Source: Pirellulaceae bacterium
GTDB taxonomy: Bacteria; Planctomycetota; Planctomycetia; Pirellulales; Pirellulaceae
Direction of reading: 5' to 3'
Length of the DNA stretch: 34,602 nt
Assembly (NCBI GenBank): GCA_026989685.1
Contig: JALSIV010000433.1
Span: 1 to 34,602 of the forward strand
Part shown: positions 1 through 34,602 of the stretch, piece by piece
Layout: every line of letters begins with the position of its first letter
Position numbering within the stretch: the first letter of the stretch is position 1
The notes under the pieces: model-generated
What the model was told of the DNA's origin: nothing
What the model saw: the letters and a program-made list of their open reading frames with translations, nothing else
Database searches by the model: none
Translations under genes and position numbers: made by a program

Positions 1-975
1 CTGCTTCCCCATCAGCCCGTGGCGTCCCACCGCGATGCCGTGATCGGACGTGAAGATGATATAGGTCCGCTCGTACTCGCCGATCGACTTCAGCTTCTCC
101 AGCACGCGTCCGATCTGCCGATCGATGTTCTCGATGCACGCGTATTGTCGTCCCAGCTCGTTGCGAATGGTCGCCTCGTCGCGCCGCCTCATGACCCCTT
201 GCACCTTGACTTCGTCCCGCAAGTTCGGATGCCCGTGATGGAACGGATGCTTGGGAAGATAGTTGACCGGAAGGGGAGGCGACTTCGGGTTCACCGGATC
301 GGCCGGACCGTCGTTCGACGCGCCGTACTTGGCCGCCAGTTCCCCGATGGCATTGCGAGGATCATGGGGGTGCGAAAAGCCGAAGTAGATCAGGAAAGGG
401 CGGCGGTTTTGTTGGCCTGCCCGCGCCGAGAGATACTCCAGTACCCGGTCGGCGTGCCACTGACTTCCCCCTTCGGCACTTCCTTCTCGTTTGGTCGCTT
501 CGTGACGGATTTCAAACAGTGCGTTGGCCTCGCGGTAACTGTTCCCCTTCTTGCAGGTACGGAAGGTCTCGTAACCGGCTCGAGCGAACACGGCCGGCAG
601 TGTCCACTGAGCCGCCTCTTGGCGATAAGCCTTCGACGACTCGATCCCCGGTCCGCGCGCACCCGGTACTCGCCACAGCGTCCGTCCGGTCATGATCATC
701 GTCCGTGACGCCGTACAGACGGCGCCGACCCACGACCCCATATGGTGGGCGTCGTCGATCACCATCCCTTCGCGAGCGAGTCGGTCCAGGGTGGGAGTCT
801 GGCAGACGCGGTTGCCGTAACAACGGAGAGACTCCGGCGCCTGGTCGTCGGTGATGATGAACAAGAAGTTGGGGCGTGGCTCAGCACCATCGACTCGGGC
901 AGCAGCGCCGACGAACACGGCGGCGACGATCAGCCCCCACAAAACGGATTGGCGAATCGACGAAGCGAATCTCAT
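1..975 (-). CDS. Sulfatase, formylglycine-dependent (C-terminus beyond window)
   Basis: Type I sulfatase that would hydrolyse sulfate esters outside the cytoplasm. The frame is open from ATG at 975 to the window edge, giving 325 residues; the C-terminus lies outside. Residues 1-31 form a signal peptide with a hydrophobic core (VLWGLIVAAVFVGAA). The metal-binding start of the fold is seen as NFLFIITDDQ with Asp43 and Asp44. The formylglycine site is Cys87 in CTASR, so the third position is Ala instead of the usual Pro; CxAxR is an accepted variant in the family. The conserved SDHGIAVGRHGLMGKQ region stands at the very edge. It lies 75 nt downstream of the oxidoreductase on the same strand and is probably co-transcribed with it. 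The substrate cannot be read from the sequence. Confidence 0.93.
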   Translation of the reverse strand, partial: MRFASSIRQSVLWGLIVAAVFVGAAARVDGAEPRPNFLFIITDDQAPESLRCYGNRVCQTPTLDRLAREGMVIDDAHHMGSWVGAVCTASRTMIMTGRTLWRVPGARGPGIESSKAYRQEAAQWTLPAVFARAGYETFRTCKKGNSYREANALFEIRHEATKREGSAEGGSQWHADRVLEYLSARAGQQNRRPFLIYFGFSHPHDPRNAIGELAAKYGASNDGPADPVNPKSPPLPVNYLPKHPFHHGHPNLRDEVKVQGVMRRRDEATIRNELGRQYACIENIDRQIGRVLEKLKSIGEYERTYIIFTSDHGIAVGRHGLMGKQ

Positions 976-1050
976 GGTCGGACTTCCCTTCATGTAGTGA
1001 TATCCTGACGGTGATCCCGTCTCTTTCCTGCCGGAGACGGAAACACCGAG

Positions 1051-2193
1051 TCAGTCGTGACGGACAACAGCTCCCGATGCAATCTGACGGACCGAAGCCG
1101 GCTCACCCTGGTCGGCCGACGCCATCGCGGCAAAACAGAGAGCCAGCGACTTGAGGTTGTCGGCGGCCGAGTTGGATGGCTCGCGCCGTTCCTCGATCGC
1201 ACACAGCAATTCCGACATCGTACCGTCGAAGCCATCATCGAACCATCGGGTGGCGAGCTTGGGGCGAGCGATCCCGTCTTCCAGGTACAACGTCACCTTC
1301 TGATGATTCAAATCGCGTCCTTCGCTCACGAGCGTCCCCCGTGTCCCCACGATCACTGTTCGGTCTTGGGGCCCCCAACGCGTGTCGGCTCGGAGCAGCA
1401 GCGACGCCTGCGCTCTGGGGAACCGGATCACGGCCTCGGCCAACAGTGGCGGACGCGTCCTCTGAGTACGACTCTTGGTGACCGCTGCGAAAACCGTTTG
1501 AGGGCGCTGTTCCCGCAAGTAGCAGTGGATCATGTCGAACCAGTGGATCCCGAAATCGTAGAGTGCCAGATGGCGGATGCGATCAAACGGCGTTCCCGCG
1601 CACCAGTTGTGGTCCCAGTGGACCGACAAGTCGACCGCCATCACGTCCCCCAGCACGCCCGCTGCGATGGCCGCTCGCGCATAGCCTACATGCGGTGCCC
1701 AGCGTCCGTTCTGATTGACGGCCAAACAGACGCCTTTTCGCCTGGCTTTGGCCACGAGTCTCCTGCCGACCGCCAAATCTTCGACGAAGGGTTTCTGACT
1801 GAGGACGTGTTTTCCGCGAGCGATCGCCTGTTGCATGAGCGTCACGCGGGGACCCGGATGCGTGGCTATGTCGACCACACCTACATCCGTCCGATCCAAC
1901 AATTCCTCTGCCGATCGGCACACCGTCGCGCCTGGGGCGAATCGTTTGCGGACAGCTTCCGCTTTTTTCAGGTCGAGGTCGGTCAGGGCGATCACCGGGT
2001 AGCCGGCCTTCCGATATGCGCGCAAGTGCGAAGCGATGATTCCGCCACAACCGATGACGCCGATTCCCGGCGGGGCGCGGCGGGGTCGAGGCGGCCGGTA
2101 GGGAAGCTCCGGCGCTGCAATGCGCCGGCGCGATCCCTTCGCCGTGATGGCGTAGTCCTCGTCGCGGATGTGGGGCTTTTGCCGCTTGGCCAT
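1051..2193 (-). CDS. Gfo/Idh/MocA family NAD(P)-dependent oxidoreductase
   Basis: Predicted sugar or inositol-type dehydrogenase. After a basic, Pro-rich N-terminal extension of about 42 residues comes the Rossmann motif GIGVIGCGGIIASHL, followed by an acidic residue after beta-2 (ALTDLD), as in nucleotide-binding Gfo/Idh/MocA enzymes. The usual EKP motif reads QKP (VLSQKPF); the Lys is kept. The C-terminal half carries the beta-sheet domain, with YDFGIHWFDMIHC as a typical substrate-site helix. I chose ATG 2193 (380 aa), not the in-frame ATG at 2223, because the ten extra residues are encoded entirely inside a dispersed repeat. No Tat or Sec signal is evident, so it is probably cytoplasmic. 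Lying between two sulfatases, it may act on a desulfated sugar; that is inference. Confidence 0.9.
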   Translation of the reverse strand: MAKRQKPHIRDEDYAITAKGSRRRIAAPELPYRPPRPRRAPPGIGVIGCGGIIASHLRAYRKAGYPVIALTDLDLKKAEAVRKRFAPGATVCRSAEELLDRTDVGVVDIATHPGPRVTLMQQAIARGKHVLSQKPFVEDLAVGRRLVAKARRKGVCLAVNQNGRWAPHVGYARAAIAAGVLGDVMAVDLSVHWDHNWCAGTPFDRIRHLALYDFGIHWFDMIHCYLREQRPQTVFAAVTKSRTQRTRPPLLAEAVIRFPRAQASLLLRADTRWGPQDRTVIVGTRGTLVSEGRDLNHQKVTLYLEDGIARPKLATRWFDDGFDGTMSELLCAIEERREPSNSAADNLKSLALCFAAMASADQGEPASVRQIASGAVVRHD

Positions 2194-2194
2194 A

Positions 2195-2273
2195 GGGGTT
2201 TTTCCGAAAACTCCATGCCGCAAGGAACATGTCCAAGCCGAGGCAACGGCGTGACAGGTTTGGTTACAGGCTC
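2195..2273 (+). repeat. 78-bp palindromic interspersed repeat, copy C (diverged)
   Basis: Same family as the copies at 7091, 7172, 20286 and 32599. The core CTCCATGCCGCAAG and the right end GTTACAGGCTC match closely, while the left end is degraded. The repeat begins within two bases of the ATG (2193) of the minus-strand oxidoreductase, so it holds that gene's ribosome-binding region and 5' leader. Confidence 0.75.
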
Positions 2274-2294
2274 GAAAACGCTCGCAGCCGGCGA

Positions 2295-3848
2295 CTATTC
2301 GTCCCGATAAAAACTCTTGGGGAAGTCGGCGCCGTGGCTTCCCGACTCGAGTCGATAATGGCTTCCGAGCCCTCGCTTGGCCGTAAACGGTACTCGATTG
2401 GCGTTCGCCTGTTCGAGTCGCTCATTGAGTTCCCGCCGGAACTGCCTGACTAGCTTCTGGTAGGCGGGATCTTCCAGCAGGTTGTGCTGTTCGTGAGGGT
2501 CCTTTTCCAGATCATAGAACTCGTCGAGATCCCAGATTCCGTGATACTGGATGAACTTGTATCGCTCGCTGCGAAGAGCGAACGTCGTCGGAGTGTGCGG
2601 AAAATTCCACTCCCAGTAGTACTCGTACAGCAGCGTCTTTCTCCATTGGCTCGGGTCCAACTTGCCCGCTGCCAACTGGAGAAAACTCCGGCCGTCCATC
2701 TGCTCGGGCGTCTCGATACCGGCCGCCTCCAACACCGTGGGACCGATGTCGATGTTGGCGACGACTTGCTTGCAGACCGTGCCGGCGGAAAACAACGAGG
2801 GGCAATGAGCGATAAAGGGAACTCGCATCGATGCTTCATAGGCCGTCCGTTTATCGATCAGACCGTGCTCGCCCCACTGGAATCCGTTGTCTCCCATGTA
2901 GATCACCAGTGTATCGTCGTACCATCCACGCTCCTTCAGGTAATCCATTACGCGACCGACGCTTTCGTCGACCGCCAGCAGGGCCTCGCAATAGAGGCGG
3001 TAATGCTCGCGGATGTCCATCTTCTGATGGTACGCGAATTCGACGCCGTGCCAACTGTTGCGCTGGTCGAGGAGCCAACGGGGTTTGTTGTTGCGGTTCT
3101 CCGGCGTGTCGGCCATTGTCGGCGGCACCGGCATCTGCTTGCCCTTGTATCGTCCTTCATGCCTTTTGGCCGGATAGAACATTCCATGCACGGCCTTGTG
3201 GGAAAGATAGAGGAAGAACGGTTTCTCCCCGTCTCGCTGCTTCAACCAGTCGATCGCATAGTCGGTAAGCTCGTCGGTGATGTAGCCCTTCTGCGGAACG
3301 TGTTTGCCGTCGACGTTGAGCACCCAAGGGCGGCGGCGGTTGGAAGGATAGTAACGACCTTGCCCGCGGAAGCTGACCCAATGATCGAATCCGGGGCGGG
3401 GTGCATCCGATCCGCCGCCCATGTGCCATTTCCCCACGAACGCCGTCTCATAGCCGGCCTGTTGCAGATATTGCGGAAAGAAGATCGTTCCGGGCCGCAC
3501 CATCCGGTTGTTGTCGACCACGCCGTGATGGTGCATGTATTGGCCGGTGAGCACTGACGCGCGGCTGGGAGAACAGAGGGATGTCGTTACGAAGCCGTTG
3601 GCGAAGTGGACTCCGTTTCGAGCCAGTTGGTCGAGTCGCGGCGTCTCCACGAACGGATGTCCCATGTAGCTCATGGCATCATACCGGTGGTCGTCGACCA
3701 AAATGAAAATCACGTTCCGTGGCTTGGCCCCGGCGATTCTCTTCATCGGCAAGGCGTCTTCGGCCGAAAGAGGGGGGGACGTCAGTGCCAACAGCGCCAG
3801 TGGCAGAACCAACCGACGAAGTCGTGAACGTAACGGCGACCAACACAT
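2295..3848 (-). CDS. Sulfatase, formylglycine-dependent, secreted
   Basis: Full-length type I sulfatase (517 aa). Start ATG 3848 is preferred over 3875 because GGAGG lies 8 nt upstream and a clean signal peptide follows (MCWSPLRSRLRR then VLPLALLALTSPPLSAE, about residues 1-30). The metal-binding motif is NVIFILVDDHR (Asp52, Asp53). The formylglycine site is Cys92 in CSPSR, followed by the usual ASVLTGQ. YMGDNGFQWGEHGL is the second metal-binding segment and TAYEASMRVPFI a standard downstream motif. The C-terminal part (YYWEWNFPHTPTTFALRSERYKFI) resembles sulfatases acting on glycans; the exact substrate is unknown. It is transcribed in the same direction as the oxidoreductase, with repeat copy C between them. 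A maturation enzyme for formylglycine is not in the window. Confidence 0.95.
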   Translation of the reverse strand: MCWSPLRSRLRRLVLPLALLALTSPPLSAEDALPMKRIAGAKPRNVIFILVDDHRYDAMSYMGHPFVETPRLDQLARNGVHFANGFVTTSLCSPSRASVLTGQYMHHHGVVDNNRMVRPGTIFFPQYLQQAGYETAFVGKWHMGGGSDAPRPGFDHWVSFRGQGRYYPSNRRRPWVLNVDGKHVPQKGYITDELTDYAIDWLKQRDGEKPFFLYLSHKAVHGMFYPAKRHEGRYKGKQMPVPPTMADTPENRNNKPRWLLDQRNSWHGVEFAYHQKMDIREHYRLYCEALLAVDESVGRVMDYLKERGWYDDTLVIYMGDNGFQWGEHGLIDKRTAYEASMRVPFIAHCPSLFSAGTVCKQVVANIDIGPTVLEAAGIETPEQMDGRSFLQLAAGKLDPSQWRKTLLYEYYWEWNFPHTPTTFALRSERYKFIQYHGIWDLDEFYDLEKDPHEQHNLLEDPAYQKLVRQFRRELNERLEQANANRVPFTAKRGLGSHYRLESGSHGADFPKSFYRDE

Positions 3849-3907
3849 GGTGAGATCCTCCGTGGCTACGAACATCGTTCAGAAAACACGCGCCCGTCGA
3901 CGCGGCC

Positions 3908-3931
3908 GCGGCTCGCGGCGCCTCGAGCCGC
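3908..3931. other. GC-rich perfect hairpin upstream of the sulfatase start
   Basis: GCGGCTCG at 3908-3915 and CGAGCCGC at 3924-3931 form an 8-bp perfect stem with an 8-nt loop. It lies 60-84 nt upstream of the sulfatase ATG on the minus strand, in the 277-nt gap between the M28 peptidase and the sulfatase. It could be a leader structure or a terminator core. No T-run follows on either strand. Confidence 0.35.
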
Positions 3932-4081
3932 ACAACCAGCCTCATCATGAGAACTGCAACGCGTGCTGTCAAGAAAGCAGACACTCGGGGACGAGATTTC
4001 CCTTCCCCTTCCTCTGCGAGCTCACCGCCTCCGCGTGAGCTTTACGATCACTTCAATTCCCTGAGCCGGACGTTCCGAGAC

Positions 4082-4105
4082 CGGTGACCAGACCACCGGT
4101 CACCG
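4082..4105 (-). terminator. Possible terminator hairpin after the M28 peptidase gene
   Basis: CGGTGACC at 4082-4089 and GGTCACCG at 4098-4105 form a perfect 8-bp stem with an 8-nt loop. It starts 20 nt beyond the stop codon of the minus-strand peptidase gene. No T-tract follows, so factor-independent termination is doubtful, though the position suits a 3'-end structure. Confidence 0.4.
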
Positions 4106-4125
4106 AAGCACCTCGTCAACTCGCG

Positions 4126-5718
4126 TCAATCCGCGTCTTGCAAGCCGGCATTGGCACGAACGGCCACGATATCTTGCAGACGGCCGTTTCGTTCTACCTG
4201 GCAATGCCAGGTTCCATGTGCGTCCGGCAACAGGACTCGCTCATCGTCATCGGTGGTGAACCGCCGGCCGTTGATCGCATAGAGGCGATCACCCACGGCG
4301 ATTCCCGCTCGAGCCGCCGGGGAAGCCGGATCGACGAAAGCGACGAGTCGGATTCCCGGATTGGCCGGTTCGCCCTGCAGGATGACGCCCAGCAGGCGAG
4401 GCGGCCCTGCCAACTTCAGCGACAATTCGGTCGGCGACTCGGCGCCGTCCCGCACTACCACCAGCTTCGTCTCGGGTGGTGACTCGTCGACCAACCGCCG
4501 AAACGCCGCCTCGCCGCGGATGTCGGTCTCTCCCATGCGAATCAGCCGATCCCCGACGCGGACTCCCGCTCGAGCCGCCGGCGAATCGGGAACGACGCGT
4601 GACACGACGAGTGGATGCTCGGAAGATGCATCGACGCGCCACCAAACCCCCAGACGCAAGCGCCGGACCGGTGCCGAGGCCAGCCATTGCTGCGGAGTCG
4701 TTTCGTTTTCCCACTGGGATTCTTCGCGGAAACGAGGTGGTTCCTCTCGATTCGCAATCGCCAGGATGGCTCGCAGTGCATACCGGCTCACTCGCTCGAT
4801 CCCCTCGTGATTGAGCGTCTCCACGTCATCGCTGGGACGGTGGTAATCTCCGTGCAGGCCCGTGTGGAACATGACCACCGGAACGTGATGCGAAAAGAAC
4901 ACGTGGTGGTCGCTGTCCGCTTTCATTTTCCATTTCAGAGATAGTGACAACGATGTGTCTTCCGTCGCCTCCATCAAAATGCGGCGAAGATCGGTCCCGG
5001 TGTGGGCTCCGTACACCTCCAACGTGTCGTTCCTCAGTCGTCCGACCATATCGAAGTTGACGGCAAACACGATTCGATCGCGCTCGAGGGTCGGATCGTT
5101 CATCCAGTGCTTCGACCCCAGCAACCCCTTCTCTTCGCCGTCCCAGAAGGCGAACAGGATCGAGCGGGCGGGCGGTTCGGGAAGTCGGGTCAACGCTTCG
5201 GCGATTTCGAGAACGGCGGCCGTTCCGCTGGCGTTGTCATCGGCACCGTTGTGGATATAGCCGATGGGGCCGTAGCTGTTGCGTCGAGTCCCGTAGCCGA
5301 CGTGATCGTAATGAGCGCCGATGACGATCACCTGGCGGCTCAACTCCGGATCGCTGCCTGGCAGAATGGCCAGCAGGTTCCGGTAGCCGGCACCGAACGA
5401 CTGGTAGTAGGTGCCGTCGTCACCGGCGGGTGTCAGTTTCAGTCTGGCCAAGCGCTGCAACAGATAACCGCCGGCCGCGTAGCCGCCTCGAGTTCCCGCC
5501 TCGCGGCCCTCCATCGTGTCGTCGGCCAGCACCGACGTGATTTCGCTCAGATCCTCCACCGTGATCGACTGGATGGCTCGCTCCAGGGCCGCATTCTCGC
5601 CGGCAAACGAGAAGGCCGACCATACCGGCATGCAAACGGCAACACAAAGAACAAGCCGGTTGTAGGGACAATAGCGACTCACGATGGTGGGACTCCCGGA
5701 TGAGACATCAGCGAACAA
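4126..5718 (-). CDS. Secreted M28 family metallopeptidase with two C-terminal PDZ domains
   Basis: Di-zinc aminopeptidase of the M28 family (530 aa). A signal peptide or anchor spans about residues 21-40. The M28 catalytic set is complete: His136 in GAHYDHVG, Asp160 in GADDNASGTAAVLE, Glu195 (general base) and Glu196 in WDGEEKGLLGS, Asp223 in NFDMVGR, and His293 in DYHRPSDDVETL. Residues about 350-425 and 435-505 are two PDZ-like modules; each has the signature SPAARAGV/I-x-VGDRL. M28 followed by PDZ is a recurring architecture, and here the PDZ is doubled. It is predicted to act in the periplasm or at the cell surface. It lies 77 nt downstream of the M42 peptidase stop on the same strand, so the two may form a peptide-degrading pair. 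Confidence 0.92.
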   Translation of the reverse strand: MFADVSSGSPTIVSRYCPYNRLVLCVAVCMPVWSAFSFAGENAALERAIQSITVEDLSEITSVLADDTMEGREAGTRGGYAAGGYLLQRLARLKLTPAGDDGTYYQSFGAGYRNLLAILPGSDPELSRQVIVIGAHYDHVGYGTRRNSYGPIGYIHNGADDNASGTAAVLEIAEALTRLPEPPARSILFAFWDGEEKGLLGSKHWMNDPTLERDRIVFAVNFDMVGRLRNDTLEVYGAHTGTDLRRILMEATEDTSLSLSLKWKMKADSDHHVFFSHHVPVVMFHTGLHGDYHRPSDDVETLNHEGIERVSRYALRAILAIANREEPPRFREESQWENETTPQQWLASAPVRRLRLGVWWRVDASSEHPLVVSRVVPDSPAARAGVRVGDRLIRMGETDIRGEAAFRRLVDESPPETKLVVVRDGAESPTELSLKLAGPPRLLGVILQGEPANPGIRLVAFVDPASPAARAGIAVGDRLYAINGRRFTTDDDERVLLPDAHGTWHCQVERNGRLQDIVAVRANAGLQDAD

Positions 5719-5795
5719 GAAGGCACGTCAGTCAATCGACGGCTTTCTCGGTCTCGGCGACGGGCAGGCACCGGTGCGACCGGGAGAATTATAGC

Positions 5796-6872
5796 TTACG
5801 AACCGTCGGGCCGGGGCGAGCCGGGGATGAAGGACGAATCCGGGCTGAGGTCGAGTGCGAATTTGGCCAGCAGTTCGGCGGCCGCGTCCAGATCATCCAG
5901 CGAAACCATCTCCACGGCGCTGTGCATGTAGCGGTTGGGAATGGCCAGCAACCCCGTGGCTACGCCTCCTCGCGAGATCTGAATACTGTTGCTGTCGTTG
6001 GGGCAAGCGCGACCGATCGCCGCCAGTTGGTAAGGTATGCGGTTTTCGTCGGCCAAGGCGATCAGGCGCTCCACAACGCCTGGGTTGAGATTGGGGCCGC
6101 GAAAGATGACCGGCCCACCACCCAGCTTGATGTCACCTCGCTGCCGCTGGTCGATCGTCGGGCAATCGGTGGCGTGGGTGACGTCGACGGCGACACCGAC
6201 CTGTGGAGCCACACCGTACGTGCTGGTGATGGCACCGCGCAGTCCAACTTCCTCCTGGACGGTTGACACGGCAAACAGGCTGGCCTTCAAATGAGCCGGA
6301 TCGGCTCGGCGGAACGCTTCCAACACGACCCACAATCCCGACTTGTCGTCCATCCCCGGTGCGTTGGCCAGGTGATTGTCGAGCCAGCGCACGCCCAGCT
6401 CCAACGTGACCGGATCCCCCACCCGCACCTTCGCCAGCGCCTGCTCCTTGTCGGACGCTCCGATGTCCAACCACAATTCCTCGAGCTTCACGACTTGCCG
6501 GCGTTCCGAGTCGGTCAGCAAGTGAATGGGTTTGCGGGCGATCACGGCGGGAACCGCCCCCTGTTGTCCCCACACCGTCATCCGCTGTCCGATCAGTTGT
6601 TGAGGATCCCACCCGCCGATCGTCTGTGCGTAGAGATATCCTTTGTCGTCGATGTGGGAAATCACCATTCCGATCTGATCGCTGTGAGCGGCCAGCATCA
6701 GCCGCGGCGTATGGTCGGGATTGCGACCGGCGATCACGTTCCCGTGAACATCCGTATCGAGTGTGTCGGCCAACGGCTCAAGAAAAGACCTCACGATGTC
6801 CTGTACCGGCACTTCGTAGCCGGAAGGGGAGGGAGCCATCAGCAGATCTTGAAGCAACTGTTGGTTCGGCAT
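5796..6872 (-). CDS. M42 family metallopeptidase (glutamyl aminopeptidase / FrvX type)
   Basis: Cytosolic di-metal aminopeptidase of the tetrahedral M42 family. ATG 6872 (MPNQQLLQDLLMAPSPSGYE) is chosen over the upstream in-frame start at 6995, because family members begin just before the LxxLxxxPSPSGxE motif and the resulting 358 aa is the usual length. Metal and catalytic residues are visible: His63 in AAHSDQIG, Asp175 in APGMDDKSG, Glu207 and Glu208 in STVQEEVGLRG, Asp230 in VAVDVTH, and the late His in IPNRYMHSAVEM. There is no signal peptide. It is divergent from hom, with two palindromic repeats in the 413-nt region between them. It probably completes breakdown of peptides taken up from outside (inference). 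Confidence 0.93.
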   Translation of the reverse strand: MPNQQLLQDLLMAPSPSGYEVPVQDIVRSFLEPLADTLDTDVHGNVIAGRNPDHTPRLMLAAHSDQIGMVISHIDDKGYLYAQTIGGWDPQQLIGQRMTVWGQQGAVPAVIARKPIHLLTDSERRQVVKLEELWLDIGASDKEQALAKVRVGDPVTLELGVRWLDNHLANAPGMDDKSGLWVVLEAFRRADPAHLKASLFAVSTVQEEVGLRGAITSTYGVAPQVGVAVDVTHATDCPTIDQRQRGDIKLGGGPVIFRGPNLNPGVVERLIALADENRIPYQLAAIGRACPNDSNSIQISRGGVATGLLAIPNRYMHSAVEMVSLDDLDAAAELLAKFALDLSPDSSFIPGSPRPDGS

Positions 6873-7090
6873 GACTCGATTGCGTGAAAGAAGGAAGGTC
6901 GGGCATGCGCCGCAGCCCTCGCGCGGGGACACGGCAAGAAGATGAAAATATCCGGACTTGGCGGAGGGTGCAGTTTGACGTTTGCCCCGAACCATGTGAA
7001 GGGGGCCCTTGTTCGCCCCGGTGTGGCTGCGTCACACTGGTTGGCTGGACACAGCGGGGAGGCGATGCCGACCGGCTGGCGGAAACCAAC

Positions 7091-7167
7091 AGGCTGTAAC
7101 AGGACTCCGTGTCGCAAACAACCTGCCCGCGTTCGGGGGGCCGTTCGGCAGGTTGAGTTGCAGGCAC
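7091..7167 (+). repeat. 78-bp palindromic interspersed repeat, copy B (77 bp)
   Basis: Left end AGGCTGTAACAGGACTCC and right end GAGTTGCAGGCAC match the family but are more diverged than copy A, which follows in direct orientation after 4 nt. Both copies lie in the 413-nt divergent intergenic region between the M42 peptidase and hom. I see no other clear feature in 6873-7090. Confidence 0.75.
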
Positions 7168-7171
7168 GTAA

Positions 7172-7249
7172 GAGGCTGTCACAAAACTCCATGCCGCAAG
7201 CAACATGCCCGAGGTCGGGCAGCGGTTCGGCGGGTCTTGTTACAGGCAC
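7172..7249 (+). repeat. 78-bp palindromic interspersed repeat, copy A (best preserved)
   Basis: Imperfect terminal inverted repeats: the left end GAGGCTGTCACAAAACTC corresponds to the reverse complement of the right end, GTGCCTGTAACAAGACCC. In the middle TGCCCGA and TCGGGCA (7206-7221) form a perfect 7-bp hairpin. It ends 36 nt before the hom start codon, so it would be in the hom leader if transcription begins upstream. Confidence 0.85.
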
Positions 7250-7285
7250 GACAGTACTTCCAGCGCAACAACCGGTTGAGACTGC

Positions 7286-8587
7286 ATGGAAAAAACGCGA
7301 GTTGCCATTGTGGGGATGGGGACGGTGGGGACGGGAGTCGCCCGCCTGTTGCTCGACCAGGGAGACCGAACCGCGCGGCACGCCGGTCGGACGCTCTGGC
7401 TGGAGAAGATCGTGGTGCGCGATCCGAGCAAACCGCGAGACGTCGACCTGCCGGCGGGGCTGCTGACCGACAATCTGGACGAGGTGTTGCAGCATTCGGA
7501 GATCGAAGTGGTCGCTCAGTTGATCGGCGGCCTCGAACCGGCTCGCACCATCATGCTGAAACTGCTCGAAAGCGGCAAGAACGTGGTCACGGCCAACAAG
7601 GCGCTGCTTGCCGAGCACGGCGCCGAGTTGTTCGATCGCGCTCGGGAATTGGGACGCTCGATCGCCTTCGAAGGAGCGGTAGCGGGTGGGATCCCCATCG
7701 TCACCAACATCGGCCAGTGCCTCTCAGCCAATCAGATCCTCTCCGTCGTCGGCATTCTCAACGGCACCAGCAACTTTATCGTGACGGCGATGGCCGAACA
7801 GGGATTGTCGGCCGAGGAAGCGATTGCACAAGCGCAGGCCAACGGCTATGCCGAGGCCGATCCGACGATGGACATCGACGGTACCGATGCGGCCCAGAAA
7901 CTGGCCATCTTGGCCCACCTCGCCTTCGGAGCTCGCGTCCACTGGTCGGAGATCCCTCGAACCGGCATCGACCAGCTCGAGCCGATCGATCTGCGTTTCG
8001 CCGACGAACTGGGATACCGCGTCAAACTCCTGGGAGTAGCTCAGTTGGTCGATGACCGAGTCGAGATGCATGTGGCTCCGACACTCATCCGCCAGGGACG
8101 ACCGCTGGCCGAGGTGCGCGGCGCCTACAACGCGATTACGGTGGTAGGAGACGCCGTCGGACGCGTCTTCTACCATGGTCTGGGAGCCGGCCAGATGCCG
8201 ACCGCGTCGGCGGTGGTCGCCGACCTGATCGACACGTCGGTGGGACGGACTCAGATCACCTTCGGCAACTTGGAACTGTGGTCCGATCGCACGCCGACCA
8301 CCGATGTTCGTGCCCAGCGCGATCTGCCGGGCCGGTATTACCTCCGTTGGCAGGTCGACGATCGGCCTGGCGTGATGGCCAAGATCGCCGGGATTCTCGG
8401 GGAGCACTCGGTCTCCATCGCCTCGGTGATTCAGCACGAAGCCGAATCGGACGACGCCTCGGACGTGCCGTTGGTAATCATGACCCACCAGACGACCGAA
8501 GGGGCCATCGGAGACGCGTTGGCGGCCATTCACCGGTTGCCGTTCGTTCGGTCGCGAGCGGTCAAGATGCGAGTATTGGAACGATAG
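7286..8587 (+). CDS. hom: Homoserine dehydrogenase
   Basis: NAD(P)H-dependent reduction of aspartate semialdehyde to homoserine, the branch point to threonine and methionine. 433 aa, the normal length for the ACT-containing bacterial form. The N-terminal Rossmann motif is VAIVGMGTVGTG (residues 6-17). GKNVVTANKALLAEHG and the substrate-site region FEGAVAGGIPIVTNIGQ...ILNGTSNFI are diagnostic of the family. A C-terminal ACT domain starts near YYLRWQVDDRPGVMAKIAGIL and probably senses threonine. The start has no strong Shine-Dalgarno sequence. The ApgM-family gene follows after 12 nt and lysC after that, forming an aspartate-pathway unit. Repeat copies A and B lie directly upstream. Confidence 0.96.
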   Translation: MEKTRVAIVGMGTVGTGVARLLLDQGDRTARHAGRTLWLEKIVVRDPSKPRDVDLPAGLLTDNLDEVLQHSEIEVVAQLIGGLEPARTIMLKLLESGKNVVTANKALLAEHGAELFDRARELGRSIAFEGAVAGGIPIVTNIGQCLSANQILSVVGILNGTSNFIVTAMAEQGLSAEEAIAQAQANGYAEADPTMDIDGTDAAQKLAILAHLAFGARVHWSEIPRTGIDQLEPIDLRFADELGYRVKLLGVAQLVDDRVEMHVAPTLIRQGRPLAEVRGAYNAITVVGDAVGRVFYHGLGAGQMPTASAVVADLIDTSVGRTQITFGNLELWSDRTPTTDVRAQRDLPGRYYLRWQVDDRPGVMAKIAGILGEHSVSIASVIQHEAESDDASDVPLVIMTHQTTEGAIGDALAAIHRLPFVRSRAVKMRVLER

Positions 8588-8599
8588 CCGCCAGGAAAA

Positions 8600-9817
8600 A
8601 TGGACATGAAATACGTCGTGATCATCCCGGATGGATGCGCCGACCAGCCGCAAGAGTCGCTGGGTGGACAGACGCCTCTGCAAGCGGCGACCATTCCCCA
8701 TTGCGATGCGATTGCTTCCAGCGGTCAGGTCGGACTGGCCAACCACATCCCCCGTCATCTGCCGGCCGGATCGGCGGTGGCCAACATGAGCCTGCTCGGG
8801 TACGACCCGAATCGGCATTTCACCGGACGGGCACCGATCGAGGCGGCCGCCGGCGGTGTCGAGCTGGGCGCGCAGGATTGGGCCGTGCGCTGCAATCTGG
8901 TGACCATCGAGGATCAGGTGATGCGAGATTTCACGGCGGGGCACATCTCGACAGACGAGGCCCGTTCCCTCCTCGAAACAGCTCAAGCGTCTTTGCCGCC
9001 CGGCAGCCCGCTCGAGTTCCACACGGGCGTCAGCTACCGCAATCTGCTGCTGTATCGAGGCGCCCCGCAGCGGCCCGCCCCTTTCTCCACCGACACTCGC
9101 ACTTGTCCCCCTCACGATCTGATCGACCAGTCCATCGCCGATTCGTACCCCCGCGGCCCCGGCAGCGATTTGCTCAATGAAATCATGTCGCAGAGTTGGC
9201 AGTGGTTTGCCGAGCACCCTGTCAACCAGCAGCGCCGATCGCGCGGCGAGCTGCCGGCCACCAATGTGTGGTTGTGGGGACTCGGCCGGCGTCCGCAATT
9301 AGCGCCTTTTGCGGATCGATTCGGTATTCGAGGAGCCATGATCACGGCGGTCGACCTGTTGCGGGGCCTGGCAAGATTGATCGGCTGGCAGTGCATCGAC
9401 GTTCCCGGAGCGACCGGCTATCTCGACACCGACTACGCCGCCAAGGGAGCCGCCGCGGTGGAAGCACTCCAAGAGTACGATATTATCTGCGTTCATATCG
9501 AGGCCACGGATGAAGCGTCTCACGAAGGCCGCGTTGACGCGAAGGTTCAAGCACTCGAGTCGATCGATGCGGCCATCGTCGGCCCCGTCCTCCAGGCTCT
9601 CCAGCAGACCGACGCGTGGCGAATCCTGGTCTGTCCCGATCACGCCACACCGCTGGCCACCAAGATGCACAGCCACGGTGCCGTTCCCTTTGCGATGGCC
9701 GGCAGCCGGATCGCGAGCGACGGGGCGAGCACCTACGATGAACAGTCGGCCCAATCGACCGGCCTGCGCCATGACCGCGGCTGGGAGTTGATGGAGGCCT
9801 TCATCGACCACGCGTAG
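8600..9817 (+). CDS. ApgM-family phosphoglycerate mutase-like protein; candidate homoserine kinase
   Basis: Member of the archaeal-type cofactor-independent phosphoglycerate mutase family within the alkaline phosphatase superfamily (405 aa). Metal-site motifs are visible: Asp11 in VVIIPDGCADQP, DEASHEG in the middle, and CPDHATPLATKMHSHG near the C-terminus. The phospho-transfer Ser58 sits in AGSAVANMSLLGYDP; many relatives read GSD here, so the Asp is replaced by Ala. AGGA stands just upstream of ATG 8600; ATG 8606 (MKYVVIIPDG) is also possible. It is 12 nt after hom and before lysC, with no thrB in the window. Family members placed this way are thought to serve as homoserine kinases, so that is my preferred role; true phosphoglycerate mutase activity is the alternative. 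Confidence 0.85.
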   Translation: MDMKYVVIIPDGCADQPQESLGGQTPLQAATIPHCDAIASSGQVGLANHIPRHLPAGSAVANMSLLGYDPNRHFTGRAPIEAAAGGVELGAQDWAVRCNLVTIEDQVMRDFTAGHISTDEARSLLETAQASLPPGSPLEFHTGVSYRNLLLYRGAPQRPAPFSTDTRTCPPHDLIDQSIADSYPRGPGSDLLNEIMSQSWQWFAEHPVNQQRRSRGELPATNVWLWGLGRRPQLAPFADRFGIRGAMITAVDLLRGLARLIGWQCIDVPGATGYLDTDYAAKGAAAVEALQEYDIICVHIEATDEASHEGRVDAKVQALESIDAAIVGPVLQALQQTDAWRILVCPDHATPLATKMHSHGAVPFAMAGSRIASDGASTYDEQSAQSTGLRHDRGWELMEAFIDHA

Positions 9818-9916
9818 GTCGCCGGCTCTCGCCTCAATCGGTCGGCTACCCCATCATGGACCTTTCCCGCCGTCCCCTGCCTTCGCTAACCTGCTCTCCC
9901 AAGCTTTCGAATTGCC

Positions 9917-11719
9917 ATGTCGTTGATTGTGCAAAAGTTCGGTGGCACCAGCGTCGCCGATTGCGAGAAGATCCAAGCGGCCGCCCGCAAAGCCGTACGG
10001 GCTCACCAACAGGGACACCAAGTGGTGGTCGTTGTCAGCGCGATGGGCAAGAACACGGATCAGCTCATCGATTTGGCACGAGAAGTCAACGCCCGCCCAC
10101 CGGCTCGTGAAATGGACATGCTGCTGTCAACCGGCGAACAAGTCAGCGTAGCCTTGATGGCGATGGCCGTGGATGCGATGGGCTATCAGGCGGTCAGTCT
10201 GACCGGGGGGCAGATCGGTATCCGCACCGACAGCTCTCACACCAAGGCCCGCATTCGTTCGATCTCGACCGAGCGGCTCCGCCAGGCGCTCGATGCCGGT
10301 CACATTGTGATCGCGGCGGGATTTCAGGGAATTGACGAGGACTGGAACATCACCACGCTGGGACGCGGCGGCAGCGACACCACGGCGGTGGCGTTGGCAG
10401 CCGTGCTGGGTGCCGACTTGTGCGAGATTTACACCGACGTCGACGGCGTCTATACGACCGACCCGCGGATCCTCCCCGAAGCTCGGCAGATGGTGCGGAT
10501 CAGTTATGACGAAATGTTGGAGCTGGCCAGTCTGGGGGCCGGCGTCATGCACAACCGTTCGATCGAGTTCGCCAAGAAGTTCCGCGTTCCCATTCACGTG
10601 CGCAGCAGTCTCAGTGACGCGATGGGGACGCTGATCGTGGACGAACCGGAAAGCCGCCGATTACCGGTTTGCGGGGCGGCCCTCACGTCCGACGAGGCTC
10701 GCATCACCCTGCTCGGCGTCCCCGACGTGCCGGGAACCAGCTATGAGGTTTTTTCCCGTATTGCCGAGCAAAAGATTTCCGTTGACATGTTGGTGCAGAA
10801 CATCGGTGCCTCGGGTAAGGCCGACATCTCGTTTACCGTGCCGCTGCAAGAACTGGAGGCCGCTCTGGCCACGGTGGAAGAAGCGGCCCGGAAAGTCGGT
10901 GCCGACCAGATCATCCACGATGACCAGGTCGCCAAAGTCTCGGTGGTCGGCTTGGAAATGGCACGCCAGACCGGTGTGGCCGATCGCATGTTTCAGGCCC
11001 TGGCAGACGCTCAGATCAACATCCAGATGATCACCACCAGCGAAATCAAGATCTCCGCTCTGGTCGATCGCGAATCGGCTCGCGACGCCCTGCGAGCCGT
11101 CCACCGCGTGTTCCGACTCGAGCAGATTCCGGACGACATCAAACGCCCCGATGCTCCCACACTCGCCGAGGCCATGGCGGGATCGGCGCCCAGTGAAGCT
11201 GACGAAGTGGTGTCACGACTTCAAGACGTGGTCGACATGGAGCAGCTCACCATCGACGATGTCGTACTCGACGACACGCAGGCTCGAGTCACCATTCAGG
11301 GCGTTCCCGACCGGCCCGGCGTGGCCGCTCGTGTGTTTCGCAGCGTCGCCCAGGCCGGAGTGTTTGTCGATATGATCGTCCAGAGTCACCACGGCGAGCG
11401 AGACCGGACCGGTCTCAGCTTCACCGTGCCTCGCGATAGTCTGCAAGCGAGCTTGAAGGCCACCGAAGCGTTGGGGAAAGACCTGAGTTTCCGAGGCGTC
11501 AGCCATTCGCCGGAGGTCGCCAAACTATCGGTTTCCGGGATCGGACTCCGCAGCCATACCAGCGTGGGAGCCCGTATGTTCGAGGCGCTGGCCGAAGCCG
11601 GAATCAATGTCGAAATGACCAACACCTCGGAAGTGCGCGTCAATATGGTGGTCGATGGGGCGCGAGGCAAGGACGGGCTGGCGGCACTGGAACAGGCGTT
11701 CGCCGGTTTTCGCCGGTAA
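9917..11719 (+). CDS. lysC: Aspartate kinase with four ACT domains
   Basis: Phosphorylates aspartate, the first step toward lysine, threonine and methionine. The kinase domain spans residues 1-245: KFGGTSVA (7-14), the SAMGKNTDQL loop, STGEQVS (71-77), TLGRGGSDTTAVAL (147-160) and YTDVDGVYTTDPR (172-184). An ACT pair follows (about 260-405), with the typical VPGTSYEVFSRIAEQ and GVADRMFQALADAQINIQMI. A linker of about 40 residues leads to a second ACT pair (about 445-600), with RPGVAARVFRSVAQAG and SVGARMFEALAEAGINVEM. At 600 aa it is about 190 residues longer than two-ACT enzymes. A duplicated ACT pair is known from cyanobacterial aspartokinases, so this is a recognised architecture. Feedback control by lysine and/or threonine is expected but cannot be read from the sequence. 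Confidence 0.96.
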   Translation: MSLIVQKFGGTSVADCEKIQAAARKAVRAHQQGHQVVVVVSAMGKNTDQLIDLAREVNARPPAREMDMLLSTGEQVSVALMAMAVDAMGYQAVSLTGGQIGIRTDSSHTKARIRSISTERLRQALDAGHIVIAAGFQGIDEDWNITTLGRGGSDTTAVALAAVLGADLCEIYTDVDGVYTTDPRILPEARQMVRISYDEMLELASLGAGVMHNRSIEFAKKFRVPIHVRSSLSDAMGTLIVDEPESRRLPVCGAALTSDEARITLLGVPDVPGTSYEVFSRIAEQKISVDMLVQNIGASGKADISFTVPLQELEAALATVEEAARKVGADQIIHDDQVAKVSVVGLEMARQTGVADRMFQALADAQINIQMITTSEIKISALVDRESARDALRAVHRVFRLEQIPDDIKRPDAPTLAEAMAGSAPSEADEVVSRLQDVVDMEQLTIDDVVLDDTQARVTIQGVPDRPGVAARVFRSVAQAGVFVDMIVQSHHGERDRTGLSFTVPRDSLQASLKATEALGKDLSFRGVSHSPEVAKLSVSGIGLRSHTSVGARMFEALAEAGINVEMTNTSEVRVNMVVDGARGKDGLAALEQAFAGFRR

Positions 11720-11741
11720 CCATCGTCCGTCCGACATCCGC

Positions 11742-12143
11742 TCACTTGGCCGCTTCGTCCAACACCGACTCGTCGACATAGATCGGCAAGGGCGGATCGA
11801 GTGTCACTGCGATGGCAATCGCGTCGGACGGACGCGAGTCGACGTCGACGGTCTCTCCGTCGACACGCAGCCTCAGGCGAGCAAAATAAGTCTGGTCCTT
11901 CAGCTCGGTGATCAGCACACTGTCCAGCTCCGCCCCCAACGCCTCGGCTACATTCACCACCAAGTCGTGTGTCTGGGGACGCGGTGGCTTGTGTCGCCGC
12001 GCTCGCCGGTCGATGCTGGTCGCCTCGAAAATGCCGATCACAATCGGGAACTGGCGGTCGCCATCGACCTCCTTGAGATAGATGATCTGCTGGTCGTTGA
12101 TCTCGTTGATCACGATTCGAGAAAGCTGCATCAACACCGGCAT
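11742..12143 (-). CDS. Bifunctional nuclease (DUF151) family protein
   Basis: 133-aa protein of the DUF151 family, small proteins described as having DNase/RNase activity in some organisms. The family core is clear: IIYLKEVDGDRQFPIVIGIFEA, then RPQTHDLVVNVAEALGAEL, then DGETVDVDSRPSDAIAIAV. ATG 12143 gives an N-terminus MPVLMQLSRIVI; ATG 12131 is also possible. It is convergent with lysC (22-nt gap) and divergent from the glycosyltransferase gene. It appears to be a single-gene unit whose role is not revealed by its neighbours. Confidence 0.9.
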   Translation of the reverse strand: MPVLMQLSRIVINEINDQQIIYLKEVDGDRQFPIVIGIFEATSIDRRARRHKPPRPQTHDLVVNVAEALGAELDSVLITELKDQTYFARLRLRVDGETVDVDSRPSDAIAIAVTLDPPLPIYVDESVLDEAAK

Positions 12144-12336
12144 CGATTGTCTCCAGCGAGTAGGAAAAACCAGGCTCTCCTGCTATTCTAGCTCCGGGCA
12201 TGACGCCTGTGGAGTCGTGCCGAATCGATGAAAGGACCGAGAGGACGCGGTGCGTCTCCGGGCTCGGCGCGGATGTCGCCATCGTCGCCGCCCACGCCCG
12301 GCGGCATAGCCCCATCACCCATCACCCACCACCCTC

Positions 12337-13905
12337 ATGTCTGACTGGAACCTGGTAATCCTGCACTACCACCTCAACCCCGGTGGAGTCACTCGAGTCA
12401 TCGATGGCCACTTGCAGGCACTCACCACACTCGCACCGAGCGACCAGCCGGTCCGTGTGGCGGTCTGCTTCGACGGTCAGGCCGATCAGTGGCGATGGGA
12501 GCCCGCGCACGAGTCGTGCCGGTTCGAACTCGAGCAACTCGTCGTTCCGTCCCTGCGCTACGACACGGACGGCTGCTGCGAGCCCGCATCGCTGTCGGAG
12601 GCGTTGCGATCGGCGCTGGCGGACGCCGAGTTGCTCCCCGAGGAAACGCTGATCCACGTTCACAATCACAACCTGGGAAAGAATGCGGCATTGCCCAGCG
12701 CCCTGCGGCGACTGGCACAGGCCGGCTATCGCCTGTTGCTGCAGATACATGACTTCGCCGAAGATATTCGGCCCACCAATTACCGGCACATGGCGGATTG
12801 CTACGGTGGCACCGGCGCCGTTCCTCAGCAGATCTATTTTCACGCGGAACATGTCCATTACGCAGTGCTCAACCAGCGCGATGCTCGAGTCCTGCAAGCG
12901 GCCGGATTGCCGCACGACCATCTGCATTCTCTGCCGAATCCAGTGAATGGTCCGGCCCGCCACGTCGACCCCGACGAGGCTCGAGCCGCCGTCGAGCGAC
13001 AGTGGCCGCAGGCTGCCGGCCGTCAGTTCCTGGTCTACCCCGTCCGTGGCATCCGCCGCAAGAACGTCGGCGAATTGCTGTTGTGGGCGGCTGCCTGCCG
13101 CGAATCCGCCTTTTTTTCCATGACATTGCCGCCGCGCAATCCTATCGAACAGCCGATTTACGAACGCTGGAAATCGTTGGCTGAACAGCTCGAATTGCCG
13201 GTCGACCTGGCGGCCGCCACCCATCCTTCGGTCACCTTTGAAGAGCTGATTTCGGCAGCCGACTGGGAAATCACCACGAGCGTGGCCGAAGGATTCGGAT
13301 TGGTTTTTCTGGAAAGTTGGTTGGCCGGGAAACCGCTCGTCGGCCGTGACCTTCCCGATATCACACGCGACTTCAAGGAAGCCGGCGTCGTTTTTTCATA
13401 TATGCAGGCCGAACTGGCCATTCCCTGGGATTGGCTCGACCGAAAGGAAGTCGCCCACCATTTGTTCGCCCACTACCGCGACGTACTGGATGCCTACGCC
13501 GTGGAGCGATCGCTCTCGTCCATCAACCGGGAAATCGACCTGCTCTTGGATGGACCATTCCTCGACTGGGCCTACCTCGATGTTGAACTCCAGCACCGCC
13601 TCCTTTCCGAGCTGCCGAAGATCTCGCGCGGGTGGGACGCCTTCTGGCACTTCAATCCTCTGATCAGCCGATTCCGAAACGGCCGTATCATCGATTCGGA
13701 ACGACTGGCGGAACTGGTCGAATCGAACGCGACGACGACTCGGACGCAATTTGGACTACACGCCTGCGGCCGGCGGCTCTACGATGTCTATGCGCGGCTG
13801 CTGGCATCGACGGCGACTCCGGCAGTGGAACCCCTTCCCCACGTCGGCGCCGTGCTGGAGTTTTTCCTCCGACTGGACCGCATTCACCCCATTCGCCTGG
13901 CATGA
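12337..13905 (+). CDS. GT4-type glycosyltransferase (solute locus)
   Basis: Retaining glycosyltransferase with a GT-B fold (522 aa). The N-terminal domain opens with the acceptor-side loop HYHLNPGGVTRVI. The C-terminal domain contains QFLVYPVRGIRRKN and the E-x7-E motif Glu318...Glu326 in AEGFGLVFLE, which binds the nucleotide sugar in GT4 enzymes. About 150 further residues follow this motif, more than in a minimal GT4 protein. The stop codon overlaps the next gene's start (ATGA at 13902-13905), so translation is probably coupled to the HAD hydrolase. Through its neighbours (GpgS-like enzyme, GH13_18 phosphorylase) I infer transfer of a sugar to a glycerate-containing acceptor; donor and acceptor are not determined. 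Confidence 0.85.
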   Translation: MSDWNLVILHYHLNPGGVTRVIDGHLQALTTLAPSDQPVRVAVCFDGQADQWRWEPAHESCRFELEQLVVPSLRYDTDGCCEPASLSEALRSALADAELLPEETLIHVHNHNLGKNAALPSALRRLAQAGYRLLLQIHDFAEDIRPTNYRHMADCYGGTGAVPQQIYFHAEHVHYAVLNQRDARVLQAAGLPHDHLHSLPNPVNGPARHVDPDEARAAVERQWPQAAGRQFLVYPVRGIRRKNVGELLLWAAACRESAFFSMTLPPRNPIEQPIYERWKSLAEQLELPVDLAAATHPSVTFEELISAADWEITTSVAEGFGLVFLESWLAGKPLVGRDLPDITRDFKEAGVVFSYMQAELAIPWDWLDRKEVAHHLFAHYRDVLDAYAVERSLSSINREIDLLLDGPFLDWAYLDVELQHRLLSELPKISRGWDAFWHFNPLISRFRNGRIIDSERLAELVESNATTTRTQFGLHACGRRLYDVYARLLASTATPAVEPLPHVGAVLEFFLRLDRIHPIRLA

Positions 13906-14801
13906 TGTCCGATTGGATCGAAGCAACCATTCGCCGTCACGCGGTTCCGTTGGAGCCTCGAGCCACCGGCGTACCGCCGCGCCGGTCGAAGCCTCTGGCG
14001 CTGAAAGGCATCTTGTTCGACATCTACGGCACGCTGCTGGTCAGCGCAGTGGGCGACATCGGTTCGTCCGAGATGCCCGAAGCCGAAGCGGCCGAAGGGG
14101 CACTGCGATCCCTCGACTGCGAGGCTCGGGGAAAGGGAGAACTGGTGGCAACCACCCTGCGGCGAACGATCGAGCGGCACCACGCCGAGGCAAAACGACG
14201 AGGCATCGATTATCCGGAGGTCGCCATCGACCGGATGTGGTGCGAGGCATTGGACCGGCTGGTCGATCAGGGCCAGCTTCCCGCAGCGGCCCGACAACTG
14301 GATGCCCGGCGCGTCTCGCTGGAATACGAGATGCGAGTCAACCCCGTGTGGCCGATGCCCGGGCTGTCCGAAATGCTCGGTCGGCTCAGACAACTCGGCC
14401 TGGTCCTGGGCATCATCAGCAACGCTCAATGGTTTACACGGCCGATCTTTGAAACGCTCACCGGCAAGAACCTTGCCTACTGGGGAATCACCGACGACCT
14501 GCAGATCTACTCCTACCGCCTCGGCCAGGCCAAACCGTCGGCCCATTTGTTCCAAACAGCAGAAACCGCTCTGTCCCGACGGGACGTCTCGCCTTCCCAG
14601 GTGCTCTACCTCGGAAACGACATGCGGAACGATTGCTGGGGCGCCGGGCGTACCGGCTTCCAAACAGCGCTGTTCGCCGGGGATGAACGTAGCCTAAGAT
14701 TGAGAGAGGATGATCCCCTGGTGCAGGGATACGAACCCGACTGGGTGATCACCGATTTGCGCGAGTTGGCCGAGGCTGTGACCGCGACGGCTTTGAGGTG
14801 A
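13902..14801 (+). CDS. HAD-superfamily hydrolase, candidate sugar-phosphoglycerate phosphatase
   Basis: 300-aa HAD hydrolase. Motif I is GILFDIYGTLL with nucleophile Asp40; the second acidic position is Tyr42 (DIYGT, not DxDGT), a pattern also seen in haloacid dehalogenases. Motif II is LGIISNAQW, the motif III Lys lies in YRLGQAKPS, and motif IV is VLYLGNDMRND. A helical cap lies between motifs I and II (residues about 60-165). The start is ATG 13902, overlapping the upstream stop; ATG 13905 is equally possible. Between two glycosyltransferase genes, the natural role is dephosphorylation of a glycosyl-3-phosphoglycerate. The Tyr in motif I weakens this, and substrate and reaction remain open. 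Confidence 0.82.
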   Translation: MMSDWIEATIRRHAVPLEPRATGVPPRRSKPLALKGILFDIYGTLLVSAVGDIGSSEMPEAEAAEGALRSLDCEARGKGELVATTLRRTIERHHAEAKRRGIDYPEVAIDRMWCEALDRLVDQGQLPAAARQLDARRVSLEYEMRVNPVWPMPGLSEMLGRLRQLGLVLGIISNAQWFTRPIFETLTGKNLAYWGITDDLQIYSYRLGQAKPSAHLFQTAETALSRRDVSPSQVLYLGNDMRNDCWGAGRTGFQTALFAGDERSLRLREDDPLVQGYEPDWVITDLRELAEAVTATALR

Positions 14802-14846
14802 CATGAGGGACAACAGGACAGCTTCCACCAAGAGGTAGACCGGCGG

Positions 14847-16112
14847 ATGTCGCAACGGATCGGATTCATTGGCACTCGTTTCGCCGGCACCGACGGGGTG
14901 TCGCTCGAAAGCGCGAAGTGGGCCGAAGTGCTGTGGCACCACCAGCATGTCAGCTACTGGTACGGTGGCAAACTCGACCGCAGCCCCGATATCAGCATGG
15001 AGGTTCCTCACGCCTATTTCGGGCATCCCGACAACGTCTGGATCAACGAACGAGTCTTCGGAAAACGCAAACGCAGCCGCGACGTCACTCAGCGGATCTT
15101 TGCCATCACCGAGTATCTCAAGGATACGCTCTATCAGTTCGTCGAGCGTTTCAGCATCGACATCCTGATTGTGGAAAACGCCTTGTGCATTCCCATGAAT
15201 ATCCCGCTCGGCGTCGCACTCACTCACTTCATCGCCGAAACCGGCTTCAACACGATCGCCCACCACCACGACTTCTACTGGGAGCGAGATCGTTTTTCGG
15301 TCAACGCCGTCGGAGACATCCTCTCGATGGCCTTCCCGCCCAGCCTCCCCACGATCCAGCACGTCACCATCAACTCGTTCGCCAACCAGGAACTTTCCCA
15401 CCGCCGCGGCGAGTCGTCTCTGCTGGTCCCCAATGTCCTCAACTTTGAAGCCCCACCCCCTCAGCCGGACGACTACTCCCGCGCCTTCCGGCACGATATC
15501 GGCCTCGAACCGGATGACATCATCTTCCTCCAACCGACTCGCGTGGTTCCCCGCAAGGGAATCGAACATTCGATCGCTCTCGTCGCCCAACTAAAAAACC
15601 CCAAGTGCAAACTGGTCGTCTCGCACGAGGCGGGGGACGAGGGACACGACTACATGATGGCCCTGATGGACATGGCCGAACAAGAAAACGTCGACCTCCG
15701 CTTCATCAGTACCAAAGTGGGCGACATCCGCACCGTGCGCGAAGGAGGCGAACGAACCTACACGCTGGCCGACGCCTACCAACAGGCCGATTTCATCACC
15801 TACCCCAGCATCTACGAAGGATTCGGCAACGCACTGCTCGAGGCCTTCTACTACCGCAAACCCCTGCTGGTCAACCGCTACTCGATCTACGTGGCTGACA
15901 TCGAACCGCTGGGAGCCAAGGTGATCACCATGAACGGCTACATCACCCGCGATATCGTCAAGCAAGTCGAGCGGACGATCGAGGACCCCGAATTCCGCGA
16001 AGAAATGGTCGAACACAATTACGAACTCGGACGCCGTTTCTACAGCTATTCGGTCCTCCGCCGCAAACTCCGGTCCCTCATCACCAACTTCACCGGCGCC
16101 GACGACCTTTGA
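14847..16112 (+). CDS. GT4-type glycosyltransferase, second copy in the solute locus
   Basis: 421-aa retaining GT-B glycosyltransferase. The N-terminus [21 protein letters not shown] resembles sugar-nucleotide enzymes that use a GTDGV acceptor loop. [14 protein letters not shown] is a conserved His/Asp-rich segment. [19 protein letters not shown] opens the donor-binding domain, and the E-x7-E motif is Glu324...Glu332 ([10 protein letters not shown]). It differs clearly from the glycosyltransferase at 12337, so the two are not a recent duplication. It starts 45 nt after the HAD gene. In the planctomycete mannosylglucosylglycerate pathway a mannosyltransferase acts after GpgS; this gene or the one at 12337 is the candidate (inference). 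Confidence 0.86.
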
Positions 16113-16157
16113 TGGCAAGCTGCGGGACAAACGATCAGTTCATCGGCATGACGTTGT

Positions 16158-16205
16158 CAGCCTGGAACAAGATCAGCCTGGAACAAGATGTTGTGCTAGC
16201 ACAAC
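16158..16205. repeat. 16-bp tandem duplication followed by a 16-bp perfect palindrome
   Basis: CAGCCTGGAACAAGAT occurs twice without a gap at 16158-16173 and 16174-16189. Directly after it lies GTTGTGCTAGCACAAC (16190-16205), a perfect palindrome. Both are in the 289-nt gap between the glycosyltransferase and the four-helix-bundle gene. The palindrome could be an operator or a small hairpin. I see nothing else notable in that gap. Confidence 0.8.
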
Positions 16206-16401
16206 GGGATGAAGCACGAAATGTTGTGGGGCCGGCACGTGGCGGTATTGGAAATGGCAGAATACGAGATAGACCGTGGGCACACCGACGGAAATCGGAT
16301 CGCTTGCCGTGACCGCAATTCGCACCGTGGGAGGTTCCAAACCGAACCGGAGTGCGGGCGGCTCCGGACGGTTATTCGCGGATTGGCAGCAGGGTGGTGT
16401 G

Positions 16402-17100
16402 ATGATGAGCGACAATCGAGATCGTTCCAATACTTCAGGGCGCCGCATGTTGGGCGACCGGGCGTGGGATGAACGCGTCCTGCCGCCGCGCGGCGACTAC
16501 CGGAAACTGCTCTCCTTTCAAAAGGCGGAAGTGATCTATGACATCACGTTCCGTTTTGCACAAAAGCACCTGCGGCGCGGCGACCGCACGGTGGACCAGA
16601 TGGTCCAGGCTGCCCGTTCGGGAAAGAAGAACATCCTGGAAGGAAGCAAAGCAGGTACGACGTCGAAGGAGATGGAGATCAAACTGACCAACGTGGCTCG
16701 CGCGAGCCTGGAAGAATTGCTGGACGACTATCTCGATTACCTCAGGGCCCGCGACCTGCGAATCTGGGAACCGGATTCCCGCGAGGCACTTTATGTCCGT
16801 GAGCTGGGATGCAGAACGCCCCAATCTTACGAATTGTACCGCGAGTTCGTCGAGACACGGTCTGCCGAAGTCGTCGCCAATATCGCGATCTGCCTGGTAA
16901 ATCAGGCCAACTATCTGATCGACCGGCAACTTCGCCGGTTGGAAGAGGATTTCCTCAAGGAAGGCGGTTTGCGCGAACGAATGACGCGGCTGCGACGGAA
17001 AAGGAGGGAGGGCAATTGCGGGGGTGGGAAGTACGGGAATGGGAGCGATGGGACGGATGGGAACGATGGGACCGAAGATTCCACCAACAGAGCGATATAG
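16402..17100 (+). CDS. Four-helix-bundle (S23/IVP-like) protein with C-terminal suffix region
   Basis: 232-aa protein related to the S23/intervening-sequence four-helix-bundle family. ATG 16402 follows AGGGTGG at a suitable distance; the longer in-frame start at 16276 lacks support. Residues about 30-130 hold the helical core: LLSFQKAEVIYDITFRFA, then RRGDRTVDQMVQAARS, GKKNILEGSKAGTTSKEM and ANVARASLEELLDDYLDYL-type helices. A further helical segment (about 130-195) corresponds to the suffix region found in longer family members. The last 30 residues are Gly/Asp/Asn-rich low complexity, encoded by a 9-bp DNA period. Function is unknown; relatives include IVS-encoded 23S proteins and retroelement accessory proteins, but no reverse transcriptase or rRNA is nearby. 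It looks like an insertion between solute genes. Confidence 0.82.
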   Translation: MMSDNRDRSNTSGRRMLGDRAWDERVLPPRGDYRKLLSFQKAEVIYDITFRFAQKHLRRGDRTVDQMVQAARSGKKNILEGSKAGTTSKEMEIKLTNVARASLEELLDDYLDYLRARDLRIWEPDSREALYVRELGCRTPQSYELYREFVETRSAEVVANIAICLVNQANYLIDRQLRRLEEDFLKEGGLRERMTRLRRKRREGNCGGGKYGNGSDGTDGNDGTEDSTNRAI

Positions 17101-17157
17101 GAGCGTTCACGCGATTGCCGTTGATCTCACCGGTCCCATGCCTCCCATCATTCCCAT
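17041..17157. repeat. 9-bp-period repeat and matching downstream inverted repeat
   Basis: Four units of the form GGGAnCGAT or GGGACnGAn run from 17041 to 17076 at the 3' end of the four-helix-bundle gene. After the stop codon, the complementary sense (GGTCCCAT at 17132, CCTCCCATCATTCCCAT at 17141-17157) forms an imperfect inverted repeat with them. About 17 nt pair with three mismatches around a loop of roughly 60 nt that contains the stop codon. It may be a terminator-like structure or a mobile-repeat remnant. Confidence 0.65.
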
Positions 17158-17299
17158 AGCTCTTCCCCAAAGTCGGCAGGCTCCCGTTTGCGCTGCCCCT
17201 TGCCAGTTTCCGGCTCCTCCCCGTACATTGGCGGACTGATGAATGGAGCGAGCCGGATTTGGATGCCACGACGCGATCTCAGGGGGAAATGGAGCCTTC

Positions 17300-19015
17300 A
17301 TGCTAAGCGGAGAATTGCGGGAGCGCTTGAGACACCATCTTGAGAGGATCTATCCGAGTCGAACCGAACTCGCGTTGGAGAAGGTCCTGAATGTCTGCCG
17401 GCCGATCTCCAGGTCGCCGGCGGACGCACTTTGGAGTGAACGCGACACGCTACTGATCACCTACGGCGACCAGATCCGCGGTCCCGGCGGCGCTCGGCCG
17501 CTCGAGTTGCTCGAGCGCTGGCTTCGCTCGGAAGGACTCGAGCAGGCGTTTTCATTGGTACATCTGCTTCCGTTTTTTCCCTATTCGTCGGATGACGGGT
17601 TTTCCGTGATCGACTATCGGCAGGTCGACCCGGCACTGGGGAACTGGGACGACGTGAGCCGCCTCGCGGCAACGTTCGACTTGATGTTCGATCTGGTGCT
17701 CAATCATGTATCGCAGCGAAGCGATTGGTTCCAAGGCTACCTCCGCGGCGATCCTCGTTTCGCGGATTGGTTCATCGAGGCCGATCCGGCAGATGATCTT
17801 TCGCGGGTGGTCAGACCGCGTAGTCTCCCCTTGCTGACTCGCGTCGAAACGACTCGCGGACCTCGCCACGTCTGGACCACTTTCAGTCCCGACCAGATCG
17901 ATCTGAACTACCGCACCCCCGATGTGCTGGCGGAGATGATCGACATCCTGCTGCTGTACGTGGAGAAAGGTGCCCGTATCATCCGGCTCGATGCAATCGC
18001 CTATCTATGGAAGGAACTGGGGACGAGCTGCATTCATCTGCCGCAAACGCACGAAATCGTCAAGTTGATGCGGACGGTACTGGATGCTTGTGCCGGTGGA
18101 ACACTGCTACTGACGGAGACGAACGTGCCTCATCAGGAGAACATCTCCTATTTCGGCAACGGCGATGAGGCTCACATGGTTTACCAGTTCAGCTTGCCGC
18201 CACTGCTACTGGACGGACTGCTCCACGGTGACGCCACATTTCTTCGCCGTTGGTTGGCGGATCTGGAACCGCCGGCTCCCGCCACCACGTTTTTGAACTT
18301 CACGGCATCTCATGACGGTATCGGCGTGCGGCCCTTGGAGGGCATTGTGCCCCCGGCGCGATTCGATGCACTGGTGACCGAAGTGCGCGGGCGCGGCGGG
18401 AGGGTCAGCACGCGGCGGCAGCCCGATGGTTCCGACTCGCCGTACGAACTCAATATCACCTACCTGGACGCCGTCCGAGATCGGGAGGCGAAGGGGTTTC
18501 GCCAGCAGCTGCGGCCGTTCTTGACTTCGCAAGCCGTGATGCTGGCGCTGCGGGGAATCCCGGCCGTCTATTTTCACAGCCTGGTGGGGACGCCCAACGA
18601 TCTCGAGGGCGTCCGGCAGTCGGGTCAACCCAGACGCATCAATCGACATAAGTACGACTGGGGTGAATTGGAGCGGGCTTTGGAATCGGACAACGCGGCT
18701 CAAGGTTGGCTGTTTCGCCAGTATCGCCACATGTTGCAGGTACGGCGCAGCCAGCCCGCATTCCATCCCGACGCCGGCCAGCGCGTCGTCGAGCTGGCCA
18801 GTCCGGCCGTGCTGGCCGTGGTCCGCGGCGAAGAGACGGGAAGCCCGGTTTGCCTGCTCGCCAATCTGGGGCGGCAGCCGGTGACAGTTTCGGCACACGA
18901 ATTGCCGCTGTTGACGTCTTGCACGATGGACTGCCTTTCCGGGCAGCCGGTGATCAACGAAGATGACTCGTTGACTCTGTCGGCACACCAGACCCTCTGG
19001 CTCACCGGTGGTTGA
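17300..19015 (+). CDS. GH13_18-type sugar phosphorylase (probable glucosylglycerate phosphorylase)
   Basis: Alpha-amylase-superfamily enzyme of the sucrose-phosphorylase subfamily (571 aa). ATG 17300 is chosen because GGAG lies 9 nt upstream; ATG 17243 would add 19 unsupported residues. The catalytic set is complete: nucleophile Asp231 in RLDAIAY, acid/base Glu273 in LLTETNVPHQ, and transition-state Asp339 in TASHDGIGVRPLEG. VHLLPFFPYSSDDGFSV, GTPNDLEGV and RRINRHKYDW are typical of this subfamily. It has no signal peptide, so it is intracellular. GH13_18 includes sucrose phosphorylase and glucosylglycerate phosphorylase. The GpgS-like gene begins 62 nt downstream, which favours reversible phosphorolysis of glucosylglycerate, that is solute recycling; sucrose phosphorylase is the alternative. 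Confidence 0.88.
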   Translation: MLSGELRERLRHHLERIYPSRTELALEKVLNVCRPISRSPADALWSERDTLLITYGDQIRGPGGARPLELLERWLRSEGLEQAFSLVHLLPFFPYSSDDGFSVIDYRQVDPALGNWDDVSRLAATFDLMFDLVLNHVSQRSDWFQGYLRGDPRFADWFIEADPADDLSRVVRPRSLPLLTRVETTRGPRHVWTTFSPDQIDLNYRTPDVLAEMIDILLLYVEKGARIIRLDAIAYLWKELGTSCIHLPQTHEIVKLMRTVLDACAGGTLLLTETNVPHQENISYFGNGDEAHMVYQFSLPPLLLDGLLHGDATFLRRWLADLEPPAPATTFLNFTASHDGIGVRPLEGIVPPARFDALVTEVRGRGGRVSTRRQPDGSDSPYELNITYLDAVRDREAKGFRQQLRPFLTSQAVMLALRGIPAVYFHSLVGTPNDLEGVRQSGQPRRINRHKYDWGELERALESDNAAQGWLFRQYRHMLQVRRSQPAFHPDAGQRVVELASPAVLAVVRGEETGSPVCLLANLGRQPVTVSAHELPLLTSCTMDCLSGQPVINEDDSLTLSAHQTLWLTGG

Positions 19016-19077
19016 CCGGGGCCGGGCAGCATTCGATGGCTCGAAGGCAGGAATTCAGTAGACGGGGAGAGCATTCC

Positions 19078-20295
19078 ATGTCCGACTTCTACCAGCACGG
19101 TCGAATCACCACGCTCCACGACTTGGGGACGGCCGACTTGGGGGAATTGGAGCGGGTGTTGGGTGAAGCCAGCTCGGAACACCCGCTGGGGCTGATCCTC
19201 CCGGTGACGGCTTCGGACATGCGAGCGGCTCCTTTTTCGCGAATCATCGAGCAGCTCGAGGGAGTGTCCTACATCGACACGATTCTCGTGGTGCTGGGGG
19301 TGGCACCCGAGGTCGAAGATTTTCGCGAAACGTGCCGGATCGTGGCACGACTGGGCGAGCGGGCTCGCGTGATGTGGACCGACGGCCCTCGGTTGCAGGC
19401 TCTGCAGGCCGAACTGGACCAGTGCGGTTTTCGGCTGGGAAGTCCGGGAAAAGGCCGCTCGGTATGGCTGGCGTTCGGCTACCTGCTGGGGGACCCGCGT
19501 CTGTCGGCCTTCGTACTGCACGACTGCGATATCGTGAACTACAACCGGCTCCTGCTGGCTCGGCTCTGCATGCCGATGGTCCACTCCAGCCTCGACTTCG
19601 AGTTCTGCAAGGCGTTCTACGCTCGAGTCACCGACCGGATGCACGGGAGAGTCGTGCGTCTGCTGGTGTCGCCACTCCTGGACGCGCTGATCTCCACGTT
19701 GGGCAGCGACCCGTTTCTCACCTACCTCAAGAGCTTCCGCTATCCGCTCTCGGGCGAATTCGCAGTGACCGCCAATCTGGCTCGCTCCAACCGCATCCCC
19801 AGCGACTGGGGGCTGGAAGTGGGAACGCTGGCCGAAGTCTTCCGTAACACGTCGATCAAGCGGGTTTGCCAGGTCGATCTGTGCCTGCCGTACGAGCACA
19901 AGCATCAGTCACTCTCGCTGGAAGACCGCAGCAAGGGGTTGATGAAGATGGCGACCGATATTTTGACCAGCATCTTCCGCACGTTGGCCAGTCGGGGGTT
20001 GGTGCTGGAAAACAGCCACTTCCGGACGCTGCGTTCGGCCTATTTGCGAGCGGCCCAGGATTCGATACGCAAGTACCACGCCGATGCCCTGCTGAACAAC
20101 CTGATCTATGACCGGCATTTGGAAGAGGAGGCCGTGGAGGGCTTTGCCGAACGGATCACGGCGGCCGGCGAGGTCTTTGCGGCCGATCCATTGGGCGGAG
20201 AGTCGATTCCCAATTGGGCTCGCGTGCTGGCCGCGCTTCCCGATTTCCCCAAGCGGTTGCGTCGCGCCGTCGCGGAGGAATTTCAGAGCCTGTAA
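19078..20295 (+). CDS. GpgS-like glycosyltransferase (glucosyl-3-phosphoglycerate synthase type)
   Basis: 405-aa GT-A-fold glycosyltransferase. ATG 19078 has GGGGAG 9 nt upstream; the 66-nt upstream in-frame extension has no support. The donor-site motif SPGKGRSVWLAFGYLL matches the PGKG loop of glucosyl-3-phosphoglycerate synthases. The metal-binding DxD is Asp149-Cys-Asp151 in LHDCDIVNYN. FRYPLSGEFAV and DWGLEVGTLAEV correspond to acceptor and metal-site regions of that family. It is expected to transfer glucose from a nucleotide sugar to 3-phosphoglycerate, the first step to glucosylglycerate or mannosylglucosylglycerate. The last codons and the TAA stop (20293-20295) lie inside repeat copy D, so the repeat sets the C-terminus. 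I am confident of the family and moderately confident of the acceptor. Confidence 0.87.
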   Translation: MSDFYQHGRITTLHDLGTADLGELERVLGEASSEHPLGLILPVTASDMRAAPFSRIIEQLEGVSYIDTILVVLGVAPEVEDFRETCRIVARLGERARVMWTDGPRLQALQAELDQCGFRLGSPGKGRSVWLAFGYLLGDPRLSAFVLHDCDIVNYNRLLLARLCMPMVHSSLDFEFCKAFYARVTDRMHGRVVRLLVSPLLDALISTLGSDPFLTYLKSFRYPLSGEFAVTANLARSNRIPSDWGLEVGTLAEVFRNTSIKRVCQVDLCLPYEHKHQSLSLEDRSKGLMKMATDILTSIFRTLASRGLVLENSHFRTLRSAYLRAAQDSIRKYHADALLNNLIYDRHLEEEAVEGFAERITAAGEVFAADPLGGESIPNWARVLAALPDFPKRLRRAVAEEFQSL

Positions 20296-20363
20296 CAAAA
20301 CCCGCCGCGCCGCTTTCCGGCCTCGGGTGTGTTGCTTGCGGCTTGGAGTTTTGTGACAGCCTC
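20286..20363 (-). repeat. 78-bp palindromic interspersed repeat, copy D
   Basis: Reverse orientation relative to copies A-C. On the plus strand it runs from GAGCCTGTAACAAAACCC to GGAGTTTTGTGACAGCCTC. Its left arm provides the stop codon TAA of the GpgS-like gene. The ends are strongly complementary, so in the mRNA it would fold into a 3'-end hairpin. Confidence 0.88.
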
Positions 20364-21079
20364 TGAGGATTGTGCGACCTAGCCAGACGTGGCGGGTCGG
20401 GGGACCTGGGGTCGGCCCCAAGGGGCGGTGCAAGTGAAAGGATGGGTGACGGCCAGCCGCGGATCGGGCGACGTCGCCTGGCTTCAAAGTCTCGCTGGTT
20501 TATCACGTTGCGTCAAAAGCCGCTCAACGATTCAGCCCGTTTTTCTCCTCTGTTCATGCATCTCGGCGCAGCTTGTCGTTTCCGGCAGGATCGTCTCGGT
20601 CGGTGCGACTCGCGAAAGTTTCTAAAGTCCTGCCCCCGTTTGAATCGAAACTAATTCTGCGGAAGGTTGCTTTGTCGGTAGTTGTCTGACGGCCGCCGGC
20701 AACGAAACCTTCCCAAGGGGGGACCCGCCTGAAGCGCTGTCTCGGCGCTTCACCTGAGACACTCCGCCGCTGGCCCACAGGCGAGTACTCTTGTAGCGCG
20801 TTCTCTCCGTTTGACTGCAAGACGTGAGGTCGTTTGTCACGGCCCTGCGGCTTGTTATTGACCTACTAGGCGCGGATCAGAAGGAACTGAACCAGAGCCA
20901 CGAAGGAGCAATCTGTTAGCCCCGACCCAGTTGTTTGTGGTGGTTTGGCCCTCGCCGAGGGCAGCGACCCGAGCGGACGCACGAACTCCAGCCGCAAGCA
21001 AGGGGCCTGACCGGCTTCGTTTCGCCTTTGGAACGGAGCTGCCGAATGAGTCAACAAGTGAGAGAATGGAGAGCCTGCG
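20364..21079. other. 716-nt non-coding stretch upstream of the HTH regulator
   Basis: No convincing gene. Open frames here are short, lack ribosome-binding sites and resemble nothing I know. The stretch contains a pseudoknot-capable element (20726-20783), a GAGTACTC palindrome and several GC hairpins. GGAGAGCCTGCG precedes the ATG at 21080 as the ribosome-binding site of the next gene. The sequence is less GC-skewed than neighbouring genes and could hold a long leader or a small RNA. Confidence 0.6.
20726..20783 (+). ncRNA. Candidate structured RNA element with H-type pseudoknot potential
   Basis: GAAGCGC (20731-20737) pairs with GCGCTTC (20745-20751), a perfect 7-bp stem. Its loop contains TGTCTC (20738-20743), which can pair with GAGACA (20756-20761) downstream, giving an H-type pseudoknot. 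An outer stem, CGCCT (20726-20730) with AGGCG (20779-20783), closes the whole. The complementary strand could fold similarly. No known RNA family is recognised, and strand and transcription are unproven. Confidence 0.35.
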
Positions 21080-21652
<573 letters not shown>

Positions 21653-21681
21653 GTTCTCACGCGTTCGATCGCGACAAGGAC

Positions 21682-21721
21682 CAGGCCGCCGGCGAATCAC
21701 CGTTCCCGGCGGCCTGTTTTT
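21682..21721 (+). terminator. Rho-independent terminator after the HTH regulator
   Basis: CAGGCCGCCGG (21682-21692) and CCGGCGGCCTG (21706-21716) form a perfect 11-bp stem with a 13-nt loop, followed by TTTTT (21717-21721). It lies 30 nt after the regulator's stop codon and separates it from moaC. Confidence 0.92.
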
Positions 21722-21913
21722 GCGCGCCGCCACGGTGACGTGTCCGCACCAGACGACGGCCACTCGCGCCCCCTCGACGCTCCCACCACAAGGCCTACAA
21801 TGACGCCGATGACTCTGCGGCGGCCCCACCGGCTGCCCCAAGTGGCAGGCAATCCCCCATTCTTGCCGGGGCTCCCAGTGTTCCTGGACCCTCACTACTG
21901 GCGGGAAGCAATC

Positions 21914-22399
21914 ATGAGTGACAACTTTACACACCTCGATCCCGATGGGGCTCCGCAAATGGTCGACGTCGGCGAAAAGCCGGTGACGCGACGCTGGGCG
22001 CGAGCCAGCGGGCGCGTGCGAATGTCTCCCGACACGATCGAGAAGATCCGCCAACACCAGTTGGCCAAAGGGGATGTGCTGCAGGTCGCCAGGCTGGCCG
22101 GCATCCAGGTCGCCAAACGGACCTTCGAATGGATCCCACTGGCTCACCCGTTGGCCGTCGACGCCATCGCCGTCCATCTCCAAGTGGTCGAGCCCGATTC
22201 GGTTATGATCGAGTCCGAAGTGCGGATCACAGCAAAGACCGGCGTGGAAATGGAGGCGTTGACCGCCGTGAGTGCCGCCGCACTCACGGTGTACGACATG
22301 TGCAAATCGCTGGACCGGTCGATCACCATCGAGTACATCCGCCTGGAGGAAAAAGGGGGGGGCAAAAGTGGTATGTACGTGCGAACCGACGCGCCGTAG
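21914..22399 (+). CDS. moaC: Cyclic pyranopterin monophosphate synthase MoaC
   Basis: Second step of molybdenum cofactor synthesis: converts the MoaA product to cyclic pyranopterin monophosphate. 161 aa, a normal length. Diagnostic segments are FTHLDPDGAPQMVDVGEKPVT at the N-terminus, FEWIPLAHPL (usually IPLCHPL; the Cys is Ala here), and the active-site block GVEMEALTAVSAAALTVYDMCKSLDR. ATG 21914 follows GGGAAG at a good distance; longer in-frame starts up to 21740 are not supported. The polyprenyl synthase gene follows after 81 nt on the same strand. No other Moco gene lies in the window. Confidence 0.96.
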   Translation: MSDNFTHLDPDGAPQMVDVGEKPVTRRWARASGRVRMSPDTIEKIRQHQLAKGDVLQVARLAGIQVAKRTFEWIPLAHPLAVDAIAVHLQVVEPDSVMIESEVRITAKTGVEMEALTAVSAAALTVYDMCKSLDRSITIEYIRLEEKGGGKSGMYVRTDAP

Positions 22400-22480
22400 C
22401 GGTCGAGCCGGTCCAGGCGGCCGCCCGACCCTTCACCGCCGACAATTCAATCGCAGCCAACGGAGCAGGAAAGAGGATTC

Positions 22481-23482
22481 GTGAGCCGAGTCAGCGAACC
22501 CGCGTCACGAGAGACATTACGTCTGATCGACTTCTATCAGCCGATCACTCAGTCATTGGCCCAGGTCGAGCAGATCTTGCGGCGCGAGATGCAGAGTGAT
22601 TTTCCCGCGGTCGATGCGATGACCCGCTACGGTTTTCGCATGGGAGGGAAGCGGCTGCGCCCAGCCTTGCTGTTGTTGACCGCCCAAACGCTGGGCCAGG
22701 TCCAATCGGCTCATCTTGTGCTGGCTGCCGTGGTCGAGATGATCCACACGGCCACACTGGTGCACGACGACGTGCTGGATGGAGCCGACGTTCGCCGCCA
22801 CCGTCCCACCGTCAACCGACAGTGGGGGAACCGCGCAAGCATCCTGCTGGGCGACTACCTGTTTTCTCATGCCTTCTACCTCGCCGCCACACTAGACTCG
22901 GCGTTGGCCTGCCGCTTGATCGGACGGGCCACCAACCGCGTCTGTGAAGGTGAAATCCGACAAAACGATAGTTGCGGCAACTGGGAACTCAGCGAAGACG
23001 AGTACTATTCGCTGATCGATGCCAAGACGGCCGAACTGTGCGCGTGCTGCTGCCATTTGGGAGCTCACTACGCGGGTGCCGGCGAAGACGAGTCGCGGCG
23101 GTGGGCCCATTACGGCCGCCTGATCGGAATGGCGTTTCAGATCGTCGACGACATCCTCGACATGGAAGGCCGCGAAGCGGAAACCGGCAAGTCGCTGGGG
23201 ACCGATCTGGCTCAGCAAAAACCAACACTCCCCACCATCCACGCTGTCCAGCAAACGCCGCCCGACGATCGCCCCACGTTGCTGGAACTGCTCAAGACGG
23301 GCGCCAACGCACGGGGAGCCCTCGAACCCTACTTCCTCAAACACGGCAGCCTCGAATACGCTCGCCAAAAGGCGCTGGCGTTTGCCCAGCAGGCGACGCA
23401 AATCGCCGCCTCGGCTCCCGTAAGCGAAGCCCAACGGGTCCTCGAGCAACTCCCGCTGGCGCTGTTGAAGCGGACCGGCTGA
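22481..23482 (+). CDS. Polyprenyl diphosphate synthase (trans-type, quinone side-chain class)
   Basis: 333-aa trans-isoprenyl diphosphate synthase that adds isopentenyl diphosphate units to an allylic primer. Both aspartate-rich motifs are present: DDVLD (96-100) in LVHDDVLDGADVRR and DDILD (223-227) in FQIVDDILDMEG. MGGKRLRPALLLL is the IPP-binding region. Length and motifs best fit the octaprenyl/heptaprenyl class that makes the side chain of menaquinone or ubiquinone; exact chain length cannot be read. The start is GTG 22481, with AGGAAAGAGG upstream. It is convergent with the zinc-ribbon gene, only 11 nt away. Confidence 0.93.
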   Translation: MSRVSEPASRETLRLIDFYQPITQSLAQVEQILRREMQSDFPAVDAMTRYGFRMGGKRLRPALLLLTAQTLGQVQSAHLVLAAVVEMIHTATLVHDDVLDGADVRRHRPTVNRQWGNRASILLGDYLFSHAFYLAATLDSALACRLIGRATNRVCEGEIRQNDSCGNWELSEDEYYSLIDAKTAELCACCCHLGAHYAGAGEDESRRWAHYGRLIGMAFQIVDDILDMEGREAETGKSLGTDLAQQKPTLPTIHAVQQTPPDDRPTLLELLKTGANARGALEPYFLKHGSLEYARQKALAFAQQATQIAASAPVSEAQRVLEQLPLALLKRTG

Positions 23483-23493
23483 CCCCTCTTCGC

Positions 23494-24252
23494 TCAAATG
23501 GCCTCGATGTGCAGACTGCGCCGCCGGCGCTCATCCCGCCGCAGGTCATCGATCTTGCCCGCAACGTCCCGCACCGGCTCGATCCCCGGCATCTCCAACT
23601 GAGGATGCGTGCGGTCCGATGAAGTGATCAGGATGGTACCGACCCCCAACATCCGCTGAACCAATCCCTGGCGATAGGTGACGTCGTCGATGTCGATCAA
23701 CTCGATGCGATCGGTGGTGCGACTGAGCAACCCCTTTTGGTGGATCAGCCGCTGCGTCGTCAGCTCATAGCGGACACTCAGCTTGCGAATGCCCAGCCAG
23801 ACCATCAGTGCCGCCTCGATCACCACCGAAGCGATGATCCACCACAGCAGCGCCTGCCCGAAGGGACGCCACTTGAACAGAATCACGGCCAGCACGACCG
23901 AGACGGCCAGTCCGGCAAGAAAGTGGCCATACATGGCCTTGGGACTGTATGATCCCTCCCAGACCGTCACCTCCTTCGCCGCCTCGTCCCCCGATTCCCG
24001 CTTCTGTTGTGCCGACCGTTCGAAACGCTCCTTGGGACTCTCGGCCTGCGAGCCGGGCTCCGGAGAAGGTGTCGCCTCTCCCGCCGCTTCCGGCTCAGAA
24101 GGAGCCTGGCCGGCCGTCACTGCGGCAGCCGGCTCGGCGGGGCCCTCGGAAGCCGGACTCCCCGCCGGGTCGCTACTGGAAACCGCGGCACCGCATTGAG
24201 CGCAAAACGAGGCGCCTTCGGGGACTTCGGCTTGGCAGTTCTTGCATTGCAT
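23494..24252 (-). CDS. Zinc-ribbon and PH-like (bPH2) domain membrane protein
   Basis: 252-aa membrane protein of unknown role. It begins with a zinc ribbon (Cys3, Cys6, Cys17, Cys20 in MQCKNCQ...FCAQCG), followed by a Pro/Glu/Ala/Ser-rich linker (about 25-95). Two transmembrane segments lie near residues 110-155 (FLAGLAVSVVLAVILF and ALLWWIIASVVIEAALMVWLG). The C-terminal domain looks like bPH2/YdbS-type (YELTTQRLIHQKGLLSRTTDRIELIDIDDVTYRQGLVQRML), the family formerly called DUF304. ATG 24252 has GGGGAG 10 nt upstream; the 24321 start is unsupported. It is divergent from nrdR. Confidence 0.85.
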   Translation of the reverse strand: MQCKNCQAEVPEGASFCAQCGAAVSSSDPAGSPASEGPAEPAAAVTAGQAPSEPEAAGEATPSPEPGSQAESPKERFERSAQQKRESGDEAAKEVTVWEGSYSPKAMYGHFLAGLAVSVVLAVILFKWRPFGQALLWWIIASVVIEAALMVWLGIRKLSVRYELTTQRLIHQKGLLSRTTDRIELIDIDDVTYRQGLVQRMLGVGTILITSSDRTHPQLEMPGIEPVRDVAGKIDDLRRDERRRRSLHIEAI

Positions 24253-24355
24253 CGATGTGGACTCCCCAAATGGGCAGAAGGGTCTTCTCGGCGGACACCA
24301 CCGCCGGCAATCGGTCGCCAAATGCCGCCGCCATTATAGCGGTTTTACCGGGGCC

Positions 24356-24380
24356 GCAAGCTGCCGCGGTGCTAGCTTGC
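24356..24380. other. Perfect 7-bp hairpin in the nrdR upstream region
   Basis: GCAAGCT (24356-24362) and AGCTTGC (24374-24380) form a stem with an 11-nt loop, in the 241-nt divergent region between the zinc-ribbon gene and nrdR. I see no match to an NrdR-box sequence. It may be an operator half-site pair or a leader hairpin. Confidence 0.35.
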
Positions 24381-24493
24381 TTTACGCGACGAGCCACCCG
24401 CAGTAAACTACCGCTGGCGGTTGGATTGCCTATTTCTTCCCGTTTTTCGTCCCTTTCTTGGAAAAAGAACTTCGATAAACCGGCCTGAAACCC

Positions 24494-24973
24494 ATGCGTT
24501 GCCCGTTTTGTCAGCAGGACCACGACAAAGTTGTCGACTCGCGAGTCTGCGAGGACGGCATGGCCATCCGCCGACGGCGCGAGTGCATCAACTGTGAGAT
24601 GCGCTATACGACGTACGAGCGAGTGGGCGATTTCACGCTGAAAGTCGTGAAAAAGGACCAGACTCGAGAACCCTACATGCGGGAAAAATTGCGTCGAGGC
24701 GTGGCGGTCGCCTGTTCCAAGCGGCCGATCAGCGACGAACAGATCGAACGGTTGATCGGGGACGTCGAGTATCAGATCATTCGAGAAGGCGAAAGCGACA
24801 TCGAGTCGATGCGATTGGGACAGTTGGTGCTCGACCGCCTCAAAGAACTCGACGGCGTGGCTTACGTCCGATTCGCAAGCGTCTATCTCAACTTCGACGA
24901 AGTGCGCGACTTCGTAGACGAAATCAGCCCGCTGCTGCAGCGAGAACGGAGCGCCGAAGCTGAGGAAGTGTAG
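24494..24973 (+). CDS. nrdR: Transcriptional repressor NrdR
   Basis: Repressor of ribonucleotide reductase genes that senses dATP/ATP. 159 aa, the normal length. The zinc ribbon is complete: Cys3, Cys6, Cys31 and Cys34 (MRCPFCQ...ECINCEMRYTTYERV). The ATP-cone follows (about 49-139), with VVKKDQTREPYMREKLRRGV and DGVAYVRFASVYLNF, both diagnostic. No ribonucleotide reductase gene is in the window. It is convergent with rpoN, leaving a 158-nt gap in which I see no distinct feature. Confidence 0.97.
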   Translation: MRCPFCQQDHDKVVDSRVCEDGMAIRRRRECINCEMRYTTYERVGDFTLKVVKKDQTREPYMREKLRRGVAVACSKRPISDEQIERLIGDVEYQIIREGESDIESMRLGQLVLDRLKELDGVAYVRFASVYLNFDEVRDFVDEISPLLQRERSAEAEEV

Positions 24974-25131
24974 AGCTGGCTCCGACAAGTAAGCGGCTCG
25001 AGGTGGCCACGCGTCGATTGGTGTGCCGCCGAGCCCCCTCTGCCCGAGGTTGGGCGAGCCTCGGTTACCAGCCGACATCGACGATTACTCCCGCCCGCAT
25101 CGCTCGGCTGTTTGAAGATTGCGCGAGCGGT

Positions 25132-26640
25132 TTAGCTCGAGCTGTCGCTCTTAGACCAATCCCGGCGCTGCCGGGAAGAGGGGATTCCCATCTTTTGCCG
25201 ATATTTGGTGATGGTTCGACGGGCCACCTTGATGCCCTGCTTCCCCAGTTCCTTGACGAGTTCATCGTCGCTGTAAGGGTGCCCCTTGTCCTCTTTGTCG
25301 ATCAGTTCCTGCAATTTGATGCGAATGATGTCCCAGGCGACGTCCTCACCCTGCTCGGTGCGCGTCCCGCCCACGAAGAACCGCCGCAGCGGAAAAATGC
25401 CTCGAGGCGTCTGAATCCACTTGTCGTCGACCGCGCGGCTGATGGTGGTCACGTGCACGCCGACCTGATCGGCGATTTGCTGCATCTTCAACGGCTTGAT
25501 GAACTCGGGCCCCTTTTCCAGGAATTCGCGTTGGTGATCGACGATCGCCTGAGCCACTTTCGTGAGCGTATTCTTGCGCTGCTCGATGGCGTCGATCAAC
25601 CACTGCGCCGAGGTGATCTTCTTGCGCAGATATTCCTTCTCTTCGGCGGTCGCCGTCCCGTTTTGCAGACGCTTCCAGTAATAGGGGCTGATATACAGAC
25701 GGGGTAGACGCTGGTCCTCCACGACGACTCGATAGTTGCCATCTTCGTCTTGCTCGAGCATCACATCGGGCGTCACCGGTGCCACGTGAGTGTCGGCGAA
25801 TTCAGCGCCTGGTTTCGGATTGAGTTTCTTCAGTTGCTCCCACGCCGCCTGGATGCGTTCGATCGAATAGCCGGTCTTCTTCTGGATGCGAGGAATCCGA
25901 TTGTCTCGCAAATCCTCCAGGTGGTTTTCGATCAGGGTCTGCACTTCGTCGTGGTAGGGCATGTCCGGCGCCAGTTGCAGCAGCAGACATTCCCGCAGGT
26001 CGCGAGCGGCGATGCCGGGCGGATCGAGACTCTGCACGAGATGCAGCGCCTCTTCCGCCTTGGCCTGCTGTTCGGCCGTTGCTTCGGGTGGCAGCAGGTC
26101 CAGCAGGCTCCCCTTGAAATAGCCCCCGTCCTCGGCGTCGAGCATCGAGATGATACGCCGAGCCAACTCGGCGATCTCCTCTTCCACCTCCAGTTCGCCG
26201 AGCTGTCGCAACAAGTGCTCATTGAGGGACGGAGAGGGAACGGCGATGTTGGCCAGCGTATCGTGCTTCCGCTGCGCTTCCTCCTCGATGCGGTTGGACG
26301 ATTTGGACGGCCCATCGTCGAAATAGTCGGGCACCTCGCGCTGCAGGTCGAACAACCGCTCGAAATCGTCGGCGTTGTCGTGAGCCTCATCGACGACGAT
26401 CTCTTTTTCTTCCACCGTCGGAGCGTCGGGATGGGGGGATTCTTCATCACTTGCCGATTCGTCCGGTAACGCCGGATCCTCCTCGACCAGCTCCAGCACC
26501 GGATTTTCGTTCATCTCCTGTTCGACTCGTTCCTGCAATGCCATCACCGGCAACTGAAGAATCTCCATCGACTGGATCATCTTCGGAGCCAGTTGGTAGG
26601 TCTGAACTTGTTTGGCTTCCAAGCCTAGGGAAAGTCGCAT
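25132..26640 (-). CDS. rpoN: RNA polymerase sigma-54 factor
   Basis: Alternative sigma factor for -24/-12 promoters, dependent on enhancer-binding ATPases. 502 aa. Region I is Gln/Leu-rich (MRLSLGLEAKQVQTYQLAPKMIQSMEILQLPVMALQERVEQEMNEN begins the protein). Region II is very acidic (about 50-115). The core-binding domain follows (LDPPGIAARDLRECLLLQL). The HTH block is ITSAQWLIDAIEQRKNTL to HVTTISRAVDDKWIQTPRGIFPLRRFF. The RpoN box reads ARRTITKYRQ (473-482), close to the consensus. It lies 55 nt after recR on the same strand, at the end of the dnaX-ybaB-recR cluster. No sigma-54 activator is in the window. Confidence 0.97.
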   Translation of the reverse strand: MRLSLGLEAKQVQTYQLAPKMIQSMEILQLPVMALQERVEQEMNENPVLELVEEDPALPDESASDEESPHPDAPTVEEKEIVVDEAHDNADDFERLFDLQREVPDYFDDGPSKSSNRIEEEAQRKHDTLANIAVPSPSLNEHLLRQLGELEVEEEIAELARRIISMLDAEDGGYFKGSLLDLLPPEATAEQQAKAEEALHLVQSLDPPGIAARDLRECLLLQLAPDMPYHDEVQTLIENHLEDLRDNRIPRIQKKTGYSIERIQAAWEQLKKLNPKPGAEFADTHVAPVTPDVMLEQDEDGNYRVVVEDQRLPRLYISPYYWKRLQNGTATAEEKEYLRKKITSAQWLIDAIEQRKNTLTKVAQAIVDHQREFLEKGPEFIKPLKMQQIADQVGVHVTTISRAVDDKWIQTPRGIFPLRRFFVGGTRTEQGEDVAWDIIRIKLQELIDKEDKGHPYSDDELVKELGKQGIKVARRTITKYRQKMGIPSSRQRRDWSKSDSSS

Positions 26641-26695
26641 GACGGCATCCAGGAAACAAAGATGAAAACGCGAAAACTGCCTCCGCTATTGTAAT

Positions 26696-27301
26696 TCATA
26701 GCTTCTGCCGGTCCGATATGGCGTCCGCCAAGATCTCCTTGTTGGTGAACTCGAGTACGCTGCCGGTGGTCAGTCCCCGAGCCGGACGCGTCAATTCGAC
26801 CGGAAAACGAGCGAGCTGGTTGGAAAGGAACAGGGCCGTTCCGTCTCCCTCCACCGTCGGATTGGTGGCCAAGATGATCTCGCGAAAGTTCCCCTCGGCG
26901 ACTCGACGCAACAAGGCATCGACCGTCAACTGTTCCGCGCCGATGCCTTCCAGCGGTGCCAAGCGGCCCAGCAGGACGTGGTACTGTCCCCGATAGGCCC
27001 CCGTCTGTTCAATGGCAATCAGATCCCGCGGCTGCTCGACAACGCACAGCAGACTCGGGTCCCGCTTGGGATCCAGACAAATCGCACATTGTTGCCCTTC
27101 GGACAGATTGTAGCAAACCTCGCAATACCGCACGTTTTCGCGAACATCGCGGATGGCGTCGGCCAGCGCGAGTGCTTCCGATTTGTGCACCCGCAACAAA
27201 TGGTAGGCCAATCGCTCGGCCGACTTCTTGCCGATGCCCGGCAGCCGCGACAACTGTTCAATCAACGTGGTAACCGACTCGGTGATCTGGACCATCGCCA
27301 C
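26696..27301 (-). CDS. recR: Recombination mediator protein RecR
   Basis: DNA repair protein that, with RecF and RecO, loads RecA at gaps. 201 aa. The N-terminal helix-hairpin-helix is LSRLPGIGKKSAERLAYHLL. The zinc finger is CEVCYNLSEGQQCAIC. The Toprim domain starts at LLCVVEQPRDLIAIEQTGAYRGQYHVL, with ILATNPTVEGDGTALFL. The end is a Walker-like segment, typical of RecR. The gap to ybaB is only 6 nt, so they are co-transcribed. ATG 27301 and ATG 27295 are both possible starts. Confidence 0.97.
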   Translation of the reverse strand: MAMVQITESVTTLIEQLSRLPGIGKKSAERLAYHLLRVHKSEALALADAIRDVRENVRYCEVCYNLSEGQQCAICLDPKRDPSLLCVVEQPRDLIAIEQTGAYRGQYHVLLGRLAPLEGIGAEQLTVDALLRRVAEGNFREIILATNPTVEGDGTALFLSNQLARFPVELTRPARGLTTGSVLEFTNKEILADAISDRQKL

Positions 27302-27307
27302 ATGCCA

Positions 27308-27805
27308 TCACTGCGGGCCATCGGGAGGAAGCGACGAGGGAGCCGGATCGCAGGGATCTTCCGACTGCGGTCGGTTCGCCCCTTCCCGCGAATCCGTTGT
27401 CTCTTCGCCGACCGCCTCGCCGAACACCGACTCCAGCACGTCGTTCACCGGATCGCCGGGAGCCATCATCGACTGCGCCATTTCGCCGAGCTGTTCGGGA
27501 GAGACGTTCATCACGGCCTCGGTCATCGTCTGCGCGGCCAGTTCGCGCGCCTTCTGCATGCCTTCGTGGACCGCTGCCAGCACGAGGTCCTCCAGCATCT
27601 CGTGGTCACCTCGACCGGCCAGCTCGGGGGCGATCTTCAACCGCACCAATTCGAGATTGCCATTGACTTCCACCTCGACCATGCCGCCGCCGGCCTGGGC
27701 GGTCACTCGCTTTTGAGCCAACTCGTGCGGCAAGCGATCGAGATGTTGCCGGAGATCGCCGATGCCACGCAGCGTGGAGACCAGCGTCGAAAAACGTTTG
27801 AACAT
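27308..27805 (-). CDS. YbaB/EbfC family nucleoid-associated protein
   Basis: 165-aa protein of the small DNA-binding YbaB/EbfC family, which forms dimers that bend or coat DNA. The core is AGGGMVEVEVNGNLELVRLKIAPEL followed by MLEDLVLAAVHEGMQKARELAAQTM. The C-terminal 60 residues are an acidic, Pro-rich extension (SREGANRPQSEDPCDPAPSS), so the protein is longer than the usual 105-110 aa. It lies between dnaX (21 nt upstream) and recR (6 nt downstream), the classical dnaX-ybaB-recR order. Confidence 0.93.
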   Translation of the reverse strand: MFKRFSTLVSTLRGIGDLRQHLDRLPHELAQKRVTAQAGGGMVEVEVNGNLELVRLKIAPELAGRGDHEMLEDLVLAAVHEGMQKARELAAQTMTEAVMNVSPEQLGEMAQSMMAPGDPVNDVLESVFGEAVGEETTDSREGANRPQSEDPCDPAPSSLPPDGPQ

Positions 27806-27826
27806 CCCTATGCCTCCTTCCCGTTC

Positions 27827-29626
27827 CTAGTTTGCGCCGTCCGGTGGATCGTCGACGCGGCTCACGTCTGCATCGAACAGGTCCATGGCTCGTCGCACCA
27901 GCGGCGCCCGTTCACGCTTCCGCCGCTGCTCGATCGGTGACGAAGATGCCTCCGACGGCGGCGTCGGCGCCCCGGTCTCCGACTGTCTCAGTTCCAGCCG
28001 GACCGGCTTTCCTGCGAGATGAGCCAGCGTTTGTTCCAGCAGTGATTTTACTGCCGGCCGCTCGCAACGCTCCTTTTGCAAAGTATACCCTTGCGGAAAT
28101 TCCACGACCAGCGATTGGGGCGGCTCCCACCGGGCCGCGTGAGCGAATTCGCCGTAGGGACCGATCCGGTCGCGCAATTGCGCGCAGGCCGTCTGCCACA
28201 ACGACAGCGGCTGCATGTCGCCACTGCCAGCCACGGGCTGGATGGGCTGAGCCGGTGGATCGCCGCGCGCCGGCGACGATGCCGGTGGGGCCGGAACCGA
28301 CGCGGTGGGCGCCGAACTCGGAGGAGTAACCGGCGACGGAGTCGGTGGGGATGCCGCGACCGAATTCGGTTGGGATCGGGAGGCGACGGGAGTCGCCGGC
28401 GGTTCCCGCCGGACGGGAGCAACCTGGGGAGCAGCCTGTGGTCGGCTCGGAGCGGCCGGCTCCGTCCCCGCAATCAACGCGTCGATGCTCTTGAGTTGCC
28501 GCAAATGAGAAATGCGGACCAATGCCATCTCCACCAGAGTCCGCGGCTGCGACGAGTGACGGATTCGTGTTAGGGTCTGGTCGAGCACTTGCAAGGCCGC
28601 CAGAACCGCGGACAAGCCATAATCTTTTGCCAGTCGATCGATCACCGGCACGACGTCGCTTCCGCTGTGCCAACGCAGATTCGCGTCGGCTCCCGTCGCC
28701 GCCAGCATCCCGTCCCGAAAACAACTGACCAGTTGCTCGGCAAACTGTCCCGCATCGATGCCTCGCGTCAGTGCTCCGTCGAGCGTCTCCAGGGCGGCGG
28801 CGGCGTCGCCTCGCAGCAAATGATCCAGCATCTGAGCCAAGTGAGCGTCCGGCGCCGTGCCGAACATGCGATGCACGTCGGCCACACTCACTCGACCCGT
28901 CGTGAACGCCAGCAACTGTTCCAGCAACGACTGACTGTCCCGTACCGAGCCCGCTGCGTGCCGCGCGATCAACTGCAACGCCTCCGGCTCCGCCTCACGC
29001 CCTTCCGTGGCAATGATCTGCTCGAGCCGCGCGACCAACTCCGCGATCTCCACCGGAGCGAAATCGTACCGCTGGCAGCGAGACAGTACCGTAATCGGAA
29101 TCTTATCCGGATCGGTCGTGCAAAAGATGAACTTCACGTGAGCCGGCGGTTCCTCCAGCGTCTTGAGCAACGCATTGAACGCCGGCGGAGTCAACATGTG
29201 CACTTCGTCAATGATGTATATCTTGTACCGGGCGCGGCTGGGACGAATGTTGACGCCGGCACGCAACTGTCGGATCTCGTCGATTCCCCGGTTGCTGGCG
29301 CCGTCGATCTCGATTACGTCGATGTCTTCGCCGGCATCGATCAAACGACAGATGTCGCTCGAGTCGTCCGGATCGGTCGTCGGGCCGTTCGGGGCGTTGA
29401 GACACTTGGCGAAAATCCTCGCCGTGGAAGTCTTGCCGACTCCCCGTGCCCCGGTGAACAAATAGGCATGGCCCACGCGATCCGATTCGATCGCATTGAC
29501 CAGTGCCTGGACGACGTGCGATTGTCCCACCAACTCGGAAAACGTGCGAGGTCGGTAGCGCCGCGCCACCACGAGATACGCGGATTGGGAAGGGGCGGGA
29601 TGATCGGAAGATTGTGGGGCGTTCAT
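27827..29626 (-). CDS. dnaX: DNA polymerase III subunit gamma/tau
   Basis: Clamp-loader ATPase of the replisome (599 aa from ATG 29626, with GGAAAG about 6 nt upstream; the 29698 start would overlap the SRP RNA). Walker A is GARGVGKTS (59-67), with the sensor segments IYIIDEVHML and LKTLEEPPAHVKFIFCTTDPDKIP and the Arg finger in LSRCQRYDF. The zinc module, normally four Cys, keeps only Cys93 in DICRLI; the other three positions are Ala, Asp and Ser, while Cys75 is a separate residue. A long Pro/Ala/Ser-rich linker (about 405-490) leads to a tau-like C-terminal domain. No frameshift signal for a short gamma form was recognised. It is the first protein gene after the SRP RNA. Confidence 0.96.
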   Translation of the reverse strand: MNAPQSSDHPAPSQSAYLVVARRYRPRTFSELVGQSHVVQALVNAIESDRVGHAYLFTGARGVGKTSTARIFAKCLNAPNGPTTDPDDSSDICRLIDAGEDIDVIEIDGASNRGIDEIRQLRAGVNIRPSRARYKIYIIDEVHMLTPPAFNALLKTLEEPPAHVKFIFCTTDPDKIPITVLSRCQRYDFAPVEIAELVARLEQIIATEGREAEPEALQLIARHAAGSVRDSQSLLEQLLAFTTGRVSVADVHRMFGTAPDAHLAQMLDHLLRGDAAAALETLDGALTRGIDAGQFAEQLVSCFRDGMLAATGADANLRWHSGSDVVPVIDRLAKDYGLSAVLAALQVLDQTLTRIRHSSQPRTLVEMALVRISHLRQLKSIDALIAGTEPAAPSRPQAAPQVAPVRREPPATPVASRSQPNSVAASPPTPSPVTPPSSAPTASVPAPPASSPARGDPPAQPIQPVAGSGDMQPLSLWQTACAQLRDRIGPYGEFAHAARWEPPQSLVVEFPQGYTLQKERCERPAVKSLLEQTLAHLAGKPVRLELRQSETGAPTPPSEASSSPIEQRRKRERAPLVRRAMDLFDADVSRVDDPPDGAN

Positions 29627-29674
29627 GACCGCTTTCCGGCGAAAAGACTCAGCCCCGCGAAGCGATCGCCCGCC

Positions 29675-29784
29675 GATGCCACCCGACGGCCCCCGCACAA
29701 GAGTACCCCGCTTAGGGCTGCTCCTGTTACGGCCTGACCCGGTTCACGGCTCCCCCTTGCGAGGGCCGTCCGATGGCAGCGTCC
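29675..29784 (-). ncRNA. ffs: Bacterial small signal recognition particle RNA (4.5S type)
   Basis: RNA partner of Ffh in co-translational protein targeting. On the minus strand the helix-8 core reads GAACCGGGTCAGGCC, then GTAACAGGAGCAGCCC, matching the conserved GGTCAGG...AGCAGCC internal loop. The outer arms pair: CTGCCATCGGACGGCC near the 5' end with GGCCGTCGGGTGGCA near the 3' end. The apical part is CC-GUAACA-GG, not the usual GGAA tetraloop closed by three pairs (29725-29730). Location directly upstream of dnaX is the usual bacterial place. The 5' end may extend to about 29815 given the promoter; boundaries are estimates. Confidence 0.9.
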
Positions 29785-29822
29785 GGGAATCCAACGCGGG
29801 CGAACGGTTCGCTCGCCCATTC

Positions 29823-29851
29823 ATTGTGAAGCTCAAGTACCGATCGGTCAA
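29823..29851 (-). promoter_or_regulatory. Sigma-70-type promoter for the SRP RNA and dnaX
   Basis: On the minus strand TTGACC (29851-29846), a 17-nt spacer and CACAAT (29828-29823) give a good -35/-10 pair. Predicted transcription start is near 29815, about 30 nt before the SRP core. It is the best promoter match I noticed in the window. Confidence 0.65.
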
Positions 29852-29874
29852 AGGGAGAGAACACGGAAGCGCAG

Positions 29875-29958
29875 AAAAAAAGCGACCCGCCTCGCCGTAT
29901 AGCACCTCACGCTGCCCCGGAAGTGCTCCTGCCCGAAACGGCGAAGAGGGGATCGCTT
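29875..29958 (-). terminator. Long two-tier hairpin with T-tract, end of the transporter operon
   Basis: On the minus strand AAGCGATCCCCTCTTCGCCG (29958-29939) pairs imperfectly with CGGCGAGGCGGGTCGCTT (29897-29880), followed by a run of seven T (29881-29875). Inside it AGCACTTC pairs with GAGGTGCT (one G-U), making a second stacked hairpin. It starts 54 nt after the stop codon at 30012, a good place for a factor-independent terminator. The size is unusual for a terminator, so it could also be the 3' part of a small RNA. Confidence 0.7.
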
Positions 29959-30011
29959 CTGTCTAAGACAATCGGCAAACCAACGCGATGACGCCGATAA
30001 GGCTTTCCGCA

Positions 30012-30824
30012 TTATGGATCTTCCATGGTGCTACTCAGGGGGGAAGCCAACCCATCAGGCGCCTGCGGCACAACCGTCCGAACCGCTGTCAACGAGGGAG
30101 CCGGGCGCCAGGTGCGGCGAACGAGCGCCAAAGAGCGGGGAAATCGGATCCTCAGTTGCCGCTCGAGATGCGGGGAGCTGCCGCCCCCCCAAGCCAGCGC
30201 GACCAGCTCGGCGAATGTCTCTTGCCTCCCCGCGACCGATGACTGAACGAAATACCGAAGCTCCGACCAATCCGCCGACGCAAGTTGTTGCATGTCCATG
30301 TGATATGCGGCGCGAAACTCCGGCGAATCCGAGAGCGGTCGCCGCGATCCGCCGGCTCGGTCCCAGGCGTGAGCCAGTTCGTGCCGGACGACACCCCCGA
30401 CTCGATCGCAGCGGACCCAGCCACCGCGCCGGCTGATGCGCCACTCCGCGAAGACCAGCCGCTGCTCGGCAGGCAGATGCACGGCGTCCACGTTTTTCCA
30501 GCTCCAACCGGGGGGCCAGCCTCGAGGCGCTTCGTCCGCCAAATCGGGAACGGCGTCACACAAAGAAACCACCAGTTCGATCCGCCAGCGGCCTTCACGA
30601 ATTCTCCGCGCCGATGCGGCGGGGAGGGTGTCGTATGCCGCCAGCACCGACCACACGAATACCGGACTGACAGCCGGATCGATCCGCCATCCCTGTTGCT
30701 CCAAGCACACCGACGGCGCGGGCCATAGGAGGAACAGCGGCAACAGTACGTACGACATGAGGCAGCAGGGGCGCGGAGACCGCAGATCATCGGGTGCTGA
30801 CACCCGCCGAAAACCAGCCTCCAT
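30012..30824 (-). CDS. Putative secreted HExxH metalloprotease-like protein
   Basis: 270-aa protein with a hydrophobic signal segment (about 23-40: MSYVLLPLFLLWPAPSVC). The motif HELAH (His148, Glu149, His152 in VVRHELAHAWD) and a downstream ETFAEL with Glu206 fit a gluzincin zinc site. No family is recognised beyond this. ATG 30824 follows the transporter stop codon after 1 nt, with GGAGTGG upstream, so translation is probably coupled. ATG 30758 (MSYVLL...) is also plausible and gives a cleaner signal peptide of 248 aa total. The longer open frame up to 31283 runs antisense-like through the transporter gene and is not credible. The role may be a cell-surface peptidase (inference). Confidence 0.72.
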   Translation of the reverse strand: MEAGFRRVSAPDDLRSPRPCCLMSYVLLPLFLLWPAPSVCLEQQGWRIDPAVSPVFVWSVLAAYDTLPAASARRIREGRWRIELVVSLCDAVPDLADEAPRGWPPGWSWKNVDAVHLPAEQRLVFAEWRISRRGGWVRCDRVGGVVRHELAHAWDRAGGSRRPLSDSPEFRAAYHMDMQQLASADWSELRYFVQSSVAGRQETFAELVALAWGGGSSPHLERQLRIRFPRSLALVRRTWRPAPSLTAVRTVVPQAPDGLASPLSSTMEDP

Positions 30825-30825
30825 C

Positions 30826-32460
30826 TTAATTGGCCACTCCGATCCAGGCGAGTAACTCCTGGAACTTGAGTACCAGTGCCGTGCCGCCGGCCACCACCAT
30901 CCCCAAGGCGGATATCCAGAGGAAAAGATCCCAAATTCTCCCAGGCCGCAGGGGCTTGGGAGTGCAGCCGTAACGGAAATAGAGTCCGGCGGCCGCCAAC
31001 ATGGGGAGCATGATCGCCTGGAGCAACCCGCCCAGCAGCACGAGCTGCGCCGGCCGGGGAATGGTGACATAGATGCCCAAGCAGACCAATGGAAACAAGG
31101 CACTGAGCAGGCGAATCCGGCGACTCCCGGAGTGGTCATCGCGGCGAGCCAACCCCAGCACGCCCAACGTGTCGGAAAGCACTCGCGCGTGACTGGCATT
31201 GGCGACAAAGAATGTCGAATAGAGGACGGCGAACGAGCCGAACAGGAACAACACGGTCGCCCAGTCACCGAAAACCGGTTCATACATGGCCGAGAGCGTC
31301 CGGATCAATTCGTTGCTTTGGGGGTCGAGCTGCGAGCGTCCCAAGATGGCGGCTCCCAGAAGGTAAAACGCCACGGTGGCCAAGGTATAGATGACCATCG
31401 AACACCAGGAGTCCCACTGCATCACTCGCAACCAGCCGCGAGCCCGCTCGTACCACGTGGGCGAATCGTCGAACGGCCCGGTGAACTTGGCGTATCCTTT
31501 TTCCAGGCACCAGTACGGATACACGACCAACTCACTGGCCCCCACCCCGATAATGCCGAACGTCGCCAGTGCCGTCATCACCGCGTCGAATCCCTGTTTG
31601 CCTGGCGGAGTCCGAAAACTCATGCCATTGGCGAGGTCTTGCCAGGTCACGTGCCAGATGGGATCGATCTGCAGCAGCCCGAGATTGATTAACGTGATGG
31701 CGGTGAACGATCCGACCAGCAATGTGGAAAACCACTGGATAAACCGGTATCGGCCGCGAAAGAGCAACCAACTGGTGACGACGGCGATGACGGCGGCCCA
31801 GATCTTATCGTCCAGCGGCGGTGGCGGACGGTTCCCCAACTCCTGAAACCGGGCGTCGCCGATCCTCCCTCGCCAGCTCAATGAGAGCCTCTCCAGCTCC
31901 TCTTCCCACTGACGCACTTTTGTCCGTAGTCGCGCCAGACGATCGGGGGCGATCTGGGACAGTTCCGCCGACCTCAGGGCGGCTCGAGCCGATTTCAGGC
32001 CGATGGCGGCATTGGCGAAGTCGTTGAACTCCCGCCCGTGCTCGGTGAGCGGAACGCTGATCGCCAGCGCCTGCCCGACCGAACCGACGATGCCGCCCAG
32101 TTGCCCGAGGCTCCCCATGAACATCACGAACCAGTACCACACGATCCAGTTGCCGCGCCCTCTCCAGCGAGGCCCCGGCACCTGGCTCAAGGCGTCCATC
32201 GTGGTCTTGCCGCTGTGAATGGCATTGCGACCGAATTCGATTTGCACGAAGACCTTGATGATGCAGCCCACGACGATCAGCCACAGCAACCAGAACCCAG
32301 CTTGAGCTCCCGCTTTGGTGGTCGCAATCAGCTCCCCCGAGCCGACGATGGAGGCTGCTACGATCAGCCCCGGTCCCAGACGGCGCAATGTGGCTCCCAC
32401 GGATCGGGGCGGCGTTTCCACATGCACCACCACATCGGTTTCAGCCGGAGATGACGCCAT
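30826..32460 (-). CDS. Nramp-like transporter with atypical substrate motifs
   Basis: Integral membrane protein of about 544 aa with some 11 hydrophobic segments in the Nramp (NRAMP/MntH) fold order. Numbering below is from the GTG at 32496; I prefer ATG 32460, after the palindromes, as start. TM1 reads LIVAASIVGSGELIATT, so the canonical DPGN metal motif is GSGE (52-55). TM6 reads FGIIGVGASELVVYPYWC, without the MPH motif. A charged, coiled-coil-like insert (about 160-230, ARAALRSAELSQ... LRTKVRQWEEELERLSL) interrupts the membrane core between early segments. The substrate is therefore unlikely to be Mn/Fe by the usual mechanism. It lies immediately upstream of the HExxH gene. Confidence 0.82.
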   Translation of the reverse strand: MASSPAETDVVVHVETPPRSVGATLRRLGPGLIVAASIVGSGELIATTKAGAQAGFWLLWLIVVGCIIKVFVQIEFGRNAIHSGKTTMDALSQVPGPRWRGRGNWIVWYWFVMFMGSLGQLGGIVGSVGQALAISVPLTEHGREFNDFANAAIGLKSARAALRSAELSQIAPDRLARLRTKVRQWEEELERLSLSWRGRIGDARFQELGNRPPPPLDDKIWAAVIAVVTSWLLFRGRYRFIQWFSTLLVGSFTAITLINLGLLQIDPIWHVTWQDLANGMSFRTPPGKQGFDAVMTALATFGIIGVGASELVVYPYWCLEKGYAKFTGPFDDSPTWYERARGWLRVMQWDSWCSMVIYTLATVAFYLLGAAILGRSQLDPQSNELIRTLSAMYEPVFGDWATVLFLFGSFAVLYSTFFVANASHARVLSDTLGVLGLARRDDHSGSRRIRLLSALFPLVCLGIYVTIPRPAQLVLLGGLLQAIMLPMLAAAGLYFRYGCTPKPLRPGRIWDLFLWISALGMVVAGGTALVLKFQELLAWIGVAN

Positions 32461-32479
32461 CGTCGGTCTCATGCAGGAA

Positions 32480-32533
32480 GGCTCGAGCCGGCGCACGGGA
32501 GCGCCGCGCCGGAAGGTGTTCCAGGCTCGAGCC
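32480..32533. promoter_or_regulatory. Duplicated 10-bp palindrome upstream of the Nramp-like gene
   Basis: GGCTCGAGCC occurs at 32480-32489 and again at 32524-32533, centres 44 bp apart, about four helical turns. Both sites lie just upstream of the preferred start (32460). Spacing and symmetry suggest a dimeric operator; the longer GTG start would place one site in the coding region. Confidence 0.4.
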
Positions 32534-32598
32534 TCATGATGGGCGATTTGGCAGCCGATGAAAAGCCTGCTGGGAAGATAATCCGGCCAGCCATCCTA

Positions 32599-32676
32599 GA
32601 GTCCACCACAAGACCCACCGTGCCGCTTGCCGGCCTCGAGCCTGTTGCTGGCGGCAGGCAGTCTTGCGACAGCCTC
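32599..32676 (-). repeat. 78-bp palindromic interspersed repeat, copy E
   Basis: Minus-strand reading begins GAGGCTGTCGCAAGACTG and ends GGGTCTTGTGGTGGACTC, matching the family. It begins exactly after the TGA (32679-32677) of the spermidine-synthase-like gene. It lies in the 216-nt gap before the Nramp-like gene. Confidence 0.85.
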
Positions 32677-34602
32677 TCATTCAACAGATTCCACCTCTTC
32701 CCACGGCTCGTCTTCTTGCCGCCGTCCTGTCACCACGTCGAACAGTCGTTGCCACGGCTTCTTGCGAAGGATTCCCCACAGACTGCTGTAGTCGTCGGTC
32801 CAGGCAATCTTCTCGGCACTGGTCACGTCAACCGGCGTGCCGGCATCCAGGCCCGCCACCAGATCACAGAAGTCCTGGTCGCGCGTGAGCAGCAGCCACT
32901 CCGAAGCGGCATCGGCCGTCGGATCGCGTTCTTCACCTTCCACATGCAACATCTTCAACCGATAAGCGTCGGCCGCCGCAGCCACCACCGGATTGAGATC
33001 CAAATGACGGTTGCTGATGTGCACGGCGATGATTCCGTCGGGCCGCAAGTGGCGCAAATAGACCTTGAACGCTTCCAGCGTCAACAAGTGGGCAGGGATC
33101 GCGTCTCCCGTAAACGCGTCGATCGCCAGCACGTGATAGTGTTGGGGCGGTTCCCGCTCCATCGTCAAACGCGCGTCGCCCAGTCGCACATCGACCGTGC
33201 CCCCCCGTTGTTCCATGTCGGACAGAAACGTAAACCAACGGCGATTGAGTTCCACTACGGCCGGGTTGATCTCGTAGAACGTGTAATGGTCCCCCTCTTC
33301 CCCATACGCGGCCGTCGTCCCGGCGCCCAGCCCGATCGTGCCCACCCGCAACGGCTCGGTTCCCTGCAGCGCGGTGATGGCCACGCCGACACCGCTGTCT
33401 TCGGTGAAATAGGTCGTCGGCTCCAGCCTGCGCTCGCCGCTTTGCATCTGCAGTCCGTGCAAGATGCGACCGTTGTACAGCGAATAACGGTGAGCGTCCG
33501 GGTCTCCCTGGTCGTACTCGTAGACGCGGAGAACACCGAAGAAATTCCGCCGCGCATCGACACGCTGCTCACCGGTTTCCAACCACAGACCGGGAACGAT
33601 CCAGCACATGCCGATCGCCAACAGAACTCCCCAAACGCCGAACGGCAGACGCAGCCACGACCACCGCTGCCGGTAGGCCTCCAGACCGGCCACCGCCAGT
33701 GCCAGCAGCAGCCCCGCCATCCACCCGAAGGGCAATTCCCAATAGTTGTCGAAAACGCGGGGGAAGATGAGCGCCGTCAGCACTCCCCCCGCGGCGCCCC
33801 CGGCGGCGATGGCCAGGTAAAAGGACGTCAAGTGGCGAGCCGGAGGCTTCCAGCGCACCACCTCGCCGTGACACAGCATGCACAGCGCAAACAGGGCACC
33901 GGCATAGAGGAACACCTCGGTCCACAGATTGTCCAGCACATCCGGCACGACCAGCCACGACTCGAACCACTGCGGAAGCGGAGCCCATTGTTTGAAGCGG
34001 TCCAACCAGTCGTTGACTTCCGTGTCATGCGCGACGGCCGCGATCCCCGCCACCAACAGTCCCAGCAAAACCGACATCAGCACCGGGCGGTACCACCGCG
34101 GATGGTCGAAGCAGATGATGAAACTGAGCAGGTAGAGACTCAGTGGCAAGATCCATAGAAAGGGGAAGACGGCGATATCCTGGGAAATGTGCGACGTCGA
34201 CGCCAGCAACATGACCGAAGCCAACGTCGGCAGACCGAACCACAGCAGAATCCTCCACCGCGAAAAGGAACCGGACGCCTCCGGCTCCACCGCGGTCGCC
34301 CTGGCCAAGTCCTCCCCTGGTTTCACCGCAGCATCATCCCGCGACGTTCCCAGTGACACCACGGCGCTGGCAGCGCACAGCCCGGCGAACACCAGGAAGC
34401 CGGCCGACCAGCTCCACCCTTGCGCCACCGTTCCCATCGCCGGTTCCACCACAAACGGATACGACAGCAGCGCTCCCAGCGAGCCGATGTTCGACAGGGC
34501 GTACAGTCGATAGGGTGAAGCGCCTCCCGACCAGCGATGGTACCACGCCTGGACCAGCGGCCCGGTCGTCGACAACAGAAAATAGGGAACGCCCACCGTG
34601 GC
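32677..34602 (-). CDS. Membrane protein with spermidine-synthase-like domain (N-terminus beyond window)
   Basis: The frame is open to the window edge (641 residues visible), so the N-terminus is missing; a GTG at 34596 is in frame but probably internal. The first 370 or so residues contain many transmembrane segments (IGSLGALLSYPFVV, FLVFAGLCAASAVVSL, FGLPTLASVMLLAST, and others). The C-terminal part is a SpeE-like Rossmann methyltransferase-fold domain: TIGLGAGTTAAYG, FYEINPAVVELN, VRLGDARLTMER, LAIDAFTGDAIPAHLLTLEAF and GIIAVHISNRHLDLN. This fits the fused MFS/spermidine synthase-like family, whose true reaction is mostly unknown; polyamine formation is not established. The stop codon abuts repeat copy E. 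Confidence 0.85.
   Translation of the reverse strand, partial: ATVGVPYFLLSTTGPLVQAWYHRWSGGASPYRLYALSNIGSLGALLSYPFVVEPAMGTVAQGWSWSAGFLVFAGLCAASAVVSLGTSRDDAAVKPGEDLARATAVEPEASGSFSRWRILLWFGLPTLASVMLLASTSHISQDIAVFPFLWILPLSLYLLSFIICFDHPRWYRPVLMSVLLGLLVAGIAAVAHDTEVNDWLDRFKQWAPLPQWFESWLVVPDVLDNLWTEVFLYAGALFALCMLCHGEVVRWKPPARHLTSFYLAIAAGGAAGGVLTALIFPRVFDNYWELPFGWMAGLLLALAVAGLEAYRQRWSWLRLPFGVWGVLLAIGMCWIVPGLWLETGEQRVDARRNFFGVLRVYEYDQGDPDAHRYSLYNGRILHGLQMQSGERRLEPTTYFTEDSGVGVAITALQGTEPLRVGTIGLGAGTTAAYGEEGDHYTFYEINPAVVELNRRWFTFLSDMEQRGGTVDVRLGDARLTMEREPPQHYHVLAIDAFTGDAIPAHLLTLEAFKVYLRHLRPDGIIAVHISNRHLDLNPVVAAAADAYRLKMLHVEGEERDPTADAASEWLLLTRDQDFCDLVAGLDAGTPVDVTSAEKIAWTDDYSSLWGILRKKPWQRLFDVVTGRRQEDEPWEEVESVE

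Follow-up and report, generated by a model that had tools for sequence, protein, structure and literature searches.

Does a gene cluster in a member of the Pirellulaceae encode both the synthesis and the recycling of a glycerate-based solute, and what would its second GT4 glycosyltransferase contribute? The cluster lies on a 34,602-nucleotide stretch of DNA that was analysed as a whole (hereafter the window), and an initial annotation had described it as a GpgS-like GT-A enzyme, two GT4 enzymes, a HAD hydrolase and a GH13_18 phosphorylase encoded in one direction. All five genes were located on the + strand between positions 12337 and 20295, where that annotation had placed them, as were the PGKG loop and DxD motif of the GT-A enzyme (Table 1). 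The HAD start codon overlaps the stop codon of the first GT4 gene (GT4a) at 13905, and for GpgS an ATG at 19078 is preferred as the start over the less likely TTG at 19012 of the mechanically called frame. We consider it probable that the locus encodes a mannosylglucosylglycerate (MGG) pathway of the Rhodopirellula baltica type, together with its own recycling phosphorylase and GT4a.

Table 1. Features of the candidate MGG locus and the residues or matches that identify them (positions in the window).
Feature	Position	Strand	Motifs and matches
GT4a, GT4-fold retaining glycosyltransferase, 522 aa	12337-13905	+	EX7E 13288-13314; RRKN 13051-13065
HAD subfamily I hydrolase, 298 aa, probable MggB-like MGG-pathway phosphatase	13905-14801	+	motif I FDIYGTL 14016-14036; motif IV GNDMRND 14610-14633
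MggA/MggS-family GT4 mannosyltransferase (predicted), 421 aa	14847-16112	+	NF041101 243 bits over 4-411
Four-helix-bundle ORF, S23/IVP-type, TIGR04258/TIGR02436	about 16399-17100	+	TIGR04258 79 bits vs cut-off 40
GH13_18 phosphorylase, GGaP type (predicted)	about 17300-19015	+	RLDA (nucleophile) 17984-17995; TETN 18113-18124; loop A SPYELN 18437-18454
GpgS, glucosyl-3-phosphoglycerate synthase, GT-A (predicted)	19078-20295	+	PGKG 19444-19455; DxD in HDCDI 19519-19533

The identity of the two enzymes that would build the solute is indicated by full-length family matches. Residues 3-403 of the 405-residue GpgS product align to positions 2-400 of 402 in the model NF040724 with 357 bits, below the equivalog cut-off of 700 bits, and because this cut-off is tuned to close relatives of the model's members, we claim membership of the wider GpgS family rather than equivalence. 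GpgS structures in the PDB are among its matches and its phylogeny agrees. The outcome the initial annotation had named as refuting its reading, a GT-A enzyme falling away from GpgS, did not occur; activity on NDP-glucose and 3-phosphoglycerate is predicted. Similarly, the mannosyltransferase candidate matches NF041101, the MGG synthase model of Petrotoga and Thermotoga, over its full length, but far under the equivalog cut-off of 640 bits that the T. maritima control exceeds, which supports its assignment from sequence as an MggA/MggS-family relative and not MggS proper. That both enzymes score below their equivalog cut-offs (357 against 700 and 243 against 640 bits) is a point against the overall reading.

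R. baltica, whose MGG pathway comprises GpgS, MggA and MggB, belongs to the same bacterial family as the window. Its presumed genome in our collection, G130, holds single strong homologues of GpgS (63% identity) and of the MggA-type GT4 (73%) as well as a HAD protein (34%), and the GT4 and HAD genes of the window are, by elimination, presumably the counterparts of MggA and MggB. In G130 the HAD, MggA and GH13 genes stand together at 6.64 Mb with GpgS and GT4a elsewhere, GT4a at 2.89 Mb, whereas the window cassette holds all the genes, with the phosphorylase inside and GT4a in front. A sister genome, G001, shares the MggA-type protein at 97% identity (dN 0.016) and the HAD and GT4a proteins at 60-64%. 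Recombination as the source of this disparity is not supported, because synonymous divergence is alike in all genes (pS 0.59-0.70), although these values are near saturation and could hide a modest difference. The sole outcome of a plasmid search for MggA relatives was a Vibrio replicon that lacks annotation and offers no informative neighbours.

Between the MggA-type GT4 and GH13 genes lies a four-helix-bundle ORF that the initial annotation does not mention. It interrupts the five-gene set and is absent from G001, where the corresponding gap measures 316 bp rather than 1187 bp and is non-homologous in sequence. This ORF is probably an insertion outside the pathway.

A canonical GpgP was rejected for the HAD hydrolase, which does not match TIGR01486 (MPGP/GpgP, HAD-IIB), and a search of the window's own genome recovered no MPGP gene. 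Its motif I reads DxYGT, with Tyr (Tyr41) in place of the second catalytic Asp in all nine aligned sequences, while the Asp of motif IV, the presumed Mg ligand, is retained; the folds nearest to its predicted structure include Mg-independent dehalogenases. Its position outside the GpgP/MpgP family and the Tyr substitution mean that we can only infer a phosphatase, probably the MggB-like phosphatase of the MGG pathway.

Among GH13_18 enzymes, glucosylglycerate phosphorylases (GGaP) are distinguished by a (T/S)ETN sequence at strand beta5 and by a loop-A Glu where sucrose phosphorylases have Gln (PMC7178133). Both signatures occur in the window enzyme (TETN at residue 273, as in E. coli YcjM; SPYELN at residue 381), in its G130 homologue and in YcjM. 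The tree groups the window enzyme with YcjM and splits it from annotated sucrose phosphorylases at 100/100 support, with match scores of 454 bits to YcjM and 191-203 bits to sucrose phosphorylases. Motifs and tree position led us to reject a sucrose-specific enzyme, the second outcome named as refuting, and support a GGaP-type GH13_18 predicted to act on glucosylglycerate. The likeness to YcjM comprises 41% identity over the full length, TETN, the loop-A Glu and the catalytic residues, but YcjM belongs to an operon for sugar uptake that lacks synthesis genes. In its setting the window enzyme resembles the Marinobacter glucosylglycerol phosphorylase, a GH13_18 enzyme likewise adjoining an osmolyte-glucoside synthase (GgpPS; PMC10873239), which differs in its acceptor, glycerol, and its loop-A motif.

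The pairing of synthesis and phosphorolysis extends well beyond the window. Across the 170 family genomes surveyed for co-occurrence, 74 have both GpgS and the GH13 enzyme and 2 have only one of them, and GpgS accompanied the MggA-type mannosyltransferase in 55 of 56 genomes. The order GT4a-HAD-MggA-GH13-GpgS recurs in other Pirellulales (loci L016/L024, L017, L019, L023, L025, L180, L189 and L193), and this recurrence, together with the strongly correlated presence of the genes across the 170 genomes, places the cassette far beyond chance. The juxtaposition pointed out by the initial annotation is thus a conserved cassette of GpgS, an MGG-family GT4 and a GGaP-type GH13. No MggA genome (0 of 56) was found to have an MPGP-type phosphatase, against 19 of the 20 genomes with GpgS and GH13 but no MggA. 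The family therefore holds two modules that exclude each other, one for a plain glucosylglycerate cycle, the other a mannosylated type with the DxYGT HAD. The plain module, GpgP-GpgS-GGaP, is exemplified by Synechococcus PCC 7002 A2021-A2023 (PMC10873239) and Luminiphilus L100; as in the window type GpgS adjoins GGaP, but the phosphatase belongs to the MPGP family of HAD-IIB enzymes (shown for L100) and neither a mannosyltransferase nor GT4a is present.

Four genomes encode GpgS and GH13 within a single reading frame of roughly 1000 aa, which is in line with the proposed cassette but also places the phosphorylase on a biosynthetic protein. Such fusions, and the reversibility of the GGaP reaction (PMC7178133, PMC11009771), would suit an enzyme running synthetically from glucose-1-phosphate and glycerate as a second entry route to glucosylglycerate rather than for recycling. 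We regard this direction as rather improbable, as a GH13_18 phosphorylase adjoining a solute synthase is taken to be catabolic, and a cyanobacterium made to express the glucosylglycerol-phosphorylase analogue had less of the solute (PMC10873239).

GT4a scores 20-21 bits against Pfam Glycos_transf_1, under the gathering score of 26.4, yet its predicted fold is clearly GT4 (the best match, to a solved GT4, has Z 21.6 and an rmsd of 3.4 across 348 residues), and the EX7E and R/K donor-phosphate motifs of the GT-B fold are intact, with R241, K242, E318 and E326 invariant. Sucrose-phosphate synthase and TreT were rejected for want of a family match (a TreT-like protein in the KSB1 locus L029 scores 425 bits). 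Because the fold search returned only generic GT4 neighbours, donor and acceptor cannot be read from it. GT4a occurs in all 56 family genomes with an MggA-type gene, often unlinked. Five genomes have it without a mannosyltransferase, as a full-length gene in three and as a fragment in two, and it is absent from all the plain glucosylglycerate genomes surveyed. GT4a is thus best, and probably, explained as a second, obligatory glycosyltransferase of the MGG system, its molecular role left unassigned. Most likely it acts on the same glycerate glycosides, either as a synthase/phosphatase pair with the HAD or in a step linking MGG and glucosylglycerate.

The GT4a/HAD overlap is seen in Planctomycetota and Verrucomicrobiota, the pair stays together in G029 apart from the other cassette genes, and L029 has GT4a beside GpgS without an MggS-type gene. 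These arrangements would fit GT4a as the true MggA, with the HAD as MggB and the 14847-16112 product as an MggS-like enzyme on glucosylglycerate, uniting both Petrotoga mobilis routes in one locus; that the latter product, rather than GT4a, matches the model named MGG synthase is likewise in keeping with it. We consider this unlikely, however, since MggA and MggS are described as homologous whereas GT4a lacks an NF041101 match, and since G130 holds a single strong NF041101 relative that is adjacent to the HAD and distant from GT4a, although R. baltica is reported to lack MggS.

The initial annotation had taken the two GT4 enzymes to imply a longer or branched product. Their joint retention in 56 of 56 genomes and the intact GT4a motifs would suit successive action, but G130 carries both GT4 genes, GT4a in an intact frame of 534 aa, and in R. 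baltica the only major solutes on record are sucrose, glutamate, trehalose and MGG, the last being the only sugar-glycerate among them (PMC3694870). We therefore set the longer solute aside as quite improbable.

For the pathway itself, GpgS would form glucosyl-3-phosphoglycerate from NDP-glucose and 3-phosphoglycerate, the MggA-type GT4 would add mannose from GDP-mannose, and the HAD would remove the phosphate to yield MGG, the solute expected to accumulate in the source organism. As of 2013 this rare solute was known only from Petrotoga and R. baltica, which accumulates it under salt and nitrogen limitation (PMC3694870). Being negatively charged, MGG may replace glutamate as the K+ counter-ion at high salt and low nitrogen, and once it is no longer needed GH13_18 would phosphorolyse glucosylglycerate to glucose-1-phosphate and glycerate. 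The proposed cycle returning these two products stands as far as the neighbouring genes are concerned, but GGaP acts on glucosylglycerate, and no locus enzyme is known to take off the mannose. GT4a could supply this step by reverse transfer or phosphorolysis, like TreT or GT4 trehalose phosphorylase, in accord with its near confinement to mannosyltransferase genomes; this is the least probable of the alternatives, as G082 clusters GT4a, HAD, MggA and GpgS but no GGaP was found there, and the fold search gave nothing beyond generic neighbours. More broadly, GT4a and the DxY-type HAD may constitute a second arm of MGG metabolism, fast-evolving and not described before, that makes a further unnoticed derivative or in which GT4a removes mannose for GGaP, a possibility we hold only tentatively.

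By their genomes, roughly one third of this family's species carry the MGG pathway, always with the phosphorylase but for one exception. A single family holds two glucosylglycerate modules that are interchangeable yet exclude each other, and each of them brings a phosphatase of its own. We know of no GT4a-type extra glycosyltransferase named in the published MGG pathway, and its presence in every family genome with that pathway makes it a concrete gene for study. If true, a GT4a-HAD second arm would extend MGG metabolism past the published synthesis pathway.

All five genes that the initial annotation had grouped into a candidate complete locus for making and recycling glucosylglycerate or mannosylglucosylglycerate (MGG) are present, and the coordinates and single orientation it gave them hold.

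Features of the cassette and its interrupting frame
Feature	Position	Strand	Assignment
GT4a	12337-13905	+	GT4 glycosyltransferase
HAD hydrolase	13905-14801	+	subfamily I HAD
Second GT4, MggA-type	14847-16112	+	NF041101 match
Four-helix-bundle/S23-type ORF	16399-17100		TIGR04258 suffix domain, 79 bits (cut-off 40)
GH13_18	17300-19015	+	GGaP-type phosphorylase
GpgS	19078-20295	+	NF040724 match

The order GT4a-HAD-MggA-GH13-GpgS is repeated in the compared loci L016/L024, L017, L019, L023, L025, L180, L189 and L193, while the cassette of genome G082 lacks GH13 and verrucomicrobial loci L074 and L085 carry a rearranged form. The GT4a stop overlaps the HAD start by one base, an overlap also found in verrucomicrobial loci. 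The 1187-bp gap between MggA and GGaP (16112-17300) holds the four-helix-bundle frame, which splits the five-gene set; because the same gap in the sister genome G001 spans 316 bp and is non-homologous, this frame looks like an insertion and probably arrived recently.

The GT-A enzyme matches NF040724 along its full length (357 bits; curated cut-off 700) as well as solved GpgS chains, and rather than clustering away from GpgS it falls inside that family, in a planctomycete clade with 100/100 support. The second GT4 matches NF041101 (mannosylglucosylglycerate synthase), again at full length (243 bits; cut-off 640), a model whose cut-off the Thermotoga maritima control exceeds. Genome G130, which we take to be the Rhodopirellula baltica SH1 chromosome, encodes a single strong NF041101 relative, 73% identical to the window enzyme. 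Enzymological work on R. baltica reportedly described GpgS, MggA and MggB and found MggS to be lacking; given this and the single strong relative, the G130 protein is likely MggA and the window enzyme its probable orthologue. MggA/MggS-type paralogues of 44-49% identity lie at two other sites in the window's own genome (G000:C186:12753-13982 and G000:C4:11697-12926; L182, L183), and an additional one stands immediately 5' of GpgS in three relatives (L184 11899-13128; L022; L028).

The GH13 enzyme might have been strictly sucrose-specific. Strict glucosylglycerate phosphorylases are diagnosed by a (T/S)ETN motif at beta5 together with a loop-A Glu (PMC7178133), and the window protein, like its relatives and E. 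coli YcjM, carries TETN and PYELN. It groups with YcjM, split from annotated sucrose phosphorylases at 100/100, and scores 454 bits to YcjM versus 191-203 to sucrose phosphorylases. Both motifs and the YcjM side of the tree speak against the sucrose-specific reading, and together with the blastp scores predict a GGaP-type enzyme. A YcjM-like GGaP also occurs in a psp-ycjM-type catabolic region, with qnrB6 adjacent, on the conjugative Enterobacter hormaechei IncHI2A plasmid pFJMB80013_1 (L208).

We analyzed co-occurrence in 170 family genomes, each at least 90% complete. MggA-type was carried by 56, GT4a by 61, GpgS by 75 and GH13 by 75, with HAD in 51 (E<=1e-20) and MPGP-type phosphatase in 19. 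GT4a accompanied MggA in 56 of 56 genomes; GpgS and GH13 occurred together in 74 and singly in one each. MPGP never accompanied MggA, yet was present in 19 of the 20 GpgS-GH13 genomes without it. The genomes are related (MggA spans 17 of 55 genera), making Fisher values too strong. Five MggA genomes lacked HAD at this threshold, and both of those inspected (L175, L192) held weaker copies. The pattern persists where the genes are unlinked (G012, G026, G029, G130); GpgS, GT4a and GH13 are each separated from the others in some genome (these four and G167), yet all are retained. In G130 itself HAD-MggA-GH13 remain overlapping or adjacent; GpgS maps to 0.53 Mb and GT4a to 2.89 Mb.

Genomes G003, G108, G110 and G182, all of the plain glucosylglycerate type, encode GpgS and GH13 in a single open frame of about 1000 aa adjoined by an MPGP-family gene; the fused protein read in G003 (L020 1225-4209) has 994 aa. 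As plain-type GpgS of L020 and L021 group with gammaproteobacterial GpgS, the tree suggests that this module reached these planctomycetes separately.

Between window 12337-20295 and the sister genome (L185/L012), pS is similar in all cassette genes (0.59-0.70), whereas dN ranges from 0.016 (MggA) through 0.063 (GpgS), 0.16-0.30 (GH13) and 0.29 (GT4a) to 0.33 (HAD), a roughly 20-fold spread among neighbours of equal synonymous divergence. The MggA-type gene (97% protein identity) is under extreme constraint, and GT4a and HAD (60-64%) change together, some 20-fold faster.

The HAD protein (mean pLDDT 93.6) has DxYGT in place of DxDGT at motif I in 9 of 9 aligned relatives, retains the motif-IV Asp predicted to bind Mg, has both dehalogenases and phosphatases as solved-structure neighbours and did not match the MPGP/GpgP family model; it is likely a phosphatase by context, not by motif. 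GT4a (pLDDT 87.7) has intact catalytic motifs and a fold that is plainly GT4 (HepE is matched at Z 21.6 with an rmsd of 3.4 over 348 residues, level with many other GT4), and family and fold comparison yielded no close family or readable substrate. Full-length GT4a homologues without a GpgS, MggA, HAD or GH13 match occur solely in G007 (L190 9476-11017), G144 and G145. A different sugar-glycerate cluster, without an MggA-type gene, in a KSB1 bacterium (L029 6333-15257) runs from a TreT-like trehalose synthase through GT4a, GpgS and a GT81-like enzyme to glycerate kinase and another GT4.

Planctomycete MGG synthesis is already known, with R. baltica MGG rising about 25-fold under nitrogen limitation and with salt (PMC3694870), as is the placing of a GH13_18 phosphorylase next to genes for glucosylglycerate synthesis (PMC7178133, PMC11009771, PMC10873239). 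In the literature accessible to our search we found no description of the cassette of five genes, of GT4a as its obligatory member, of two mutually exclusive modules or of the GpgS-GGaP fusion. In the predicted pathway, GpgS would form glucosyl-3-phosphoglycerate, the MggA-type GT4 would mannosylate it and HAD would remove the phosphate to give MGG, while GGaP would phosphorolyse glucosylglycerate to Glc1P and glycerate. No cassette enzyme is known to carry out the step from MGG back to glucosylglycerate. A GT4a product is unlikely to be a major R. baltica solute, since none has been reported there; by elimination, GT4a is left as the candidate enzyme, which may catalyse that missing step, belong to a parallel route or make a further derivative.

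What the first reader, a model, noticed from the sequence alone, without database searches (positions are those of the whole stretch)
16402..17157. Four-helix-bundle gene with a periodic tail and a matching inverted repeat inside a metabolic locus
The gene interrupts the solute locus, and its 3' end is a 9-bp-period sequence that is partly complementary to DNA after the stop. S23-like proteins accompany intervening sequences and retroelements, so the gene plus repeat may be a mobile unit of its own. The periodic segment can expand or contract, changing the C-terminus.
Basis: partly seen in the sequence, partly recalled or inferred. Interest (0 to 1): 0.5.

Follow-up and report, generated by a model that had tools for sequence, protein, structure and literature searches.

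The report
Four-helix-bundle gene with cognate repeat arrays
A small gene in this bacterial genome belongs to a widespread protein family whose genes often sit inside their own stretches of short tandem repeats, and copies of such repeats are scattered around carrier genomes, which points to an undescribed kind of selfish or mobile DNA in bacteria.

Summary
Gene 16402-17100 (4-helix bundle plus '4helix_suffix', TIGR04258) ends in a 9-bp array whose complement follows the stop. It is one case of a general pattern. Genes of this subfamily have strong 9-bp arrays at 76 of 143 loci; related genes without the suffix have 7-bp arrays at 33 of 50 and 9-bp arrays at none. Unit sequence differs by locus and follows protein similarity, even between phyla. 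Solo arrays are scattered in many genomes with the gene and rarer without it. The window gene is absent from the same locus in 7 of 7 relatives. Five solo arrays are missing from a same-genus relative. Two Nostoc plasmids each hold an array-gene-array unit where the other is empty. Best reading: a two-part selfish repeat system, an S23/Avd-like protein plus its foldback arrays, working like REP/RAYT or intervening sequences but with no catalytic domain seen. Insertion history, dispersal and the period/motif link are shown; binding, movement and the enzyme are inferred. The window copy has only the 3' hairpin and may be a partial unit.

The parts
16402..17100 (+). Gene for a 4-helix-bundle protein of the 4helix_suffix subfamily (232 aa). 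The TIGR04258 'suffix' is helix 4 of the bundle plus a C-terminal helix.
   Evidence: model m024c41da0c95 of residues 29-209, pLDDT 89.7, with its helices; TIGR04258 at 127-174 of that fragment.
17034..17083 (+). 9-bp tandem array (units ATGGGAGCG ATGGGACGG ATGGGAACG ATGGGACCG), coding for the C-terminal tail.
17125..17162 (+). Complementary arm after the stop (GGTCCCATG CCTCCCATC ATTCCCAT), closing a hairpin with the array.
   Evidence: Inverted repeats I1, I2, I8; fold.
16113..16401 (.). Spacer between the glycosyltransferase stop and the gene; it does not align with the gap of the same-genus relative. It holds an exact 16-bp tandem duplication (16157-16188) and no 9-bp array, so the upstream array seen at many other copies is missing here.
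14847..16112 (+). Left neighbour, glycosyltransferase like mannosylglucosylglycerate synthase; marks the empty site in relatives.
17243..19015 (+). Right neighbour, sucrose-phosphorylase-like protein; marks the empty site in relatives.

Best explanation
The gene and its hairpin array belong to a two-part selfish repeat system. The protein is an S23/Avd-like 4-helix bundle that, I infer, recognises its own repeat unit as a folded single strand (RNA or lagging-strand DNA), with the unit length read by the protein: 9 nt for suffix-type proteins, 7 nt for plain ones. Array-gene-array units insert at gene and operon junctions. Solo arrays of the same motif are spread or kept in trans by the protein, much as REPINs depend on a RAYT. 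In the units a core is constant and can form the stem, while 2-3 nt vary and can fall in internal loops. The enzyme that copies or integrates the DNA is not in the unit and would come from the host or in trans. The window copy keeps the gene and its 3' hairpin only. Shown by comparison: anatomy, period by subfamily, motif-protein covariation, dispersal, filled and empty sites. Inferred: binding, trans-mobilisation, the enzyme.
For: Period 9 at or above 20/27 in 31 of 62 and 45 of 81 suffix loci, against 5 of 81 and 7 of 132 control stretches. Plain 4HB genes: period 7 in 20 of 32 and 13 of 18, period 9 in 0 of 32 and 0 of 18; Fisher p 2e-21. Four genomes (G000, G001, G016, G022) hold both kinds, each with its own period. 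Motif similarity in the flanks follows protein identity, r 0.41, and 0.378 between phyla only, 0 of 300 permutations. Solo arrays: 37 genomes with the gene have 727 matches of GGACN5 x4 against 205 of the reversed pattern, 43 genomes without it 58 against 144; difference p 1.4e-4, within the window's family p 1.8e-4. In G028 35 of 38 arrays, two of them beside the gene, carry its motif. Own genome: 120 matches of the heptamer carried by its plain 4HB genes, reversed pattern 0. Arm order GGAC then GTCC in 13 of 13 and 7 of 7 pairs, overlapping sets. Filled and empty sites. Best folds: S23 proteins Z 16.2 and 13.9, then Avd Z 12.5.
Against: 10 of 37 gene-bearing genomes have no GGACN5 x4 match, and in 13 of 37 the reversed pattern is as frequent or more so; one genome without the gene, G009, has 15 matches. 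In the own genome at 2 mismatches the pattern gives 68 and the reversed control 38. Period-9 scores are below threshold at 67 of 143 suffix loci. G023 and G024 hold both gene kinds, but their fetched plain copies show no 7-bp array. No catalytic domain in the gene, and no neighbour family shared by more than 13 of 81 loci. No movement was observed. The window copy lacks an upstream array. Published Xanthomonas heptamers mostly lie between the same genes in two species, and in Nostoc PCC 7120 few are paired (PMC4692102, passages). Gene and array travelling as one unit would also give the motif-protein link.
Confidence: 0.6

Rival explanations
1. Passive cargo: short tandem arrays arise by slippage and recombine easily, and the 4HB gene is carried between them without acting on them.
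For: No enzyme domain in the gene; some genes have no arrays; arrays gain and lose units.
Against: Does not explain why suffix genes have 9-bp and plain genes 7-bp arrays, why motif follows protein similarity across phyla, why arrays across the G028 genome repeat the gene's motif, or why some unit positions are fixed and others nearly random.
Confidence: 0.2
2. A host regulatory system: the protein is an RNA-binding regulator and the hairpins are its target sites or terminators.
For: Several arrays are hairpins that lie between genes or just after a stop (read by eye).
Against: Five arrays tested are missing at the matching places in a same-genus relative; neighbours vary; some genes lie between the genes of operons.
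Confidence: 0.1
3. A defence accessory: the gene is kept because it serves restriction-modification or CRISPR operons.
For: 14 of 81 suffix loci have type I R-M genes within the fetched flanks, in several of them HsdM just upstream; 3 of 18 plasmid plain copies lie inside CRISPR operons.
Against: 67 of 81 loci gave no R-M hit in the fetched flanks; no PADLOC family matches 3 proteins tested; the window copy lies among solute genes. Defence islands also gather mobile DNA.
Confidence: 0.1

Closest known systems
23S rRNA intervening sequences (IVS) with S23 ORF
   Same: Same protein family; the ORF lies between complementary arms; patchy distribution that suggests horizontal transfer (PMC4990558, passages).
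   Different: Not in rRNA; arms are 7- or 9-bp tandem arrays; solo arrays are scattered through genomes.
REP/REPIN elements with RAYT (TnpA-REP)
   Same: Scattered palindromic elements tied to a resident protein gene (PMC3116915, PMC8266576: listing and start of abstract only; flanking of the RAYT gene by REPs is recalled).
   Different: No HUH transposase; the units are tandem n-mers and the period depends on protein subfamily.
Heptanucleotide arrays: GGGANTN in Xanthomonas, GGGGA(C/T)T in Nostoc, TAACTGA in Beggiatoaceae and others (and STRR of cyanobacteria, recalled)
   Same: Intergenic heptamer arrays with fixed and free positions; 70 (Xcc) and 75 (Xac) convergent pairs (PMC4692102 and PMC4679880, passages). 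Nostoc and other cyanobacteria carry plain 4HB genes in 7-bp arrays on plasmids, and Xcc0516 (2gsc) is an X. campestris 4HB protein.
   Different: Neither main text holds 'four helix' or 'S23'. Whether those arrays match those proteins was not tested; PCC 7120 has no such repeats on its plasmids and few pairs.
Avd of diversity-generating retroelements
   Same: Fold: Z 12.5 and 11.8, rmsd 2.3 over 109 residues; PF05635-Avd likeness also noted in PMC10053308 (passages).
   Different: No recurrent partner gene was seen beside the suffix genes; reverse transcriptases were not searched for as such.
Foldback transposons of eukaryotes
   Same: Inverted ends built of short tandem repeats (recalled; one Tetris paper seen in the listing only).
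   Different: Bacterial, a few hundred bp, an unrelated protein.
DRT10 reverse transcriptase
   Same: Makes 9-nt tandem-repeat cDNA from an RNA template (PMC12632851, passages); a possible source of arrays.
   Different: No reverse transcriptase in the unit; two unit positions vary freely.

Membership tests
4helix_suffix (TIGR04258) / four helix bundle (TIGR02436) | Score above the curated cut-off | tested here: met
   79.3 against 40 and 29 against 24 bits; 50 of 50 aligned members match both models at E 0.001.
23S rRNA-intervening sequence element | Inserted in a 23S rRNA helix | tested here: not met
   Lies between two sugar-metabolism genes.
23S rRNA-intervening sequence element | S23-type ORF bordered by complementary sequences | tested here: inconclusive
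   S23-type fold; at the window one hairpin spans the gene's end and the DNA after it, not both sides of the gene. Elsewhere 34 of 44 plain and 31 of 141 suffix loci have complementary flanks.
REP/RAYT | HUH (Y1) transposase | tested here: not met
   Only 23S_rRNA_IVP is reported by Pfam, only TIGR04258 and TIGR02436 by NCBIfam, at E 0.001.
REP/RAYT | Scattered palindromes matching the gene's flanking repeat | tested here: met
   Shown best in G028, 35 of 38 arrays. In the own genome solo units are ATRGGAC or GTGGAC, close to but not identical with the window's ATGGGA.
Diversity-generating retroelement | Reverse transcriptase with template and variable repeats | tested here: inconclusive
   No neighbour family is shared by more than 13 of 81 loci, but neighbours were not all identified and no search for reverse transcriptases was made.
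Known structured RNA (Rfam) | A match over gathering score at the arrays | tested here: not met
   10 loci scanned; only two tRNAs and one DUF3800-VI RNA reported, none at an array.
Mobile element | Observed transposition | not testable with these tools
   Only filled and empty sites were compared.

The most novel reading that the evidence does not exclude
A bacterial class of mobile DNA in which a small helical-bundle protein, with no catalytic domain seen, acts as a ruler for its repeat: protein subfamily sets the unit length (7 or 9 nt) and protein clade sets the core motif. The class would account for the unexplained heptamer arrays of cyanobacteria, Xanthomonas and others, and IVSs in rRNA would be one of its branches.
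Probability: 0.5. Interest if true: 0.93.

Novelty: categorically new. Interest (0 to 1): 0.85.

Why it matters
Short tandem arrays between bacterial genes have been catalogued with no known maker. If each array type has a cognate 4-helix-bundle protein, their origin becomes directly testable, and a common gene annotated only as 'four helix bundle protein' or 'S23 ribosomal protein' gains a function. The 7-versus-9 rule suggests that a bundle protein reads repeat length, which would be a new mode of nucleic-acid recognition. It would also show how DNA can spread with a binding protein and borrowed enzymes, and may supply a programmable pair of protein and repeat.

Tried and rejected
Low-complexity tail only: rejected, since scattered arrays and flank-only motif tests show the same pattern. 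Inverted arms 16113-16133 / 17185-17205 as ends of the insert: chance level, other pairs in the region score alike, and the G001 gap does not align there. Target-site duplication at the window: none could be read. Codon periodicity as the cause: period 12 gives 48 matches against 549 at period 9 in nine array-rich genomes that I picked, and 7 is not a multiple of 3. A phage vehicle: one IMG/VR locus from 118 pattern matches, no phage record. A conserved neighbour: the most widely shared family is in 13 of 81 loci and is type I R-M. Foldseek gave no match at E 0.001 or below; the S23/Avd kinship rests on VIA-align Z, and the Avd rows (12.5-11.8) lie level with an unrelated bundle at 12.2.

Rows dropped or overlapping: 2 of 64 suffix hits had no fetched stretch. 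The named and unnamed suffix sets overlap: L172 and L208 have the contig lengths of G001:C27 and G016:C170; 143 loci fall to 139 when identical suffixes are merged, and the Mantel test used 97 of these. The named set is capped: best 80 of at least 558. Plain loci L002, L003, L274, L278, L285, L287 were left out of the flank test, and no distal control at period 7 was run for the 32 (suffix-locus controls at period 7: 3 of 81 and 6 of 132). 18 of 25 plasmid records were fetched; H9, H11, H19, H22, H24, H25, H26 were not. One search used 33 G028 arrays that I had picked; one search repeats it on all 75 matches. Of eight own-genome arrays sought in G001, five were examined; L079, L083 and L095 were not. 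For L086 only one flank was found. In one search the 43 genomes without the gene come from the window's family and order only, and matches beside the genes are counted.

Full report
WHAT IS THERE. The gene at 16402-17100 encodes 232 aa. NCBIfam reads it as a four-helix-bundle protein (TIGR02436) with the '4helix_suffix' domain (TIGR04258, E 1.4e-22). Its last coding stretch is a 9-bp tandem array, and the complementary arm lies after the stop. The model of the protein (pLDDT 89.7) shows three long helices, a loop region with two short helices, a fourth long helix (127-159) and a last helix (162-177). TIGR04258 covers residues 127-174 of the same fragment, so the 'suffix' is the fourth helix of the bundle plus one more. 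The nearest solved folds are S23-family proteins (2gsc Z 16.2 over 113 residues; 2rld Z 13.9), then the Avd protein of diversity-generating retroelements (8ub8 Z 12.5, 4dwl Z 11.8), level with an unrelated bundle at Z 12.2. Foldseek alone found nothing at E 0.001.

NOT A FIXED PART OF THE LOCUS. In the same-genus genome G001 the glycosyltransferase (97% identical protein) is followed by the sucrose-phosphorylase gene after a gap of a few hundred bases without the 4HB gene. In 7 of 7 relatives where both genes are in the fetched stretch the 4HB gene is absent. The G001 gap does hold a short one-armed 9-bp-period stretch (GTCCCATGG GTCCTATTG GTCTTATCC ATCCCA), read by eye; it may be a remnant or a separate array.

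A GENERAL PATTERN. TIGR04258 is found in 9 of 60 relatives and in 30 of 392 genomes of the phylum. The two sets overlap by at least two contigs. Scoring every period from 5 to 24, only 9 and its multiple 18 stand out: 31 of 62 and 45 of 81 loci reach 20/27 at period 9, against 5 of 81 and 7 of 132 distal stretches of the same loci. Arrays lie before the gene, in frame in the region before the fourth helix, and after the suffix. Their core differs by locus: ATGGGAC, ATAGGAC, AAGGGAC, GTGGAC or ATGGAC, GATCGGAC, GTCRGACAG. Counting only DNA outside the bundle-suffix region, motif similarity rises with protein identity (97 loci; r 0.41; 0.378 for pairs in different phyla; 0 of 300 permutations). 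Shared descent of gene and array as one unit would also give this.

SEVEN OR NINE. As a control I took PF05635 genes without the suffix. In 32 such loci from the own genome and relatives, 20 reach 20/27 at period 7 and none at period 9. In 18 loci from named plasmids (15 cyanobacterial, one each of Gemmatirosa, Azospirillum and Riemerella) 13 reach it at period 7 and none at period 9; distal stretches 5 of 36. Suffix loci reach it at period 7 in 5 of 62 and 4 of 81, and their distal controls in 3 of 81 and 6 of 132. Four genomes hold both kinds of gene, each with its own period; two more, G023 and G024, hold both but their fetched plain copies show no 7-bp array. In plain loci the flanks before and after the gene are complementary in 34 of 44, against 4 of 132 mismatched pairs; in suffix loci 31 of 141 against 6 of 423. 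Suffix loci also show direct likeness of the two flanks in 40 of 141, as expected where both sides carry whole hairpins.

SOLO ARRAYS. The own genome holds scattered GGAC-core arrays: 13 matches without mismatch on 4 contigs, 68 at up to 2 mismatches with 38 for the reversed control. It also has 120 matches of a TYTGARA heptamer pattern on at least 13 contigs, control 0; its plain genes on C37 and C167 carry that heptamer. In 80 genomes searched with GGACN5 x4 at up to 1 mismatch, the 37 with a suffix gene have mean 19.6 and median 6 matches, the 43 without have mean 1.35 and median 1. Set against the reversed pattern the totals are 727 to 205 and 58 to 144; the difference holds (p 1.4e-4, and 1.8e-4 within the window's family), though 10 of the 37 have no match and in 13 the reversed pattern is as frequent or more so. 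The 37 are spread over the phylum, the 43 come from the window's family and order; one genome, G152, has nearly all its listed matches at one locus. In G028, which has one suffix gene, 75 matches form 38 arrays at 30 sites; 35 arrays, two beside the gene, carry the gene's AAR code. The pattern fixed only GGAC; of the other five positions, two are nearly random (1.86 and 1.76 bits) and two nearly constant (0.48 and 0.10). Where two arms lie together the order is GGAC then GTCC in 13 of 13 pairs across several genomes and 7 of 7 in G028, overlapping sets. The same search at period 12 gives 48 matches against 549 in nine array-rich genomes.

FILLED AND EMPTY SITES. Flanks of eight own-genome arrays were sought in G001. 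At the five examined (both flanks found for L084, L091, L094, L103; one for L086) the matching G001 stretch has no array: best period-9 score 11-15 against 21-27, and no GGAC pattern. Genes near L086 and L091 are rearranged between the two genomes. The clearest case is in two Nostoc plasmids, pC052_D and pNsp_c, whose flanks are 89-99.7% identical: each has a 4HB gene framed by heptamer arrays, at two different junctions beside the same gene (WP_104899637), and each is empty where the other is filled. On the left the insert begins with its array at both junctions; on the right it ends at the array in one, and about 40 bases past it in the other, where 3 bp (ATG) may be duplicated. Other plain copies sit between nrdB and nrdA, cas6 and cas4, and cas10/cmr2 and cmr3. 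14 of 81 suffix loci have type I restriction-modification genes within the fetched flanks.

UNIT NUMBER CHANGES. G022 has two copies 2.4 kb apart, 99.45% identical over the aligned 1.8 kb with one mismatch, differing by one 9-bp unit in the N-terminal array (11 against 12).

READING. The simplest account is a selfish pair: a bundle protein and its cognate foldback array. Insertion of array-gene-array units, scatter of solo arrays, and a link between protein and repeat period and motif are shown by comparison. That the protein binds the array, that it spreads solo arrays in trans, and which enzyme does the joining are inferences. The S23 protein of Xanthomonas is a ring of five bundles (PMC4990558, passages), which suggests one unit per protomer; this too is inference. 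DRT10 reverse transcriptase shows that bacteria can make 9-nt tandem-repeat DNA from an RNA template (PMC12632851, passages), one possible route.

PRINT. Searches for the family names, for S23 or four-helix with repeats, for nonamer repeats and for heptamer arrays listed no paper that I recognised as linking these genes to tandem arrays. The library lacks most subscription journals, so this is no proof. Two papers describe heptamer arrays in Xanthomonas, Nostoc, Beggiatoaceae and others, and their main texts hold no 'four helix' or 'S23'. In Xanthomonas those arrays mostly keep their place between two species, which argues against fast turnover there.

LIMITS. The threshold (20/27) was set after looking at the first set; the named, plain and plasmid sets came after. 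Many loci are from metagenome-assembled genomes, whose host names may be wrong. The window copy lacks an upstream array and may be a decayed or partial unit.

Noticed in passing
window 16157-16188: Exact 16-bp tandem duplication TCAGCCTGGAACAAGA upstream of the gene; G001's gap and L007 hold stretches with a similar GTCAGCCT / AGGCTGAC core (by eye), perhaps another scattered repeat.
   Followed up: no
L142 3926-6421: A GIY-YIG domain sits in frame inside an HsdR-like restriction protein, with PEPVEG repeats on both sides (by eye).
   Followed up: no
L061 3138-3189: DUF3800-VI RNA (Rfam RF02915) about 0.5 kb upstream of the second suffix gene's first array.
   Followed up: no
L009, L010, L015: Suffix proteins of the GGYSEQLA/GGYTEQLA type, with GATC-containing arrays, have a C-terminal extension with a CPxCG...GCxxYPxCKG pattern like a topoisomerase zinc ribbon (name recalled).
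   Followed up: no
L072, L065, L076: Both arms of a hairpin lie in frame inside the gene before the fourth helix.
   Followed up: partly
L302, L304, L306: Plain 4HB genes on plasmids typed as conjugative; L302 lies two genes before TrbI/VirB10, and L302 and L306 are 97% identical over the fetched stretch.
   Followed up: no
L083: A roughly 95-bp stretch appears once outside and once inside the hairpin of a solo array in the own genome (by eye).
   Followed up: no
G001:C88 against G000:C435: Gene order around arrays L086 and L091 differs between the two genomes, as if arrays sat at rearrangement points.
   Followed up: partly
   Followed up: no
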